From Candidatus Woesearchaeota archaeon (GTDB lineage: Archaea; Nanobdellota; Nanobdellia; Woesearchaeales; DSVV01), in the NCBI GenBank assembly GCA_016214075.1, contig JACRPI010000043.1:1-64000 (forward strand): a DNA stretch of 64,000 nucleotides. The letters run 5' to 3'. The notes beneath the pieces were generated by a model that saw only the letters and a list, made by a program, of their open reading frames with translations, was not told the DNA's origin and searched no databases. The position numbers and the translations under genes were made by a program. Shown here one piece after another: positions 1 through 64,000 of this stretch; position 1 is the first letter of the stretch, and each line of letters opens with the position of its first letter.

Positions 1-61
1 TCCGGTGAGGCGCATCACTTTACCACCAAAAAACAGAGAAATATTTCTCTAGAAAAACTTA

Positions 62-129
62 CCGCTATTCATCCCATACCTAAAGGACGTCCAGCTGCTA
101 CGCAGCTGAACTTATGGGATTTCTAGCGG
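62..129. repeat. Long imperfect hairpin downstream of the giant lipoprotein gene
   Basis: Outer arms CCGCTA (62-67) and TAGCGG (124-129) and inner arms ATCCCATA (71-78) and TATGGGAT (113-120) pair, separated by a symmetric ttc/ttc internal loop. A second small hairpin, CAGCTG-ctacg-CAGCTG, sits inside. It lies 6 bp past the stop of the minus-strand gene that ends at 136. It may act as a 3' processing or termination structure, or be one of the hairpin repeats found elsewhere in this window. Bases 1-61 show nothing I can call. Confidence 0.7.
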
Positions 130-135
130 ATTTTC

Positions 136-3100
136 TTAAAAATTAAGACAAAAAGTAACAGGTCGCGTAGTTGATCCACACGATGAAAGTGCAGCGCTGT
201 TGCCATTACTATTCACGTAACAAGTACTGGATGATTTATAATAATTGACACTTCCTGAAAGAGAAGGATTATGAATGGAAAAAGTAGGAGTGGAATCTCC
301 AGCAGTTTCAAAGTAAACAGAGACTGGATATGTTGTTGCGTCATATGTTCCAGTGATCGTACAAACATTATACGAGGACGTTGTATAAGTTGATCCACTA
401 CTACTCCCCCCTGAGCATGCGCTTGTCAAATAAACAACTTTCCCTAATGCACCATTATAATTAATGATGACAGGATTAGTGAATGAAGTGCCATAAGAAC
501 CAACCTGAATTTCAGAGAGACTAGCAAGACCAGCAGGCCATGAAGAAACAGGTGAAGTCGTTGACGTAAGTGCGCCAGCATAATTTCCTGCGACATAAGC
601 ACCAATAGTAGCAGTAGGCGCATCAGTCGCAAGATTATCACAAATATCTTCTACAGTAATTGTTTCATCAGTGTTTGTCGTGGAATTACCCAAAGAATCT
701 GCACCTGTAACAGAAACAGTATATGAACCAAGATCTGTGCCTAATGCATCAAATTCTCCAGAAACATAAGTAGAGCCTGAACTCAAACTCATAGATTCTG
801 TAGTTCCATTAATAGTAACTTCTAATGAACTAGTATCAACAGAGCCACCGCAAGACCCTACAGTTATATCTGCGGAGATAGTATAAGTATTTGGGATGTT
901 ATTATTATAAATAGAAGATTCAGAAACAGTAACGCTAGAGACAGTAACCGCAGAACACGTCACTTCAAGAGAAGCGCTTGTATCTGTCGTGCTATTTCCT
1001 GCTGCGTCAGTTGCGGTTGCAGAAACGGTATATGTGCCTGCGCTCAACTCATCGCCACCTATTTCTCTGGAAACAAAACATTGAGTTGAAGAATCATAAC
1101 TCAATGTTTCGACAAGAGTGTCAATAGTAGCTTCAACGCCGCCACCAAGTTCTGCGCCATCTGTTTCATCAGTGTTACAGACATAAACAAGGAAATCCTG
1201 TGTTCCATCATCAAGAATGGTGCTGGAACTTGAACCATCGACAAGCGTATAAACAGAGTCAATTGTTGGTGCAGTTCCGTCGGTGACAGTGAGAGTTACA
1301 GAATAACTATCTGTATTTCCAGAAGTATCAGTAACTATAACAGGGATTGTATAGGAATCTGCAGCAGTTGTAGAAGATGCAGTGAGCGTTGTAGAATAAT
1401 CTGTACTGGAACTTGCGGTGAGAGAACCACTTCCAAATCCTGAATAAGAAACTGAAGAAATACCTGTTTCTTCGCTCACGACACAATCAAGTGTTGTTGA
1501 TCCACTACTATTTGTAATGCTACTTGATCCAAGCGTACAAACAATCGCAGGATCAGAGGTATCAAGAAGAGTGAATGATGCGGTGCATGAACTACTAGTA
1601 TTTCCTGCAGCGTCTGTTGCACTGAAATCAACAGAATATGTTCCTGCTGCAACGCCAGTTAAATCAACACTCTTCGTGTATGTAGATCCGCTGGATAAAG
1701 AGAGAGCATCTGAACCAAAGTCCGCAGTGTAAGAAACAGTGCTTACTCCTGTTTCATCTGTTGCAACTGCGGTGAATGTGCTATCAATAGAACCGCTATT
1801 GGAAGCAGTTGTTGCTGAGCAAGAAGAAACTGTTGGACCAACTCCATCAGTCACATCAACAGTTGTTGCTCCAGTTGTTTCATTTGTCCCATCTGAAATA
1901 ACAAGATCAAGAGTATAAGAACTTGCTGGCCATGATGTTGGAGTGATTGCGGCAGTTTCATACGTACTATCGCCATCTGCGTCAGTCATGGTATATGCTG
2001 TTCCATCAAGAGTAACAGAAATAGCAGTAATTGCAGTCTCATCATAAACAGTTGTTGCAGAAACAACAAAGGAAGAACCATCATTGGAAACAGAAGAAGG
2101 ACTTGCGGAAAGACTTGCGTATGTTGGCGCGGTCGCATCAGTAACTGTTGAAGAAACAGTTTGCGTTTGTGTATTGCCTGCTGCGTCTGTTGCAAGAATA
2201 TCAATGGAATATGTTCCTGCTGCAACGCCACTGACAGGAATACTTGCTTCATATGTGCTTCCACTGGTATTCGTGAGCGCATCAGAACCAAGAGTGCTTG
2301 TGTAGGTAACAGGATTGGAAGATGCGAGTCCTGTCTCATCAGAGACAGTGCAGGAAATATCAATAGATGATGAACCATCATTCGCGGCGTTTGTTGCGCT
2401 GCAAGAAACTTCTGGAGCAAGTCCATCAGTAAGAGTCAATGCGGTGCTTCTATTTGCAGTGTATCCATCAGTATCTTCAGCAGTGCAAGAAACAGAGTAA
2501 TCTTGCGCAACAAGAAAATCCGCAGTCTGAAATGTACCAGTAAATTGTGTTCCTGATTCATAAGAGAGAGGAACTTCAAGAGTGTCAATAGTGCAAGATG
2601 CAATCAAATCAGATTCAGCGTCCTGAAGATCTTCTGCGTCAAGGGTGATAGTGACATATTCAGTAGATGCGTTGGAAACAGTGGAAGGAGATAAAACAAG
2701 GTCATTAATGGTTAACCCAGTAATATTTTCAACAGAAACTGTTCCTGTTGCAGTGGATTCAAGTCCTGCGTAATCAAAAGCGTGAAGGATATATGTCGTG
2801 GAAGGCGCAGAAAGATTATCTCCTGTAAGATCAAGAGCATAAATGTCTGATCCTTGATACGCAAGAGGCAGCAAGACACCATTCTCATTTAATTCAACAA
2901 AAACAGATTCTACTCCTGTTCCAAGATCTGTTGCAGTTGCGTAAACACTCCAAGTTGTCAACGGACTGTTGTCTGTTTCTGTAGATGTTCCCGCGTCAGC
3001 GACTTCTGGTGCGATTGCGTCGGAAAGATAAAATAATGCAGAGTCTGACGTTGTAGTATTCTCATTTGTATCAGTTGCAGAAACAGTAAAAGAAAATTCT

Positions 3101-3822
3101 GTATATGTTTCTGTAGGAGTCAAAGAGAATGTTGATGGATCAATGGTTGTGGAGTAAACAGAATCTCCATCGCTATCAGAGAGTACATATTCTGTTCCTG
3201 CAATTGTTGCAAGGACACGTTCAATTCCTTTATTATCAGTAACAGTTGCTTCAAGAAGAATTGTAGAATCATTGCCTGTATATTGCGGTGTTGCAATGAG
3301 ATCGGAAATCGATGGTGCTTCTATATCATTATCAATAATGGTAAATGGAACTTCGACTTCAGGTGAATAAAGGGTTATGCCATACTGTTCCTTGTTTTCT
3401 GGATCAATATAATAAAGTAATCCTTGAAAAACAGCGGTATGTTCGCCCTGATCAAAGTACCCTGCAGGATATTCTCTTGCAAAAGAAGCAGAATATTTAT
3501 AGTTATCACTGGTTGTAAAATCTCCTTGAAGCTCAAGTTTCTCTGCACCTAAATCATCAACATTGACACGAAGTGCATATGCAAAACTATCATTATCAGA
3601 ATCTTGGTTTTGCGCATTTGTAGCAAATGTAGCAGAAAAAGTAAGAAGATCGTCAAGAGTCATCTCTCCTGAAGAAGCAGTATCGACGGTGTCTAAAGAA
3701 ACAACGGAGATAGTTGCGTCTTCAACAAGAATAACATCTGGGAATGGAGGGAGACATGCCTGTGAAAAAAAAGGAATAAGAGAGAGTGCACTAAATGTTA
3801 AAGGACTATAGCGTCGAACCAT
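136..3822 (-). CDS. Giant secreted lipoprotein with Ig-like/cadherin-like repeats
   Basis: 1228 aa, very rich in Ser, Thr, Asp and Ala with almost no Lys or Arg after the N-terminus, as expected for an extracellular protein. The N-terminus has RR, a hydrophobic stretch and a lipobox-like SQA-C with Cys at about 23. From about residue 175 onward there are roughly eight to nine tandem beta-sandwich-like repeats of 90-100 aa. Each ends in a motif like ATDAAGN-T and starts with D-TAPT. Cys residues near the C-terminus could form disulfides. I chose the ATG at 3822 because GGTGA lies 7 nt upstream and only 1 nt separates it from the upstream stop. It is probably co-transcribed with the small lipoprotein gene ahead of it. 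The likely role is adhesion or a surface layer; function is inferred from architecture only. Confidence 0.8.
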   Translation of the reverse strand: MVRRYSPLTFSALSLIPFFSQACLPPFPDVILVEDATISVVSLDTVDTASSGEMTLDDLLTFSATFATNAQNQDSDNDSFAYALRVNVDDLGAEKLELQGDFTTSDNYKYSASFAREYPAGYFDQGEHTAVFQGLLYYIDPENKEQYGITLYSPEVEVPFTIIDNDIEAPSISDLIATPQYTGNDSTILLEATVTDNKGIERVLATIAGTEYVLSDSDGDSVYSTTIDPSTFSLTPTETYTEFSFTVSATDTNENTTTSDSALFYLSDAIAPEVADAGTSTETDNSPLTTWSVYATATDLGTGVESVFVELNENGVLLPLAYQGSDIYALDLTGDNLSAPSTTYILHAFDYAGLESTATGTVSVENITGLTINDLVLSPSTVSNASTEYVTITLDAEDLQDAESDLIASCTIDTLEVPLSYESGTQFTGTFQTADFLVAQDYSVSCTAEDTDGYTANRSTALTLTDGLAPEVSCSATNAANDGSSSIDISCTVSDETGLASSNPVTYTSTLGSDALTNTSGSTYEASIPVSGVAAGTYSIDILATDAAGNTQTQTVSSTVTDATAPTYASLSASPSSVSNDGSSFVVSATTVYDETAITAISVTLDGTAYTMTDADGDSTYETAAITPTSWPASSYTLDLVISDGTNETTGATTVDVTDGVGPTVSSCSATTASNSGSIDSTFTAVATDETGVSTVSYTADFGSDALSLSSGSTYTKSVDLTGVAAGTYSVDFSATDAAGNTSSSCTASFTLLDTSDPAIVCTLGSSSITNSSGSTTLDCVVSEETGISSVSYSGFGSGSLTASSSTDYSTTLTASSTTAADSYTIPVIVTDTSGNTDSYSVTLTVTDGTAPTIDSVYTLVDGSSSSTILDDGTQDFLVYVCNTDETDGAELGGGVEATIDTLVETLSYDSSTQCFVSREIGGDELSAGTYTVSATATDAAGNSTTDTSASLEVTCSAVTVSSVTVSESSIYNNNIPNTYTISADITVGSCGGSVDTSSLEVTINGTTESMSLSSGSTYVSGEFDALGTDLGSYTVSVTGADSLGNSTTNTDETITVEDICDNLATDAPTATIGAYVAGNYAGALTSTTSPVSSWPAGLASLSEIQVGSYGTSFTNPVIINYNGALGKVVYLTSACSGGSSSGSTYTTSSYNVCTITGTYDATTYPVSVYFETAGDSTPTFSIHNPSLSGSVNYYKSSSTCYVNSNGNSAALSSCGSTTRPVTFCLNF

Positions 3823-3823
3823 G

Positions 3824-4294
3824 TTATTCACCTGTATCTGCAGCAAGCAGTGTTATGGAGCTGTCAAGTGTATCTTTATTATCAAGAATTCCAAATCCCC
3901 CATAAACAGTAAGAGAATAGCGAAGATAGCCAGGAGTAAAAGAAGCAAGAGGTAATGCACCTGTTGCAAAAACTAAATCTTCACCATTTGATCGCTCAAG
4001 AACAATTCCTTCGATATGAAGACCATAAGGTTCTACTTGGTAGCCAGGAAGAGAAGAAACAATAGGAGGATCATAATCTGGAAATGTAAGAATAGGAACA
4101 GAGGGGCAGGTATTGTAAAGAGACACGGAAATAACAACAGAATCCGAAGTATACGCTTCTTCTGGAGAAGCATTGAGATTGTAAATAAAAGGATCATGAC
4201 ACTGATCTGAATCCACTTTCCATGTTGAACCACAACCTGAAGAACTAAGTGCTGCTGCAAGGACAAGTCCTGTTAATGAAGCGTTGGAAGACAT
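3824..4294 (-). CDS. Small lipoprotein, paralogue of the next gene
   Basis: 156 aa. Signal peptide with lipobox-like SSSG-C (Cys21), then one compact beta-rich domain. Aligns by eye with the neighbour at 4392-4862: both have a Cys shortly after the lipid anchor, the pattern SDSV-(I/V)SVS-YN-C--VP-LTFP, SSLPGY-VEP, EGIV-ER, LVFAT and SVTVYGG/LTVYGG. Start: the longer open frame begins at 4333, but a TATA box (4315-4326) lies 25 bp upstream of the ATG at 4294, so that ATG is the leaderless start. The stop is 1 nt before the giant Ig-repeat gene, so the two likely form an operon. No known family recognised. Confidence 0.8.
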   Translation of the reverse strand: MSSNASLTGLVLAAALSSSGCGSTWKVDSDQCHDPFIYNLNASPEEAYTSDSVVISVSLYNTCPSVPILTFPDYDPPIVSSLPGYQVEPYGLHIEGIVLERSNGEDLVFATGALPLASFTPGYLRYSLTVYGGFGILDNKDTLDSSITLLAADTGE

Positions 4295-4314
4295 CAAATA
4301 GGGGAAAGGAGAAG

Positions 4315-4326
4315 CATTTATAAAAG
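4315..4326 (-). promoter_or_regulatory. TATA box for the lipoprotein operon
   Basis: CTTTTATAAATG on the minus strand, centred about 25 bp before the ATG at 4294. It fixes that ATG as the start and predicts a leaderless mRNA. Confidence 0.7.
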
Positions 4327-4391
4327 TTATCACAGGAAAGGGGTGCTTTCTGACACATGTAAAGAAAGGGAGAGAGCGTGATACACAACAA

Positions 4392-4862
4392 CTAATTTGG
4401 GAGTATTGTAATGTAATCGCCTAATGTATCTTGCTTATCAAAAGTAAAAAAACCGCCATAAACAGTAACAGAGTAATCAATAAATAAGGGCACAGCAGAA
4501 CTGCCGATAACAGCTTCGATAGGTAATGGTTGTGTTGCAAAAACTAAATTTTCATCATCTGTTCTTTCAAAAACAATGCCTTCAACATCCTGAATTTCTG
4601 ACGGCTCGACTTCATAGCCAGGAAGAGAAGAAACACCATAATGTGGAAATGTGAGAACAGGAACAGAAGAACAGTTATTATAGACAGAAACAGACACAAT
4701 AACAGAGTCGGTAATAGCGGCCTCAGCAGGAGAAGCAATAAGAGAGTAGATAAGGGGAGTAGTGCATGTACTTTCATCAAGTAAATTAGGGAAACACCCC
4801 GAAGTAGCAAGCGGAGTAGTAAGAAGAATTCCTGTAAGTGACATTGTGGAAACGCGAGTCAT
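4392..4862 (-). CDS. Small lipoprotein, tandem paralogue
   Basis: 156 aa. Signal peptide ending in a lipobox-like ATSG-C (Cys23), then a beta-rich domain matching the downstream paralogue over most of its length (SVSVYNNC, PVLTFP, SSLPGYEVEP, GIVFER, SVTVYGG). The open frame extends upstream to 5126, but that extension is antisense to the archease gene and lies upstream of the TATA box at 4883-4895, so the ATG at 4862 is preferred (TATA to ATG about 27 bp, leaderless). A later Met at residue 7 is possible. Tandem duplication with 97 bp between the genes. Function unknown; probably an exposed surface protein. Confidence 0.78.
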   Translation of the reverse strand: MTRVSTMSLTGILLTTPLATSGCFPNLLDESTCTTPLIYSLIASPAEAAITDSVIVSVSVYNNCSSVPVLTFPHYGVSSLPGYEVEPSEIQDVEGIVFERTDDENLVFATQPLPIEAVIGSSAVPLFIDYSVTVYGGFFTFDKQDTLGDYITILPN

Positions 4863-4882
4863 AAAAGAAGGGAAGAAGAAGG

Positions 4883-4934
4883 ATTTTATAAAAATGATGA
4901 TAGAAAACAGTTCAAACACACAAACCATAAATAC
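4883..4934. promoter_or_regulatory. Divergent promoter, lipoprotein and archease genes
   Basis: Two TATA-like boxes face apart. ATTTTATAAAAAT at 4883-4895 serves the minus-strand lipoprotein (ATG 4862) and ACCATAAATAC at 4924-4934 serves archease (ATG 4956). Both spacings fit leaderless transcripts. Confidence 0.6.
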
Positions 4935-4955
4935 GAGGAGAAGTCTAGACAACAT

Positions 4956-5378
4956 ATGAAACAATATGAGTATCTCGAGCATACAGCAGAAGCAAAGTTT
5001 GCGGCGTATGGAAAAACAATAGAAGAAGCATTCTCCAACGCGGCAATAGCAATGGAAAACATAATTGTCGAGACAGAAAAAGTCAAACCAAAAAATAAAA
5101 AAAAGATAACGATTGAAACAAAACATAAAAAAGCGTTATTATACGATTTTCTTCAAGAGTTATTAGTCTTATTCGATAGTGAGCGATTTGCGTTACATAA
5201 AGTAGAAGAACTAAAAATCCAGCAAAAAGGAAGTGATTATCATCTGCATGCAACTGTTTCCGGCGATGATGCAAAGCACTATGAAATGCATTCTGGAGTG
5301 AAGTCAGTCACCTACAATGAGATGGAAATTACAGAAGAGAAAGGGTTGTGGAAAGTAGTTGTTGTGCTTGACGTTTAA
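4956..5378 (+). CDS. Archease, RtcB-activating protein
   Basis: 140 aa, the usual archease size. Archease speeds the guanylylation and turnover of the tRNA-splicing ligase RtcB. The N-terminal signature reads EHTAEAKFAAYG, where most family members have (D/E)HTAD, so the usual metal-binding Asp is a Glu here. The family's C-terminal strand with a conserved Asp is present (VVVVLDV). Leaderless start at 4956. RtcB is encoded 1.4 kb downstream on the same strand with one gene between, and intron-containing tRNAs lie in the same window, so the whole splicing-ligation branch is represented. Family assignment is firm; the effect of the D-to-E change is unknown. Confidence 0.93.
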   Translation: MKQYEYLEHTAEAKFAAYGKTIEEAFSNAAIAMENIIVETEKVKPKNKKKITIETKHKKALLYDFLQELLVLFDSERFALHKVEELKIQQKGSDYHLHATVSGDDAKHYEMHSGVKSVTYNEMEITEEKGLWKVVVVLDV

Positions 5379-5448
5379 TAATGAATTTCGAAACGTTTAA
5401 AAATTCTGAGTGGACTCTCTTATTTCTAATTCTTACGAGGAAAAAATA

Positions 5449-6681
5449 ATGACATTAATAGATGTGCTGAACAACGCATGCCAAGCAGTAGGAGTTCCTG
5501 AAACAGAAATCAGAAAAGGATATGTAAGTCATAGAGAACAAGAAGGCATCACATATCCAAATGTGCTTCGAATGGGAAGAGCGTGGAAGAGCCCCCCAAC
5601 AGAAAGAAAAATTTCTGAAGATAAAATAGGAACAAGCAATCTTGGTCTTCCTCCAGTAATTGCAACACTGATGCAAGAATTACGGGAAAGAAGTGTCGAT
5701 CCAACAAATCCAGAACATGTACAAAAATTTCAGAGAGGAATTGCGCAAGTCACGCAACTCGTCACTCCATTACTTCTCACAGATATACTACAAAGAAAAT
5801 ATAGTCTTACAAATCCAGCAAAGGTGGACTGTGAGATAGAATATGCAGGCGGAACAATAACACTCCCCTATGAAGAAGCGCTTGCAAGAAGAATAAAAGG
5901 AATCAAAACAAGAAAAGATCAAGTGACCACAGTAAGCGGTTATCATTCTCGAGCAACTGTTGCAGATCTCAATGTAGAAAGCATAGTGATGACAGCAAAA
6001 GTTCCCATGGATTGGATTCCAAGAGAACAGAGACCATTACGCGTTGCGTTTTTAGCAATTCATAGAGGAGGAATTCTTCCCTCGCTTGTTGCTGCGGATC
6101 TCGCAGAAGAAATGGGATGTGAAGCATATATTATAGGTGTTGATGCAAAAAGAAGAAGTGAAGGAGGAGCGCATAGTGGAAGAGTCGTTGGCATTGATCT
6201 CAAAAAACCTGACGGGTATCATTCATCGTCCTATTCCCAATTGATTGCAAATGCGTATGTGTTTCCTGCAAATTATGAAAAACCTGATGTGCTTGTTGTT
6301 GTCGATCCCATGCTTGCGACAGGAGGAAGCAGCAAAGAAGCAATTAATGGTTGTTTAGAAACGCTCAATCTCAAACCGAGTGATGTTTACTGTTCAAGTT
6401 TCTTTGCAGGAGGATATCGCGGATTGCAAACATTGCATGACGCAGGATTCAACGTACATATTGTTAGCCATGATCAATTGCCTTTAACCAAAGAAGATTA
6501 CATAAAACCAGGTCTTGGTGACGCAGGAGATAAAATGAGTGGCATTGTCAATGGACAAGATGTGAAAGATTGCTATATGTTGTTAAAGGGTATGGAACAT
6601 CTTATCGAGAAAAGAGCGTTGTCAATGAATTGGCTTGAATCATATACGCAACAAATGACAGGAAGAAGGATTGCTGCGTAG
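5449..6681 (+). CDS. UPRTase-like phosphoribosyltransferase with long N-terminal extension
   Basis: 410 aa, about twice the length of a uracil phosphoribosyltransferase. The C-terminal half has the PRPP loop VVDPMLATGGS (Asp286 on) and the UPRTase uracil-site motif PGLGDAGD near residue 355. An upstream segment, IHRGGILPS, matches the region before the Rossmann strand. The N-terminal ~190 residues are not recognised. Start: an earlier in-frame GTG at 5410 lies before the expected transcription start (TATA-like GTTTAAAAAT at about 5395), whereas the ATG at 5449 has GAGG 9 nt upstream. Stop is TAG. Between archease and rtcB. Substrate could be uracil or another base; not certain. Confidence 0.75.
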   Translation: MTLIDVLNNACQAVGVPETEIRKGYVSHREQEGITYPNVLRMGRAWKSPPTERKISEDKIGTSNLGLPPVIATLMQELRERSVDPTNPEHVQKFQRGIAQVTQLVTPLLLTDILQRKYSLTNPAKVDCEIEYAGGTITLPYEEALARRIKGIKTRKDQVTTVSGYHSRATVADLNVESIVMTAKVPMDWIPREQRPLRVAFLAIHRGGILPSLVAADLAEEMGCEAYIIGVDAKRRSEGGAHSGRVVGIDLKKPDGYHSSSYSQLIANAYVFPANYEKPDVLVVVDPMLATGGSSKEAINGCLETLNLKPSDVYCSSFFAGGYRGLQTLHDAGFNVHIVSHDQLPLTKEDYIKPGLGDAGDKMSGIVNGQDVKDCYMLLKGMEHLIEKRALSMNWLESYTQQMTGRRIAA

Positions 6682-6700
6682 AATGAGAATATTCTCGGCA

Positions 6701-6712
6701 AAGTATATAAAC
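6701..6712 (+). promoter_or_regulatory. TATA box for rtcB
   Basis: AAGTATATAAAC, centred about 26 bp before the ATG at 6734, predicting a leaderless rtcB mRNA separate from the upstream genes. Confidence 0.65.
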
Positions 6713-6733
6713 AATTCTTCATTTTTTGCATGA

Positions 6734-8194
6734 ATGGACGAGCAACAAAAAGAAAAACCAAAAATCCAGCTAAAAAAAATATCAGACAATGAATGGGAAA
6801 TTCCAAAGCAAGGAAAAATGAATGTTCCTGTCAGAATTTTCGCGTCAGAAAAACTGCTCAAACTTATTGAGAATGACAAATCACTTGAGCAAGGAATGCA
6901 TGTTGCGTGCTTGCCAAACATTCAAAAATACAGTTACATGATGCCAGACGCGCATCAGGGATACGGTATGTCTGTTGGGGGTGTCGCTGCGTTTCCTGTT
7001 GAAGATGGAATTATTAGTCCAGGAATGACAGGTTTCGACATTAATTGCGGCGTCAGATTATTAGCGACACCATTAAACAAAGAACAAGTAGAACCAAAAA
7101 TAAAAGAACTTCTTGATGCGCTCTTCAAAAATGTTCCAAGCGGTGTGGGCAGGGATTCACAAATTCATTTGAAAAGAGAAGAGCTTGATCGTGTCTTGAA
7201 AGAAGGAGCAAAATGGACAGTGGAAAATGATTACGCGTTTCCTGAAGATCTTGAAGTCACAGAAAGTAATGGTTGTCTTGAATTAGCGGATCCAAACACA
7301 GTATCAAACAACGCAAAAGAAAGAGGCAAAAATCAGCTCGGCACACTAGGCGCAGGAAATCATTTTCTTGAAGTACAATTTGTAGATCATATTCATAATA
7401 AAGAAGCGGCAAAAAAAATGGGGATCACCGAGAAAGGGCAAATCTGCGTGATGATTCATTGCGGCAGTCGAGGACTCGGACATCAAGTGTGTTCTGACTA
7501 CTTAAGAAAATTTGAAGATGCGTTTCCAGAGATTGCAAACAGTTTACCAGATAGAGATTTAATTTACGCGCCAGCAGACACTCCGCTTGCAAAACAATAT
7601 TTTGGCGCGATGTGCGCTGCTGCGAATTTCGCGTGGGCAAATAGACAAATAATTGTGCATGGAGTAAGAAAAGCGTTCAAGAGTGTCTTTGATGTTCCAC
7701 CAAGAAGTATCACACAAGTGTATGATGTTGCGCACAACATTATCAAGCGTGAAAAATATGATATTGATGGCAAAGAAAAAGAGTTATACATTCATCGAAA
7801 AGGCGCGACGCGCGCGTTTGGTCCAAACAATGCAGAAATTTGCGCGAAGTATAGAGACATTGGCCAGCCAATTTTGATCCCGGGATCTATGGGAACGGCG
7901 TCGTTTGTTTTGATTGGCACAGAAACATCCGCAGAAAAAAGTTTTGCGTCAACTGCGCATGGCGCGGGAAGAGTCATGTCAAGGCATGAAGCGAATCGCA
8001 GATATACTGGAGAAGGAACAAAGAAAGAATTAGAAGCGCAGCATATTTTTGTCAAAGCAGCGTCGTGGAAAGGAATTTCTGAAGAAGCGCCAGGCGCGTA
8101 TAAAGATGTTGATGAAGTCGTGCAAGTCAGCCATGACGCGGGGATTGGGAATATTGTTGTACGATTAAAGCCGCTTGGTGTTGTGAAAGGGTAA
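6734..8194 (+). CDS. rtcB: tRNA-splicing ligase RtcB
   Basis: 486 aa, normal length. GTP-dependent ligase that joins 2',3'-cyclic-phosphate and 5'-OH ends of tRNA exons after intron removal. Metal-binding motif GFDINCGVR (Asp102, Cys105), GAGNHF, HCGSRGLGHQ, and the guanylylated His in STAHGAGR (His409) are all present. No intein is visible. It starts at an ATG 26 bp from a TATA box. Archease is close upstream, and two intron-containing tRNAs in this window are likely substrates. Confidence 0.97.
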   Translation: MDEQQKEKPKIQLKKISDNEWEIPKQGKMNVPVRIFASEKLLKLIENDKSLEQGMHVACLPNIQKYSYMMPDAHQGYGMSVGGVAAFPVEDGIISPGMTGFDINCGVRLLATPLNKEQVEPKIKELLDALFKNVPSGVGRDSQIHLKREELDRVLKEGAKWTVENDYAFPEDLEVTESNGCLELADPNTVSNNAKERGKNQLGTLGAGNHFLEVQFVDHIHNKEAAKKMGITEKGQICVMIHCGSRGLGHQVCSDYLRKFEDAFPEIANSLPDRDLIYAPADTPLAKQYFGAMCAAANFAWANRQIIVHGVRKAFKSVFDVPPRSITQVYDVAHNIIKREKYDIDGKEKELYIHRKGATRAFGPNNAEICAKYRDIGQPILIPGSMGTASFVLIGTETSAEKSFASTAHGAGRVMSRHEANRRYTGEGTKKELEAQHIFVKAASWKGISEEAPGAYKDVDEVVQVSHDAGIGNIVVRLKPLGVVKG

Positions 8195-8249
8195 ACCAAA
8201 ACAATCACCTTTTTAAAACCCAAATGCCTCCTCTTTTTCAGGGATAACA

Positions 8250-8432
8250 ATGAGTAGAATACTTGATTTTCTGGTTGGAGTAAACATCATCGGCGCAATA
8301 TTGTGCCTCACGTACGGTTTGTTATTTTTAAGCGAAAATAATGCAGTATGGGGAACATTCTTGTTTGTTGTGGGAATATTCATCCTTGCGTTCTTGTGTT
8401 TTGTATTCTTGAGAAATAATGATGATGAGTAA
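8250..8432 (+). CDS. Small two-helix membrane protein
   Basis: 60 aa. Two hydrophobic helices (about residues 8-28 and 34-54) with a short polar turn and an acidic C-terminus (NNDDE). ATG at 8250 with AGGGAT upstream and a TATA-like CTTTTTAAAAC about 35 bp before it. It sits between rtcB and a convergent methyltransferase gene. The hydrophobic pattern and proper start signals support a real gene. Function unknown. Confidence 0.55.
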   Translation: MSRILDFLVGVNIIGAILCLTYGLLFLSENNAVWGTFLFVVGIFILAFLCFVFLRNNDDE

Positions 8433-8464
8433 GGAAAAAAATAATAGAGCACAATTATATATTT

Positions 8465-9199
8465 TTAATTTTTTGTTCTGTACAGCATAAGTCCACAGGT
8501 AGTTTTCAAGCCTATGCGCGACGGGCGTTGCCACTCCAGAAGCATTTCCTGTTGAAGACCAAGTTCTTCAAGAAGTTGAGGGTGATGGTATGGCTCTTCT
8601 GCAGTGTCATTGAGGAATATCGCAGAAGGTTTTGCGTACAAAGAAAAGAGCTCAAGTTGCGATGGAAGTTCTGGACCCCAGGTATAACTAAAGAAAACAT
8701 CAACAGTGGATAAAGAAATACCCAATCTTTTGTAAGGGTCTGGTTTTGTCGAGACAGGATGAAAAACGCGATCTTTTTTAGCATCCTCATAAGAAAAAGG
8801 AAAAATTGTACCTCCTCCATCTCCTGGAAGAAGTTGCCAGAACATATCTTCATGAGCTAAAGCAACAGCTGATCTAGATGCTCGACGTTCAATATATTTT
8901 TGAGGATAATAGCTACCCTGAACAACAGAACAACGTGTTGTTTCAGGAAGTTCATCATGCAATTTTTTGAGGCTGATCATTCTCCACGCAGAATCAACAA
9001 AATCCTGATGAAATTCAATGCCATACGAATGAAATCCTTCGCGCGCTGCTCGAAAAACAATTTCCCCTTTTCCTGCGCCAAGATCAAGAAAAACTGGAGC
9101 GGAAGGAACTAAACCACGATTAATGCATTTTTGCAATCCACAAGAAAGGGTGTTTGAAGCGTAAGGATAATAACCGTTGTTTAACTCGTTGGAAATCAT
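8465..9199 (-). CDS. SAM-dependent methyltransferase-like protein
   Basis: 244 aa. Motif I of class I methyltransferases, VFLDLGAGKGE, near residues 36-46, followed by an acidic residue at the end of strand 2 (YGIEFH). The later motifs are weak and the C-terminal half is not recognised, so substrate is open. The track-style start at 9205 would be a TTG; the ATG at 9199 is preferred and lies 7 nt after the stop of the upstream phosphoesterase gene, so the two probably form an operon. Confidence 0.65.
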   Translation of the reverse strand: MISNELNNGYYPYASNTLSCGLQKCINRGLVPSAPVFLDLGAGKGEIVFRAAREGFHSYGIEFHQDFVDSAWRMISLKKLHDELPETTRCSVVQGSYYPQKYIERRASRSAVALAHEDMFWQLLPGDGGGTIFPFSYEDAKKDRVFHPVSTKPDPYKRLGISLSTVDVFFSYTWGPELPSQLELFSLYAKPSAIFLNDTAEEPYHHPQLLEELGLQQEMLLEWQRPSRIGLKTTCGLMLYRTKN

Positions 9200-9205
9200 A
9201 AACAA

Positions 9206-9811
9206 TCACAAATTCAAAATCGTTCCTTCTTTGCCTACATTAATGACTTTTGTAGGACCAACCATTTCTTCGATTCCTTCTGCTTCGTGCACGTGGCTAC
9301 AGAGTAAAAAGTCTGGTTTCATTGCTTCAACAGCTTTCTTGACGCCAGAACTTCCCGGGATAAAAGTAGAGAATTTTTCCATCGCGGTTTCACTCGGATG
9401 GACGTGCGTGACCATGATTTTTTTCGGCAAATATTTAATTCTGTCAAATCCTTTTTGCAATAAATCTTGAATTTCTTTTTCTTGGAGCATAGTCACTGGA
9501 CCAACGTTTGCGCCGCCGCAGCCAAAAATACCAACATCATCGTAGCGGACACTATAGCCATGGATATTTTTGATCCCATACATCGAAACAAGAAAATCCG
9601 CTGTCGCGAAGCTATCGTGATTCCCAGGAACAAACAATACTTTTTTCTTTTTCTTGACAAAAGGACCCATCATGCCATCTGAACCCTGATCAAAATGCGT
9701 GATATCTCCTGTAATGATGACTAAATCAACCTGTTCTTTTTCTGCCTTTTCTGCAAGACGCTGTGCCAATGTTCTGTCACCATGCAAGTCTCCTGCTGCT
9801 AAGATTCTCAT
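9206..9811 (-). CDS. Calcineurin-like metallophosphoesterase
   Basis: 201 aa. Complete metal-site series: GDLHGD near residue 7, GDITHF, GNHD, VTHVHP and CSHVHE. The family hydrolyses phosphomonoesters or phosphodiesters with two metals; the short size and lack of extra domains resemble the YfcE/MJ0936 group. The open frame runs upstream to 9931, but a TATA box (CTTTATAAACCC, 9831-9842) sits 26 bp before the ATG at 9811, so the shorter form is right. First gene of a two-gene unit with the methyltransferase-like gene. Confidence 0.88.
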   Translation of the reverse strand: MRILAAGDLHGDRTLAQRLAEKAEKEQVDLVIITGDITHFDQGSDGMMGPFVKKKKKVLFVPGNHDSFATADFLVSMYGIKNIHGYSVRYDDVGIFGCGGANVGPVTMLQEKEIQDLLQKGFDRIKYLPKKIMVTHVHPSETAMEKFSTFIPGSSGVKKAVEAMKPDFLLCSHVHEAEGIEEMVGPTKVINVGKEGTILNL

Positions 9812-9944
9812 GGAAAAGGTGAATGGAGGAGGGTTTATAAAGTTTACCCAAGTTACTATGAAAAAGGGGTAAAATTTAAAAGAATGGTGGATATCCAATA
9901 TTACATGAAAGAATAATAAATACAGTTGCAAGGCACTATCAACA

Positions 9945-10916
9945 ATGAGACAAACCTATACCAAACAATTTTTACAAAAGATCTTGTACCAATACCAAGA
10001 CAAAGGAGAGATTGTAAAGTATTTTCTGTTTACTTCTGGGTTTGAGAACTCAAATTATTATGTCAAGACAGAGCAAGGAGAATACGTCATAAAAATATTC
10101 GATGGCATAGGCATGAAGAAAGAAAACATTCTTTTTGAAATAGAACTGATGATATTTTGCGCAAAAAGCGCGTGTAAAGTGCCGAGAGTATTCGAAACAG
10201 AAAACAAAAGTTGGCATGCGGAAGAGCAAAGAAAGATAGCGATCTTAATGGAATACATTCCCGCGGAAAACTGCTTCAAAAAAACAATTTCAGATAAAGT
10301 AATTGCGCAAGTGGGAGAAGAAGCAGGAAAGATGGACAATGTGCTGAGAAAATTTAATGGAAGCATTGCCCCAAGAAAAAACTATGAATGGGATATGCAG
10401 CATTTTCTTGCGTTAGAAAAAGCAATTTCTCTGTTGCCAAAATATGTTGATAAAGAAATAATGAGAACTATTTTTAAGAATTTTCAAAAAATAAAGCCAC
10501 AATTTGACGCGCTGCCAAAAACAATTATTCACAACGACATTGCTGCGCATAACATTCTTGTGAAAGAGAATGAACTCAAAGCAATTATAGACTTTAGTGA
10601 TGCAGCAGCAAGCTGCTGTATCCAGAACATCGCGGTATTTCTTTGTCAGTCGGTGTTGAGCTATAACTGGGCGCCAGAACAAGCAACCATTTTTTTGCGC
10701 GCATATGAGAGATATAATCCAATAACAAAAGAAGAGCGTTTGCTGCTTTATGATCTTGTTTGTGCAAGGTACGCGACAATAATTGTAGAGTTTAACAGAT
10801 GGAATAAAATGTATGGTGAAGATCCACAGAGAACAGAGTATATCAAAGATAATTATGAATTTCTGCAAAAATTTTCTGAGATAGGAAAAGGAAAATTTAA
10901 GGAAATGATCTTATAA
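9945..10916 (+). CDS. APH-family small-molecule kinase (homoserine-kinase-II-like)
   Basis: 323 aa with the aminoglycoside phosphotransferase/protein-kinase-like fold. N-lobe strand pair SNYYVKTEQGEYVIKIF with the ATP-binding Lys, catalytic loop HNDIAAHN (His196, Asp198, Asn203) and metal-binding IIDFSDA. The overall layout resembles ThrB2 homoserine kinases or choline-kinase-like enzymes; the substrate cannot be fixed from sequence. No linked threonine-pathway genes. The ATG at 9945 is the first in frame. Confidence 0.8.
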   Translation: MRQTYTKQFLQKILYQYQDKGEIVKYFLFTSGFENSNYYVKTEQGEYVIKIFDGIGMKKENILFEIELMIFCAKSACKVPRVFETENKSWHAEEQRKIAILMEYIPAENCFKKTISDKVIAQVGEEAGKMDNVLRKFNGSIAPRKNYEWDMQHFLALEKAISLLPKYVDKEIMRTIFKNFQKIKPQFDALPKTIIHNDIAAHNILVKENELKAIIDFSDAAASCCIQNIAVFLCQSVLSYNWAPEQATIFLRAYERYNPITKEERLLLYDLVCARYATIIVEFNRWNKMYGEDPQRTEYIKDNYEFLQKFSEIGKGKFKEMIL

Positions 10917-10971
10917 AAAGAGTAAAAACATTATAAATCAAAGTATATTTCTCAGCAAAAGGTGAACAAAA

Positions 10972-11973
10972 ATGCCAGAAATATTCAAGTTTCCAATACC
11001 AGAAGCGTATGTTGAAAGAAATGCAAAGGGAGGAATTACTGTTTCTCTTGTCTATCCGAACGAAGATCAACGCGCATATTCTAACGAAAGAAAGTTAAGT
11101 AACGCTGATGCAGTTGCGTTTGGGATTGATTGCTTAACACGATTGAATAAAGGGGAACAAGCAGCGATTGGAACATACCTACATCCTTCACGTCCAACGT
11201 CAGGCGGAATTATAGATCTCTTCAGTGATGGAAGTTTCTTAACGCATCGAAGAGATACAGGAACAAAAGTGCATCCTTTATACAATGGCATTCCCTCAGG
11301 ATTTCCAGCATGCAGAGAACATTTTGAAGATATTAATCTCCTCCAAAGAACTGAAGGAGCAGAAGAAAGTATTTTGTTTGAAAGAAATGGAAACGGCATT
11401 TATGTTCCAAAAGATGACGTCAGCGATGCAGTGACAAGAAAAAGATTAGAACTTCTAGGATTAGAAAAGAAAATAATCCCCGCAGAAGTAGAATATCTTG
11501 CAGGTCCAGACGTTTTAGAAATATATAACGATCAGGATGAACTCCTTTCCAAAACAGAAGGATGTATTTATCTTTCATGGGAAATAGAAACAAATGTCGC
11601 GATTGCGGCAGTGCGCTATTGGAAAGATGTTGATCCAAGAGAAGTTGCAGCTATTGACGCAGAAGGATTTATGAGAGAAGGAAGGTTTGTGCATTTAGGA
11701 AGAGAAAAATTCCACATGAAACCTGGGGAAGTTGCAGACGTTGCGTTTGGTCAGGAAATTCCTATGCCAAGAAAATACCAATTAAGAAGGGATGGCAATT
11801 TAGGATACGCGCAAGGAGTTCCTGCGCAAGAAGGAGAAGTGTATCGCTTCAAACCAGATGATGGACTACGAAGAATGCTCGATCACCTTGGAATTTCTGG
11901 ATGGAAAGGAAATTGGATAGAACACGAAATTGCAGAGGCAGAAAAACAATATGCAATATTAACAGGGAAATAA
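10972..11973 (+). CDS. Conserved-looking hypothetical protein
   Basis: 333 aa, soluble and charged, with no signal peptide or membrane helix. I recognise no family. The region around residues 62-90 (YLHPSRPTSGG followed by a strand with THRRD) and a later KYQLRRDGNLGYAQG have a beta-rich look faintly like Nudix neighbours but lack a Nudix box. ATG at 10972 follows a TATA-like ACATTATAAATC about 40 bp upstream and a GGTGA at 10961. It ends 4 bp before the HAD gene, suggesting co-transcription. Confidence 0.6.
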   Translation: MPEIFKFPIPEAYVERNAKGGITVSLVYPNEDQRAYSNERKLSNADAVAFGIDCLTRLNKGEQAAIGTYLHPSRPTSGGIIDLFSDGSFLTHRRDTGTKVHPLYNGIPSGFPACREHFEDINLLQRTEGAEESILFERNGNGIYVPKDDVSDAVTRKRLELLGLEKKIIPAEVEYLAGPDVLEIYNDQDELLSKTEGCIYLSWEIETNVAIAAVRYWKDVDPREVAAIDAEGFMREGRFVHLGREKFHMKPGEVADVAFGQEIPMPRKYQLRRDGNLGYAQGVPAQEGEVYRFKPDDGLRRMLDHLGISGWKGNWIEHEIAEAEKQYAILTGK

Positions 11974-11977
11974 TAAA

Positions 11978-12580
11978 ATGATCAAACTCATTATTTTCGA
12001 CATTGGAGGAATCCTCATACAAGAACCTTCAAGTACAGTAATGTACAAAAACATCGCACAATTTCTTGGTATTTCTGAAGAAGAATATAATGAAGCAAGA
12101 AAACCATATTGGCGTCTTGCGACAACAGGAGAACTTTCTTTGAAACAACTCTATGAAAAAGTGTTGAAAAAATTAAACAAGAATATGAAAGCAGAAGATG
12201 TTGTCAAAAAACATTTGGAAGAATATGGAGTAATTGAAAAAGTAAGAAATCCTGAAATTATCAGAATCATTGAAGATCTGAAAATCAACTATGAAGTTGT
12301 TGCGCTCACAAATACAGAGCAGGAGATGGGCGAGTATAACCGAGAACATGGTTTATTTCAATTCTTTGAAAAAGCATTTCTCTCAACAGAACTGCACATG
12401 AAAAAACCAGATGCAGTTATTTTCCAGAAAGTGTTGGATGAATGCAATGTCACCGCAGACGAAGCGTTGTTTATTGACGACAAAGAAGAAAATACAGAAG
12501 GAGCGCGAGAGTTGGGCATTCCTTGCATTCTTTACGAAAATCCAAAGCAATTGAAGAAGATGTTGGAGATTATGTTATAA
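11978..12580 (+). CDS. HAD-superfamily hydrolase
   Basis: 200 aa, subfamily with a helical cap inserted after motif I. Motif I IIFDIGG has the nucleophile Asp8 but Gly at the DxD acid/base position, as seen in some HAD members. Motif II ALTNT, motif III Lys in MKKPD and motif IV LFIDDKEEN (near 165) are present. Likely a phosphatase or dehalogenase-like enzyme of unknown substrate. Its last 12 codons are repeated, slightly diverged, 1.1 kb downstream on the far side of the Fic cassette, which suggests the cassette inserted right at this gene's stop codon. Confidence 0.85.
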   Translation: MIKLIIFDIGGILIQEPSSTVMYKNIAQFLGISEEEYNEARKPYWRLATTGELSLKQLYEKVLKKLNKNMKAEDVVKKHLEEYGVIEKVRNPEIIRIIEDLKINYEVVALTNTEQEMGEYNREHGLFQFFEKAFLSTELHMKKPDAVIFQKVLDECNVTADEALFIDDKEENTEGARELGIPCILYENPKQLKKMLEIML

Positions 12581-12617
12581 TTCCCCTTACAAGTAAAAAT
12601 ATGAGATGTAAGGGGAA
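12581..12617. repeat. Left terminal hairpin of the Fic cassette
   Basis: Perfect 11-bp inverted repeat (12581-12591 and 12607-12617) around a 15-nt spacer, starting directly after the HAD stop codon. Confidence 0.85.
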
Positions 12618-12650
12618 AGATTTAAATAGTACTCTTCCTTTCTAAAAAAT

Positions 12651-13664
12651 ATGGTTTACATTCATGTCAAGAAGGTAGGCAATAAGCAGTATTATACCCT
12701 TCGAGTGTCCTATAGAAATAACAATGGAAATGTCCTCACAAAAGATCTTGAAAATTTAGGAACAGACATTAGTAAGATTAGTATTGAGATGCTTGAGAAA
12801 AAATATAAAAAAGAAGTGCGTGAATCGTATAGGGGACTCCAACGCTTTTTGGAATCAGAGTATTACATCAATAAAGCGAGAAAAACAAAGTTTAAACAAA
12901 ATAATTTTTTTACTAAAGAACAGCGAGAGGAAATAGAGGCAACCAATTTTCATTTTCACCGTAAATTCTCTTCATTAGATAAGCTTACAAAAAAAGAAAT
13001 TTTTGAAATGTTTCTTATTAAATTTGCTGTCAGTAGCACATCTATTGAGGGGAATACAATCACCTTATCAGAAGCGCGCCGGTTATTTCAGGAGAATATC
13101 CTTCCAAAAAATAAAACACTACGTGAAGTCTATGATTTACAAAACACGAAAACAGTATTTTTTGATTTATTGGAAAGAAAACCTGATGTCACAGCAGAGG
13201 TGATAGCAAAGGTTCATGATGCACTTCTACAAAATATTGACCTGCGTCTTGGTTATAGAAATCATGATATCCGTATTCTTGGAGAACCATTTTCACCTAC
13301 TCCAGCACGATATGTGAAAGATGATATAAAATTATTGATAGAATGGTACAGAAAGCAGCGAAAGAACATGCATCCTCTTGCACTAGCTATCTTTTTTCAT
13401 CACAAATTTGAGAATATTCATCCATTTTCTGATGGAAATGGACGTACTGGAAGAATGATAATGAATTTAATTTTAATAAAAGAAAATTATGCCCCCTTTA
13501 TCATTCTTGCAACACAAAGAAAAGAATATTTAGCGGCAATGAATGAGGCGGATCAGGCAATAAAAAAAGATTTGTTTTCAATAGATATGAAAGATTATTC
13601 TAAATTGTTTACTTTTTGTACAGAACAGTATACAAAAACGTATTGGAATACATTTCTTGTTTAA
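12651..13664 (+). CDS. Fic-domain protein (AMPylase-like)
   Basis: 337 aa. Complete Fic active site HPFSDGNGRTGR at 257-268, with catalytic His257. Fic enzymes usually transfer AMP from ATP to a hydroxyl side chain of a target protein. An inhibitory-helix motif [S/T]xxxE[G/N] is visible as S129-TSI-E133-G134, placed N-terminal to the Fic core (class II autoinhibition). The first ~45 residues (VYIHVKKVGNKQYY) resemble an N-terminal module seen on many archaeal Fic proteins. Sits alone in a hairpin-ended cassette and is more AT-rich than its neighbours, suggesting transfer. No antitoxin gene adjoins it; the internal motif would serve. Confidence 0.93.
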   Translation: MVYIHVKKVGNKQYYTLRVSYRNNNGNVLTKDLENLGTDISKISIEMLEKKYKKEVRESYRGLQRFLESEYYINKARKTKFKQNNFFTKEQREEIEATNFHFHRKFSSLDKLTKKEIFEMFLIKFAVSSTSIEGNTITLSEARRLFQENILPKNKTLREVYDLQNTKTVFFDLLERKPDVTAEVIAKVHDALLQNIDLRLGYRNHDIRILGEPFSPTPARYVKDDIKLLIEWYRKQRKNMHPLALAIFFHHKFENIHPFSDGNGRTGRMIMNLILIKENYAPFIILATQRKEYLAAMNEADQAIKKDLFSIDMKDYSKLFTFCTEQYTKTYWNTFLV

Positions 13665-13687
13665 TTACAAATTTAGTTATTTTCTGA

Positions 13688-13723
13688 TTCCCCTTACACA
13701 CAAAAATAATGTTGTAAGGGGAA
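13688..13723. repeat. Right terminal hairpin of the Fic cassette
   Basis: Same 11-bp arms as the left hairpin (13688-13698 and 13713-13723) with a different 14-nt spacer. Confidence 0.85.
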
Positions 13724-13758
13724 AGCAATTGAAAAAGATGTTGGAAATTATTCTTTAA
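13722..13758 (+). pseudogene. Displaced copy of the HAD gene 3' end
   Basis: 37 bp matching 12544-12580 at 32 positions. It would encode KQLKKMLEIIL-stop against KQLKKMLEIML-stop in the intact HAD gene. There is no start and no upstream HAD sequence, so it is either a target-site duplication or the original gene end displaced by insertion. Confidence 0.7.
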
Positions 13759-13765
13759 AGAAAAA

Positions 13766-13838
13766 AGCGCCGGAAGGGACTCGAACCCCCGAATAACCGC
13801 TCTGCAGGCGGTCGCCTTAGCCGCTTGGCTACCGGCGC
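13766..13838 (-). tRNA. tRNA-Cys (GCA)
   Basis: Cloverleaf on the minus strand without intron. Acceptor GCGCCGG/CCGGCGC, U8-A9, D stem GCC/GGC, anticodon stem ACCGC/GCGGT around CTGCAGA (anticodon GCA), T loop TTCGAGT and discriminator U73, the Cys identity base. CCA is not encoded. A TATA box GACTTATAAATTT lies at 13867-13879, about 35 bp upstream. Confidence 0.95.
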
Positions 13839-13917
13839 AATAACTGAAATGTCAGTCAAGTGCAGAGACTTATAAATTTTCTGAAATCAAGAAACAGAGA
13901 AAACACGTATCAAATGC

Positions 13918-13960
13918 TTAAAGAGTCGCCAAGCATCAGAAAAGAATCTTCAAATTCTAT
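13918..13960. repeat. Dispersed GTCGCCAAGCATC repeat, copy 1
   Basis: CTTAAAGAGTCGCCAAGCAT followed by CAGAAAA and ATCTTCAAAT. The same core recurs at 14457, 17806 and 47661 in this window, always between genes. Confidence 0.7.
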
Positions 13961-13975
13961 TGAGAAAGGATAAAA

Positions 13976-14368
13976 TTATTTGCTTACTAGAGGAATAGCA
14001 GTTATAATTTCACCTAACTTTGCTTTAGTCACTGCAGGAAGTTCCTGTCTTTGGGCAGCTTCAACAATATCAAAAGAACCAGACGCAGGGTAAAACTTAA
14101 CAAGACCTGATTCAACAACAGGAGAAATAAGTTCGTAAATATAGCGCGCAGCAGTAAAATCAAAACCATTAGGATTTCCCAAATTAACATCCATTGCGTA
14201 AAGATCATACCCTCCTGGGCGAGTAGCGTGTCTTTCCATAAGTCCCGCTGCAGTATCGACACAATCAATAGTAGTGTATCCTCTTCTTGAAAGCAAGGAA
14301 GAATACCCTGACATAAGATCTTCATTTGCATGAAACGCTAAAAGTGCAGAGAGTCCTTCTTCAGTCAT
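13976..14368 (-). CDS. Stand-alone receiver (CheY-like) domain
   Basis: 130 aa, one domain. The acidic pair is in HANED (16-17), the phosphoacceptor is Asp60 in AMDVNLG, a Ser lies in FYPASGS and the Lys in VTKAKL, in the order expected for a response-regulator receiver. It has no output domain and no histidine kinase is encoded in the window. Start at 14368 with a TATA-like CTATTAAAGC 26 bp upstream. It lies between tRNA-Cys and tRNA-Arg, flanked by two copies of the dispersed repeat. Archaeal single-domain receivers are often horizontally acquired; here that is only a possibility. Confidence 0.7.
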   Translation of the reverse strand: MTEEGLSALLAFHANEDLMSGYSSLLSRRGYTTIDCVDTAAGLMERHATRPGGYDLYAMDVNLGNPNGFDFTAARYIYELISPVVESGLVKFYPASGSFDIVEAAQRQELPAVTKAKLGEIITAIPLVSK

Positions 14369-14456
14369 AAAGGTAGGATAAAAAACAACGCTTTAATAGT
14401 TTGTGACAGAAAAGCATGATATAACAATACTAACTAAAAAGAAAGACGCACCAATA

Positions 14457-14560
14457 TCATTAAAGAGTCGCCAAGCATCAGAAAAAGTATTTCTAAATGC
14501 AAAGCATTTAGTAATCCTTTGTGCAAAGCCCAAAGTATCTTCAAATATTTTTATTTTATA
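14457..14560. repeat. Dispersed GTCGCCAAGCATC repeat, copy 2 (longest)
   Basis: Shares the stretch from TTAAAGAGTCGCC to CAGAAAA with copy 1, then a small hairpin (AAATGC-aaa-GCATTT) and GTATCTTCAAATATTTT, which matches the tails of copies 3 and 4. Otherwise 14369-14615 is AT-rich with no gene. Confidence 0.7.
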
Positions 14561-14615
14561 AAAAACAGAAGAAAATATTTTATTGTGAAGAGGAAATATT
14601 AGAAAAGAATGAAAA

Positions 14616-14703
14616 CGGGCCTGATGGGATTTGAACCCACGACCTCCTGCTTGCTTCACTGGTTTAGAAGGCAGATGCGCTATCCAGGCTGCGCTACAGG
14701 CCC
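14616..14703 (-). tRNA. tRNA-Arg (TCT) with a 13-nt intron
   Basis: Minus-strand cloverleaf: acceptor GGGCCTG/CAGGCCC, U8-A9, D arm GCGC/GCGC, anticodon stem TCTGC/GCAGG around CTTCTAA (anticodon TCT), T arm GTGGG-TTCAAAT-CCCAT, discriminator G. A 13-nt intron (14652-14664) lies between positions 37 and 38. A textbook bulge-helix-bulge forms: CTTC pairs with GAAG, with three-nt bulges TAA and CAA cut after their second base. RtcB and archease in this window would complete its ligation. Confidence 0.95.
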
Positions 14704-14751
14704 ATATTTTCTTTGAGCAGTTATGTTTTATTTAAAGGTAATGGAGAAAAA

Positions 14752-15828
14752 TTATTTCGCAACGCGATCTAATAACATTTTTCCAGTATGCCTTCCTTTT
14801 GCAGTGCGCATTTTCAGAGCAGGAAGATCACCAGTACCATCGGTAAAATAAGAAGGAACATGAAGAAGGTCAGATTTTACACTATCCCATACTTCAAGGA
14901 TCGCGCGAGAGGAATTATGACGAACCCCTGAACTAGGATCCAACAAGAATCGAATACCATGTCGTTTAAAGAACAAAGTGGTATCTGCACGATAATCGCC
15001 ATCAATAACAAACGCTTGGACAACATTAATCTCTGCTGCTCTTCGTTCTAAAGCAGACCGTAAATAAGCAGCTTCTTTGTATCCAGGAACATCATGCGTA
15101 AATACTGTTTCAAGAACATGATAGATCAGTTCAGCTCGAGCATCATCATGAACGCCAGAAAGTTTTCCTTCTTCTGGAAATTCCCACCAGCGAAGATGTC
15201 TTTCTTGAGATGTATCAAACATTCTTGGTTCCTCACGCAAGCGTGCATGATACGCGTCAGCAAGAAGAAGTAAACCTAAAGAAGATTTTCCATAGGAATC
15301 CGGAACTGCGGGATAAACATCTTCCAATCTTCTTGCGCGAACAAAAACGCGAAGAGCAGGAGGATCAGAAAAACGCTGCCGTAACAAAGCAACTTTATCT
15401 TCCCGTTCTTGCGAACGAAAGGGAGAAAACTCTTCATCAAGTGCGCACAACGCAAGTTCTGCAAGATTATCTGCATGACGATAAATTCCCTGAGGAAGAG
15501 AAGCGCCAGCCAAAGAAGCGCGATATGCTTCTGCAACAAATTCTTGCGGCATGTGAAAGAGTGCTCTGTATGCACCAGGAGTGCAGATATGTTTCAAAAG
15601 AAAGTCTGGCGCGTCTTCGCGAATACGAACAGCATCCCAATTAGGAGGAAAAGTAACGCGATCTAAAGGAGCAGACGAAGCAGGTTCGTAACAGAAATAA
15701 AGTGCTTTGAGAACAGCAGATGCGAATCCTTTTGAGCCAACCTGAAAATGAGCAAGAGTTTCAGGATACGTATGCGCTGCTCTATACTCAAGAACGTGTT
15801 GAACATATCGAGGAGTTAAGTCAGGCAT
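14752..15828 (-). CDS. Hypothetical protein
   Basis: 358 aa, soluble, many Arg and Leu, mostly helical by eye; no motif I recognise. A region near residue 290 (AFVIDGDYRADTTLFFKRHGIRFLLD) looks like an alpha/beta strand-loop-helix unit but has no diagnostic catalytic signature. The open frame extends to 15912; the ATG at 15828 is chosen because a TATA box (15849-15862) lies 26 bp upstream. Divergent from the ligase gene, with 77 bp between the starts, so the two may share control. Confidence 0.65.
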   Translation of the reverse strand: MPDLTPRYVQHVLEYRAAHTYPETLAHFQVGSKGFASAVLKALYFCYEPASSAPLDRVTFPPNWDAVRIREDAPDFLLKHICTPGAYRALFHMPQEFVAEAYRASLAGASLPQGIYRHADNLAELALCALDEEFSPFRSQEREDKVALLRQRFSDPPALRVFVRARRLEDVYPAVPDSYGKSSLGLLLLADAYHARLREEPRMFDTSQERHLRWWEFPEEGKLSGVHDDARAELIYHVLETVFTHDVPGYKEAAYLRSALERRAAEINVVQAFVIDGDYRADTTLFFKRHGIRFLLDPSSGVRHNSSRAILEVWDSVKSDLLHVPSYFTDGTGDLPALKMRTAKGRHTGKMLLDRVAK

Positions 15829-15848
15829 GAAAGCCTGTGTTTGCCGTC

Positions 15849-15886
15849 GCTTTATATAGATTACGACTTGAAACATTTTTAAAAAC
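15849..15886. promoter_or_regulatory. Divergent promoter for the hypothetical and ligase genes
   Basis: AATCTATATAAAGC on the minus strand (15849-15862) and ACATTTTTAAAAAC on the plus strand (15873-15886), each about 26 bp from its ATG. Both genes are predicted leaderless. Confidence 0.65.
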
Positions 15887-15905
15887 AAAGCAACTTCTTC
15901 ATAAT

Positions 15906-17714
15906 ATGGCAAAATTCATTGGCGAAGAAAACGAAGGACGCATCACGGAGATCATGCACAGGTTATTTGGAGACACAGAAGCGGATAGATTTCTTTGGAA
16001 TGAAATAAAAAGGTATGTTCCAGAACTAAGTAAAGCAGATGAAGAAGAAATTCGTGCGTTCGTAAAAACACAACGAGATTTTTATCTTGAAGGAGTTCTC
16101 CCAGAATTTGGAATACCACTCGCGTTTCTCAATCCGACATTTATTGATGATGTGAATGCTGTACGAATGCAAGAGACTGGACTCGAAGTCTACACCAGAG
16201 GCGCAGTAAAAGAAAATGGGTATAGAATGCAGCTCCGAATTAATCCAGATGGAAGAGTGTCTGCAAATACAAGACAATTTACTCCTTTTGATCTGCGCAT
16301 GTTCCCAGAACTTGCAGACACTATCGAACAGCTTCCTGTAATGATAGGAGACGCAGAGCTCATTAGTAGATGGTATAAACATCATGATGGTTTTGGAAGA
16401 GTACAAGAAAGAATTCCCAATCAAAAATATTGGCCAAGCAGAAAAACAGGACGAGTGGAAGATGAATTTCTTGCAGCATATCTCGCAGACCAAACATTGT
16501 TTAGAGAGGGAGCAGTAAAAAAAGATCTTGAATTGACCCTCGCGTTCCACGGCATGCTTGCAATCGCAGATCCAACAACATGGGATGTACCACGAGAGCG
16601 ACAGATCGCAGAACCTCTTTGCCAGCTTCCTGTAGATTATAGAAGGATAGATGAAATTCTTGATAGGCTTGGAGAATATATGGAGAGAAGAAATCTCAAT
16701 GCACGAGTTGTCGAGAGAAAAGTATTGACAAAAAAAGAGCAGCTTCGTGCGTATGTTGAAGAACAGAGAAGACAAGAGTTAGAAGGGGCGGTCGTGGTCA
16801 GGACAGCGTGGAATCCAGAAGGAAGACGTTCATTTCATTTCGCAAAAACAATCAAGATAAAGAATTATGAGACAGTGGATTGCATTGTTCTTGGATTATA
16901 CACAGAAGGGTGGGATAAAGAAACGCCGCTTAGAGAACAAGCAGTCACAGGAGCATTGCTGGGATTATACGACGAGCGAAGTGAGCAGTATGTTCCTGCG
17001 TTCAAAGTAAATCTTGATCCAGAAGGACCACAGATTAAAACAGCAGGACAAAAAGAGCGATTAGTCGCGCTGCGTCAAAATCTCGTTGAACTCGCAAAAG
17101 AACGGCAAGGGACAGAAGATGTGGTTACTGTAGTGGACATATATCGTGTTCAAGGAAGAATCCTCATCAACAGAGTCCTCAAAGGGAAAAATTTGGAAAC
17201 AGAAGTAGAACAATTATTGGAGAATATGCCTGTTGGAAAAGATGTAATTGGATTATTTGATTTGTATAAAGCAGACCAGGACACGTATGAGCAGCACAAA
17301 AAAGGAACAAAAAAAGCAGATACCAAAACAGACAAATGTATTCAGCAATATAAAGGAGTATTCGCAGCCTTGAAAGAGTTAGAAGAACAAGATAAAAAAG
17401 GATACAAAGAGTTTGCGCAATATTTCAGTAAGGCAAAAGAAGTGAAAGCAACGTCGCAAAAACTGAAACGACCGCAAGTCCTTTTTGACACGAACCAGCC
17501 AGTGATTGTCGAAGCAAATGTGTTTCAAGTGCGCTATGGGGAAGTACCGTACGCGGCAGGATTCCATTCATGGTTTTGTAATAGCTTCTACGTCAATAAT
17601 GCGTTTGCGGATCATATTCGATTTGATAAATCCACAACAACAGATTATGGGACAATAATAGAGATCGCGAGAAAACACACAGGAAAGAAGAAGAGAATAC
17701 TGAGAAAAGACTAA
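15906..17714 (+). CDS. Divergent ATP-dependent DNA ligase
   Basis: 602 aa. Covalent nucleotidyltransferase core: motif I K102-ENGYR in place of KxDGxR, motif III IGDAELIS, motif IV LEGAVVVR, motif V TIKIKN, followed by an OB-fold (VDCIVLGLY, then ALLGLYDE, YVPAFKVN) and, after a Lys-rich insertion near 475-540, a final strand set PQVLFDTN-IVEANVFQVRYGEV typical of the end of archaeal DNA ligases. The usual Asp of motif I is Asn. The N-terminal DNA-binding domain is short. KxNG also occurs in archaeal RNA ligases, but the OB-fold favours DNA. The open frame begins earlier (15837); the ATG at 15906 has a TATA box 26 bp upstream. Confidence 0.75.
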   Translation: MAKFIGEENEGRITEIMHRLFGDTEADRFLWNEIKRYVPELSKADEEEIRAFVKTQRDFYLEGVLPEFGIPLAFLNPTFIDDVNAVRMQETGLEVYTRGAVKENGYRMQLRINPDGRVSANTRQFTPFDLRMFPELADTIEQLPVMIGDAELISRWYKHHDGFGRVQERIPNQKYWPSRKTGRVEDEFLAAYLADQTLFREGAVKKDLELTLAFHGMLAIADPTTWDVPRERQIAEPLCQLPVDYRRIDEILDRLGEYMERRNLNARVVERKVLTKKEQLRAYVEEQRRQELEGAVVVRTAWNPEGRRSFHFAKTIKIKNYETVDCIVLGLYTEGWDKETPLREQAVTGALLGLYDERSEQYVPAFKVNLDPEGPQIKTAGQKERLVALRQNLVELAKERQGTEDVVTVVDIYRVQGRILINRVLKGKNLETEVEQLLENMPVGKDVIGLFDLYKADQDTYEQHKKGTKKADTKTDKCIQQYKGVFAALKELEEQDKKGYKEFAQYFSKAKEVKATSQKLKRPQVLFDTNQPVIVEANVFQVRYGEVPYAAGFHSWFCNSFYVNNAFADHIRFDKSTTTDYGTIIEIARKHTGKKKRILRKD

Positions 17715-17805
17715 ATTTTGTAATCCTACAACACGCACCAGCACTTCTCTAAATCGAAAGACAACATAATACTCGCACAAGCACTGCAACACACGCGCCT
17801 GCAAC

Positions 17806-17842
17806 GCACTGATTCGCCAAACAACTCTTAAGTATCTTCAAT
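17806..17842. repeat. Dispersed repeat, copy 3
   Basis: ACTGATTCGCCAAACA followed by AAGTATCTTCAAT, matching copy 4 at 47661. The rest of the gap 17715-17962 is AT-rich with CA-rich runs and no gene. Confidence 0.6.
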
Positions 17843-17962
17843 TATGTTTGATGTATAATTATTTCAAAATAGACTAAATAATGCATTGAGCGAGAGTATA
17901 GTAATTGAAAGCAACTAAAAGATGTCAAAACATTGAAAAATGGAGAATGAGTCCTAGACAAT

Positions 17963-18268
17963 ATGGATCTCCTTCAAAGAGTAAAAGTATATTTTGGAAT
18001 TTCTCAAGTAGAAGTTTATTGTCAAGAGTGTGGAACAGATATTACAGGAAAAAACAGTGTAGTAGAAACAAGAGAATTTCGTAACAAAAGTACTGAAGTA
18101 AAAACATACTGCCCTGGAACGACGGGAAGAACGAGTTTTGCAGAAGTATTAGAAGAAGAGATTACTGTGGTGATGGAAGACACATACAATGGGAAACAAG
18201 TCCAGCGTGCAATCGCAACAGGAGAAATTACGCATTATAGTAAGTTAGAACAAAAAGCGCTTGAATAA
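17963..18268 (+). CDS. Small protein with a CxxC pair
   Basis: 101 aa. EVYCQECGTDITGK near the N-terminus looks like half of a zinc ribbon, and a third Cys follows in TYCPGTTG; together they could bind one metal. The rest is a charged alpha/beta mix. ATG at 17963; no strong TATA box seen. It is bounded downstream by a large hairpin repeat that begins 1 bp after its stop. Family not recognised; moderate confidence that it is a real gene. Confidence 0.55.
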   Translation: MDLLQRVKVYFGISQVEVYCQECGTDITGKNSVVETREFRNKSTEVKTYCPGTTGRTSFAEVLEEEITVVMEDTYNGKQVQRAIATGEITHYSKLEQKALE

Positions 18269-18446
18269 CACAGACGCACCGCTCGCAGGGCATCCCAATC
18301 GCAGCAAGCTGCGGGGTATTGCCCGCTCGCAATTCGGTGCGTCTGTGGAATTGTGAAATTGGGTCACAGCAAACTGTGGGGTATTATTTCGAGCTATGCT
18401 CGTAATACTACGAACCTTCGGTTCGAAGTAAACCCAAATTTCACAA
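18269..18446. repeat. Double long-hairpin element
   Basis: Two adjacent stem-loops. The first has 13-bp arms CACAGACGCACCG/CGGTGCGTCTGTG (18269-18281, 18335-18347) enclosing CGCAGC-aa-GCTGCG and GGGCA/TGCCC stems. The second has arms TTGTGAAATTGGGT (18351-18364) and a near-complementary AACCCAAATTTCACAA (18431-18446) enclosing CGAG-CTCG and GAACC-GGTTC hairpins. The first part is repeated at 58759-58848 with changes on both arms. This is most of the 442-bp gap before uL3. Confidence 0.8.
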
Positions 18447-18463
18447 TAATTTAAAAGAACAAC

Positions 18464-18474
18464 CTTTATAAACA
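18464..18474 (+). promoter_or_regulatory. TATA box for the structured RNA
   Basis: CTTTATAAAC with a preceding AA-rich BRE-like stretch, about 28 bp ahead of the first base of the folded region. Confidence 0.55.
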
Positions 18475-18493
18475 ACCTGTCATTCTCAAAGGA

Positions 18494-18680
18494 TAAAGAG
18501 GACAAATCCGATGATTACCGTCGGGTGTATGTGAGGATCATGGTCACATACAATCAAACAACAAGCCTGAAAAGATGCTTTTTCAGTACAGATTGAATAT
18601 GTTCAACTGTTTCTAAGAAAGGAATCAAGAATAGGTTTTTTCAATAAGAACCAAATCACACAGGCTAGGGTTTGCTATCA
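18494..18680 (+). ncRNA. Candidate structured RNA upstream of the ribosomal operon
   Basis: About 185 nt with its own TATA box and no credible ORF. Long-range stem CAAATCC (18503-18509)/GGGTTTG (18668-18674) closes the unit. A second stem AGCCTG (18564-18569)/CAGGCT (18661-18666) encloses more hairpins. Local hairpins are GTATGTGA/TCACATAC (18527-18551), CTGAAAA/TTTTCAG (18567-18586), ACAG-a-TTGAA/TTCAA-CTGT (18588-18610) and GGTT/AACC (18634-18652). The CTGAAAA hairpin and the AGCCTG stem share three bases, so they may alternate. A separate TATA box for uL3 follows, so this is more likely a free RNA than a leader. No known RNA class recognised. Confidence 0.5.
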
Positions 18681-18692
18681 AAATATAAAAAT
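18679..18692 (+). promoter_or_regulatory. TATA box for the ribosomal-protein operon
   Basis: AAATATAAAAAT centred about 25 bp before the uL3 ATG, predicting a leaderless first message for the operon. Confidence 0.6.
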
Positions 18693-18710
18693 TCAAAAAA
18701 GGAATAAAAA

Positions 18711-19700
18711 ATGCCAAAAGCACACAATCCAAGACACGGAAGCATGCAGGTCTGGCCGCGAAAGCGCGCAAACAGACCGTATCCAAATATTGGATCCTGG
18801 AAAGTTACCGCGGATTTGAAAGAGACAAACCTCTTGGGTTTTGCAGGATACAAAGCAGGAATGACGCATGTCATGATTGTGGACAACAGAGCAAAATCAC
18901 CTTCTAAAGGACAAGAAATTGCGGTGCCAGTCACTGTTATCGAATGCCCGCCAATAAAAATCGCGTCAGCGCGTTTCTACAAAGACACATTAAAAGGATT
19001 CCAAGTAGTTAAAGAACTTCGCTTCAAAGCAGAAAAAGAATTAAAAAGAAAATTACCTGTTATCAAAAACAGTAAAGAAGCAGAGTTAGAAAGTATCAAA
19101 CCTGAAGAATACACAGACATCCGAATAAACGTTTACACGCAGCCAAAACTTGTTGGTTTCAAGAAAAAACCTGAACTCTTTGAAATGGCTTTGAGTGGTT
19201 CAGTTGCGGACAAGCTTGCGTATATTAAAAACAACGTCGGCAAAGAAATTAAAGCGTCACAAATTTTCAAAGCAGGACAAATAGTTGATACAATCGCAGT
19301 CACAAGAGGAAAAGGGTTCCAAGGTCCAGTAAAAAGATTTGGTGTTTCGATAAGACGACACAAGTCAGAAAAAACAAAAAGAGGACCTGGATCACTTGGT
19401 GGTTGGATTGCGCAAGCACACTTCATGTATAGAGTTGCGCATGCGGGGCAAATGGGCTACCACAATAGAACAGAATATAACAAATGGATTATCAAAATTT
19501 CCGACAAAGCAGAAGAAGTCAACCCAAAAGGAGGATTTCTCCACTATGGAAATGTCAAAAATGAATATCTCTTAGTGAAAGGATCTGTACAGGGACCAGC
19601 AAAGCGATTAATCCGCTTCAATTTCCCGAAGAGACCAAATCATTTTAATCCGAAGGATGCGCCAAGCGTAACCTACACAAGTTTAGAATCAAAACAATAA
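18711..19700 (+). CDS. rpl3: Ribosomal protein uL3
   Basis: 329 aa, standard archaeal length. Binds 23S rRNA near the peptidyl transferase centre. N-terminal RKRANRPYPNIGSW and the central extension GKGFQGPVKRFGVSIRRHK followed by GPGSLGGW, the loop that reaches the active site, are intact. First gene of the uL3-to-SecY operon. A potential SD (AAAGGA) lies 9 nt upstream in addition to the leaderless spacing of the TATA box. Confidence 0.97.
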   Translation: MPKAHNPRHGSMQVWPRKRANRPYPNIGSWKVTADLKETNLLGFAGYKAGMTHVMIVDNRAKSPSKGQEIAVPVTVIECPPIKIASARFYKDTLKGFQVVKELRFKAEKELKRKLPVIKNSKEAELESIKPEEYTDIRINVYTQPKLVGFKKKPELFEMALSGSVADKLAYIKNNVGKEIKASQIFKAGQIVDTIAVTRGKGFQGPVKRFGVSIRRHKSEKTKRGPGSLGGWIAQAHFMYRVAHAGQMGYHNRTEYNKWIIKISDKAEEVNPKGGFLHYGNVKNEYLLVKGSVQGPAKRLIRFNFPKRPNHFNPKDAPSVTYTSLESKQ

Positions 19701-19723
19701 ACAGAAACAATTGATGTGAAACC

Positions 19724-20530
19724 ATGAAAATTTCAGTATACTCATTGCAAAAAACAGAAGTAAGCAAGAAAGATCTTCCTGCGTGCTTTCAGGCAGAAGT
19801 ACGCCCAGATGTAGTGAAGAAAGCAGTACTTGCAATCAGAGCAAATAAGAGACAACCATACGGCGCGGATCCAACTGCGGGTATGAAACAGGTTTCAAAA
19901 GTTTCGAGAAGAAGACGAGATTATCAAACATCGTATGGTCACGGCATTTCACGATCACCACGAAAAGTCCTTGGAAGACGAGGAACACGATTTATTTGGG
20001 CAGGAGCAATCGCGGCAGGAACAGTCGGTGGAAAAGCAGCGCATCCTCCAAAAGTAGAAAAGAACTGGGATCAGAAAATAAACAAGAATGAAAACAGAAT
20101 CGCGATCAAATCAGGATTAACAGCAGCAATGAAAAAAGACCTTGTGAGTGAACAAGGACATGTGCTTCCTGAACATTATCCATTCCTTGTAGAAACAAAG
20201 TTTGAAGATCTTGCAAAAACAAAAGATGTTGTTGCAGCGTTGGAAAAACTTGGACTCACAGAAGAACTCAGCCGAGCAAGCAGAAAAAAGATGAGAACAG
20301 GAAGAAGTAAAATGCGCGGAAGAAGTTACAAGAAAGCAAAAGGACCATTAATTGTTGTTTCAGGAGCATGCAAAGCGCAAAAAGCTGCTGGCGGAATTCC
20401 AGGAGTGGACGTTGTGAATGTCAAATACCTCAACGCGGAAATATTGGCACCAAGCATCAAACCAGGACGATTAACTATATTTACAGAAGCTGCAATTGAA
20501 AAAATTGCGAAAGATAATTTATACGCATAA
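19724..20530 (+). CDS. rpl4: Ribosomal protein uL4
   Basis: 268 aa. Lines the exit-tunnel constriction; the long internal loop GMKQVSKVSRRRRDYQTSYG that extends to the tunnel is present. GTGA ribosome-binding motif 6 nt upstream of the ATG, the motif used by most genes of this operon. Spacing to uL3 is 23 bp. Confidence 0.96.
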   Translation: MKISVYSLQKTEVSKKDLPACFQAEVRPDVVKKAVLAIRANKRQPYGADPTAGMKQVSKVSRRRRDYQTSYGHGISRSPRKVLGRRGTRFIWAGAIAAGTVGGKAAHPPKVEKNWDQKINKNENRIAIKSGLTAAMKKDLVSEQGHVLPEHYPFLVETKFEDLAKTKDVVAALEKLGLTEELSRASRKKMRTGRSKMRGRSYKKAKGPLIVVSGACKAQKAAGGIPGVDVVNVKYLNAEILAPSIKPGRLTIFTEAAIEKIAKDNLYA

Positions 20531-20575
20531 AAAAATAAAGAAGAGAATAAAAAACAAAAAAAATAACGTGAAAAC

Positions 20576-20830
20576 ATGGAAACGCTGATAAGGTATCCAC
20601 TTGCGACAGAAAAAGCGATTCGTATGATCGAATCCGAAAATACAATGACGTTTGAAGTAGAAAGAAAAGCAAGAAAGGAAGATATCAAGAAACAAGTCGA
20701 AACATTATACAAAGTTAAAGTCACAAAAGTAAACACAATGATCACGCCAAGGGGAACAAAGCGAGCGTATGTCAAGCTCGGAATGGACACTCCTGCGATT
20801 GATGTTGCGACACAACTAGGATTAATTTAA
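20576..20830 (+). CDS. rpl23: Ribosomal protein uL23
   Basis: 84 aa, the compact archaeal form: YPLATEKA at the start and KVNTMITPRGTKRAYVKL at the loop that borders the tunnel exit, where SRP and SecY dock. GTGA site upstream of the ATG. 45-bp A-rich gap after uL4. Confidence 0.96.
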   Translation: METLIRYPLATEKAIRMIESENTMTFEVERKARKEDIKKQVETLYKVKVTKVNTMITPRGTKRAYVKLGMDTPAIDVATQLGLI

Positions 20831-20842
20831 TGAGGAACAAAA

Positions 20843-21553
20843 ATGGGTAAGCGATTAACAGTACAACGACGCGGAAAGGGCTCACCAGTATTCCTAAGCC
20901 CCAGCCATAAATACGTCGGAAAAGCAAGCCATGTTTCCATGAAAACAGCAGGAAAAGGAAAGGTCACAAACCTTCTCCATTGTGCTGGTCATACAGCTCC
21001 TTTAATGACAGTCAAATGGGATAATGGAGAAGAACAGTTAACCATTGCTCCTGAAGGAGTTCGCGTCAATCAAACAATTGAATGCGGCACAGAAAATACA
21101 GAAACAGGCGCAACACTTGCACTCAAAAATATTCCAGAAGGAACATTAGTGTATAACATTGAAGGAATTCCAGGAGATGGCGGAAAATTCGCGCGCAGCG
21201 GCGGCGTTTTCGCGAAAGTCCTTGCGCGACAAGGAACAAGTATCAGTATCATGCTTCCATCAAAAAAAGAAAAAATGTTCAATGAAAACTGCAGAGCGTC
21301 AGTCGGCATTGTTGCTGGCGGCGGAAGAATGGAAAAACCATTGTTAAAAGCAGGAACACGATATTTCAAATCCAGAGCAAGCGCGGCGCTTTGGCCAGTT
21401 GTTTCGGGACAATCACAGAACGCAGTAGAACACCCACATGGTGGTGCTCGTTCCAGCAAGAAGAACAAGCCAGACATTGCGAGACGATTCGCTCCACCTG
21501 GCGCAAAGATTGGTAAGATCAGACCACGAAGAACAGGTCGTAAGAGCAGATAA
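20843..21553 (+). CDS. rpl2: Ribosomal protein uL2
   Basis: 236 aa. Needed for subunit association and peptidyl transfer. The conserved His segment is VEHPHGGA, followed by the basic tail (FAPPGAKIGKIRPRRTGRK). GAGGAA site upstream. Follows uL23 by 12 bp. Confidence 0.97.
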   Translation: MGKRLTVQRRGKGSPVFLSPSHKYVGKASHVSMKTAGKGKVTNLLHCAGHTAPLMTVKWDNGEEQLTIAPEGVRVNQTIECGTENTETGATLALKNIPEGTLVYNIEGIPGDGGKFARSGGVFAKVLARQGTSISIMLPSKKEKMFNENCRASVGIVAGGGRMEKPLLKAGTRYFKSRASAALWPVVSGQSQNAVEHPHGGARSSKKNKPDIARRFAPPGAKIGKIRPRRTGRKSR

Positions 21554-21573
21554 ATAGAGGAAGTGAAGATCAC

Positions 21574-21957
21574 ATGGCATTAAAAGAATTCAAGTACAGA
21601 GGAAAAACAATCGACGAGTTAAAGAAGATGAGTTTGAAAGAAGTAGCGCTCTTGCTTCCTTCCCGAGAACGAAGAAAAATAAATGCGGGATTCACAGAAC
21701 AGGAAAAAATATTCCTTGAAAAACTACAATCAAAACAAAAGAAAGTAAAAACACACTGCAGAGATATGATTGTTCTTCCAGTAATGGTTGGAAGAACTGT
21801 TGGAATTCATGCAGGAAAAGAATTCAAAGATGTTGAAATTATAGCGGATATGATTGGACACAGACTTGGAGAATTTGCGTTAACGAGAAGCCGTGTTGCG
21901 CACAACGCGCCAGGTATCGGAGCAACCAAATCCAGTGCGTCATTATCTGTCAAATAA
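21574..21957 (+). CDS. rps19: Ribosomal protein uS19
   Basis: 127 aa. Head of the small subunit. Core signature DMIVLPVMVGRTVGIHAGKEF and IADMIGHRLGEFALTR are clear. GTGA-type site (GAAGTGAAGAT) upstream of the ATG. Confidence 0.96.
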   Translation: MALKEFKYRGKTIDELKKMSLKEVALLLPSRERRKINAGFTEQEKIFLEKLQSKQKKVKTHCRDMIVLPVMVGRTVGIHAGKEFKDVEIIADMIGHRLGEFALTRSRVAHNAPGIGATKSSASLSVK

Positions 21958-22002
21958 AAATAACTAATAATGAAAAAAGAAAAATAATCAAGGCGATACA
22001 CA

Positions 22003-22539
22003 ATGGGATTAAAATACGCGTTCAGCGCATACAACAAGGAGTTAATGGCACGAGCTGTTGGCAGAGATTTATCTATCTCTAAAAAACAGAGTGTCGAAAT
22101 CTGCAAGTGGATTCGTTATAAATCAACAAGCAGAGCGAAAAGAATCCTTGAAGATGCGATCAAGATGGAACGAGCGATTCCATACACGCGCTTTAACTGG
22201 AACGTTGGTCACAGGCCAGGAATGGGTCCTGGGCGATATCCAATCAAAGCATCAACAGAAATTTTGGCGTTAATAAAATCAGCTGAAGCAAACGCGCAGC
22301 TCAAAGGATTAAACACAGGAAATTTACATATTGTGCATATTAACGCGCAAAAAGCGCCAACTCCGCATCATTATGGACGACAGAGGGGCACAAAAATGAA
22401 GCGCACGCACATTGAAGTAGTGTTGCAGGAAAGAGCAGAAAAGAAAACTGAAGAAAAAGCAAAATCAAAAACGCAGAAACAAGAAAAACAAAAAGAAGAG
22501 AAACAGACAAAAGAAGCGAAAGAAAGTAAAAAAGAATAA
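22003..22539 (+). CDS. rpl22: Ribosomal protein uL22 with charged C-terminal tail
   Basis: 178 aa. The globular core and tunnel hairpin (FNWNVGHRPGMGPGRYP, and APTPHHYGRQRGTKMKRTH) are normal. About 35 extra residues rich in Lys, Glu and Gln follow the core, a tail shared in style by uS3, uL24, eL32 and eL14 here. GGCGAT precedes the start. Confidence 0.95.
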   Translation: MGLKYAFSAYNKELMARAVGRDLSISKKQSVEICKWIRYKSTSRAKRILEDAIKMERAIPYTRFNWNVGHRPGMGPGRYPIKASTEILALIKSAEANAQLKGLNTGNLHIVHINAQKAPTPHHYGRQRGTKMKRTHIEVVLQERAEKKTEEKAKSKTQKQEKQKEEKQTKEAKESKKE

Positions 22540-22557
22540 TCAAAAAGGGAATGACGC

Positions 22558-23322
22558 ATGGGCTACAAAAAAATAGTTGAACAAAAAATCAAAGAATTCC
22601 AAATTCAGGAATTCATCGGCACAAATTTGAAACAGGTTGGTCTCAGCAGTTCAAAGTTGCAGATGACTCCGCTTGGAGAAAAGATTGTCGTCAACGCAGC
22701 GCGGCCTGGATTAATCGTCGGAAAAAAAGGACAGAGCATCAAACGCTTAACAAATCAGCTCAAGAAAAAGTTCAACTTAGAAAATCCACAAATTGAAATC
22801 AATGAAATTGAAAATCCTAACCTCGATGCGCAAATCATTGCGGAAAGAATCTCCACATCAATGGAACGATTCGGCTCACAGCGATTTAAAGCAATCGGAC
22901 ACAAAGTATTGGAAGATGTCATGAATGCTGGTGCATTGGGAATTGAAGTGGTCGTGTCAGGAAAAGTTCCAAGCGCGCGAGCAAAACGATGGCGCTTTTA
23001 TCAGGGCTACTTGAAAAAAAGCGGCGACATTGCAATAAGTGGAGTTAGAAAAGCGTACAGCACAGCGGAATTAAAATCAGGAACAGTAGGAATCCAAGTG
23101 CGCATTATGCCACCAATTGAATTACCAGATCGTATCAAAATTCGAACTCCTGAAGAAACTGAACAAAGAGAAGCAGGAAAACAGGAAGCAAAAGAAGAAA
23201 AGCACGAAGAGAAGAAAAAAACAAAAAAACGCGCGAAGAAAAAAGAAAGTGAAAAAACAGCAGAAACAAAAGAAGAAAAAACTGAAGTAAAAGAAGAAGC
23301 TGCTGAAGAAAAGCCTGAATGA
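22558..23322 (+). CDS. rps3: Ribosomal protein uS3 with charged C-terminal tail
   Basis: 254 aa. The KH domain has the GxxG loop as GKKG in PGLIVGKKGQSIKRL; the C-terminal domain (VVVSGKVPSARAKRWRF, IQVRIMPP) follows. The last ~55 residues are a Lys/Glu-rich low-complexity tail. mRNA entry side of the small subunit. Confidence 0.96.
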   Translation: MGYKKIVEQKIKEFQIQEFIGTNLKQVGLSSSKLQMTPLGEKIVVNAARPGLIVGKKGQSIKRLTNQLKKKFNLENPQIEINEIENPNLDAQIIAERISTSMERFGSQRFKAIGHKVLEDVMNAGALGIEVVVSGKVPSARAKRWRFYQGYLKKSGDIAISGVRKAYSTAELKSGTVGIQVRIMPPIELPDRIKIRTPEETEQREAGKQEAKEEKHEEKKKTKKRAKKKESEKTAETKEEKTEVKEEAAEEKPE

Positions 23323-23352
23323 TAATTACAAAATAAAAACAACGTGAAAAAA

Positions 23353-23565
23353 ATGAAAGCAACAGACCTGCAAAAACTGACAGTAAAAGAGTTGAAAGAA
23401 AAACTCAGTGAAATGCAGAACCAACTCATCAAAGAGCGAGCGCAAGCTGCTCGAGGAACACAATCAAAGAATCCAATGATAATTAAAAATACACGAAAAG
23501 TAATTGCGCGAATAATGCAATTGCTTGCAACAAAAAAAGACGTGGAGGTTGTTAAAAAAGCATGA
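23353..23565 (+). CDS. rpl29: Ribosomal protein uL29
   Basis: 70 aa. Two-helix protein at the tunnel exit: LTVKELKEKLSEMQNQLIKERAQ then a conserved NTRKVIARI helix. An upstream in-frame GTG at 23344 is part of the GTGA ribosome-binding motif seen before other genes here, so the ATG at 23353 is the start. The stop overlaps the next gene's start (ATGA). Confidence 0.95.
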   Translation: MKATDLQKLTVKELKEKLSEMQNQLIKERAQAARGTQSKNPMIIKNTRKVIARIMQLLATKKDVEVVKKA

Positions 23566-23885
23566 GCAAAATCTGCAACACGTGTGGCCTACCTGAAGAC
23601 CTTTGCGTTTGTGAAACAATCGCGAAAGAAAGTCAGAAAATCACCATTTACATTGAACGAAAAAAATTCGGAAAAAAGTATACAGTGGTTCAAGGTATAG
23701 ACACAAAAGAGATTGACATCAAAGACATCGCGAAAGCGTTGAAGTCAAAACTTGCGTGTGGCGGAACAGCAAAAGGAGGCGTCATTGAACTCCAAGGAGA
23801 GCATATCCAACGAGTCATGAGTTACCTTGTAGAGCTGGGCTTTGCGCCAGAAACAATCAGAATCGGCGATGAACGCCGAAGATAA
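23562..23885 (+). CDS. Translation initiation factor aIF1 (SUI1)
   Basis: 107 aa. SUI1 fold that monitors start-codon selection on the small subunit. Archaeal-type N-terminal CNTCGLPEDLCVC zinc-ribbon-like segment, then ALKSKLACGGTAKGGVIELQG with the conserved GG-A/T motif. GGAGG ribosome-binding site inside the end of uL29. 4-nt overlap indicates translational coupling. Confidence 0.95.
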   Translation: MSKICNTCGLPEDLCVCETIAKESQKITIYIERKKFGKKYTVVQGIDTKEIDIKDIAKALKSKLACGGTAKGGVIELQGEHIQRVMSYLVELGFAPETIRIGDERRR

Positions 23886-23887
23886 AA

Positions 23888-24133
23888 ATGAATGCTGATT
23901 TGATCGGTGCAACAATTGAAGTGGTGCATGCGAACAACAAAACATTGATTGGGAAGAAAGGAAAAGTGTTGGATGAAACAAAAAACACGATTACCATAAA
24001 CACAAAAGAAAAAAAACAAAAAATACTGAAAACACACATCACATTCAAAATTCACAAAGACAAAAAATTTGAGGAAAAAATAATCGAAGGAAAAACGATC
24101 ACAAAAAGACCGTATGAACGAATAAGGGGATAA
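23888..24133 (+). CDS. RNase P protein component 1 (Rpp29/Pop4)
   Basis: 81 aa, at the short end for archaeal Rpp29. Sm-like beta barrel: LIGATIEVVHANNKTLIGKKG with the conserved GKKG-V---T-N pattern. Helps fold the RNase P catalytic RNA for tRNA 5' maturation. It sits at its usual archaeal place between aIF1 and uS17. Confidence 0.93.
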   Translation: MNADLIGATIEVVHANNKTLIGKKGKVLDETKNTITINTKEKKQKILKTHITFKIHKDKKFEEKIIEGKTITKRPYERIRG

Positions 24134-24135
24134 TC

Positions 24136-24474
24136 ATGACAGAAAATCAAAAAACAAGAAATATCGGCATTGATGTCAAAGCGCCTGCGACAGCATGTGT
24201 GAATGACAAGAACTGTCCGTTCCATGGAGAACGAGTAGTTCGGGGTCGAACACTTGTTGGAAAGATTAGCAGCGCAAAAGTAAAGCGAAACGCAACAATG
24301 GAAATTGAACGAAGAGTTCCTCTCCCAAAATACGAACGTTTCGAGAAAAGACGAACAAAAATCATGGTTCATAATCCTGAATGCATTAGTGCAAAAGAAG
24401 GAGATACAGTCAAAGTTATGGAAACACGAAAAATCAGTAAGATGAAATGCTTCGTGATAGTAGAGAAACAATAA
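24136..24474 (+). CDS. rps17: Ribosomal protein uS17
   Basis: 112 aa, archaeal form with N-terminal extension containing CPFHG. OB-fold signature RVPLPKYERFEKRRTKIMVH is present. Follows Rpp29 by 2 bp. Confidence 0.96.
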   Translation: MTENQKTRNIGIDVKAPATACVNDKNCPFHGERVVRGRTLVGKISSAKVKRNATMEIERRVPLPKYERFEKRRTKIMVHNPECISAKEGDTVKVMETRKISKMKCFVIVEKQ

Positions 24475-24491
24475 TACCTACGTGAAACAAA

Positions 24492-24893
24492 ATGAAAGGA
24501 CTTAAAGCAAAAATCACCCGTGCGCTTCCATTCTCCTCGAGATTGGATGTTGTGGATAACAGCGGAGCAAAGATTGTTCGTATTTACACAGTCTACAAGA
24601 TCAAAACAAAGAAAGGAAGACGAGCATCAGCAGGAGTAAGCGATCTCATCAACACAAACGTCATCAAAGGAAAGCCTGAGATGAAAAAGAAGAGTGTACT
24701 TGCTGTTGTTATCAGACAGAAAAAAGAATTCAGAAGACGCGATGGAACGCGAGTACAATTTGAAGACAACGCGGCAGTTGTTGTGAAAGATAATAAAGGA
24801 AACCCACAGGGAACATTGATCAAAGGACCTGTCGCGAAAGAAGTTTGTGAACGATGGCCTGCGATCGCGAAGATCGCGACAATTATAGTCTAA
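24492..24893 (+). CDS. rpl14: Ribosomal protein uL14
   Basis: 133 aa. DNSGAKIVRIYTV and the C-terminal segment GPVAKEVCERWPAIAKIA are diagnostic. Contacts the small subunit at bridge B8. GTGA motif upstream of the ATG. Confidence 0.97.
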   Translation: MKGLKAKITRALPFSSRLDVVDNSGAKIVRIYTVYKIKTKKGRRASAGVSDLINTNVIKGKPEMKKKSVLAVVIRQKKEFRRRDGTRVQFEDNAAVVVKDNKGNPQGTLIKGPVAKEVCERWPAIAKIATIIV

Positions 24894-24932
24894 AATAATG
24901 AAATAAAAGGAAAAACAAAAAGGACGAAAAAA

Positions 24933-25355
24933 ATGAAACAAGAATGGTCAGCACAGTGGAAGGCAAGTGTACAGCCACGAAAACAAAGAAAGTACCGTGT
25001 TAACGCGCCGCTCCACATGAAAAGAACATTTATGCACGCGCATCTTGCGAAAGATTTGCGTAAAAAGTACGCAAGACGACAAATTTCCTTGCGAAAAGAC
25101 GACAAAGTAAAAATCATGAATGGCGACTTCAAAGGAAAAGAAGGAAAAGTCAGCGAAATTGACATGAAATCAGGTCGTGTATTTGTCGAAGGAATTGACC
25201 GAGTGAAAAAAGACGGATCAAAAGCGCGAATCCCATTACAAGTATCAAATCTCATGATTACTGCTCTTGGAAAAGAAGACAAGAGAATCAAAAAACAAGA
25301 AGCAAAGAAAGCAGAAAAGAAAACTGAAGAAAAATCAAAAGCAAAAAAACAATAA
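24933..25355 (+). CDS. rpl24: Ribosomal protein uL24
   Basis: 140 aa. Archaeal N-terminal PLHMKRTFMHAHLAKDLR, KOW motif DKVKIMNGDFKGKEGKVSEI, then a ~25-residue Lys/Glu-rich tail beyond the normal end. Early assembly protein near the tunnel exit. Confidence 0.96.
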   Translation: MKQEWSAQWKASVQPRKQRKYRVNAPLHMKRTFMHAHLAKDLRKKYARRQISLRKDDKVKIMNGDFKGKEGKVSEIDMKSGRVFVEGIDRVKKDGSKARIPLQVSNLMITALGKEDKRIKKQEAKKAEKKTEEKSKAKKQ

Positions 25356-25373
25356 GCTCACTGAGGGAATAGC

Positions 25374-26072
25374 ATGAAACGACATTTAAAACGATTGGCA
25401 GCACCTGCAAAATGGAATATCGAACGAAGAAGTACAAAGTTCGTTGCGCGCCCAATGCCAAGCGGCCATAGTTTAGACATGTGCCTTCCATTAAACATTT
25501 TCATGAAAGAAATCGCAGGATACGCAAAGACAACAAAAGAAGTCAAAACAATCTTGCAGAATAAAAATGTCCTCATCAATGGACGAAGAAGAAAAGATCA
25601 TAGAGCAGCAGCAGGTTTCCTTGATATTATAGAAATGGATAGCATGGAACACGTCCGTGTTATTTTAGACGCGCGAGGAAAAATAAGCTATGTCAAAGTT
25701 CCAGCAAAAGAAGCGAATCTCAAAGTAAGCAAAATTATTGGAAAGAGCGCGGTAAAAGGAAACAAATTACAGATCAACATGAACGACGGGTACAATTTCC
25801 TCCTTACAGGAAAAGAAAAATACCATGTTGGAGACTCACTTGTTATTGATGTAAAAACAGGAAAAATTGTTGAGCATCTTCCGTTTGACAAACACATGAC
25901 AGTATTGCTTGTCGAAGGAAAACAGATCGGTCACACAGGAAAGATCACTGATGTTGACAAAGAAACAGTTACTATCAAATTGCAGAATGGTGCAGAATAC
26001 AAAACAAAGAAAAGCTGTGCGTTTGTTGTAGGAAAAGAACATCCTGCAGTCACCGTGCAAAAACAGGAATAA
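25374..26072 (+). CDS. rps4e: Ribosomal protein eS4
   Basis: 232 aa. S4 RNA-binding domain (VLINGRRRKDHRAAAGFLD), central domain, and KOW motif near the end (IGHTGKITDV). Archaea/eukaryote-specific. GAGGGAAT site upstream. Confidence 0.96.
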   Translation: MKRHLKRLAAPAKWNIERRSTKFVARPMPSGHSLDMCLPLNIFMKEIAGYAKTTKEVKTILQNKNVLINGRRRKDHRAAAGFLDIIEMDSMEHVRVILDARGKISYVKVPAKEANLKVSKIIGKSAVKGNKLQINMNDGYNFLLTGKEKYHVGDSLVIDVKTGKIVEHLPFDKHMTVLLVEGKQIGHTGKITDVDKETVTIKLQNGAEYKTKKSCAFVVGKEHPAVTVQKQE

Positions 26073-26090
26073 AAAGAATAGGGTAAGACC

Positions 26091-26609
26091 ATGAATATCA
26101 TGAAAACAATCAAAATTGAAAAAATGACTTTGAATGTCGGTGCAGGAAAAGATCCAAAGAAATTAGAAAAAGGAGTCCTCTTGCTCAAGCATATCACAGG
26201 CATTGATCCAGTCAAAACAGTTACAGAGAAAAGAATCCCAACATGGGGATTGCGTCCTGGATTACCTATTGGATGTAAAATCACCATCCGAGACAAAGAA
26301 CTTATTCAAAAATTATTACCTGGCTTTTTGAAAGCAAAGGGAAGTAATTTAATGGAATCACAGTTTGACGAAAACGGAAACGTTGCGTTTGGTATTCACG
26401 AATACATTGACATCCCTGGAATCCAGTACAGTCCTGAAGTAGGAATTATGGGTTTCCAAGTATGCATCACGCTAACACGTCCTGGCTTTAGAGTGAAAAC
26501 ACGAAAGATCCAGAAACGAAAAATCAAAAAGAGCCACAAAATTTCCAAACCGGAAGCAATGGAATTCATGAAAAAAGAATTCAACGTTGGCACAAAAACA
26601 GCGGAATAA
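26091..26609 (+). CDS. rpl5: Ribosomal protein uL5
   Basis: 172 aa. 5S rRNA binder; IEKMTLNVGAGKDPKKLEKG at the start, FGIHEYIDIPGIQY near the end. The first ATG (26091) is used; a second in-frame ATG lies 9 bp later. GGGTAAG precedes the first. Confidence 0.96.
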   Translation: MNIMKTIKIEKMTLNVGAGKDPKKLEKGVLLLKHITGIDPVKTVTEKRIPTWGLRPGLPIGCKITIRDKELIQKLLPGFLKAKGSNLMESQFDENGNVAFGIHEYIDIPGIQYSPEVGIMGFQVCITLTRPGFRVKTRKIQKRKIKKSHKISKPEAMEFMKKEFNVGTKTAE

Positions 26610-26628
26610 AAAGGAATGAGGGACGCAC

Positions 26629-26859
26629 ATGACATATAGCAGTTTCAAAAAAGCATTCAAACAACTCAAAGCAAAACCAAACAGACTCTTGAAATTCATT
26701 AAACATAATGCTCCTAAAGAAAGAAAAACTGGACAAGAGCGATTGCGATGCAGACGCTGCTTGCGAACAGGAGCGCATATCAGCAAGTATGGCTTGAATC
26801 TGTGCAGACACTGCTTTAGAGACATTGCACCAAAAATAGGATTCAAAAAATTCCACTAA
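26629..26859 (+). CDS. rps14: Ribosomal protein uS14, zinc-binding type
   Basis: 76 aa. Four-Cys zinc ribbon CRRC...CRHC followed by FRDIAPKIGFKKF. About 20 residues longer at the N-terminus than the ~55-aa archaeal norm (SSFKKAFKQLKAKPNRL). Confidence 0.95.
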   Translation: MTYSSFKKAFKQLKAKPNRLLKFIKHNAPKERKTGQERLRCRRCLRTGAHISKYGLNLCRHCFRDIAPKIGFKKFH

Positions 26860-26895
26860 AAAAAAGAAGCAAAAAGCAAGACAGAGGAGAAAAAA

Positions 26896-27288
26896 ATGAC
26901 ATTAAATGATCCATTGGCAAACGTGTTTTCCAACATCATGAATTGTGAAAAGATCGGAAAAGGCGAAGTAACAATCAAGCCAGCGTCAAAATTAATAAAA
27001 CAAATGTTAACCTTGTTGCAGGACAAACGCTATGTTGGCGCGACAGAAGAAATCAAAGACGGAAAAGGAAACATGCTCAATATCAAATTGCTTGGTGCAA
27101 TCAACAACTGTGGGGTTATTAAACCACGATACGCAGTTCAATTGGACAATTACACAAAATATGAAAAGCGATATTTGCCTGCGAAAGGATTTGGAATCCT
27201 TATTGTCTCCACGACAAAAGGAATCATGGATCATGAAAGCGCAAAAGAACAGAAGCTCGGGGGAAGATTAGTGGCATACTGCTACTAA
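26896..27288 (+). CDS. rps8: Ribosomal protein uS8
   Basis: 130 aa, full length. NDPLANVFSNIMNCEKIGKG at the start and the C-terminal rRNA-binding segment GILIVSTTKGIMDHESA are diagnostic. GAGGAG site upstream. Central-domain small-subunit assembly protein. Confidence 0.97.
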   Translation: MTLNDPLANVFSNIMNCEKIGKGEVTIKPASKLIKQMLTLLQDKRYVGATEEIKDGKGNMLNIKLLGAINNCGVIKPRYAVQLDNYTKYEKRYLPAKGFGILIVSTTKGIMDHESAKEQKLGGRLVAYCY

Positions 27289-27299
27289 TTATCAATAAC

Positions 27300-27851
27300 A
27301 TGAAAGCACTCAATTATGTTGAAGAAATGGAAATTCCAGCAGGAACGAACGCAAAGTTCGAGGGAAGTATCCTTGTTATTTCAAAAGGAAAAGCAATGAT
27401 CAAGCGCGAATTTCACGATCCTCGATTACAATTAAAAGTAGAAGGAAATAAAATAGTGCTTGAAGCGCCAAGAGTAACACGAAAAGAAAAAATGCAGATT
27501 GGAACATTTATTGCGCACATCAAAAATATGCTCAAGGGAGTTAATGAACCGTATGTGTACAAACTTCGCATCTGTTCAGGTCACTTCCCGATGAATATTG
27601 CAGTAACAGGAAAGGCAATTACAGTAAAAAATTTCGTTGGAGAAAAAATCCCACGAGTCTTGACATTCAAAGAAGGCGTTGAAGTAAAGATAGAAGGGCA
27701 GGATATTATTGTTTCAAGCCCTGACAAAGAGCTTGCGGGAATGACTGCTGGCGCGATTGAATTAATTTGCAGAAGACCTGGATTTGATCCGCGAATCTTC
27801 CAGCAAGGAATTTACATTATTGAAAAGTGCGGAAAAATAATGGGCGCGTAA
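27300..27851 (+). CDS. rpl6: Ribosomal protein uL6
   Basis: 183 aa. Two repeated alpha/beta domains; IAHIKNMLKGVNEPYVYKL at the junction and the C-terminal ICRRPGFDPRIFQQGIY close to the GTPase-associated centre. 11-bp gap after uS8. Confidence 0.97.
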   Translation: MKALNYVEEMEIPAGTNAKFEGSILVISKGKAMIKREFHDPRLQLKVEGNKIVLEAPRVTRKEKMQIGTFIAHIKNMLKGVNEPYVYKLRICSGHFPMNIAVTGKAITVKNFVGEKIPRVLTFKEGVEVKIEGQDIIVSSPDKELAGMTAGAIELICRRPGFDPRIFQQGIYIIEKCGKIMGA

Positions 27852-27874
27852 AAAGCGCATAACGAGAAACAAAA

Positions 27875-28462
27875 ATGGCAGACATCAAAAAATTATTGGC
27901 AATCAAGAAGATGAAGAAAGTGCAGAAGCCTGCATTTTTAAGAAGAAACTTCAAGAAAAACAAGCGAGCGCGAGTCACAGGAGAATGGCGTGCACCAAAA
28001 GGATTGCACAACAAACTTCGAAGAAGACGCCGTGGCATTGGACAATGGGTTATGCCTGGGTACAGAATGCCAGTCGCGGTTCGTGGCATGACAAGAGAAG
28101 GATTACTCCCTACAGTTGTTGAAAATCTTGAACAAATGAAAGCGCTTGACGCAGCAAAACAAATTGCGATTATCAAAGCAAGCGCTGGGAAGAAAAGCAG
28201 AATAGAAATGGTCAAAGAAGCAGTAAAGAAAAAAGCGCACATTCAAAATATCAAAGACGCTGCAGCATATCTGAAACAAATTGAAGAAGAAATGACGCAG
28301 AGAAAAAAAGCAAAGAAAGAACACAAGAAAGTCGAAACAAAACCTGCTGAGAAAAAAACAGAAAAGAAAGAAGAAAAAGCAGAGAAAAAAGAAGAAGCGG
28401 TAAAAGAACAAAAAGAGCAGGAAAAAAAGGAACAAGAAAAAGTCCTAACAAAAAGAGAATAA
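27875..28462 (+). CDS. rpl32e: Ribosomal protein eL32 with long charged tail
   Basis: 195 aa. The conserved part is residues 1-125 (FLRRNFKKNKRARVTGEWRAPKG, then PGYRMPVAVRGMTREGLLP). About 60 further residues are almost only Lys, Glu, Ala and Gln; typical archaeal eL32 ends well before this. Confidence 0.93.
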   Translation: MADIKKLLAIKKMKKVQKPAFLRRNFKKNKRARVTGEWRAPKGLHNKLRRRRRGIGQWVMPGYRMPVAVRGMTREGLLPTVVENLEQMKALDAAKQIAIIKASAGKKSRIEMVKEAVKKKAHIQNIKDAAAYLKQIEEEMTQRKKAKKEHKKVETKPAEKKTEKKEEKAEKKEEAVKEQKEQEKKEQEKVLTKRE

Positions 28463-28501
28463 ACCAATAAGATAATAAACAACCTATGAACGCGTGATAC
28501 T

Positions 28502-28960
28502 ATGGAACTCAAAGTACAAAAACGATTGGCAGCGAATGTGTTGGGATGCTCACCAAAACGAGTCTCATTCAATCCTGAACAGCTTGCGGAAATAAAAGAA
28601 GGAATTACAAAAGGAGATATCCGATCATTAGTCAAACAAGGCGTTATTAGTGCAGTCCAGAAAAAAGGAATTTCACGAGGACGCGCAAAAGAACGTCAGA
28701 AACAGAGAGAAAAAGGACGCCAGCGTGGCCATGGTTCCCGAAAAGGAAGCAAGAACGCTCGACTTTCCTTGAAAAGACAATGGATAAACAGAGTTCGCTT
28801 GCAGCGTGACTTCCTCAAATCATTGCGAGACAAACAAATTATTGGAACAACAATGTATCACACTCTATATATGAAAGCGAAAGGTGGATTTTTCAGAAGC
28901 CTTCGCCACTTGAAATTATATATGACAGAAAACAAATTGTTCGAGAAACAAGCAAAATAG
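28502..28960 (+). CDS. rpl19e: Ribosomal protein eL19
   Basis: 152 aa, normal length. Begins LKVQKRLAANVLGCSPKRVSF; the glycine-rich loop RGHGSRKGSKNAR and the Trp-Ile-Arg helix region are present. Ends TAG. No Lys/Glu tail on this one. Confidence 0.96.
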   Translation: MELKVQKRLAANVLGCSPKRVSFNPEQLAEIKEGITKGDIRSLVKQGVISAVQKKGISRGRAKERQKQREKGRQRGHGSRKGSKNARLSLKRQWINRVRLQRDFLKSLRDKQIIGTTMYHTLYMKAKGGFFRSLRHLKLYMTENKLFEKQAK

Positions 28961-28986
28961 AAAAGCAAAAATAAAGCGTGAAAAAT

Positions 28987-29508
28987 ATGTCAACAACAAC
29001 AAGAACCATTCCTTACAGACGAAGAAGAGAAGATAAGACGAACTACAAGAAGCGCATTAAGCTCTTAATTGGAGAAAAACCTCGTCTTGTCATTCGAAAA
29101 TCGTTGAAGAACATGGTTATTCAATTAGTTTCATTTGATGCGAAGGGAGACAAAGTAATTACCTCTGCAAACACAAAAGAACTCAAAAAATACAACTGGA
29201 CATTCACAGGCGGAAATCTTCCAAGCGCGTATTTGATTGGATTGCTTGTAGGAAAGAAAGCAGTGCAACAGAAACACGAAGAAGCAATTGTTGATTTAGG
29301 ATTACAAAGTCCAATTAAAGGATCACGATTATATGCTGCGTTGAAAGGCGCGGTTGACGCAGGAATGAGTATTCCGCATGACAAAGAAACATTCCCGAGC
29401 GATGGTCGAATTAAGGGAGAACACATCGCGAAGCATGAAAAAGAAGCGAAATTTAAAGAGATGACAAAGGCATTCGAAGAGTGCAAGCAAAAAATTATGA
29501 AAGGATGA
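28987..29508 (+). CDS. rpl18: Ribosomal protein uL18
   Basis: 173 aa. 5S rRNA-binding protein: YRRRREDKTNYKKRIKLL, PRLVIRKSLKNMVIQLV, and NLPSAYLIGLLVGKKA. The earlier in-frame GTG at 28978 belongs to the GTGA ribosome-binding motif; the ATG at 28987 is the start. Confidence 0.95.
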   Translation: MSTTTRTIPYRRRREDKTNYKKRIKLLIGEKPRLVIRKSLKNMVIQLVSFDAKGDKVITSANTKELKKYNWTFTGGNLPSAYLIGLLVGKKAVQQKHEEAIVDLGLQSPIKGSRLYAALKGAVDAGMSIPHDKETFPSDGRIKGEHIAKHEKEAKFKEMTKAFEECKQKIMKG

Positions 29509-29510
29509 TT

Positions 29511-30401
29511 ATGATGGCAAGAAAAGCAAAAAAAGAAGAGACACAAGCACCGGAAACAAAAGAAGAAGCTGCTTCAGTTCCAGAAGTTATTATCAAAGAA
29601 AAAACACCAAGTACTGGTGTTGAACAAGAAAACATTGTCACAGAAAAGGATATCAAAGAAGTAGAAAAAGAAAGAAAGCCACTGCAAAAATCAAATACAG
29701 AAGCGTGGGTTCCAAAAACAGAAATTGGAAAGAAAGTAAAAACAGGAGAAATAACAAATATTGATGAGATCCTTGATGCAGGGAAAAAAATACTTGAATT
29801 TCAAATGGTTGATGTGCTTTTCCCAGCATTAGAGAGTGATCTTTTAATGATTGGACAATCAAAAGGAAAGTTCGGTGGCGGGAAGCGACGAGCATTCCGA
29901 CAAACACAGAAAAAGACAAAAGAAGGGAACAAACCAAAATTCACCACCTGCGCGGTCATTGGAAACAGAGACGGATATGTAGGTATGGGGTATGGAAAAG
30001 CAAAAGAAACAGTTCCTGCTCGTGAAAAAGCGTTTAAAAATGCAAAATTAAATTTATTCAAAATTAGACGAGGATGTGGATCATGGGAGTGCAACTGTAA
30101 AACCTCGCACTCTGTTCCATACAGAGTAACTGCAAAGTGCGGATCTGTTGAAGTAACGCTTATCCCTGCGCCAAAAGGTACTGGTCTTGCGATTGAAAAA
30201 GAATGCGCGAAAATATTGCAGCTTGCGGGAATCAAGGATGTCTGGTCTAAAATCCTTGGTCAGACAAATACAAAAATAAACACAATTAAAGCGTGTGAAA
30301 TGGCATTAAAGAATTTGATGACGACAAGAATCGATTATGACACAAAACAAAAATTAAGTTTCACTGACGGAAAAACCGCGCGTGAAGCACCAAGTGAATA
30401 A
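29511..30401 (+). CDS. rps5: Ribosomal protein uS5 with N-terminal extension
   Basis: 296 aa, about 80 more than usual. The extra part is a charged N-terminal tail (Lys, Glu, Ala, Pro). The core has the double-stranded RNA-binding fold FTTCAVIGNRDGYVGMGYGK and the C-terminal domain with the Cys pair in SWECNCKTSHS. Two adjacent ATGs (29511, 29514) follow GGATGA at the end of uL18; either may be used. Confidence 0.94.
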   Translation: MMARKAKKEETQAPETKEEAASVPEVIIKEKTPSTGVEQENIVTEKDIKEVEKERKPLQKSNTEAWVPKTEIGKKVKTGEITNIDEILDAGKKILEFQMVDVLFPALESDLLMIGQSKGKFGGGKRRAFRQTQKKTKEGNKPKFTTCAVIGNRDGYVGMGYGKAKETVPAREKAFKNAKLNLFKIRRGCGSWECNCKTSHSVPYRVTAKCGSVEVTLIPAPKGTGLAIEKECAKILQLAGIKDVWSKILGQTNTKINTIKACEMALKNLMTTRIDYDTKQKLSFTDGKTAREAPSE

Positions 30402-30403
30402 AC

Positions 30404-30892
30404 ATGGCTGAAACAAAAAAAGCTCCAAAAGCAGAGAAAAAAGCTGCACCACAATCCAATGAAGGAAAGATTGTCGTCGTTCGTGTTCGCGGACGAATCC
30501 GATTACTCACAAAAATCAAAGATACATTAGATATGATAAGATTGTACAAGAAAAATTACTGTGTCCTTTTAGAAAATACTCCTGCTAACAAAGGAATGGT
30601 ACAAAAAGCAAAAGATTTTGTCACTTGGGGTATTGCTGAGGACAAGCTTGTCGAAGAACTCTTTGAGAAAAGAGGAAGACTTTACAATGGTCCATTAACA
30701 GACAGCAAAAAGAAAATTGAGTATAAAGGACGATATGTTGAGTATAATGGAAAAAAATATAGCAAATTTTTCGCGTTAAATCCACCACGTGGAGGATTCG
30801 GAAGAAAAGGAATCAAACGAACCTTCGCAGCGTCTGGTGCAGTAGGAGACAGAGGAAAAGAAATTAATGACTTTGTCCGAAAAATGATATAG
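30404..30892 (+). CDS. rpl30: Ribosomal protein uL30
   Basis: 162 aa, archaeal long form. Core IVVVRVRGRIRLLTKIKDTL and NPPRGGFGRKGIKR. The first ~24 residues are an Ala/Lys-rich tail not present in most homologues. Starts 2 bp after the uS5 stop. Confidence 0.95.
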   Translation: MAETKKAPKAEKKAAPQSNEGKIVVVRVRGRIRLLTKIKDTLDMIRLYKKNYCVLLENTPANKGMVQKAKDFVTWGIAEDKLVEELFEKRGRLYNGPLTDSKKKIEYKGRYVEYNGKKYSKFFALNPPRGGFGRKGIKRTFAASGAVGDRGKEINDFVRKMI

Positions 30893-30926
30893 AAAAATAA
30901 AAAAATGAAATTCAAAGGTTGAAAAT

Positions 30927-31394
30927 ATGGTAAAACGAAAAAAGAACAGCAGACAACGCGGATCCAAAACCCATAGCTGGGGCGCAATGAAGAAGCACAG
31001 AGGCGCAGGAAATAGAGGAGGACGCGGAAATGCAGGAACAGGAAAGAGATCTGACTGTAAAAAACCGTCTGTCTGGGCTATCCCTAATTTTTATGGAAAG
31101 AATGGATTCACTCCTATTGCACGAAAAGAAGTCTGTGCATGCAACATAGAATCACTAGAACGAAATCACCACAAACTACTTAAAGAAGGAATAATCAAAG
31201 ACGAGAAAGGAGTATATACTGTTGATTTGCAGCAGCTTGGAATAGACAAGCTTTTAAGTAAAGGACAACCAACAAAAAAATGGAGCATTACTGCAAAATA
31301 TGCGTCAGCAAATGCAGTAGAGAAAATTAAAGAAAAAGGCGGAAATGTTGTCTGCACTGAAAGTGGTTCAGAAGCTGCGGAAGAGAGTCAATAA
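30927..31394 (+). CDS. rpl15: Ribosomal protein uL15
   Basis: 155 aa. Glycine/arginine-rich N-terminus SRQRGSKTHSWGAMKKHRGA and the globular C-terminal domain are present. Last ribosomal gene before secY, 46 bp away, the usual order. Confidence 0.96.
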   Translation: MVKRKKNSRQRGSKTHSWGAMKKHRGAGNRGGRGNAGTGKRSDCKKPSVWAIPNFYGKNGFTPIARKEVCACNIESLERNHHKLLKEGIIKDEKGVYTVDLQQLGIDKLLSKGQPTKKWSITAKYASANAVEKIKEKGGNVVCTESGSEAAEESQ

Positions 31395-31439
31395 GTGTAT
31401 TCTCAAAATGTGTGCATCTGCACAAAAAGAGGATAATCA

Positions 31440-32909
31440 ATGGCGCTAAAAGATATTCTTTTGAATTTGCCTGAAGTAGCAGGTCCAACACAAAAAAAAT
31501 TAGGGTTTCAGGAAAAACTCAAGTGGACATTATTAATTCTGGTTTTATTTTTCATTATGGGAATTATCCCTTTATTTGGTCTCGGCGATAACGCGCTTGC
31601 GCAGTTTGAATATTTATCAATTATCTTAGGTGCGGAATTTGGCTCAATTATTTCATTAGGGATTGGCCCACTGGTCACGGCATCCATCGTGTTGCAATTA
31701 TTGAATGGAGCGGGAATATTTTCCTTTGACACAAAAACACCAGACGGAAAAAAGATGTTCCAGGGAACACAAAAAGTAGTAGCAATATTCTTTATTATCT
31801 TTGAAGCGTTTATTTATGTTGCAATGGGAGGATTATCTCCGGGAGTTTATTTTAACACAGTCACCCAACAGTTTACTGCGCAGGGAATTGCTGGAACAAC
31901 AATCGCGCTTTCTTCCGCAATGATTCTCACATTAAAATTACTTTTAATTCTTCAGCTCAGTCTTGGAGGCTTAATGATTATGTTTATGGACGAAATCATC
32001 AGCAAATGGGGATTTGGTTCCGGAATCAGTTTGTTTATCGTTGCTGGAGTTTCAAAATCATTAATGGTTCGAGCATTTAGCTGGAGTACAGGAGTTGCTG
32101 CAGGAGAATCACAATATGCGTCTGGAAAAGTGTTACAATTTTTTCAAGCATTATATAGTGGCGATCCGCAAACCGCAATGAGTGCAGCAGGAATAATTGC
32201 AACAACAGTTATTGTTTTCGCAATGGCTGTTTATTTACAGGGAATGAAAATTGAAATCCCGCTTTCTTTTGGAAGAATCAGAGGCCATGGAATTCGTTGG
32301 CCATTAAGCTTTGCGTACGCAAGCAACATTCCAGTTATCTTAATCAGCGCACTGCTCGCAAATCTACAACTCTGGGCTCGATTATTGCAAAACTGGGGAT
32401 ATCCACTTCTTGGACAAATGAGTCCGTCTGGCGCGCCACTTTCGGGGATTGTCGCATGGGTTGCAATACCAGGAGGAGCAAATGGGCTTGTCGGATTAAT
32501 TCTCAGCCAGAAAACACTTTTCATTGGATGGCAAGTATATCTTCAGGCTTTAGTTTACATGACAATCATTATTGTTGGCTGTATTGTATTTTCCTATTTC
32601 TGGGTACAAACAGCGGGAATGGACGCGAAGAGTCAAGCAAAAAACATGATCAGTTCTGGTTTACAGATTCCTGGATTTAGAAAAGACGAACGCATTTTAG
32701 AGCGATTATTGGAAAGATATATTACTCCCCTCACTATTATGGGTGGCGCGGCAATCGGACTTTTAGCGTCAGTTGCGGACGTTCTCGGTGCATTAACGCA
32801 AGGAACATCACTTTTGCTGAGCGTCATGATTGTCTATAAGTTGTATGAAGAAATCGCGAAAGAGCATATGATGGACATGCATCCAGCATTAAGAAAAATG
32901 ATGGAGTAA
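31440..32909 (+). CDS. secY: Preprotein translocase subunit SecY (Sec61 alpha)
   Basis: 489 aa, about ten membrane helices. Plug-region start, the helix-2 segment and the C-terminal cytosolic loops (SFGRIRGHGIRWPLSF, and AKNMISSGLQIPGFRKDERI before helix 9) are intact. Forms the channel through which the many lipoproteins of this window leave the cytoplasm. GAGGAT site upstream. SecE and SecG are not in the window. Confidence 0.97.
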   Translation: MALKDILLNLPEVAGPTQKKLGFQEKLKWTLLILVLFFIMGIIPLFGLGDNALAQFEYLSIILGAEFGSIISLGIGPLVTASIVLQLLNGAGIFSFDTKTPDGKKMFQGTQKVVAIFFIIFEAFIYVAMGGLSPGVYFNTVTQQFTAQGIAGTTIALSSAMILTLKLLLILQLSLGGLMIMFMDEIISKWGFGSGISLFIVAGVSKSLMVRAFSWSTGVAAGESQYASGKVLQFFQALYSGDPQTAMSAAGIIATTVIVFAMAVYLQGMKIEIPLSFGRIRGHGIRWPLSFAYASNIPVILISALLANLQLWARLLQNWGYPLLGQMSPSGAPLSGIVAWVAIPGGANGLVGLILSQKTLFIGWQVYLQALVYMTIIIVGCIVFSYFWVQTAGMDAKSQAKNMISSGLQIPGFRKDERILERLLERYITPLTIMGGAAIGLLASVADVLGALTQGTSLLLSVMIVYKLYEEIAKEHMMDMHPALRKMME

Positions 32910-32915
32910 GGACAG

Positions 32916-33683
32916 ATGGTTTTTGAGACAATTCTTCAATTAAACTCAACGCTTCTTGTGGTTGGTGTCGGAATTATTTTTTCTGTGATTATGGTCTTGC
33001 TCACGAAATACACAACAGATCAAGATCTTCTCAAGCGTCTTCGCGATGAAATGAAAGAGTTACAAGCAGAAATAAAAATGCTCAAAGATAATCCAAGTAA
33101 AGCAGGAGAAGTCAACAAACGCATGATGGACGCGCAAATGAAGATGATGATGCAATCCATGAAACCAATGCTTTTTAGCATGATTCCCGCATTCTTAATT
33201 TTGGGCTGGTTTAACGCGCATATTGCGTATATGCCTTTAGTAATCGAAGAAGAATTCAGCGTTGAATTAAATTTTTATGATGGCATTAGCGGAACAATAG
33301 AACCAATGACCCCAGAAGGAATCACGCTCATGAATGGAGAAGCATATACCATCAAAGATAACAAAGTACGGCTGGTTTATAAAGGGAATACGCCTGGTGA
33401 ATATATGCTTCAATATACACTCAAGAATGACGCGGGAGAAGACCTGAAAACATGGGAACAACAAGTAATTATTACTGCGTCAGAAAATGAAAAAGAATAT
33501 ACAGGTCCGGCAGTAAAGATAAAAGATGACGCGATGCTCGAAACAATTGCGATAAGCAACAGTAAATTTACTCCATTAGGAAGTGTGAGTATTTTTGGCT
33601 GGCATCCTGGATGGTTAGCATTATACATTATCACATCTTTAATCTGCAGTCTTGGATTGCGGAAATGGCTCAACGTCTATTAG
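32916..33683 (+). CDS. DUF106 (EMC3/TMCO1-like, Oxa1-superfamily) membrane protein with external domain
   Basis: 255 aa. TM1 about 12-30, a cytosolic coiled coil (LKRLRDEMKELQAEIKML), a Met-rich amphipathic run, TM2 about 85-104, and TM3 about 228-247. Such proteins are insertase-like and in archaea commonly sit beside secY, as here (6 bp). Between TM2 and TM3, where the family normally has a short loop, there is a ~120-residue beta-rich domain predicted to face outward. Likely helps insert or fold membrane proteins; the role of the external domain is unknown. Confidence 0.85.
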   Translation: MVFETILQLNSTLLVVGVGIIFSVIMVLLTKYTTDQDLLKRLRDEMKELQAEIKMLKDNPSKAGEVNKRMMDAQMKMMMQSMKPMLFSMIPAFLILGWFNAHIAYMPLVIEEEFSVELNFYDGISGTIEPMTPEGITLMNGEAYTIKDNKVRLVYKGNTPGEYMLQYTLKNDAGEDLKTWEQQVIITASENEKEYTGPAVKIKDDAMLETIAISNSKFTPLGSVSIFGWHPGWLALYIITSLICSLGLRKWLNVY

Positions 33684-33687
33684 AGTA

Positions 33688-33700
33688 ACATTTATAAATC
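33688..33700 (+). promoter_or_regulatory. TATA box for the eL34 unit
   Basis: ACATTTATAAATC right after the DUF106 stop. It sets a start near 33721 and a ~30-nt leader containing GAGGG before the eL34 ATG, so a new transcription unit begins here. Confidence 0.6.
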
Positions 33701-33750
33701 ACCCGTTTATCCAATATAATAGTAAATAACAAATCATAGAGGGAAAAACA

Positions 33751-34032
33751 ATGGTAGCACCAAAATACAGATCAAGATCAAAACGACGAGTTTTCGTCCG
33801 CACACCAAGCGGAAAAACAGTTATACACTATAAAGATCGCGCTCCAAAAACAGGAACATGTCCTGTCACAGGAGAAAAATTAAAAGGAATGCCACGAGTG
33901 TTGCCTGCAAAGCAACAGAATATGGCAAAGTCCAAAAAGCGACCACAGCGACCGTTTGGTGGCGTTTTATCCAGCAAAGCAATGCGCCGTGTCGTTATTA
34001 GTGAAGCGCGAGCATTGTCACAGCTTGAATAA
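33751..34032 (+). CDS. rpl34e: Ribosomal protein eL34 lacking its zinc cysteines
   Basis: 93 aa. Clear eL34 frame: YRSRSKRRVFVRTPSGKTVIHY then KLKGMPR and KKRPQRPFGG. In most archaea two CxxC pairs bind zinc; here the first reads CPVT and the second LSSK, leaving one Cys, so the zinc site is gone. In other archaea adk lies between secY and eL34; here it is absent. Confidence 0.93.
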   Translation: MVAPKYRSRSKRRVFVRTPSGKTVIHYKDRAPKTGTCPVTGEKLKGMPRVLPAKQQNMAKSKKRPQRPFGGVLSSKAMRRVVISEARALSQLE

Positions 34033-34140
34033 AATATTTTTATTTTCATAATCATGGAAGAATTCTAAGCAATTCTTCTCTTTCTGCGTTCGGCGACGAG
34101 CAGACATGAAGAAACATGAACAAAGAGAAAGGTGGAAAAA

Positions 34141-34530
34141 ATGGCAGTATTTGAAGTAGGAAGAGTCTGCATGAAGATTGCAGGAAGAGACGCACGAAAA
34201 AAGTGTGTTGTTGTGGATATTCTTGATAACACGTATGTTATGATTGATGGCGAAACACGCCGAAGAAAATGCAACATTATGCATTTAGAACCATTGAATC
34301 TTGCTGTTGCGATAAAAGCAAACGCGAGCAATGAAGAAATAGTGAAAGCGTTGAAAGAAGAAGGTATTGTTTGTGATGTGAAGAAAGAATCAAAGAAACA
34401 ACCGCAAGCAAGACCAAAGAAGCAGAAAGCGAAGAAGAAAACCGCTGCTCCAGCAAAGAAAGTAAAAGCTGAAGCAAAGCCTGCTGAGAAAAAAGAAGCA
34501 AAACCAAAAGCTGGCAAGAAGAAAGAATAA
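34141..34530 (+). CDS. rpl14e: Ribosomal protein eL14 with Lys/Ala tail
   Basis: 129 aa. The SH3-like core MAVFEVGRVCMKIAGRDARKK and RRRKCNIMHLEP is normal and about 85 aa; the remaining ~45 residues are a Lys/Ala/Glu/Pro tail. A GTG at 34132 is part of the GGTGG ribosome-binding site, so the ATG at 34141 is the start. cmk, often between eL34 and eL14, is missing. Confidence 0.94.
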   Translation: MAVFEVGRVCMKIAGRDARKKCVVVDILDNTYVMIDGETRRRKCNIMHLEPLNLAVAIKANASNEEIVKALKEEGIVCDVKKESKKQPQARPKKQKAKKKTAAPAKKVKAEAKPAEKKEAKPKAGKKKE

Positions 34531-34578
34531 TTTCTTTTTTATTTTTCTCTATTTATTTTGATTTCATTTTTTAGTAAA
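34530..34578 (+). terminator. T-rich terminator after eL14
   Basis: Several runs of T within 50 bp of the stop (TTTCTTTTTTATTTTTC, then further T runs), the form expected for archaeal intrinsic termination at the end of a ribosomal unit. Confidence 0.6.
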
Positions 34579-34628
34579 TTAATATTTTTTTAAGAAATTT
34601 TATATAACATACTAATTCTCAGAGAATA

Positions 34629-35726
34629 ATGATAGAAATAGACCCAAAAGACTATGAATATCTTTGGACAGATCACGAAGTCAATTTTATCTTCGTCTCT
34701 TGCTACTTATTTAAGAATTTTAAAGAAACTGATTTTGTGCTAATATATAAACCAGAGAAAAATGGAGTCGCGTTCTTCCTAGCAAAAGAAGCAAAGAAAG
34801 CATGCGCAGAATATGGAATCCAATTTTATGAAAAAGAGTTTGAAGAGTGGAAGAAAAAAGTCGAAACGCAAGTGAATGAAGGAAGAAAAATTATAAGAGA
34901 AACAAGAGAAGAAAGAAGGAAGATTCCTTCCATGAGTGACGTAATAATTAAGCAGAAGTTTTTGGAAAGAGTAAAGCTTTTTCAGGAGCTAGGAAACCTC
35001 TATTTTTACACAGAATTCTTCTTTTTAGAGAAAGTAGAGCAACAACTCAAACAAAAGAAAAAGAATGAAATACTGCAAAGAAATGTACTGGAAATGGGAG
35101 GAATAAAGTTAGAAGCGCGAGAAGTGCTCAATGAATTCTACAATTATGCAAGAACATTTCAGCCCTATATAGAAGAAATAGGAAAGAGAAAGAAGAGAAG
35201 CGATTTATCATGGTTAAGCTTTGAAGAAATAAGTGCAGTTATTGAAGGCAAAGAAGTTCCAATAACCCAAAGAGAAAAAGAAACGTGGATTCTCACAAAG
35301 AGGAATCAGTGGAAACTGATTCTCGGTAAAGAGGCAGAGAAGATGAAGGACAATTTTAACGCGTACTTCTTTTCAAAGACTGTAGAAAGCGTGAGTGGAA
35401 TGATTGCGAATAAAGGAAAGTATACAGGAAGAGTAAAAATTCTAAGAACAATATTCAGCGATCGCATTCATGAAGAAATAAAGAAGGTAAAGAAAGGAGA
35501 TATTTTAGTAGCGAACACAACGGGTCCAGAAGTGATGAGCGCGTGTGAACGAGCAGGAGCAATTGTGACTGATGAAGGAGGCATTACCAGCCACGCCGCA
35601 ATTGTGTCACGCGAATTGGGTATTCCGTGCGTTGTAGGAACAAAGAATGCATCGCATATTTTCAAAGACGGTGATCTTGTTGAAGTTGATGCAAATACAG
35701 GAATAGTGAGAAGGATAAAAGAATAA
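34629..35726 (+). CDS. Stand-alone PEP-utiliser phosphohistidine domain protein
   Basis: 365 aa. The C-terminal ~100 residues are the swivelling phosphohistidine domain of PEP synthase/PPDK: TDEGGITSHAAIVSRELGIP with His322, then CVVGT and DGDLVEVDANTG. The partner ATP-grasp and PEP-binding barrel domains are absent. The N-terminal ~260 residues are charged, coiled-coil-like and unrecognised. Leaderless start with a TATA box (ATTTTATATAACA, 34597-34609). It may be a phospho-carrier working with enzymes encoded elsewhere; unproven. Converges with pheT, 1 bp apart. Confidence 0.82.
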   Translation: MIEIDPKDYEYLWTDHEVNFIFVSCYLFKNFKETDFVLIYKPEKNGVAFFLAKEAKKACAEYGIQFYEKEFEEWKKKVETQVNEGRKIIRETREERRKIPSMSDVIIKQKFLERVKLFQELGNLYFYTEFFFLEKVEQQLKQKKKNEILQRNVLEMGGIKLEAREVLNEFYNYARTFQPYIEEIGKRKKRSDLSWLSFEEISAVIEGKEVPITQREKETWILTKRNQWKLILGKEAEKMKDNFNAYFFSKTVESVSGMIANKGKYTGRVKILRTIFSDRIHEEIKKVKKGDILVANTTGPEVMSACERAGAIVTDEGGITSHAAIVSRELGIPCVVGTKNASHIFKDGDLVEVDANTGIVRRIKE

Positions 35727-35727
35727 C

Positions 35728-37395
35728 TTACAACCGCTTCCCCACAATCTTCCATAATTCCGTCAAATTCAATTCAACTGCGGCAGTCGGCATCTCTAAT
35801 CCAAACGCAGTCAAAACAGAAGGATGCAATTCTCCAACATACGCCACTTTAATCTCCTCAGAGCCATCTTTCACAATAACACGACCAACTCTACCAGGAA
35901 GGAAACAACCTAAAGAATCTTCAACAACTGTATATTCTACTTCAAGCATCCGCATAATATAATCAAGCGCTTGTCGAGCTTCTGTAAAACTCGCTTTCTG
36001 ATGCGATAAAACAATGCCTAAACGAACAAATTCCTCTGCAAGCGCAGACTTGGAAAGATCTTTTTTAAACACAATCCCCGCTTCAAAAAACTGCTGCGGA
36101 TAATCATATTGTTTGTTCTGTCGCAAAGTCTGCAATAAGCAGGGAAGTATCCACGAACGAAGCGAGTTATAATCCATACTGACTGGATCTAAAATCTCCA
36201 GAACATCATGAGGAACACCCATCTGCGTGGTCTGGACAGTTTTGTCAATCAAATGAAAGTTAGAAACTTCATACATCCCGCGACCAACAAGCACCATGCC
36301 AATTTTTTGTTTGAACACTTCAAAAGGATCTTCCTGTGCGATCGTCGCGACAGAAGGAATCACTTCCTCAATGTTTTCATAGCCATACCCAATGGCAATA
36401 TCTTCCACAAGATCGCGAGGATGCAAGACATCTGCGCGATACGCTGGAATCAAAACAGATTTTCCTTTCATCCCATAACCCATTGCTTCGAGATATTTTT
36501 TCACGTCTGCTGGCTTCAGATCAAGCCCAATAATTTTGTTTGCGTAGTCAATGTCAAGATCCATGCATCGCGGGGTTAGATCTGGAGTGACAAATTTCTT
36601 TGTGCCATACATAATGTCAAGAGTATAAATTTCGCCACCCATATCCGCAAGCATGGTCACTAAAATATTGAGCGCAACAGAAACATTGGTAAAATCAATA
36701 CCACTGCATTCAATAAAAACCTCGCGAGTATGAAGGTCAACTTTTCCAGTATCTTGTGAGTTTGTGAAAGGAAGCATGCACATAACATTATCATTCGCGT
36801 CGATAAAGAATGGATATTTTTTCCAACCTTCAGTCAAATGTTTGTACTCTTTTGCTTTCAGATGAGTCAATAACACTTCTGACGCGGGAAGGAGTTCATC
36901 AGAGCCAAGTGGTTTAAATTTGACTTTTTCAGGATCTTTCGCGATATAACTAATAGGGAAAGTAATATGCTCCAAAGGATAAATTCCATATGCGGATTTC
37001 TTGCGGCCACGGCCATGCGTTGTCGCGAGTTTTTCCTGCACTTGCATGATCTCGCGTATTTTCTCGTCAGTAAACGTGAGATTTTTAACAATCGCGCAAA
37101 CAGTATATGGACGCATCGTCACAGAAGGATCAACAACAACTTTGAAGCCACTTTTTTTGACAGCATATTCAGTAAGTCCAGTTTGTACTCCTAAAAACGA
37201 ACGCAGTGCTCGAGCAAACCCTTGTTCACTCAGCATGTCTGGTCTGTTTGGAAAAATTTCTACAACAACTTCTTTGTCATCAATACTTTCCAAATCTGTT
37301 CCTATCATTGCAATGCGATCTTTCAAATCTTCTGTAGAAAGTTTCTTGCCAAGAAGTGTGTCAAGAACCTTTCTATTGAGCGTGACGGTGGGCAT
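35728..37395 (-). CDS. pheT: Phenylalanyl-tRNA synthetase beta subunit
   Basis: 555 aa, archaeal-length beta chain without the bacterial tRNA-binding N-domain. VEIFPNRPDMLSEQGFARAL marks the B3/B4 editing region, and the C-terminal class II-like core (SFTEARQALDYIMRML) is present. Starts directly after the pheS stop (TAAATG), so the two subunits are translationally linked and made together as an alpha2-beta2 enzyme. Confidence 0.97.
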   Translation of the reverse strand: MPTVTLNRKVLDTLLGKKLSTEDLKDRIAMIGTDLESIDDKEVVVEIFPNRPDMLSEQGFARALRSFLGVQTGLTEYAVKKSGFKVVVDPSVTMRPYTVCAIVKNLTFTDEKIREIMQVQEKLATTHGRGRKKSAYGIYPLEHITFPISYIAKDPEKVKFKPLGSDELLPASEVLLTHLKAKEYKHLTEGWKKYPFFIDANDNVMCMLPFTNSQDTGKVDLHTREVFIECSGIDFTNVSVALNILVTMLADMGGEIYTLDIMYGTKKFVTPDLTPRCMDLDIDYANKIIGLDLKPADVKKYLEAMGYGMKGKSVLIPAYRADVLHPRDLVEDIAIGYGYENIEEVIPSVATIAQEDPFEVFKQKIGMVLVGRGMYEVSNFHLIDKTVQTTQMGVPHDVLEILDPVSMDYNSLRSWILPCLLQTLRQNKQYDYPQQFFEAGIVFKKDLSKSALAEEFVRLGIVLSHQKASFTEARQALDYIMRMLEVEYTVVEDSLGCFLPGRVGRVIVKDGSEEIKVAYVGELHPSVLTAFGLEMPTAAVELNLTELWKIVGKRL

Positions 37396-39009
37396 TTATT
37401 TCACCCAAATTTTCATCTGTTGGAGTTGCTTCATGTCATTTTTGTAAAGATCGCGGACATCTGTTAAATGATAATATTCAGAGATAATGCGCTCAAGTCC
37501 AAGACCCCATGCAAGCACAGGAATATCATGACCAAGCAATGGAACAGTCACTTCTGGACGGAAAATACCTGCGCCGCCAAGTTCAACCCATTGATTCTTT
37601 TTTGGATGCCAGACTTCAACCTCAAGAGATGGTTCTGTATAAGGAAAATACGCAGGACGCAAGCGAACTTTTGGATACCCCATTTTTCCAAAGAATTGAC
37701 GCAAATACGCTTTCAGGTTTTTGAGATTCGCGTCAGGATCAATAACAATACCATCGACTTGATGGAATTCAAATAAATGTTTCCAATCCAACGCTTCATT
37801 GCGAAACACGCGTCCAACATTAAAAAATTTCAATGGCAATCGTTTGTGCAGTGTTTTTGGATCTTGACCAAGCTCTGCAAGTTTGAGCGCGCTAAGAACA
37901 GTGGTATGCGTTCGCAAGAGTACTTTTTGTGCTTCTTCTTCTTTCCAGGCGGTCTGCCAACCAGTGCTTCCTGTTTTGCCGCCAGATTCATGAATCTCTT
38001 TGATTTTCGCGAAATCTTTAGGAAGTTTGCCAAGCGCGATCTTTTTCCCTGATGCATCTTTGATAAAAAAAGTGTCTTGCATTTGCCTGGCAGGATGATC
38101 CTGGGGAACAAAAAGCGAATCAAGATCCCAATATGAAGTTTGAAGAAGTGGACCACTCATCTCGACAAATCCCATGTCGAGCCAAATTTGTTTGATGTAG
38201 GAAATCGCCTGCGTGACAATATGTTGTTTACCGCCAGAAATAGGAGGAACGTTGATCTGAACATCATAATGCCTAAATTCATGATTTTTCCAGCTTCCTG
38301 TTTGCAGCATTTCTGGAGTGAGTTGTTCAACAAACGCTTTAGTGAGATCAAACGTCAGCGCGGTTTTTCCATGATCCGTTAAGACCGCAGAGCGAAGTTT
38401 AATCACTGTTTTTTTAAGAATGTCTTTTCGTGAAGAAAGCTCTTTGAGAACAGCTTGTTCTTGTGGAGAAACATCACGAACATCGCGTGGATATTCTAAA
38501 GAAGCGAGGAATTTTTCTTTATCAGCGAAGATATTTTTATTAATAGCCATTTTTCCTTCAGTTGTTAAGGAGACACAAACTTCTTTTGGATTGTTGACCG
38601 CATCAAGAACAGGGGTGTCATCTTTTTGGTTAATAATCAACTTTCCTTTTCTCAGCAATCCCATGCAAATAGTCATTTCGTTTTGATCAAGGCCGCTATT
38701 CTGCTGAACATGAGCAAGGGGCAGTGCAACAGTTGCTCCTTCGAGTGCTTTCAAAAAACGTTTTTCAGGAAGTCCTTTTTCTTTGTACAATTGACCATTT
38801 TTGTCGAGAGAAATAACTTCTTGGATTTCCTCAGAGAGGGTGACGAGTTCTTTGTTTTGGAGCCATTGCAGTGCGCGCATGACTTCGACTTCTTGTAACC
38901 CCGTAACGCCAACTATTTCGTGAAAAGCAGAGCTTTTTTGGAGTGCGGGAAGCACTTTTCGTTCAAGCGGATGGAGTTTTGCGATAAGTTGTGCAATGTT
39001 GACAGTCAT
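37396..39009 (-). CDS. pheS: Phenylalanyl-tRNA synthetase alpha subunit
   Basis: 537 aa. N-terminal winged-helix repeats (residues 1-190), then the class II catalytic core: motif 2-like region ending FRNEALDWKHLFEFHQVDG, RPAYFPYTEPSLEVEV and motif 3 GLGLERI. Attaches Phe to tRNA-Phe. Leaderless start: TATA box at 39031-39041, about 26 bp upstream. First gene of the pheST operon. Confidence 0.97.
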   Translation of the reverse strand: MTVNIAQLIAKLHPLERKVLPALQKSSAFHEIVGVTGLQEVEVMRALQWLQNKELVTLSEEIQEVISLDKNGQLYKEKGLPEKRFLKALEGATVALPLAHVQQNSGLDQNEMTICMGLLRKGKLIINQKDDTPVLDAVNNPKEVCVSLTTEGKMAINKNIFADKEKFLASLEYPRDVRDVSPQEQAVLKELSSRKDILKKTVIKLRSAVLTDHGKTALTFDLTKAFVEQLTPEMLQTGSWKNHEFRHYDVQINVPPISGGKQHIVTQAISYIKQIWLDMGFVEMSGPLLQTSYWDLDSLFVPQDHPARQMQDTFFIKDASGKKIALGKLPKDFAKIKEIHESGGKTGSTGWQTAWKEEEAQKVLLRTHTTVLSALKLAELGQDPKTLHKRLPLKFFNVGRVFRNEALDWKHLFEFHQVDGIVIDPDANLKNLKAYLRQFFGKMGYPKVRLRPAYFPYTEPSLEVEVWHPKKNQWVELGGAGIFRPEVTVPLLGHDIPVLAWGLGLERIISEYYHLTDVRDLYKNDMKQLQQMKIWVK

Positions 39010-39030
39010 AGAAAGAAAGGAACTGTGAAG

Positions 39031-39041
39031 GTATATAAAAG
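39031..39041 (-). promoter_or_regulatory. TATA box for pheST
   Basis: CTTTTATATAC on the minus strand, 26 bp from the pheS ATG. Confidence 0.65.
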
Positions 39042-39132
39042 TTGCGAGGAAGAGAGCTATCCACGCACAAACAACAGATGAATATAAAGAAAGAAAAATA
39101 CACGCACAAGCAAAAGCTTTATGCCAGGGGGA

Positions 39133-39157
39133 CCCATTGCAGCAGCAATGGGGTTTT
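39133..39157 (+). terminator. Hairpin plus T-run between divergent genes
   Basis: CCCATTGC-agca-GCAATGGG followed by GTTTTTATT looks like a bacterial-style intrinsic terminator. It lies between two divergently transcribed starts (pheS and the next gene), so no annotated gene ends here; it may end a small RNA or be another hairpin repeat. The rest of 39010-39249 holds only promoters. Confidence 0.45.
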
Positions 39158-39249
39158 TATTAAAGAGTTAGAAATTAAAGAAATAATCAACGAAAGAAAA
39201 CCAGTTCATAACGAATAACCTTTTAATAAGACGAAAAGTATCTCTTGTG

Positions 39250-39996
39250 ATGAGAGATTTACAAGCAAGAAGAAGAACAGAACTCACAGGAAATAGATCC
39301 CTTTCTGGTCAGCAAATATTGGAAGCGTTAATTGCAATTTCTGATGAAGCAGACAGACAATTTAAGCCAGAAATGCTGCAAGATTTTTGGCGTCCTTTTG
39401 ATGGTGGAAACTATTCAAGATTTGTGAGAGATATAGCCGCAAATTTTGGTTTAAACGAAATGCCGCTATATGAGCCTGTTGAACCAATAAGTGGCTACAA
39501 CAGACATCACCATATTCCAAAAAGAGATTTGAAAAGACTTATACCATATCTTAAGATTAGTGATCAAGCAGCGTTAGAAAGAATAAAAGAAGAAGAGGAA
39601 TTATTGCTGGTATCATACCATGTTTGGTATATAACGCGTTCTTCAAGAAATTATTTTCACTCCGAGGATGTATCACGAATAAACAAATGGTATTTAAGAA
39701 TGAGGGGAATGAGAGAAATAACAGAAGTGGAAGAAGAAGTAGTAAATATCCTAAAACCACATCAGATAAACCAAAGGACAATGCCATTAGAAATAGTAGC
39801 ATCATTACCAAGAGATTTATTTGAATATAAAGGAAGAGTATTTAGTTTAGGAAGAAAGCAAGGAAGAACTGATAATGAGGGAAAATGGGTTGATGTGCTT
39901 TGGGCATTTGGCCTGTACACAAAATTGCCTGAGCCAATTGGCTATATTTTATTTAATGAAGAGGTAGAAAAAAGAGAAAGACTATTCTTGCCATAA
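39250..39996 (+). CDS. Hypothetical protein
   Basis: 248 aa, charged and mostly helical, with no signal peptide or membrane helix. An HHHIP stretch near residue 90, after SGYNR, may bind metal or DNA, but I recognise no family. The open frame begins with a GTG at 39247; the ATG at 39250 is preferred and lies 26 bp after a TATA-like CTTTTAATAAG. It is followed by the convergent TrmB gene. Confidence 0.6.
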   Translation: MRDLQARRRTELTGNRSLSGQQILEALIAISDEADRQFKPEMLQDFWRPFDGGNYSRFVRDIAANFGLNEMPLYEPVEPISGYNRHHHIPKRDLKRLIPYLKISDQAALERIKEEEELLLVSYHVWYITRSSRNYFHSEDVSRINKWYLRMRGMREITEVEEEVVNILKPHQINQRTMPLEIVASLPRDLFEYKGRVFSLGRKQGRTDNEGKWVDVLWAFGLYTKLPEPIGYILFNEEVEKRERLFLP

Positions 39997-40053
39997 AGCA
40001 AAAGAAGAAATAAATAAAATTATAAAAAAAGATAATAAAGAAAAAATAAATCC

Positions 40054-40869
40054 CTACTTCAAAACCTTTGCTGCTGGTTTCATATCTTCCCATGCGACGT
40101 TGAAAAGATCAATCATTGCTGTTGCAAAGAATGGCGTGTTAATCCAAATCCCAATATCGTAGGTAGGATGGACGTCTTGATCATCAAGAACCATGAAGAT
40201 CATTTCTTTACCATCAACAATGCAGAATCGCGCTTTGCTATCTGTATGGCGAATTTCTGCAACATCAGAAAGATCCTTCACTGCGGCAGCTGTTTCTTTG
40301 GTCAAAGGAGCAGCGATGCGCACTTTAACACCACGTTTTTTGATTTTCTCAAATGTTGACTTTAATCCTTCGACTTTACGAATCAACCCTTGAGAAGTGG
40401 TCATCAAAACAACAGATTGCTCTGCGTTTCGAATCGTCAATTCAAGATGATTGTAAAGGTTGTGTCGTCCACGAAGACTGCCAGAAAGATCAGCTGGTTC
40501 AACAAGATCAACCCCTTGTGTGTGCAAGGTATCAAGTTCAGTGATCAGTTCTGTGTTTTTCATGTCATCAAGATGTTTAATGCGGTTTTCAATTTCTCCC
40601 TTCATGTTCTTTTTAACGCGTTCAATAACTTCAGATGGAGCAACTGCAAGATATTTGATTGGTTTCCCGAGTTTCATAACAACGAAACCTTTTTTCTCAA
40701 GGCTTTCAAGAACATCATAGCTTCTGCTGCGTGGAACGTTTGCGATGTCGCTGAGTTCTCCAGCTGTGGAGACTCCCCGAGATAACAATGCGGCCCAAAT
40801 TTTGACTTCGTATAAGTTTAATTTAAAATACCGACGTAGTTTTCCTAACAGTTCTTCTTTTACTATCAT
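40054..40869 (-). CDS. TrmB-family transcriptional regulator
   Basis: 271 aa. Winged helix-turn-helix at the N-terminus (NLYEVKIWAALLSRGVSTAGELSDIANVPRS is split here by its turn: helix 2 ends VSTAGELS, recognition helix SRSYDVLESLEKKGF), a short coiled coil near 90-120, and a C-terminal TrmB/PLD-like ligand domain (SVVLMTTSQGL, RVKVRIAAP). In other archaea TrmB proteins control sugar metabolism. Start: ATG at 40869 has GGGAGGGTG just upstream; the earlier GTG is less likely. A TATA-like box lies near 40896-40906. The E1-like gene is divergent from it. Confidence 0.85.
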   Translation of the reverse strand: MIVKEELLGKLRRYFKLNLYEVKIWAALLSRGVSTAGELSDIANVPRSRSYDVLESLEKKGFVVMKLGKPIKYLAVAPSEVIERVKKNMKGEIENRIKHLDDMKNTELITELDTLHTQGVDLVEPADLSGSLRGRHNLYNHLELTIRNAEQSVVLMTTSQGLIRKVEGLKSTFEKIKKRGVKVRIAAPLTKETAAAVKDLSDVAEIRHTDSKARFCIVDGKEMIFMVLDDQDVHPTYDIGIWINTPFFATAMIDLFNVAWEDMKPAAKVLK

Positions 40870-40895
40870 AAAACACACCCTCCCTTTTTCCCACT

Positions 40896-41060
40896 TTTTT
40901 TAAAAACTCAAAATAAATGAATAACGTACTCAAACTCACCAGTGAAACGCAACATGCAATAACAACCAATGCATAATAAACTGCATTTTTGACTTGAGAG
41001 TCGAGACACTGTGAATTTTACAAGTGCTTCTACTATTAAAAGGTTACGCTTTTATAAAAA
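40896..41060. promoter_or_regulatory. Divergent regulatory region, trmB-like and E1-like genes
   Basis: Minus-strand TATA-like TTTTTAAAAA at 40896-40906 and plus-strand GCTTTTATAAAAA at 41048-41060. The ~140 bp between them holds no ORF and could carry binding sites for the regulator, though I see no strong palindrome. Confidence 0.45.
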
Positions 41061-41097
41061 TAGCAGAAAAACCTTAAAGAAGGACTAATCTTTTTAT

Positions 41098-42120
41098 ATG
41101 ATAGTTCATTTATTGAAAAAAATGAAAGCCAAAGAAGCAAGCAGGTACAGCAGGCAAGAACTACTCAAAGAAATAGGATCAAAAGGTCAAAAGCTCCTCA
41201 AGACTGCAAAAGTAATTATCATTGGTCTTGGCGCGTTAGGAACAACAACAGCAAATCTTCTTGCACGAGCAGGAGTTGGAATGATAGGACTTGTGGATCG
41301 AGATGTTATTGAACTGCATAATCTCCAGCGGCAGACAATATTTACAGAAGAAGACTGCAATAAACCAAAAGCAGAAGTCGCTGCAGCGTGGCTCAAGAAA
41401 ACAAACAGCACAATAAAAATTGAAGTCTATCCGCTTGAACTGAATCATGAAACAGCGGAGATACTCAAAAACTACGATCTTATACTTGATTGCACAGACA
41501 ATATGGAAACACGATTTTTGATCAACGATTTCTGTGTGAAAAACAAAAAACAATGGATCTATTGCAGCGCGGTCGGAACAAAGGGCAGACTGTTCACGAT
41601 TGTTCCAGACAAAACACCCTGCTTCCGCTGTCTGTTCGCAGTGCCAAAGCCAGGAAGTCTGGAAACCTGCGATACTGCTGGTGTTTTGAATACAATCACC
41701 ACAACAATCGCAGCGTTGCAAGTGACAGAAGCGATAAAAGTACTCACCAAACAACAAACAGCAAAAGAATTGCTTGCGGTTGATGTGTGGAAACAAGAAC
41801 TGCAGAAAATACAAGTAAAAAGCAATGCAAAATGCATCTGCTGCAAAAAGAAGAAGTATGAATTCTTAGAAGGAAAGAAAGAAACAGTTTCCATCAAATT
41901 ATGTGGACAAGGAAGAATCCAGATCAAAGGAAGAACACCTAATATTCCTGCAATAAAGAAAAGGTTAGAGCAGAATGGAATCGTAAAAGCGACAGCATAT
42001 GGAATTCATTTCACGAATAATGACGCAGATTTCTTTTTGTTCAATGATGGCAGATGTTTGATCAAAGCAGCAACAAAAGAAGAAGCGAAGAATGTGTATA
42101 GTAAATGGGTAGGGAATTAG
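41098..42120 (+). CDS. ThiF/MoeB/E1-like adenylyltransferase
   Basis: 340 aa. N-terminal SRYSRQ signature, nucleotide loop GLGALG (43-48), DRDVIELHNLQRQ, DCTDNMETR, catalytic Cys191 in ETCDTAG, and a zinc site from C175/C178 and C246/C249. It adenylates the C-terminal Gly of a ubiquitin-like sulfur carrier for cofactor or tRNA thiolation, or for protein modification. The C-terminal ~90 residues (LCGQGRIQIKG, FNDGRCLIKAATKEEA) are the extra domain typical of archaeal MoeB/ThiF proteins. No SAMP/ThiS gene is in the window. Confidence 0.92.
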   Translation: MIVHLLKKMKAKEASRYSRQELLKEIGSKGQKLLKTAKVIIIGLGALGTTTANLLARAGVGMIGLVDRDVIELHNLQRQTIFTEEDCNKPKAEVAAAWLKKTNSTIKIEVYPLELNHETAEILKNYDLILDCTDNMETRFLINDFCVKNKKQWIYCSAVGTKGRLFTIVPDKTPCFRCLFAVPKPGSLETCDTAGVLNTITTTIAALQVTEAIKVLTKQQTAKELLAVDVWKQELQKIQVKSNAKCICCKKKKYEFLEGKKETVSIKLCGQGRIQIKGRTPNIPAIKKRLEQNGIVKATAYGIHFTNNDADFFLFNDGRCLIKAATKEEAKNVYSKWVGN

Positions 42121-42137
42121 AAAGTAAGAATAATATT

Positions 42138-43235
42138 TTAAATTAATTCATTCTCAAGAGTAATCTCACCATGCATATCTTCAACCATCTTTTGCTTGAT
42201 GTCTTCATATTTTGTTTTTTGGGCTAATAACCAAGCCAATTTTACAGTCATGGACTCAATGCTCATGTCATACGCAGGAATAGCTAAATCGTGTTCTCGT
42301 AAATATTGCCCTGTTTCATTTACTTGGAAATTTGAAACACCACTTGGTGCTTGAGTAGTAACAACTATAGGGATTTTCTTTTTCTTTAAATATTCAAAAG
42401 CAGGGAATAAATGACTACTCGGATCACCTGCTCCAAAGGATCTAAAGACAAAAGCTTTGATACCATTATTTTCTACTAATGATTGAAAAAGATCTACAGA
42501 CATACCTGGAACTTCAGTAAGCGAGGCGATGCTTTTTGTGTCGAAGTTCTTTTTAACGCTTAAGACTCTTGACTAAATTGCCAATGCTTTGTATTTAGAT
42601 AAATAAGTAATATGTTTTTTCATAGCAGATTCATTAATTCTCATGAATCTTCCGATATTTCCTAATTCCCCTGTTTGAAAAGCCTTGAAAGGATCGTAAT
42701 CAAAATCAGTTCCCTTCTTCACTCTCGCGCCAGTGATTATTTTGCTTCCAAAAACAGCCATTACTCCTTTAATTTCATGATAGCCCCAAACAGCCACTCG
42801 CAAAGAATTGACCAAATTTGTGACAGAGTCTGTTCCTAAATAGCCTAAAGGAACTTGAGCTCCTGTGAGAATAACCGGCTTGTTGATATTTTCTAATGCA
42901 AACGTTAATGCTGCTGCAGTATATCCCATAGTATTTGTACCATGAAGGATAATAAACGCATCATAATCATCATAAGTGCGTTGGATTTCTTCTATCATCA
43001 TCGTCCAATTTTCAGGTTGCATGTTAGAACTATCAACATTAAACAATTCTGTGATAGAAGGAGAGATTTCTATATGCCAATTCTTTTTCACAATATCAAC
43101 AGAATTATCCAAAATAACCTTAAAACTATTTGGATCTGATTTTACGTTTTGTGAAACAGCACTTTTAGCAACATTTCCAGCGACAGTTCCCCCTGTAAAA
43201 ATAATCCCTATTCTTTTGTTGGTATATGTAGTCAT
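42138..43235 (-). pseudogene. L-asparaginase (type I) interrupted by one in-frame TAG
   Basis: Two open stretches, 42573-43235 (220 aa) and 42138-42503 (121 aa), are in the same frame, separated by a single TAG (42573-42575) and 23 open codons. Read through, they form a ~365-aa asparaginase. The first holds TGGT (14-17) and HGTNTM, where the family has HGTDTM. The second holds FRSFGAGDPSS and TTQAPSGV with the C-terminal IESMTVKLAWLL. The stop lies in the linker between the two domains. TAG is a normal stop elsewhere in this window. It could be a decayed gene, a split two-chain protein (ATG at 42503) or a readthrough case. TATA box at 43256-43271. Confidence 0.85.
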
Positions 43236-43255
43236 AATGTAACGTTAAATGTGTA

Positions 43256-43271
43256 AATTTATAAATAATTC
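43256..43271 (-). promoter_or_regulatory. TATA box for the asparaginase gene
   Basis: AATTATTTATAAATTT on the minus strand, about 28 bp before the ATG at 43235. The intact promoter argues that the interrupted gene is still transcribed. Confidence 0.55.
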
Positions 43272-43375
43272 GTTTTCTTAGAAACTGAGGAAGCAAAATG
43301 TTAAACAAATATTAATAAAGAAACTAATTCATAGCGAATAGATTATTATAATCACATTATTGGTCATAAAAACAA

Positions 43376-44026
43376 TTACTCTCTATCCTTCGCGACCATA
43401 TTCTCGACAACGCGAGCGACAAACTCTGTTTTATCAACAGTATTCTCAAGAAGATCATACAAATCTTTCAAAATAATTAACTCACGAGCGTCGCGCTGTT
43501 TGACCGCAAAAAGATCCGCCATCGCGAGATGATACACATAATCCGCCTCACGTTCAATGCCATGAATCCGAATGATCGATTTGTTAATGTTACGAGAATC
43601 GTGCAATTGTTCAATCATCGCATGAACTTCTCTGCAGGAATTATTCACAAGAAGAGCAAATTGCTGAAGTTCAGCATTGGTTTTTATAAGTCGGAAAAGC
43701 ACAATACGCCTGGAAACATCGCTGATGCTATCCATTATTGTGCTCAACAAAGAAGCAAGCGCGTGAATGGTTTCCATGTGCACTGTATTCGCGTTGGAAC
43801 GATTGAGACGCATAATAATAATATGACTTAACTCATCGCAGCGATGTTCTAACTCTTTAATATCCGCTACCCGCTGTCCTTTTTCTTGATCAGAAAGCTT
43901 TTCGTAAGTATCAACAAAGTCTTTGAAAACAGTCGCGCCGCGGGAAATCTGAGAGCTAAGTTCCACAAGCATGCGGAAGAATTTTCGGTCATCGGTCGGA
44001 AAGAAAAGTTGTCGAAGTTGATTCAT
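43376..44026 (-). CDS. DUF47/PhoU-like protein
   Basis: 216 aa, all helical. Two metal-binding repeats: ELEHRCDELSH near 57 and GIEREADYVYH near 157, matching the E/DxxxD pattern of PhoU and DUF47. Such proteins usually accompany Pit phosphate transporters and regulate uptake; no transporter gene adjoins it here. Leaderless start with a TATA box at 44047-44059. Confidence 0.85.
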   Translation of the reverse strand: MNQLRQLFFPTDDRKFFRMLVELSSQISRGATVFKDFVDTYEKLSDQEKGQRVADIKELEHRCDELSHIIIMRLNRSNANTVHMETIHALASLLSTIMDSISDVSRRIVLFRLIKTNAELQQFALLVNNSCREVHAMIEQLHDSRNINKSIIRIHGIEREADYVYHLAMADLFAVKQRDARELIILKDLYDLLENTVDKTEFVARVVENMVAKDRE

Positions 44027-44114
44027 GATTCTTTTTCAGGAAACCAAAGTATAAAAAGGTTTTTATTCTCGGAAAAAGTGTTATTGCATGGTGTCGAAAA
44101 GAAGAAAGTGACAT

Positions 44115-44128
44115 AAAGTATATATAGC
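44115..44128 (+). promoter_or_regulatory. TATA box for the TIM-barrel/COG0523 operon
   Basis: AAAGTATATATAGC, about 27 bp before the ATG at 44149. Confidence 0.6.
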
Positions 44129-44148
44129 AAGAAAAAAGAAAAGAGTAT

Positions 44149-44874
44149 ATGAGAAGTATAGGAGTAAAAATATTCCCGAATGGGAAGGCGTTTTATGAAA
44201 TTATGGAACCCTACATTGACTTTGTAGAAATTATGGCAGTGGAAGGCGCGGAATACACATGGCTGCAAGAAAGAACAAAATCCGTGATCATTCATCATGA
44301 ACATGATGGGTTTGGGATCAATCACGCAAATCCTGCGAAAAGAAAAAAGAATCAAGCAGCAACAAACTGGGCAATTCATTTAGCAGATAAGTTCAATGCG
44401 GAAAAAATTATCGTCCACGCAGGACATATCGAGAACAAAGAGTGTTCATTAAAAGAAGCTGCTGCACAGCTGCAAGCGACGTGGGATAAAAGAATAATTT
44501 TTGAGAATCTTATTGCAGTGGCAAATGGACAATATATGTTCTGTTATGACAAAAAAGATCTTCTGTTTCTGACAAAGACGTTTAAAACAGGAATCTGTTT
44601 GGATCTTTCGCACGCGATCATATCAGGGATGGAAATGCACAAAAATCCAGAATATTTTCTGAAAGAGCTAAAGACATTACCTATAGTGCATGGTCATGTT
44701 TGTGACGGTCATGTAGAAGTGCCTATTGATCAGCATATACATATAGGAGATGGGAATTTTTCAGTAAAAGAATATCTCAAATATATTCCAAAAGAAAGAG
44801 ACATAACACTTGAGACTCCAAGAAATATAGAAAAAGCAAAAAAAGACATTGCGTTTTTGAGGAGATATGGATAA
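44149..44874 (+). CDS. Xylose-isomerase-like TIM-barrel protein (AP endonuclease 2 family)
   Basis: 241 aa. Ordered barrel strands with metal-site residues: IIVHAGHI, IIFENL, ICLDLSHAI, HGHVCDGH, HIHIGDG and a final TLETP. The spacing follows the His/Glu/Asp pattern of endonuclease IV and sugar isomerases, but the protein is shorter than endonuclease IV (~280 aa) and DNA-binding loops are not evident. Could be a sugar isomerase/epimerase or a DNA-repair enzyme. 2 bp separate it from the COG0523 GTPase gene, hinting at metal supply to this enzyme (inference). Confidence 0.78.
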   Translation: MRSIGVKIFPNGKAFYEIMEPYIDFVEIMAVEGAEYTWLQERTKSVIIHHEHDGFGINHANPAKRKKNQAATNWAIHLADKFNAEKIIVHAGHIENKECSLKEAAAQLQATWDKRIIFENLIAVANGQYMFCYDKKDLLFLTKTFKTGICLDLSHAIISGMEMHKNPEYFLKELKTLPIVHGHVCDGHVEVPIDQHIHIGDGNFSVKEYLKYIPKERDITLETPRNIEKAKKDIAFLRRYG

Positions 44875-44876
44875 AA

Positions 44877-45899
44877 ATGAAAACAAAACAAACAAAAAAG
44901 AAAATGCAAAAAAGAGTAGAGAAAAAAAACAAGGCAAAGAAGCAAAAGCGCCTCCCTGTCACAATTATAACTGGCTATCTCGGCTCTGGAAAAACAACAT
45001 TAGTGAATCATATTCTCACCAAAAACAAAGGAATTAAGTTTGCGGTGATTGTCAATGAATTTGGAGAGATAGGCATTGACAACGAATTAATTGTGAAGAC
45101 AAAAGAAGATATCATTGAATTAAGCAATGGCTGTATTTGTTGCCAAGTGCGGGGAGATCTCATCAATATGATCCTTAACATTCTCAAAAAGCACAAGAAT
45201 ATGCAGCATCTCATTATTGAAACATCAGGAGTTGCGAATCCAATCCCTGTCGCGCAGACATTTTTTCTCAAGGAACTCCAACAACTAACAGAACTGGATG
45301 CAATAATTACAGTAGTGGACGCGGATCACTTTGAACATAATCTCAAACAAAGCAATGGAGAAGATCAAATTAAAGCAGCGGACATTATTCTCCTCAACAA
45401 AAAAGAAACAGTGAGCGACAAAAAGCGCGAACATATCACGAGAGAAATCCAAACAAAAGCACCACACGCAAGAATTATTGAAACAAGCCACAGTATAATC
45501 CCACTCGAACTGATCCTCAATATTGGACAATTTGACGTTAAACGCTTTGTCAACAAAAAAGGAAATTGGAAAGAAGAAGATCATGCCCATGATGAGTTTG
45601 GAAATCACATAGAAAAAGATGGAATCATCTCATTTATGTTCAAAGCAGAGAAACCATTTGATATCCAAAAATTCCAATTGTTTGCACAAAATTTACCAGA
45701 GGCAATTTTTAGAAGTAAAGGAATTATTTTTTTCAAAGGACTAGAGAACAAGGCAATCTATCAACAAGTAGGACGAAGAATTGATGTCAAAACAGAAATG
45801 CCCTGGAAAAAAGAAAAGAAACAAACAATGCTCGTGTTTATTGGAAAAGGATTTGATACACAAAAAATAGAAGAAGCATTAAAAAGATGCTTTACATAA
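44877..45899 (+). CDS. COG0523 (CobW/ZNG1-like) GTPase metallochaperone
   Basis: 340 aa. Walker [10 protein letters not shown] (33-41), the hallmark metal motif GCICC (85-89), ETSGVANP, and NKKE at the base-recognition loop (usually NKxD). C-terminal CobW domain with a His-rich stretch [12 protein letters not shown] near 230. The family delivers zinc or another metal to client enzymes using GTP. The first ~27 residues are a Lys-rich tail. Translated right after the TIM-barrel gene, which is the best candidate client. Confidence 0.93.
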
Positions 45900-45932
45900 G
45901 AAGCGAAGAAAAGAACAAAGAGAAAAAACAAA

Positions 45933-46514
45933 ATGGTACAATTCAGTCAAGCGCCAATTATTGAAGAAGGAATAGACAGTATTGTCTCAGAGCAGGAAAA
46001 AAAAGAACGAATACAAAGAGCGCTAGAGATTCACATGCTGGACAACAGAGAAAAACATATGGCACCACAGGAGCAAACATTGTTTTCTTTTACGCAAGGA
46101 GATCCAAACGCGGTGATTGGAAAAGCGCATGGCTTTGGACAAGCGATGGAAGAGGAAAAGAAAGCAAAATCCATTGAACAGCAGCGTCAAGAGCAGCAAC
46201 AACAACAATGGCAAAGTTCTGGACATAAAACTGCGGCAGCGCCTGTGCGAACCTGTCCATGCTGTGTCCAGTTTTTGCAAGACACCTTTCACATGAGCGA
46301 TAAGCAGGCAAATGAGTTTGTAGGTGGCGCAACAGGTGGGCCTGTAGGATATGGAAGCAACACAGCGAGTGAAAGTTATGGAAGCGGCAGTGCAAGCGGG
46401 GAATACAACAGTAATTCTAGTTCAGGAGATTATAGTAGTTCTTCTGGTGCTAATTACAAACCAAATGATGAAGAGAGTAATTACTTTGGGAATAAAAGTG
46501 GTTATCAGCCGTAA
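45933..46514 (+). CDS. Low-complexity protein with a CPCC motif
   Basis: 193 aa. Charged N-terminal half with Gln run (QQRQEQQQQQ), then TCPCCVQFLQ near 107 and a C-terminal ~60 residues of Gly, Ser, Tyr and Asn with tandem SSSGDYSSSS-like units. Predicted largely disordered. No signal peptide. Follows the COG0523 gene by 34 bp and could be co-transcribed; the Cys pair might bind metal. Family not recognised. Confidence 0.55.
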   Translation: MVQFSQAPIIEEGIDSIVSEQEKKERIQRALEIHMLDNREKHMAPQEQTLFSFTQGDPNAVIGKAHGFGQAMEEEKKAKSIEQQRQEQQQQQWQSSGHKTAAAPVRTCPCCVQFLQDTFHMSDKQANEFVGGATGGPVGYGSNTASESYGSGSASGEYNSNSSSGDYSSSSGANYKPNDEESNYFGNKSGYQP

Positions 46515-46557
46515 AAAGCAGGAATATTTTTAATGCAGAAAGCACTTCTCGACTATA

Positions 46558-47622
46558 ATGCAACACATCAAAATAGCCCCCTCAATACTAGCAATAAAAG
46601 ACCTCAAGAGTTTAGAATCAGAACTCAAGAAACTTGAAACAGCAGACCTCATTCACATTGATGTTATGGATGGAATATTTGTAGAAAACAAAACACCATT
46701 CCTTGATCCAAAAATAGCATCACAACTCAGAAAAGCAACAACGCTTCCACTCGATGTGCACCTCATGGTGCAAGAACCTGAGAAATACATCGACACGTTC
46801 ATAGAAGCAGGAGCGGACATGATTTCCATCCATTGCGAAAGTCAAGGAAATCACAAAGAAGCAATAAAAAAAATACAAGCAAGAGGAAAAAAAGCAGGAA
46901 TTGCGATAAATCCAGAAACCTCAATAGAAAATGTGCTTCCAATCTGCGAATCCGCAGATTTCATATTAGTAATGACTGTTGTCCCCGGAAAAGGTGGGCA
47001 AGCATACATCCAGGAAACGAACAAAAAGATTCAAGAACTCAGAAAGCTGTTTCCAGACAAAAACATTGAAGTGGATGGCGGCATAAAAGTAGAAAATGTA
47101 CACACCCCAATCAACGCAGGAGCAAATATAATTGTCAGCGGTACAGGAATATTCAACACAGAAAATTACAAAGAGACAATGCAAAAAATGAAACACGCAA
47201 TTATTATTGGCGCGGATCACGCAGGATTCCAAAGAAAAGAGGAAGTAAAGCAATGGTTGCACGAAAACAAATATGCAATCATAGACGCAGGAACAGATTC
47301 TGAAGAAAGTTGTGATTATCCTGATATTGCGAAGAAAGTTGCGCAAGAAGTCAGCAGAGATGCGACAAAGAAAGGAATTCTTGTTTGTGGAACAGGCATT
47401 GGCATGAGTATTGCAGCGAATAAAATAAAAGGTATCAGAGGAGCGCATGTCGCGAGCGAGTATGAAGCGCAGATGGCAAAGCAGCATAATGATGCGAATA
47501 TTCTTTGTCTTGGATCGAGAACTGCAGACAAAGAAACAACAATAAAATGTATCCAAGCATGGCTCTCTTCTGCATTCGAAGGCGGAAAGCATGAGAGACG
47601 GATTGGAAAGATAGAGGAGTAA
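46558..47622 (+). CDS. Fused ribulose-phosphate 3-epimerase and ribose-5-phosphate isomerase B
   Basis: 354 aa. Residues 1-210 are Rpe: APSILA, HIDVMDG, DVHLMV, a VVPGKGGQ loop and EVDGG. Residues 212-354 are RpiB: IIIGADHAGF, DAGTDS, VCGTGIGMSIAANK with the catalytic Cys, and AHVASEYEAQ. Together they interconvert xylulose-5-P, ribulose-5-P and ribose-5-P, the two isomer steps of the non-oxidative pentose phosphate pathway, in one chain. RpiB is uncommon in archaea (RpiA is usual), suggesting bacterial origin. TATA-like AATATTTTTAATG about 28 bp upstream. Confidence 0.95.
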   Translation: MQHIKIAPSILAIKDLKSLESELKKLETADLIHIDVMDGIFVENKTPFLDPKIASQLRKATTLPLDVHLMVQEPEKYIDTFIEAGADMISIHCESQGNHKEAIKKIQARGKKAGIAINPETSIENVLPICESADFILVMTVVPGKGGQAYIQETNKKIQELRKLFPDKNIEVDGGIKVENVHTPINAGANIIVSGTGIFNTENYKETMQKMKHAIIIGADHAGFQRKEEVKQWLHENKYAIIDAGTDSEESCDYPDIAKKVAQEVSRDATKKGILVCGTGIGMSIAANKIKGIRGAHVASEYEAQMAKQHNDANILCLGSRTADKETTIKCIQAWLSSAFEGGKHERRIGKIEE

Positions 47623-47660
47623 TCACAGGAAGAAGGAACATATATTGCTCACGCAGTACA

Positions 47661-47710
47661 ACTCACTGATTCGCCAAGCATCGCTAAGGTATCTTCAGAT
47701 ATTTATTAAA
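47661..47710. repeat. Dispersed repeat, copy 4
   Basis: CTCACTGATTCGCCAAGCAT then GCTAAGGTATCTTCAGATATTT. Matches copy 3 at its start and copies 1-2 at the GCCAAGCATC core. The remaining DNA 47623-47860 is AT-rich; a TATA box AATTTATAAATAAA near 47818-47832 serves the tRNA gene. Confidence 0.65.
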
Positions 47711-47860
47711 AGTCTAAAATAACGAAGAATATTGGACAGCATATTAGTGTTGCTTAGCGATTATCAAGCGAACTTATGATCAGATTTTTTTGTTTGTGAG
47801 ACAAAAACATAAGCAGTAAATTTATAAATAAATGGTTTCTTCTCAGAGGTGGACAATCGT

Positions 47861-47996
47861 GCATCGGTAGTCCAACGGCTAGGAGTTCTGTATGTGCAAA
47901 CATCAGAGCTAGCAAATAGAAGCCTTCCATGATATCAAGCCAAACCTTGATACACGAAGGGAGCTTTTGATCCGGGTTCGAATCCCGGCCGATGCA
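47861..47996 (+). tRNA. tRNA-Gly (TCC) with two introns
   Basis: Exons 47861-47883, 47916-47929 and 47962-47996 join to a 72-nt cloverleaf: acceptor GCATCGG/CCGATGC, U8-A9, D stem with GG|ATA rebuilt at the junction, anticodon stem GAAGC/GCTTT around CTTCCAA (anticodon TCC), T arm CCGGG-TTCGAAT-CCCGG, discriminator A. Intron 1 (47884-47915, 32 nt) lies at the unusual 23/24 position; intron 2 (47930-47961, 32 nt) at 37/38. Both fold as bulge-helix-bulge: GCTA/TAGC with bulges GGA and AAA, and CTTC/GAAG with bulges CAT and GGA, each cut after the second bulge base. Confidence 0.9.
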
Positions 47997-48001
47997 CTCT
48001 T

Positions 48002-48125
48002 TTTAATTCTAAACAAATTCTTCAACATTCGTACGGCTGAACGAAGTGAATGCCGTACTTAATCTAGGGTTGGTAAGGGCAGTTTGCCCTTACACTGACA
48101 AAGGAATCCCGGCCGATGCACTCTT
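48002..48125. repeat. Hairpin segment bounded by a duplicated tRNA 3' end
   Basis: The last 17 bases of tRNA-Gly plus 5 flanking bases (47980-48001) recur exactly at 48104-48125, a 22-bp direct repeat. Between them are two hairpins: GTACGGC/GCCGTAC near 48032-48058 and GTAAGGGC-agttt-GCCCTTAC near 48073-48093. This resembles an integration scar with left and right attachment sites, but only ~100 bp lie between and no integrase is present. Confidence 0.75.
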
Positions 48126-48170
48126 CTTTCCATCAAAACATTAATAAGGAATCTCTCCTTAATATCAAGA

Positions 48171-48815
48171 ATGCCAGAATCCATCCTTGTCTTTAGCGCG
48201 CATAACGATGACCAGATTATAGGTGCAGGGGGCACACTCGCAAAATACGCTAAAGGAGGGAAAGAGATTACAGTCTTCATATTCTCGTTTGGGGAATCAT
48301 CGCATCCGCATTTTCATAAAGAAGAAATCATCAAAACAAGAGTACGAGAACTCATTGTTGCAGATGAAATTCTCGATATCAAGCGATCTTATCACCTTGG
48401 ATTAAAAGAAGGAGATTTCTTTAATGAGTTTACAAAAAAGAAGAGAAAAGAAAGTATTATGAGAATAATTAAAGAAAAAAATCCACAAAAAATATTCACG
48501 CATTCCATGAATGATCCGCATCCCGATCATAAAGCAGTAAACAACATCATTCTTTCTATACTAAAAGAAAGCAACTACAAAGGAGAAATATATACATTTG
48601 ATGTCTGGAATCCGTTTAATCTACGGAACAGAAACCTTCCAAAATTAGTAGTCGACATCACAGACACATTTCAGGCAAAAGTGAAAGCGTTGCGCTGCCA
48701 TGACAGCCAGTTTCTTGCGCTTATTACCATGGTTCCTAGTATTTATATCCGCGGAATCATGAATGGACTCCAATACGGAAAAAGATATTGCGAACAATTC
48801 ACAAAAATACAATAA
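48171..48815 (+). CDS. PIG-L/LmbE-family de-N-acetylase
   Basis: 214 aa. Zinc motif AHNDDQ (10-15; usual form PHPDDE) and HPDH (117-120) are in the normal places. The family removes acetyl groups from N-acetylglucosamine on lipids, inositol or malate conjugates. The glycosyltransferase gene follows by 17 bp, so the pair may add and then deacetylate GlcNAc on a lipid or small molecule. Starts at the ATG at 48171, 45 bp after the tRNA-derived repeat. Confidence 0.9.
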   Translation: MPESILVFSAHNDDQIIGAGGTLAKYAKGGKEITVFIFSFGESSHPHFHKEEIIKTRVRELIVADEILDIKRSYHLGLKEGDFFNEFTKKKRKESIMRIIKEKNPQKIFTHSMNDPHPDHKAVNNIILSILKESNYKGEIYTFDVWNPFNLRNRNLPKLVVDITDTFQAKVKALRCHDSQFLALITMVPSIYIRGIMNGLQYGKRYCEQFTKIQ

Positions 48816-48832
48816 ATAACAACTAACATTAT

Positions 48833-49981
48833 ATGGAAACAAAAGAAGGCAAGCAAGAAAAGAAGCGATTAGTCATTGCAACAGACTGCTTTCTCCCAAG
48901 ATGGGATGGCGTCACAAGATTTCTTTTAGAAATATTACCAAGAATAAGAGAAGAGTTTCAGATCACCGTGTTAGCGCCGGATTTTAAAGGAGAAAAAATC
49001 AAGATACGAGATATAGAAGTGATCCGCTACCCTCTGAGAGACATGCAGTTTGGAGATATTTACTTCTCAAAGTTCATGTACAAAGAAATAAAGCAGGAGA
49101 TAGAGAAAGCAGACATCGTCTTCAGCCAAACCATTGGACCAATAGGACTCTGTGGAATTCTCGCAGCAAAAAAATTGAACAAACCAATTGTTTCTTTTAT
49201 TCACAGCATAGAATGGGAGCTCACCACAAAGAGCGTGAAGTATCTCAAAGGCTTCACAAACATAACAACAAGACTACTTACAAGATATCTGTACAACAAG
49301 TGCACGATGCTTATTGTTCCAACGCAGGAAGTCGAAGAAAAGCTCACCGTCATTGGAATAAAGACACCAAAAGAAGTGATTAATCTCGGAACAGATACAA
49401 AACGATTTACTCCTGTAGAAAATAAAGAAGCAGCGAAAAAAGCAGTGGGTATTGATCCAAAAGACAAAGTGATTGGTTTTTGTGGCAGAATTGGAAGAGA
49501 AAAAGACATCGGCACACTCTACAGAGCATTCAGAAGAATAGAAAAGAAGCATCAGAATGTAAAACTCCTCATTGTCGGAGAAGGACTTGAAGAAGAGCTC
49601 TTCACAGAAACAAGAAATATTCTTCATGTTGGAAAACAAAACAATGTTGTTCCGTATCTCCAAGCGATGGATATCTATGTCCTTCCCTCGCTCACAGAAA
49701 CAACATCATTGAGCACGCTCGAAGCAATGGCGTGCGGGATTGCGGTGATTGCGACGCCAGTAGGCTATGTCAAAGAGTACATCAAAGAGCGATATAATGG
49801 GATGTTGTTTCCGTTCAAGAATTCACTAGTATTATCGCTGAAAATAAATCTTCTTCTGGAGAATGAAAAATTGCGAGAAAAGATTGCGAAGAATGGAAGA
49901 AAAACAGTGGAAGAGAAATTCCAATGGATAAAGACAGCAGAGAAGATAAAGAAAGTATTGATGGAACAAAAAGAGAATTAA
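48833..49981 (+). CDS. Family 4 glycosyltransferase
   Basis: 382 aa, GT-B fold. N-terminal acceptor domain begins ATDCFLPRWDGVTRFLLEI (PIM/BshA-like GG/GV loop), and the C-terminal donor domain has VIGFCGRIGREKDI and the EX7E-type motif LTETTSLSTLEAMACGI. Cytosolic face of the membrane, using a nucleotide sugar. Paired with the PIG-L deacetylase, as in BshA/BshB, MshA/MshB and GlcN-lipid synthesis; which of these applies is unknown. Its end overlaps the convergent gene by 4 bp. Confidence 0.92.
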   Translation: METKEGKQEKKRLVIATDCFLPRWDGVTRFLLEILPRIREEFQITVLAPDFKGEKIKIRDIEVIRYPLRDMQFGDIYFSKFMYKEIKQEIEKADIVFSQTIGPIGLCGILAAKKLNKPIVSFIHSIEWELTTKSVKYLKGFTNITTRLLTRYLYNKCTMLIVPTQEVEEKLTVIGIKTPKEVINLGTDTKRFTPVENKEAAKKAVGIDPKDKVIGFCGRIGREKDIGTLYRAFRRIEKKHQNVKLLIVGEGLEEELFTETRNILHVGKQNNVVPYLQAMDIYVLPSLTETTSLSTLEAMACGIAVIATPVGYVKEYIKERYNGMLFPFKNSLVLSLKINLLLENEKLREKIAKNGRKTVEEKFQWIKTAEKIKKVLMEQKEN

Positions 49982-50790
49982 ATCCCAATCAGAGTAGGAG
50001 CAACGTAGGTTCCATCAGAGATACCAAGATATCTTCCAAAGTCACCATCATCAACTCCATCTTTTCGATGCCCTTCAAAATTTTTAGATGGACTTGCAAC
50101 AATAAAGCGATTACCAAAAATTTGTGACAATACCAAAGTTCCCTCATCATTTCGAATTGCTGAACAACAAAAACATCCCCCTCCTAAATAAAGAGCAGTA
50201 TCAAATTTTTCTTGAAATTTTCGAAAAATATAATCTCTCACAGAAGCACGAGTAGTCGCACCAAAAAGAACATTTTCAAGAGGCGTTGGATCATTTGACT
50301 CCCAAACAGAATTAGTTGGGTGAGTATATTTTAAGATTTCGGTAGATTTAAAAAAACCAGTAAGATCGGAGCGAACAACAGAAACACCAGAAGAAGAAAG
50401 CTTTTCTTCGAGTTGTTCATAGAGCGTACGATACGCGATAACACGATCATAGTCCAGCCCTGCAACGCCAGCTGAAAGATTGAGATAACGAAGCAAATAT
50501 TCAACTCGAACTTTTTCACGAGCTTCTTTAGAGAAAAAAGCTTCAGAAGAAGGATTGTCCATATACCAACCAGGAGCCTCAAGATATTGATGAATAATAT
50601 GGCCCTTAGGAAGATCGCTTACAGATCCAAATGAAGATCCAAACTTTTTACAAATATAATTTCTCCAAGCATCCACAACATTAAATTTAAGATCAGATTC
50701 TTCTCGAACCACGAAAAGCACACGTTTTGGTGGTGATCTCCACTGCGTTAATACTTCATCAATTGTTTTTACTGGTATTGTTTGACTCAT
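49978..50790 (-). CDS. Hypothetical protein with a CFCC motif
   Basis: 270 aa, soluble alpha/beta. A Cys cluster GGGCFCC sits near residue 210, and the segment RVLFVVREESD near the start looks like a beta strand with loop. No family recognised. Two in-frame ATGs: 50805 and 50790; the run of G between them is a better ribosome-binding site for the second, which I chose. Divergent from the TrmB gene, with a palindrome between them. Confidence 0.6.
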   Translation of the reverse strand: MSQTIPVKTIDEVLTQWRSPPKRVLFVVREESDLKFNVVDAWRNYICKKFGSSFGSVSDLPKGHIIHQYLEAPGWYMDNPSSEAFFSKEAREKVRVEYLLRYLNLSAGVAGLDYDRVIAYRTLYEQLEEKLSSSGVSVVRSDLTGFFKSTEILKYTHPTNSVWESNDPTPLENVLFGATTRASVRDYIFRKFQEKFDTALYLGGGCFCCSAIRNDEGTLVLSQIFGNRFIVASPSKNFEGHRKDGVDDGDFGRYLGISDGTYVAPTLIGI

Positions 50791-50874
50791 TTTTCTTTCC
50801 CCCATACGATAAATTCAGACAAGCAACTTTACTTTCGTCTTGATACAATAGTAACATGGCGAGCATATAAACCT

Positions 50875-50898
50875 TTATTCTCCAATTTTGGAGGATAA
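50875..50898. promoter_or_regulatory. 24-bp palindrome, candidate TrmB operator
   Basis: TTATTCTCCAA-tt-TTGGAGGATAA: 11-bp arms with one mismatch, ending 2 bp before the TATA box of the TrmB gene (50901-50908). Its position over the BRE suits repression or activation of that promoter; the divergent gene at 50790 could share it. Confidence 0.65.
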
Positions 50899-50899
50899 A

Positions 50900-50909
50900 C
50901 TATATAAAG
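50900..50909 (+). promoter_or_regulatory. TATA box for the second TrmB gene
   Basis: CTATATAAAG, with a predicted start near 50926 and a short leader before the ATG at 50940. Confidence 0.6.
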
Positions 50910-50939
50910 AAAAAGAGACAATAAGACAAGAGAACAAAG

Positions 50940-51662
50940 ATGAACACACAAATCTTAGAAGACATTGGTTTGACAAACGCAGAAATCAAAGTATATCTTG
51001 CGCTGCTAGAACTTGGAACAGCGACAGCAGGACCAATCTTAGAAAAAAGCCATCTCCAGAATTCAGTCGTCCACATGACGTTAAATAAGCTGATTGAAAA
51101 AGGATTTGTCACATTCGTCAAAGAAGGGAAGAGAAATCAATACCAAGCAACAAACCCGAATAACATTACAAATTATATCAGTGAGAAAAAAGAACGATTT
51201 GAAGAACTGCTTCCTGAGCTTCTCTTAAAACAAAAGATGGCAAAAGAGAAGCCAGAAATAATTACCTTTCGAGGGATAAAAGGAATTAAGGAACTTCTTG
51301 TTGAACTTCTTGAAGCTGGAGGTAAAGAGCATCACACCTTTGGCTCTACAGTCAAATCATTAATGCTTGGAGATGCATGGTGGGTAAATTATCATAAAAA
51401 AAGAGCAGCAAAAGGAATCCACGCAAAACTCCTCTTCAACAAGTCGCTTGCATCATGGAAAGCAGAAGCAAAATATCCAAAAGCAGAAGTACGCTATACA
51501 AAAGCGGGCTTTGAGCCATTAACAGAAACAATCATTAGAAATGACAAAATTGGAATAATTATCTGGACAGAGAAGCCACTCGGAACACTGATCCATCAAA
51601 AAGAAGCAGCACAATCATATGATCAATTCTTTGAAATGATGTGGAATACAGGAAAAGAGTAA
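50940..51662 (+). CDS. TrmB-family transcriptional regulator, short form
   Basis: 240 aa. Winged helix at 1-75 (LTNAEIKVYLALLELG, GPILEKSHLQNSVVHMTL, KGFVTFVKEGKRNQY), linker, and a C-terminal domain starting TFRGIKGIKELL that matches the TrmB-like ligand or dimer domain. A 24-bp palindrome directly upstream of its TATA box suggests autoregulation. The targets are not evident; the divergent CFCC protein gene is the nearest candidate. Confidence 0.85.
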   Translation: MNTQILEDIGLTNAEIKVYLALLELGTATAGPILEKSHLQNSVVHMTLNKLIEKGFVTFVKEGKRNQYQATNPNNITNYISEKKERFEELLPELLLKQKMAKEKPEIITFRGIKGIKELLVELLEAGGKEHHTFGSTVKSLMLGDAWWVNYHKKRAAKGIHAKLLFNKSLASWKAEAKYPKAEVRYTKAGFEPLTETIIRNDKIGIIIWTEKPLGTLIHQKEAAQSYDQFFEMMWNTGKE

Positions 51663-51667
51663 AAACA

Positions 51668-51901
51668 TTACCTCTTCTTCCCAAAAAACAACGCTTCCAA
51701 TCTCTTAAGAATCAAAGCAGGTTTTTTATCAGAAACCATAACATAAGCATCAGAAGTCTCATCATTTTCAAGAATAATCAGAAATTTTTTCTCTTTATTA
51801 AACAAACAAGAAGGAGGAAGAAAATGATGATGCCAAGAAATTCCTTTCTTATTATAAAACCCCGCAAGTGCAAGAAGTTTCTGAGAAGAGATTGTTTTCA
51901 T
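51668..51901 (-). CDS. Small protein downstream of SMC
   Basis: 77 aa, basic, with HHH near 24 and a strand-rich middle (KFLIILENDETSDAYVMV). ATG at 51901 starts 1 nt after the SMC stop, so it is likely translated from the smc message. Archaea often encode ScpA after smc, but this protein is far too short and shows no ScpA features. Function unknown. Confidence 0.55.
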   Translation of the reverse strand: MKTISSQKLLALAGFYNKKGISWHHHFLPPSCLFNKEKKFLIILENDETSDAYVMVSDKKPALILKRLEALFFGKKR

Positions 51902-51902
51902 T

Positions 51903-54900
51903 TCAAACCTTCAAACTCACAACCTTACTCATGTTATCCTGCGTCATGCTCACACCATACAATGTATCTGCCTCTGAGATAATACCATCGTTGTGGGAGA
52001 TAATGATATACTGCGCGCGATCGCTGTAACTTCTAATCAACTTCGCGAGTTTATCGGAGTTCATTTTATCAAGCGCTGCGTCCACTTCATCAAAGATGTA
52101 GAAGGACGCGGGATCATGTTCCTGAATCGCGAAAATAAACGCGAGCGCGGTCATGGTCTTCTCACCGCCGCTTAAACTGCGAATGTCCATGAATTTTTTA
52201 CCTGTAATGCGAACTTTGATAGAAACGCCAGCATTGAAGATATTGCCTTCATCTTCAATTTCTAGGAATGCTTGACCTTTGGTAGAAATTGCCATAAACA
52301 TGTTTTGGAAGTGCTGATTGACCACAACAAAGGTATTCAAGAACATTTCTTTTTTCTTTGTCTCAATTTCATTCATCATGACAAAGATTTCATCCTTTTC
52401 TTTGGCAAGAGAATTCTTTTTATCAACAAGAGAGTTATACTCCTCTTCGACTTTTGCGTAAATTTCAAGCGCTTTCAAGTTGACATTACCAAGACGTTCC
52501 ACCATGCGCTCAAATTCCCAAATTTCTTTTTTAAGCGCTTCTTCAGTCTTATCAGTATACAGTTCAATAGTCGCGTATTGCTTGAATTCTTCTTCCATAC
52601 CAGTGACTTCTGCGCCAACACGAGCATGCTCAATGCTGATCGCGTTCTTTTTCTGTTCAACAGAACGAACCTGTTCTTCAGCAACAATAATAGTATTCTC
52701 TATCTTCTGAAGTTCTTCATTTAAGACATCGCGATGTTTGAAAAGGTCCTTGAAAGCGCCATAAAATTCCTTCTGAATACGCTCTTTCTCTTTTAGGTCA
52801 CTATCTTGCTTCTTGATTGTTTCCTGAAGATCTGCAATTTCTTTGCTAAAGTCTACTTGCTCTTTCTCATGTTGTTTGAGAATTTTCTGGATGTTTTCTT
52901 TCTCAGGAGCAAGAATATTAGTAATCTGCATTGCAGTGTTGCGAACAGAGCCTTCAAGTTCCATTATTTTTTGCTTGAACTCTGTTTTCTTTTGTTCAAA
53001 CGTATTCAATTCAGCGATAAGCAGGGGATTGCGAAGCTGCGTAATTGCGTCACGAAGCTGTTGCTTCTTGATTTTCGCGTTTGCGAAGTCCTTGTTACAT
53101 GCGCTAATCTGCCGCTGGAGTTCCTCAAGCTGAGTCTCAAACGCTTTTGCCTGGCTAGCAAGTTCTTGTTTCACTTTCTTTGAAACATCAAGATCTTCAG
53201 AATCAAGGTGCAAGGATTTTTCTTTAGTAATAATATCTCCTTCAAGATTTGCTTTAAATTCACGAAGACGAGTAATGTTTTTTTCAATCTCATTTCGTTT
53301 TTCTTGGAGGACAGAAACAAGACGTTGGGTGTCTGCAAATGCCGCTTCAGTCTGCTTGATATTCTCCACGACTTCTTTTTCTTGGAATCCTAAACCCCCC
53401 TTATTTCGTTCACGATAGCCACCCTGCATTGCGCCACTCGTTTCAACAAGATCACCTTCAAGAGAAGTCATACGAACAGTACCAATGCCCACGCGTCGTG
53501 CGACCGCAATGTTGTCCACAACAAGCGTGTTGCCAAAAACATAGGAAAAGACATTTTTGAACTTTGGTTCATACGTAACCAGATCACTTGCAAAACCATG
53601 AACACCTTGCGCGCTTGCAGCTGCTTTTGCAGAAGGATCAAGAGAAGCAGGTTTTATTTTGTTTAAGGGCAAGAATGTTGCGATGCCTAACTTTTTTTCT
53701 TTGAGAAAACTAATGCAGTTTTCAGCGGTTTTATCATCCCCAACAACAATGCTGCGAAGTTTTGGACCTGCGGCTATTTCAAGCGCAAGCGCGTATTTGC
53801 TCGAAACGTGACCTAAATCAGAGAGCAAACCATGAACAGCGCCAAGCGATGATTTTTCTTCAAGAACACGCTGGATTGCGATGTTTCCAGAAGAGCTTTC
53901 ACGAATACGGGTTTGTCGTGCTTCGAGTTTTGCAAGTTCATCTTGCGCATGCTGCATTTTTTCGCGTGCGTGCGCAAACTGCGCGGCAAGCTGTCCATCT
54001 TCCTGAAGTGCTTTATTGAGATCGAGGGTTGCTTTTTTGAATTCCTCTTTCATTTGTTTCAGCGTTGCAATTTCATCTTTGTTTTCTTTTTCAAGCTCAA
54101 GCACTTTTGCGATACGCTCATCTGCGCTATGAATCTGATAATCTATTTTGTCTTTTTCACGAAGAATATGCTGCTGCTGTTCACGTAAACCCTGAATTTC
54201 TTTTTGTTTTTCTTCAATAAGCTTGTCTAACTCTTCAATTTCTTTGTCGATGTTTTCAGCGCCATCAAGTTTATTTTTTTTGCGGAAAGAATCAATCTTA
54301 TCCTGAATCTGCGCAAGTTCTTTCGTCATGCGCTCTTTTTCTTTGTCCTGAGCAGCGGATTGCTTTTCAAGCTCGGTAATCTTTTCATCAAGTTCAACAA
54401 GAGAATTTTGAAGCTGATCTTTTCTTGTGTTTAAGCGAGTAATTTCATTGTTGCAAAGGCCGATGCGGTCTTTGTTCGCGACAATATCCACTTTTAATTT
54501 TTCAACAGCGTGAAGCACCTGTACTTGCTCTTTTTCTCCTTTTTCTTCAACTTCCTTTGTAATTTTCTGAATCTGCGCTTTCTTATCAACAACCTGTGCT
54601 TTTAATGTAGCGATGTCAGTATCTTTTTTAGTAATTTTTTCCAAATACCCATCAATTTGTTTTTGCAATTCTCCGCGCTGTTCAAGTTTTCTGCGAAGCT
54701 GCATATCAAGATAGGTTGCTTTATTTTTCGTGATTTTATCTGCAAGATCTTTATATTTCTCCGCTTGATCGCGCTCTTGTTTTAACTCTTTGAGATATGA
54801 TTTTCGTTCATTAAGCACAATGTCTGCTTCAGTAAGTTTTTGATCCACTTTTTCAAGCTCGCTGAGGGTTTTCTGTTTTTTCTCCTCGTAAACACCAATA

Positions 54901-55400
54901 CCTGCAATGTCCTCAATAATGACGCGACGCTCAACAGAAGACATCTCCACGAGCCGCACAATGTCCCCCTGAAGAACAATGTTATATCCTTCAGGATCAA
55001 TGTCGCCAGCAGAAAGAAGTTCAAGCATTTCCTGCCTTGTTTTTCGCTCCTCATTAATTTTGTAAATACTCTGTCCATTTTCGCGAATAATACGAGAAAC
55101 TTTTATCTCAGGAGTACCAAGAGGAAAATGATTGCCGGAATTATCAAAATAAATGCTGACTTCGCCTTCTTTTGCGGGCTTTTTGCTTTTGCCACCGTTA
55201 TAGATGAGATTTGCTGATTTTTCAGCGCGAAGCCCTTTTGCAGAGCCTTTGCCAAGAACAAAACAGAGCGCGTCGCCAACGTTCGATTTCCCACTACCAT
55301 TAGGGCCTAAGATACAGTTATATTTGGGATCAAAAACAAGTTCTGTCTTTTCACCGAAAGATTTAAACCCGCGCATCACGAGTCGATTAATGCGTGTCAT
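51903..55400 (-). CDS. smc: Chromosome segregation ATPase SMC
   Basis: 1165 aa, normal length. Walker A GPNGSGKS (32-39), a long coiled coil, the hinge near 510-660 with glycine-rich GYRERNKGG just after, the returning coiled coil, ABC signature LSGGEK (1076-1081) and Walker B YIFDEVDAALD (about 1102-1112). Compacts and organises the chromosome as a dimer with kleisin. The open frame reaches 55535, but the ATG at 55400 has GGTGAT 3-8 nt upstream and starts MTRINRLVMRGFKSF, the family N-terminus. Confidence 0.97.
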   Translation of the reverse strand: MTRINRLVMRGFKSFGEKTELVFDPKYNCILGPNGSGKSNVGDALCFVLGKGSAKGLRAEKSANLIYNGGKSKKPAKEGEVSIYFDNSGNHFPLGTPEIKVSRIIRENGQSIYKINEERKTRQEMLELLSAGDIDPEGYNIVLQGDIVRLVEMSSVERRVIIEDIAGIGVYEEKKQKTLSELEKVDQKLTEADIVLNERKSYLKELKQERDQAEKYKDLADKITKNKATYLDMQLRRKLEQRGELQKQIDGYLEKITKKDTDIATLKAQVVDKKAQIQKITKEVEEKGEKEQVQVLHAVEKLKVDIVANKDRIGLCNNEITRLNTRKDQLQNSLVELDEKITELEKQSAAQDKEKERMTKELAQIQDKIDSFRKKNKLDGAENIDKEIEELDKLIEEKQKEIQGLREQQQHILREKDKIDYQIHSADERIAKVLELEKENKDEIATLKQMKEEFKKATLDLNKALQEDGQLAAQFAHAREKMQHAQDELAKLEARQTRIRESSSGNIAIQRVLEEKSSLGAVHGLLSDLGHVSSKYALALEIAAGPKLRSIVVGDDKTAENCISFLKEKKLGIATFLPLNKIKPASLDPSAKAAASAQGVHGFASDLVTYEPKFKNVFSYVFGNTLVVDNIAVARRVGIGTVRMTSLEGDLVETSGAMQGGYRERNKGGLGFQEKEVVENIKQTEAAFADTQRLVSVLQEKRNEIEKNITRLREFKANLEGDIITKEKSLHLDSEDLDVSKKVKQELASQAKAFETQLEELQRQISACNKDFANAKIKKQQLRDAITQLRNPLLIAELNTFEQKKTEFKQKIMELEGSVRNTAMQITNILAPEKENIQKILKQHEKEQVDFSKEIADLQETIKKQDSDLKEKERIQKEFYGAFKDLFKHRDVLNEELQKIENTIIVAEEQVRSVEQKKNAISIEHARVGAEVTGMEEEFKQYATIELYTDKTEEALKKEIWEFERMVERLGNVNLKALEIYAKVEEEYNSLVDKKNSLAKEKDEIFVMMNEIETKKKEMFLNTFVVVNQHFQNMFMAISTKGQAFLEIEDEGNIFNAGVSIKVRITGKKFMDIRSLSGGEKTMTALAFIFAIQEHDPASFYIFDEVDAALDKMNSDKLAKLIRSYSDRAQYIIISHNDGIISEADTLYGVSMTQDNMSKVVSLKV

Positions 55401-55539
55401 AATCACCACTTTTTTTGCATGCACAATGAAAAAATATAGAAAAAATGAATTGTTTGCCGTATATAAAACTTTTGAAAGCACCATGGAGGAAAAACAAGAA
55501 CCAAAAGCAAGAGAAAAAGAGGAGAATTCTGCCAACGAA

Positions 55540-55551
55540 ACATTTATATAG
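55540..55551 (+). promoter_or_regulatory. TATA box with a ~110-nt leader before the PRC-barrel gene
   Basis: ACATTTATATAG. The predicted start near 55576 leaves a leader of over 100 nt, unlike the leaderless genes around it. The leader has no clear ORF; a GAGGTG at 55650 and GAGGGG at 55675 are possible ribosome-binding sites. Confidence 0.45.
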
Positions 55552-55689
55552 ATGGGGAAACTAAAAAATCAAAGTGTGAGCATTGGCACATAGTAAAAAA
55601 AATATGAGTTTTGTTATGTGGCAGAGACAAAAACAGAGAATGATCACGAGGTGAAAAATTCATCCTTGAAAAAGAGGGGAATTTGAACA

Positions 55690-55953
55690 ATGGCAGAAGA
55701 AGAGAAACGATTTTCACGGCAATTACTTGGAAAGACAGTGGTCAGCAAAACAGGAAAGCGCTTCGGTGAAGTTGGCGACATGATTTTTGAAACACGAAGC
55801 GGTGAGCTTATTCATTTGATTCTTGCAAATCCAACAACCTATACAGAAAAATTAGAGTTGGAAAAAGACAAGGAAGGAAATATCCTTATTCCGTTCAGCG
55901 CAGTGATTGCGATTGGAGACTTCCTCGTCATAGCAGAAGAAGATATTATTTAA
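55690..55953 (+). CDS. PRC-barrel domain protein
   Basis: 87 aa, a single PRC-barrel: LLGKTVVSKTGKRFGEVGDM, a middle strand pair, and IPFSAVIAIGDFLVI. In archaea such small proteins occur in many copies and are linked to RNA handling or cell division (CdpB-type). GAGGGGAA precedes the ATG. Lies between smc and rfcS. The gap 55954-56153 holds no gene that I can see. Confidence 0.88.
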   Translation: MAEEEKRFSRQLLGKTVVSKTGKRFGEVGDMIFETRSGELIHLILANPTTYTEKLELEKDKEGNILIPFSAVIAIGDFLVIAEEDII

Positions 55954-56120
55954 TTTCTTTATTTTTATAGTTTTAAATTAACATTAGCCTTTCTCACATG
56001 TATACATTCGCCTTACTGTTGCTTTTGAATCCCAAAATATTTTTTTAAAATATGTTATGAACAAAAGAAGAAAAAGCAAGATAATAACTGATCTAGAAAA
56101 CAATCTTCTCTAAAAAAACA

Positions 56121-56133
56121 ACCTTTATAAAAC
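56121..56133 (+). promoter_or_regulatory. TATA box for rfcS
   Basis: ACCTTTATAAAAC, 27 bp before the rfcS ATG; leaderless. Confidence 0.65.
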
Positions 56134-56153
56134 AGCCAAGATGCCAACTCTCT

Positions 56154-57131
56154 ATGGAAGAAGAGCAGCAAGAAGCATTAAAACATTCTATGTGGACGGA
56201 AAAATACAGGCCAAAATCGTTTGCTGAAGTAAAAGGACAAATAGATATTATCGCGAAGATTAAAGCGTTTATTGCTGCAAGAAACATGCCCCACATGATG
56301 TTCGCGGGTCCTGCAGGAATCGGAAAATCAACAACTGCGTTAGTTATCGCGAGAGAAATGTTTGGCGCTAATTGGCGAGAAAATTTCCTTGAACTCAACG
56401 CGTCAGATGAGAGAGGAATTGATGTCGTCAGAACAAAAGTAAAGGATTTCGCGAGAACGCGAGCGATTGGAGATGTTCCATTTAAAATTATTTTCTTGGA
56501 TGAATGCGACGCCTTGACAAAAGAAGCGCAGCAGGCATTGAGAAGAACAATGGAAAATTATACGCAAACAACACGATTTATTCTCAGCTGCAACTATTCC
56601 AGCAAGATTATTGATCCTATTCAAAGTAGATGCACAGTCTTTCGCTTCCGCCCACTCGAAAAAGACCAGATGTTTGCGATCTTTGACAAAATTGCGAAAA
56701 CAGAAGGAATTGAACTTGACGTAAGTGGAAAAGAAGCGTTGCATGTGTGTAGTGAAGGAGATTGTCGAAAAGCAGAGAATATTCTTCAGAGTTGTGCTGC
56801 AGTAGCGAAAAAAATAACAGAAGATGAAGTATTCTCATTAGCGAGTGTCGCGAAACCAAAAGAGATTAACGAATTCTTGAAGCTTGCGTTAGAAAATAAG
56901 TTCATCGCAAGCAGAGATAAGATGCTCGAGACAATGCTCCGCTATGGATTAAGCGGTCTTGATTTGATCAAACAAATTCAGCGAGAAGTCTGGAATCTCC
57001 CAGTGACTGATGCACAGAAAGTTGCCTTAGTCGATAAATGCGGCGAGATTGAGTTTAGAATGACAGAAGGTTCTGATGAATTTATCCAATTAGAAGCACT
57101 TCTCGCACAGTTTACGTTGTGTAAGAAATAG
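56154..57131 (+). CDS. rfcS: Replication factor C small subunit
   Basis: 325 aa, intein-free. Opening WTEKYRPKSFAEVKGQ, Walker A GPAGIGKST (52-60), Walker B FLDECD (115-119), and the arginine-finger SRC at 158-160. Clamp loader ATPase that opens PCNA; normally works with RfcL, which is not in this window. Leaderless start. Confidence 0.97.
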   Translation: MEEEQQEALKHSMWTEKYRPKSFAEVKGQIDIIAKIKAFIAARNMPHMMFAGPAGIGKSTTALVIAREMFGANWRENFLELNASDERGIDVVRTKVKDFARTRAIGDVPFKIIFLDECDALTKEAQQALRRTMENYTQTTRFILSCNYSSKIIDPIQSRCTVFRFRPLEKDQMFAIFDKIAKTEGIELDVSGKEALHVCSEGDCRKAENILQSCAAVAKKITEDEVFSLASVAKPKEINEFLKLALENKFIASRDKMLETMLRYGLSGLDLIKQIQREVWNLPVTDAQKVALVDKCGEIEFRMTEGSDEFIQLEALLAQFTLCKK

Positions 57132-57157
57132 AAATAAATTTTTCATTAGAAAACAAC

Positions 57158-57706
57158 CTAATGCCCTTTTTCTCCCTTGTCAAAACTCTTATGCTTGTGC
57201 GACAAATAATTCGCGACAGCGATCAGCACAATACCAATAGAAAGGTATAATAAACTTAATGGCGTGTCAAAATGCAACACAACAGCGCTCTTAAAGAAAT
57301 ACACCATTAATATGATGATAATGACTTTGGTCAAGACCGCTTTCAAGTCATCAAGAGAATGAAATGTTAACCAATTAGGATACGGAATCTCTTCTCCTTT
57401 AAGCGTATCAATTTTGCTAATAAACAATTCATAAACTCCAAGCGCAATAATGATAAGAATAATGCCGAGCAAAAACTCATCAAGAGAGGAAATCAAATAG
57501 ACAACGATAAGATTAGAAGGAACTGTTTCTCCATGGCTAAACGCAGCAGACAATTCGTGATACGCCTCATACGTGCTGTAAATTCCAAGAACAAACGCGA
57601 TAAGAGAAGAAATTAATAATGCAAGGACAACAATAATAATGACATACCTAAATTTCCAAAGCCCATTCTCAAAGATTTTTTCAACAGTTGACGCGCCACT
57701 TTTCAT
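57158..57706 (-). CDS. UPF0114 (YqhA-like) membrane protein
   Basis: 182 aa with four hydrophobic segments (about 20-45, 65-90, 120-142, 147-165). The segment SSLDEFLLGIILIIIALGVY is the family signature (acidic pair inside helix 2). Function of the family is not established; a channel or transporter role has been proposed. The last gene of the minus-strand group, 40 bp after the lipoprotein gene, and may be read from the same message. Confidence 0.85.
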   Translation of the reverse strand: MKSGASTVEKIFENGLWKFRYVIIIVVLALLISSLIAFVLGIYSTYEAYHELSAAFSHGETVPSNLIVVYLISSLDEFLLGIILIIIALGVYELFISKIDTLKGEEIPYPNWLTFHSLDDLKAVLTKVIIIILMVYFFKSAVVLHFDTPLSLLYLSIGIVLIAVANYLSHKHKSFDKGEKGH

Positions 57707-57746
57707 AGTTTCACCAAAATATAAGATAACAAAATAAAAAGAAAGA

Positions 57747-58667
57747 TTAATCCAATTCAGGATTTTCCTTGATTCTAACTCGCGTTGAAGCCAAGTCTTG
57801 ATAATAATATGTTAAGGTAATATCGACTTGCGCAGTGTATAACGCGTCTTCTTCAAGACTATCACTGATGCAGATAATCGTTGTTTCTGCTGCGCCACTG
57901 CTTCCTGTAGCAGTTGCGCGTGCCATGCGAGCGACAGAAGGATCTCCTCGTGATGTACATTCCATACCTGCTGTTTCTACTTCAAAACTAATAGTGTCGT
58001 AGATTGCGGAGAAATCGTCACCAAGATATGCTTTGCTGCGTCCTTGTCCTGCGTTATAAATAGGGATTTCTAAGTAAATTCTACCGCTGCCATATGGTTT
58101 TTCCACAACAGAGCCAATCTGAATTGGACCACCTGATGCATAAGCTGTTTGTGAAGAACTAACATCACAAACACGTTCATCACGAAGATCTTCTTTAAAG
58201 CAGACTTTTGGAATAGACACATACGTTTGGTAAGGATAGGTATATTCAAGATAAATGTTTGCGTCATAAAATGTTCCAGTTAATCCTTCATAAACAGCGT
58301 CACCAAAACTAACACGTTCATAGCCGCCATCAGGAAGATACTCAGAAACTTTAGTGAGTTCCTCAGCATTCGTTTTTTCAAAATCAACACCAGAAAAATC
58401 ATTTTCTGAAATACCGCGAATTTTTAATTCAACTTCATTCGGTTGAATAGTGAATTCTCCACTGTTTTGGAGAAGTGCGACAATAGGGAATGCTTCATCT
58501 TCATAAACTTCATTACCGACGCCAAAATCTTCGAAAGAAAGAACTAAACCATAAGAACCACCAAGCCAAACACTTTGGACAGATTCAGATCCTGCTTGTT
58601 GTCCGCATCCTGCAAGAAGCAGTGCGAGAATAACGCCAAACACTAAGAGCAATCGATGAATGTTCAT
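57747..58667 (-). CDS. Surface lipoprotein, envelope-cluster paralogue 4
   Basis: 306 aa. Signal peptide with lipobox LLAG-C (Cys21). Three beta-rich parts shared with the other cluster proteins: domain 1 GLVLSFEDFG with VYEDEAFPI and LLQNSG; domain 2 starting GGPIQIG and ending IPIYNAGQG; domain 3 ICISDSLEED then YTAQVDITLTYYYQD. Six or so Cys could pair outside the cell. It is the simplest member, with nothing beyond the shared plan. Separated from the upstream lipoprotein gene by 365 bp of repeats. Confidence 0.82.
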   Translation of the reverse strand: MNIHRLLLVFGVILALLLAGCGQQAGSESVQSVWLGGSYGLVLSFEDFGVGNEVYEDEAFPIVALLQNSGEFTIQPNEVELKIRGISENDFSGVDFEKTNAEELTKVSEYLPDGGYERVSFGDAVYEGLTGTFYDANIYLEYTYPYQTYVSIPKVCFKEDLRDERVCDVSSSQTAYASGGPIQIGSVVEKPYGSGRIYLEIPIYNAGQGRSKAYLGDDFSAIYDTISFEVETAGMECTSRGDPSVARMARATATGSSGAAETTIICISDSLEEDALYTAQVDITLTYYYQDLASTRVRIKENPELD

Positions 58668-58758
58668 GAAAATCCCTCCTGAAACGACAAACTATACAAT
58701 ATAAGCTACTTTCCCACAAAACGAATATATAAACATTATGGTTTTGCGACGGAAGTAA

Positions 58759-58848
58759 CACAAACGCACCACTCGCTGCCATCCAAATCGCAGCAAGATG
58801 CAGAGTATTGCCGTAGTTTGGTGCGACTGTGGAATTATAAAATTAGGT
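58759..58848. repeat. Diverged copy of the 18269 hairpin element
   Basis: Starts CACAAACGCACCACTCGC and ends GGTGCGACTGTGGAATTATA then AAAATTAGGT. It keeps the order of blocks of 18269-18365, including CGCAGCAAG and GTATTGCC, with substitutions on both arms. It directly abuts the next repeat. The gap 58668-59032 consists mainly of these two elements. Confidence 0.75.
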
Positions 58849-58852
58849 CGAT

Positions 58853-58990
58853 GCAAAAAACAACAACATGGCCAGACGAAGCAAAATTTGCATTGCAAAT
58901 TTTGCGAAGTAGGACAAGCTTTTTGGCTAAACCAATGAGAAGAAAGCCAAAAAGTTGACCGTCTGTGCCAATGTTGTTGTTGTTTTTTGC
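58853..58990. repeat. ATGGCCAGACGAAGC hairpin element, copy A
   Basis: 138 bp with terminal inverted repeats GCAAAAAACAACAACATGGC and a matching right end. Conserved blocks ATGGCCAGACGAAGC, GCGAAGTAGG and GACCGTCTGTGCCA alternate with two variable stems (AAAATTTGCA/TGCAAATTTT and AGCTTTTTGGCT/AGCCAAAAAGT). Copy B lies at 60300-60424. Confidence 0.8.
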
Positions 58991-59032
58991 TTACGAACCA
59001 GAAAGAGTAATATAAAATCAAAAAACCATCAC

Positions 59033-60433
59033 CTAAGTAGAAACAATATTGCACCGCTCAGAAACAGTTCTTCCGTCACTGACTGTTCCATAAATAGAGA
59101 GTTTTTTAGGGACGGTAGATCCAGAAAATGGACAAGACGACGTTGGACTACTTGAATCACCACACTTTGTGACAGTAGAAGAGCCATGCACTTGATATTC
59201 GACCAACTCATCCGCTGCTGCAGAAACCTTGATTTCAGTTTCTCCCTCACTGCAGTAATACATTTTTCCACTGATATACAAACAAACGCAGCCTCCCCAT
59301 TTGTTCATGTTCGCTTCACTGCAATAGCAACCTGAACTTCCAGAACTCGAAGAACTTCCTGAAGAAGAACCTGAACCAGAATCTGTTGAAGAACGGGAAA
59401 CACCCTGCTCATATGCTTCTCGATCAGCAGTACTGCTGCTTTCATAAATGCCCATATCCTGGTCAATCACAGAAAGATACGAATAGTCGAGAGTAATTTT
59501 AAGCGGCGTTGTGTACGTGCGTTGTTCGCGAAGCGTGAACGTGCAGATAATAACACCTTGCCCAGCGTCGTTAAGCGCGATATAACCATTACTTGGAATA
59601 CAGCTTGGAACATCCAACCCATTAATTTCCAGACTAACGCCGACATGATCTAAATCAGCTTCAGTTAAACCAAAAGGACAAGCGTCAAACGCGTCAACGT
59701 CATACGCGTTGACCACAGTGCCATCGCCAACATGCTGCACAAAGACAGTAAAGCGAACTTTATCCTGTTCATAATCTTGGCGAACTTCAGTGACTGCGAC
59801 AGGTCCACCTTGAGAAGAAAGTCCAATAGTATCCTGATCGCAAATATACGTGTCCTCAGGACTATAAAGTAAACAAACTGTTGGAGTTGCAATAGATTGG
59901 TAGCTGTAACAAAGGCTTGCTTGCAATGTTGTTTCATACGATTCTCCAAGAGTGAGAGAAACAGGCGCTTCTTCTGCGACAGAAACAAAATATTGGTATC
60001 CTCCTGGGGCATAGATATTTTTACCGTAAAATTCTGCAGGAAGCTCAATTGGTTCTGTATCTAGTTTGACAATGGTAGGATCATATCCACTAAGAACCAC
60101 TTTTCCTTGCGGTTCATCGTATGCGCCTTTATTTTCTAAAACAAGTTGAAGATTCAAATATTGTTGATCATAAAAAACATAATCATCGTCGAGGAAAGAG
60201 AGAACAACTCCTTCTGTTCCAGTTCTGTATGCGTCTGCTTCTTGACTGCTGTAGAATGTTCCGCAAGAAGAGAGAAGAAGAGAAAAACAAAGTAATAAGA
60301 CAAAAAATAACAACATGGCCAGACGAAGCGAACGAGGTTGCCCTACGAAGTGGGGTGTTCTCGTTCGCGGAGTAGGGCGTGCGTCAGCACGACCGTCTGT
60401 GCCATCGTTGTTGTTATTTTTTGCTTTTATCAT
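59033..60433 (-). CDS. Surface lipoprotein, envelope-cluster paralogue 3, with a repeat-derived N-terminus
   Basis: 466 aa from the ATG at 60433 (GAGG 9 nt upstream). Residues 4-45 are encoded by a hairpin repeat element, which supplies a basic n-region and part of the hydrophobic core; the lipobox is LLSS-C (Cys57). Then come the shared parts: GVVLSFLDDDY with LVLENKG; GGPVAVTEV with VQHVGDG; and VICTFTLREQ with KITLDYSYL. After a Ser/Gly linker (about 350-370) is an extra Cys-rich domain (CYCSEANMNKWGGCVC) unique to this member. An alternative start within the repeat is the ATG at 60316, without a visible ribosome-binding site. Confidence 0.82.
   Translation of the reverse strand: MIKAKNNNNDGTDGRADARPTPRTRTPHFVGQPRSLRLAMLLFFVLLLCFSLLLSSCGTFYSSQEADAYRTGTEGVVLSFLDDDYVFYDQQYLNLQLVLENKGAYDEPQGKVVLSGYDPTIVKLDTEPIELPAEFYGKNIYAPGGYQYFVSVAEEAPVSLTLGESYETTLQASLCYSYQSIATPTVCLLYSPEDTYICDQDTIGLSSQGGPVAVTEVRQDYEQDKVRFTVFVQHVGDGTVVNAYDVDAFDACPFGLTEADLDHVGVSLEINGLDVPSCIPSNGYIALNDAGQGVIICTFTLREQRTYTTPLKITLDYSYLSVIDQDMGIYESSSTADREAYEQGVSRSSTDSGSGSSSGSSSSSGSSGCYCSEANMNKWGGCVCLYISGKMYYCSEGETEIKVSAAADELVEYQVHGSSTVTKCGDSSSPTSSCPFSGSTVPKKLSIYGTVSDGRTVSERCNIVST
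60300..60424. repeat. ATGGCCAGACGAAGC hairpin element, copy B, inside a gene
   Basis: 125 bp with the same conserved blocks as copy A and different variable stems (GAACGAG/CTCGTTC, CCCTAC/GTAGGG, GTGC/GCAC). Begins 9 bp after the A of the lipoprotein start codon and stays in frame with it. Confidence 0.82.
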
Positions 60434-60463
60434 AACATTTCCTCAAATAATAAATAATGCAAA

Positions 60464-61720
60464 CTAATACGTCACAATCTTCTCAATCGTCACAGGTACT
60501 GATTGCGATAAGGTGTAGCCATAATCAAATTGTATCGAAAGCTGCGTCATGTATGGCGCTTGCTCAATGGAAAACATATCCAAATCTTCAACAGCATCTT
60601 CATTGACAATACAAGTAATTTTATCATCATCGCCTTTTAAGGTGAGAGGATTTGGTGTGCAAGTAATTAAATCCCCATCATCGCCAGGGTTCAATTCTCG
60701 TCCTGTTGCAGGATCATACCCATTAAAGTCATACATCAAGTCTTCGCTGGAAAGCATGAAAGACTTCAAAAATACCATATTATAATCCTTCGATGCGAGT
60801 CCTGTTGCTGTGCATGCATGTTCTATCTTCTCTTTGTTAATGACTTTTCCGTTGCCGCTGTTCTGCACATGAATGATAAACATAGGGCGGATATATCCTG
60901 TTCCAGTAGGAATCATTTTGCTTTCAATCGATGTAATCGCAAGTGGTGCGCCCTGCCCGCTTAAACTCACATCAGTTGCTTCACATGCGCCAGGAAAAAT
61001 ATTCATTTTGTTGACATCCGTATCAATGCAAATATCTTGGTTCCATGTTGTTGTATATTCGTAACATGCAGTTGCGACAATTTCAATGTCATGAGTCTCA
61101 CTTAATGGACCAACAGTTTTTGCTTTTGCAGGATAAGAGAGCGTCGTCGTGCCGCCTTCATAATTAAAGATAGACTTACCTTCAAGAGAAAACCATTTTG
61201 TTTTGTACGGATTCGCGACAGCAGTGGTATCGCGCAAGCGTTCAATGTTCGTGCGTGCGTCTTGAATTTTTTGTTTAAGATCAACAGCAGTTTCAGCGTC
61301 CGCAGTTTTAAGCGCGAGCGTATACTCGTCAATTGCTGCGTTGTAATCTTCAATGTCATCTCGAACAGATAAACTGAGTTCATCTACAGCGTCAAAAGTA
61401 GAGCATTCGTTATCATCATCAACAAGACACATATAATCATCTTCGATAGAGAGCGTAATGAAACCAGTAAGCGTATGCGCGCCAGTGTTTTCTAGTTCAA
61501 GAGCAACAGTGAAAGGGGTGTCTTCATAAACAGTTTGTGAAGGATTTTCATCAAGGAAAGAAAAATCTAAGCCACTAGTTCCTTCCCAAAATGCTTCGTT
61601 GGAAGTATAAACTTTGGAAGTAGTCGTGCCGCAACTAGAAAGAAGAAGCAACGCAGAAAGAACAACAAGAATGCAAAGTGAAGAAAACTGTTTTGAAGAA
61701 AAGTGTTTCGCAGGAATCAT
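60464..61720 (-). CDS. Surface lipoprotein, envelope-cluster paralogue 2
   Basis: 418 aa. Lipobox LLSS-C (Cys30). Shared parts: GLDFSFLDENP with VYEDTPFTVALELENTG; GAPLAITSIESK with IHVQNSGNGKVIN; and ITCIVNEDAVED with MTQLSIQFDYGYTLSQ. An inserted acidic coiled-coil-like stretch at about 120-170 (DDIEDYNAAIDEYTLALK) is not in the other members. Start codon overlaps the stop of the upstream lysozyme-like gene (ATGA), so the two are translationally coupled. Confidence 0.85.
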   Translation of the reverse strand: MIPAKHFSSKQFSSLCILVVLSALLLLSSCGTTTSKVYTSNEAFWEGTSGLDFSFLDENPSQTVYEDTPFTVALELENTGAHTLTGFITLSIEDDYMCLVDDDNECSTFDAVDELSLSVRDDIEDYNAAIDEYTLALKTADAETAVDLKQKIQDARTNIERLRDTTAVANPYKTKWFSLEGKSIFNYEGGTTTLSYPAKAKTVGPLSETHDIEIVATACYEYTTTWNQDICIDTDVNKMNIFPGACEATDVSLSGQGAPLAITSIESKMIPTGTGYIRPMFIIHVQNSGNGKVINKEKIEHACTATGLASKDYNMVFLKSFMLSSEDLMYDFNGYDPATGRELNPGDDGDLITCTPNPLTLKGDDDKITCIVNEDAVEDLDMFSIEQAPYMTQLSIQFDYGYTLSQSVPVTIEKIVTY

Positions 61721-64000
61721 GATGTTGCTGCCTCCACTTGTTTTTCATTATTCCATTCTATTTGAATATTTGCATGCCCTTCACCAAGAGTAGATTCTTG
61801 TGTTTTCACATTACGAACAGTAAGACCAGGTATATCATCAGATGCGCAAGAACCAAACGCAATGTCTTCATACCATGAGATAGAACAAACCTCATCAAGA
61901 TCTGTAAGATCTTCTGGATTTGTCGCAACACTAAAGACAATATTGGAACCATCATATTCTACATAGAAGACATCAGGAACAAGCGCAGTAGGTTTATCTT
62001 CCAAAAGATAATCTGTGTTGAGAACAAAGTCCTCAAAGTATCTGTATTTGAAAAGAGAATTATCGCTGTCATAATATGCCTGAACAAAAGGGTATCCTTC
62101 AAACAACAACCATTGCGCATAGACAGGTGGTTTGACTGAATCGATCAGCTCCGTCATACCAGAAGCAGGGGTCGCATAGAAATAGACAGGCAATGCGCGA
62201 TCACCGCTACCCATAGAAAGCCAGAGTGTCCAGCTTCCAAAAGTGCCGAGCGTTGCATTGCTCGGAGTAAATCGTAAATAGTCTGGTTCATAAGTCACAG
62301 AGTCTTCTCTAAAGAAATCATCGGCATTACTTGTGGACTTCATCACGCTGTCAGTAAGTACAAGAGATTCGCAAAGATCAACATAATCCTGCACGCGTGT
62401 TGCGTAAAGCACAGCGTCTTCATTTGAAGAAGTGTCATCTGCTTGCGGAAGACGATAAATACCATAATAATATGCGCTATATGCATCGTCAGTATACCCA
62501 ACAGTTTCTGCGATATTCTTGAGATATGCCGCGCCAACATTGATATTCGTTTCAGCGTCATACAGATCATAAGTTTCATCAAGAGACGCCTGTGAGCTAA
62601 GTTGTTCTGCAAGCTGTTCAGTCACGCCCATTAATCCTGTTCGTTTATCAAGATAGTAATTATGGTCTCCTGAAGAAGTCTGCGCGATAATACCTGCAAG
62701 AGAACAGACAGGAGTGCCATACGTTGTTTGTGCGGCAAAGAGTTCATCGCCATAATTGTAAAATAAATATTGCAGCAATTCATCTTTTTCAGCGCTGGAA
62801 AAGGTAGGGGTGCTTCCTGTGGATTGACGAGCATCGCCAGAAGCACCAGATGGAGCGCTTTCTTCACGTTCAACAACAGTCACGCTCGTGTCATCGCTCA
62901 ACTGATAATCATATCGAGTTTTAACGTAGAAATAATGCGTCGAGATAGGCGTTGCGCCAAGTAAGCCAGAAACATCATCAATATTCAATCGACAGCTAAT
63001 CGTGATATAATCCTTGATGTCTTTGTATTCTGGTTTATCAACATCAAGAGTATATGCGTTATAACCTTCAAGTTGTGCAGTGCAAATTTCTTCAAGACAG
63101 CTCTCATCCCCGCCGCATTCCTGGCCGACTTTGCTGTTATATCCTTCTTCGCTTGCGATGCAATCATCAACAGTATACGTTGTCCAGTCATCATCTGTGC
63201 ATTGCGCAATGTCCAAACTTGTTTCTTCAGGAATAATCAAAACAACTTCATCGAGCGCAGCAATGACACCGCCCCATCCTTGCGAACCATCGAGCGTGAG
63301 CGCAAGGCGCGGCTTGACTGCGTAGGATTCGCTGATGCCAAGTAATGGTTCTTCAGGTCCCATTCCTATTGCGACAGGACCATTGGTGTAATGCGCGACA
63401 GGAGCCTGGTCTTGGATTTGGTATTCGTCGAGAAGATCGATACCTTGCCGTGTCGCTGCAGTAAGCGCGTCACGATCAGTGAAATAGCGTTTCAAATACC
63501 CAATAGTCTGGAAATTGAATTCCGCGGTATAAGTAATTTTATTTGTTCCTTCAGGAAGTTTTTCAAAGCTGCAATCCAATTCTTCTTGTTGCAAATTATA
63601 AATTTCAAACGAATCATCAGGGTAGACACTTCCGTTCATTCTGTTTTTCTCGCTTCCTGCGTAGCATGCGACACCAACAGTCACTGCGTCATCAAGCGTG
63701 CGCGCGAGGAGTGTTGCGTAGACAGTGACTGGTTCATTTTCTTCATATTCTGTTTTTGAAGCAGTAAGATCTTCTAAATAAACGCCGAGTTTTTCATTTT
63801 CGTTTTCTTCAACAACGCCGTAATAATATTCGCCTGTTGCTTGTTTCATGCGCATGCTAAAAATATCGCGCATGTTTCCAAAGCCACCAACAACGCCGTT
63901 CCAAAGCATACCCCAACCTTCCCATGCTTTGTCCCACATAAGCCCCGCTGCATACATTCGATCAGCGCCTGCAGTATCGAGTTCAATGTCGCTAAGTTCA
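61717..64000 (-). CDS. Large surface protein with lysozyme-like (SLT) domain, N-terminus outside the window
   Basis: At least 760 aa; the frame stays open to the window edge, upstream of the first in-window Met at 63957. Residues numbered from that Met: 50-370 follow the cluster plan (GVYLEDLTAS with YEENEPVTVYATL; NGPVAIGMGPEE; ITISCRLNIDD with VKTRYDYQL). Residues about 400-510 resemble a transglycosylase SLT domain: AGIIAQTSSGDHN, TGLMGVTEQLAEQL, ETNINVGAAYLKNI, AYYYG. The position of the catalytic Glu reads Thr in QTSSGD, so murein cleavage is unlikely, and archaea lack murein. A further beta-rich region follows. Four-nt overlap with the next gene. Confidence 0.75.
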   Translation of the reverse strand, partial: ELSDIELDTAGADRMYAAGLMWDKAWEGWGMLWNGVVGGFGNMRDIFSMRMKQATGEYYYGVVEENENEKLGVYLEDLTASKTEYEENEPVTVYATLLARTLDDAVTVGVACYAGSEKNRMNGSVYPDDSFEIYNLQQEELDCSFEKLPEGTNKITYTAEFNFQTIGYLKRYFTDRDALTAATRQGIDLLDEYQIQDQAPVAHYTNGPVAIGMGPEEPLLGISESYAVKPRLALTLDGSQGWGGVIAALDEVVLIIPEETSLDIAQCTDDDWTTYTVDDCIASEEGYNSKVGQECGGDESCLEEICTAQLEGYNAYTLDVDKPEYKDIKDYITISCRLNIDDVSGLLGATPISTHYFYVKTRYDYQLSDDTSVTVVEREESAPSGASGDARQSTGSTPTFSSAEKDELLQYLFYNYGDELFAAQTTYGTPVCSLAGIIAQTSSGDHNYYLDKRTGLMGVTEQLAEQLSSQASLDETYDLYDAETNINVGAAYLKNIAETVGYTDDAYSAYYYGIYRLPQADDTSSNEDAVLYATRVQDYVDLCESLVLTDSVMKSTSNADDFFREDSVTYEPDYLRFTPSNATLGTFGSWTLWLSMGSGDRALPVYFYATPASGMTELIDSVKPPVYAQWLLFEGYPFVQAYYDSDNSLFKYRYFEDFVLNTDYLLEDKPTALVPDVFYVEYDGSNIVFSVATNPEDLTDLDEVCSISWYEDIAFGSCASDDIPGLTVRNVKTQESTLGEGHANIQIEWNNEKQVEAATS

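Follow-up and report, generated by a model that had tools for sequence, protein, structure and literature searches.

Woesearchaeota are very small archaea believed to live at the expense of other microbes, and whether this highly diverse, uncultured group depends on bacteria is a question that has so far been addressed through single genes. Of relevance to this question is a run of envelope genes, one of them with a lysozyme-like domain, at the end of the window, i.e., the whole stretch of 64,000 nucleotides analyzed here (positions 1 to 64000 of a 123,831-base contig, in a genome of 1.62 Mb). An earlier note, made from the sequence of the window, had joined four of these genes into one cell-surface complex with a possible role in host contact, wall remodelling or secretion. 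The four genes do lie on the minus strand where the note had placed them, and the motif blocks that it had listed are present in all four translations. Its ATGA overlap at the first junction was also found, with the first gene (MEM in our working nomenclature) ending at 61717 and the first of three lipoprotein genes (LP1, LP2 and LP3) starting at 61720, and exactly the same 4-base overlap was seen in 25 of 60 related loci.

The MEM protein starts with an N-terminal stretch of about 130 amino acids, followed by four to five hydrophobic (membrane) helices, the ectodomain, the SLT domain and a C-terminal extension (Table 1). A lipobox was found on the lipoproteins, of which LP1 contains an acidic, helical insertion (at ~61217-61411) and LP2 a Ser/Cys-rich C-terminal add-on (~59036-59416) that, among the genomes aligned, was confined to the genus. 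The description as a four-gene cluster proved right in that the genes are kept together but fell one gene short, since a fifth gene, ANC, belongs to the cluster and is located upstream of MEM, outside the window. The outside part of ANC is beta-rich and its N-terminus is pilin-like: a class III-like motif ([KR][GAS][QDE]) precedes the helix in 42 of 51 ANC proteins, and the window genome encodes a Peptidase_A24 (prepilin peptidase), while a Pfam scan of ANC matched no pilin family. We infer from its sequence that ANC might be inserted into the membrane in a pilin-like manner. Near-matches to the NCBIfam families LytA and LptM were dismissed, being far under the cut-off and consisting mainly of signal-peptide sequence. 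Directly 3' of LP3, on the minus strand, the window encodes a UPF0114 membrane protein (57158-57706; Pfam, 87.9 bits), which was left out of the cluster because its adjacency is not kept in relatives.

Table 1. Features of the envelope gene cluster; positions are those of the window unless marked as contig positions
Feature	Position	Strand	Description
MEM	61717..64000; full contig 61717-64815 (start, contig position 64815; end, 61717)	-	1032 aa; window edge cuts gene
MEM ectodomain	62860..63867	-	two beta-sandwich domains; alignment and AlphaFold2 model (pLDDT 86.4, pTM 0.83)
SLT domain of MEM	62422..62736 (residues 694-798)	-	PF01464, 34.1 bits
LP1	60464..61720	-	lipoprotein; two-domain ectodomain plus insertion
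LP2	59033..60433	-	lipoprotein; two-domain ectodomain plus C-terminal add-on
LP3	57747..58667	-	lipoprotein; plain two-domain ectodomain; AlphaFold2 model (pLDDT 87.1, pTM 0.80)
ANC	contig 65277-67019 (beyond window)		upstream of MEM; 580 aa, one membrane helix

All four window proteins had been proposed to share a single three-part ectodomain. For the lipoproteins, the sharing extends over their full length: LP1, LP2 and LP3 are homologous from end to end (hhalign E values of 4e-73, 4e-40 and 2e-47) and, judging from sequence, clearly paralogues. The MEM ectodomain is more distant, with a weak hhalign match to LP1 and LP3 that covers the second half only (P of 34 to 78%, depending on the choice of columns) but was equalled by none of 40 column-shuffled controls for either pair; the profile comparison of MEM with LP2 did not rise above the background of such shuffles. 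AlphaFold2 models of the MEM ectodomain and of LP3, the one lipoprotein with which MEM was compared by structure, are alike, both predicting two beta-sandwich domains in tandem, each of which ends in a strand of exceptional length (25 to 26 residues). With a profile match that is weak but nonrandom and a modeled two-sandwich architecture that is the same, the MEM ectodomain is probably a distant relative of the lipoproteins, and the N-terminal regions do not appear to be unrelated folds. The blocks of the three-part scheme do exist, with their glycines, cysteines and Y-x-Y belonging to the positions at which relatives vary little or not at all, but the domains number two, with the second and third parts representing the start and the end of domain 2. 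ANC, on the other hand, was ruled out as kin of the other ectodomains (hhalign P, <1%). A comparison with PDB sequence profiles yielded no convincing relative, and Foldseek returned generic tandem-Ig matches only (integrin alpha, collagen adhesin, RbmA, complement), with TM scores of about 0.2 that are too low for the family to be named from fold searches; the results with a viral library were no clearer.

To what extent the cluster is conserved was read from genomes that are mostly or all metagenome assemblies (40 relatives, 288 genomes of the order and a phylum sample of 371, 243 of them good), with genes called by a simple longest-ORF rule and 64 distinct loci read. Among the relatives recovered, named organisms were almost all Candidatus Woesearchaeota. 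A single-protein search found a MEM homologue in 29 of the 40 relatives, a profile search found MEM in 215 of the 288 genomes of the order, and ANC was present in 280 genomes of the phylum sample (214 of the good ones). The order ANC-MEM-LP1-LP2-LP3 was collinear in each of the 60 loci where three or more members share a strand, in line with the note's expectation that other genomes would keep the genes together. The complete set of five was found in 42 of the 64 loci, contig ends cutting many of the rest, and LP2 and LP3 were absent or displaced at a few. The surroundings are stable as well, with a divergent pelota gene upstream at 41 of 49 loci and a convergent gene for the RFC small subunit downstream at 36 of 43. 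When pairwise distances are compared across the five proteins, they are correlated (r, 0.30 to 0.69; none of 200 permutations as high), as joint inheritance would predict. Other families of the class have a simpler cluster, made up of ANC, a short MEM that stops where the ectodomain ends and, as a rule, two lipoproteins. An origin as a phage-derived tail or lysis module was rejected, as none of 50,697 phage records was matched in a tblastn search with the MEM ectodomain and ANC.

While the five genes keep their order, the domains attached to MEM or LP1 are exchanged. Pfam families recognized on these tails were SLT, NlpC/P60, Glucosaminidase, Amidase_2 (N-acetylmuramoyl-L-alanine amidase), M23, M15_4 and DUF2272. 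Assigned one by one, at least one hydrolase add-on was present in 33 of 64 loci: SLT in 26 (24 on MEM and, at loci L052 and L104, 2 on LP1 instead), NlpC/P60 in 3, glucosaminidase in 2 and amidase, M23, M15 and DUF2272 in 1 each, DUF2272 (uncharacterized in Pfam) being counted solely for its position beside an SLT. Two hydrolase domains occur together at two loci, and the tails of L053 and L143, hydrolase-like by eye but without Pfam support, were scored as none. Along the MEM tree, some forks of which are open, the add-on label switches about 15 times (the least possible number being 8). Two loci of one genus, L045 and L109, have MEM proteins that are 41% and LP1 proteins that are 57% identical, with Amidase_2 and NlpC/P60 tips, respectively, and a single well-supported MEM clade combines M23, amidase, NlpC/P60 and one unrecognized tail. 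Hydrolase-free tails are, partly by visual judgment, Ig-like, fn3-like or Cys-rich, or there is no tail. A short Cys-rich segment that has DGC/GC-x-C at its core and is perhaps a docking linker follows the ectodomain in the MEM tails of L117, L120, L121, L126 and L137, which represent several families; in L137, an M15 peptidase lies behind it.

The scanned MEM and LP proteins contain no cell-wall-binding Pfam family. Additionally, SLT proteins are frequent elsewhere in these genomes, so that the cluster is not the sole carrier of murein hydrolases in these archaea but one among several. The window genome itself contains, on another contig (C11; L157:6093-7880), a 595-amino-acid protein with M23 and SLT domains amid genes with pilin-like N-termini, a run that by its gene content is a second, different surface locus with a hydrolase. 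On a further contig (C25), a 1229-amino-acid protein with a PG_binding_1 match (L158:2131-5820; 31.7 bits) adjoins a convergent SLT gene (L158:5837-6580).

Whether the lysozyme-like domain still cuts was judged from its catalytic residues. In the window, the Pfam match lies above the cut-off of 21.3 bits, but the catalytic Glu of the E-S motif is replaced by Thr (AQTSSG). This Glu is kept in 19 of the 26 cluster SLTs; all seven losses fall in the family of the window, covering its genus and most of the family. The window domain is, by its sequence, probably SLT-like rather than an active lytic transglycosylase and, since the Glu is lost, the window tip probably serves binding instead of cutting. 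Most SLTs of the order are plausible enzymes, and in the M23, M15, Amidase_2 and two NlpC/P60 tails, the zinc or nucleophile residues seem intact by eye.

The natural substrate of these hydrolase domains is bacterial murein, and one way to accommodate them would be to assume that they remodel the archaeon's own wall. We consider this highly improbable. A penicillin-binding transpeptidase domain was found in only 4 of the 40 relatives, and most of the 36 without it retain the cluster; Mur_ligase_M was mostly represented by a single match per genome, and the sole match in the window genome reads as a FolC-type synthase. Mur ligases together with transpeptidases, as an own wall would call for, were not found in the carriers as a group, and murein synthesis is not visible in the sequences of most of them. 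What speaks for an own wall is found in a few genomes. A single class A PBP is encoded by the window genome (L152:6963-9203, contig C19; Transgly, 3.6e-34; Transpeptidase, 1.5e-26), and a transpeptidase match is present in one (G001) of two genus mates searched. Unlike its relatives, another member of the order (G015; L159, contigs C2 and C7) encodes three Mur_ligase_M proteins, with E values down to 5e-52, possibly reflecting a murein-type pathway or contamination.

It could also be argued that there is no complex at all and that paralogous surface proteins, acting separately, are adjacent through common ancestry and low rearrangement. In such a stable housekeeping neighbourhood, gene order could indeed persist in this way, and LP2 and LP3 are absent or displaced at a few loci; however, the recurrent MEM-LP1 overlap, the single architecture of the MEM and LP ectodomains and the switching of SLT between MEM and LP1 make separate action improbable. 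The single complex that the earlier note had proposed gains from the fixed gene order, the overlap, the common architecture and the correlated divergence, with physical assembly of the proteins as the step that we infer. More serious is the suggestion that such a complex has a general envelope function (S-layer anchoring, cell shape or nutrient binding), with a core job unrelated to bacteria and with tips that either break down murein from the environment for food or represent incidental fusions. Its near-core distribution, the housekeeping surroundings and the versions without hydrolase in other families of the class would all fit, yet we regard it as unlikely, as the add-ons are strongly biased toward murein hydrolysis, come from unrelated folds and have been exchanged repeatedly, and as tails without hydrolase often resemble adhesion-type repeats.

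The reading that we favor, with somewhat more confidence than doubt, is that of an ancient envelope complex presenting interchangeable murein hydrolases to bacterial walls. The complex, shared by Woesearchaeota and related families of the class, would be composed of ANC, MEM and the three paralogous lipoproteins, its constant part serving as a cell-surface platform from which MEM and the lipoproteins face outward. The variable tip, mostly on MEM and sometimes on LP1, would be the working end that contacts a partner cell; where it is a hydrolase (about half of the loci read), it might open or loosen the bacterial wall where the cells touch, for feeding, attachment or killing, while Ig-like, fn3-like and Cys-rich tips, like the Glu-less SLT of the window, would be likelier to bind than to cut. 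Action on bacteria is suggested by the substrate of the domains and the scarcity of murein synthesis in their carriers; the assembly, its surface display, its target and its purpose all belong to the proposal, whereas the cluster, its homologies, the hydrolase swaps and the motif states were observed. The note's idea of host contact or wall remodelling thus takes a sharper form, with add-ons from many murein-hydrolase families in hosts mostly without murein synthesis, as far as tested, whereas nothing was found in favor of a role in secretion. Counting against the favored reading are the Glu-less SLT and the class A PBP of the window genome, the SLTs elsewhere and the lack of a recognized wall-binding domain. 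Since no hydrolase is recognized at about half of the loci and MEM outside the order stops at the ectodomain, cutting is probably not ancestral; these sequences suggest that the oldest job of the platform was a different one, with contact or binding as the simplest common denominator.

That a shared cluster carries different wall-cutting enzymes in different lineages points to a device used in common to contact or breach bacteria. We speculate, with a confidence falling a little short of even, that it represents a previously undescribed, order-wide contact machine, a five-protein platform whose tips are exchanged to match bacterial partners or prey, and that many Woesearchaeota are predators or episymbionts. 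If true, cells of two domains would be in contact through an apparatus of a new kind. With its constant platform and its exchangeable tips for wall cutting, the near-core locus offers a direct handle on the question of whether these archaea live on bacteria: the tip type predicts which wall bond is cut, and hence which assays and bacteria to test, and the locus designates proteins to be expressed, imaged and used in the prediction of complexes.

In the open-access literature, we found no description of the five-gene cluster or of its hydrolase exchange. Phage tail and conjugation machines likewise combine a conserved machine with a murein-hydrolase module swapped among SLT, M23, NlpC/P60 and similar domains; the cluster would work alike, with no sequence relation to phages found. 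Closer in lineage are the large extracellular murein-like lytic transglycosylases of Pacearchaeota and Woesearchaeota (fam00969; Castelle et al. 2021, PMC8204110) and the GH23 lytic transglycosylases of the same archaeal group (Vigneron et al. 2022, PMC9723730), in which, as here, Woesearchaeota proteins carry a lytic transglycosylase domain and some of which may be MEM proteins. The relevant sections of both accounts already propose bacterial-wall action, but for single transglycosylases, and do not describe a five-gene cluster, paralogous lipoproteins or SLT exchange. Finally, Woldo and Danwoldo are secreted modular archaeal peptidoglycan hydrolases (Strock et al. 2025, PMC12352652), with chimeric catalytic domains directed at bacterial murein, the target that we propose for the cluster, and the killing of bacteria by archaeal hydrolases was shown experimentally in a haloarchaeon (PMC12352652). 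MEM and the lipoproteins fall outside the definition of modular archaeal peptidoglycan hydrolases given there, because no wall-binding domain is recognized in them. Whereas Woldo and Danwoldo are single proteins that are secreted, contain a known wall-binding domain and occur patchily, the tip described here is carried by a membrane-anchored, near-core gene cluster.
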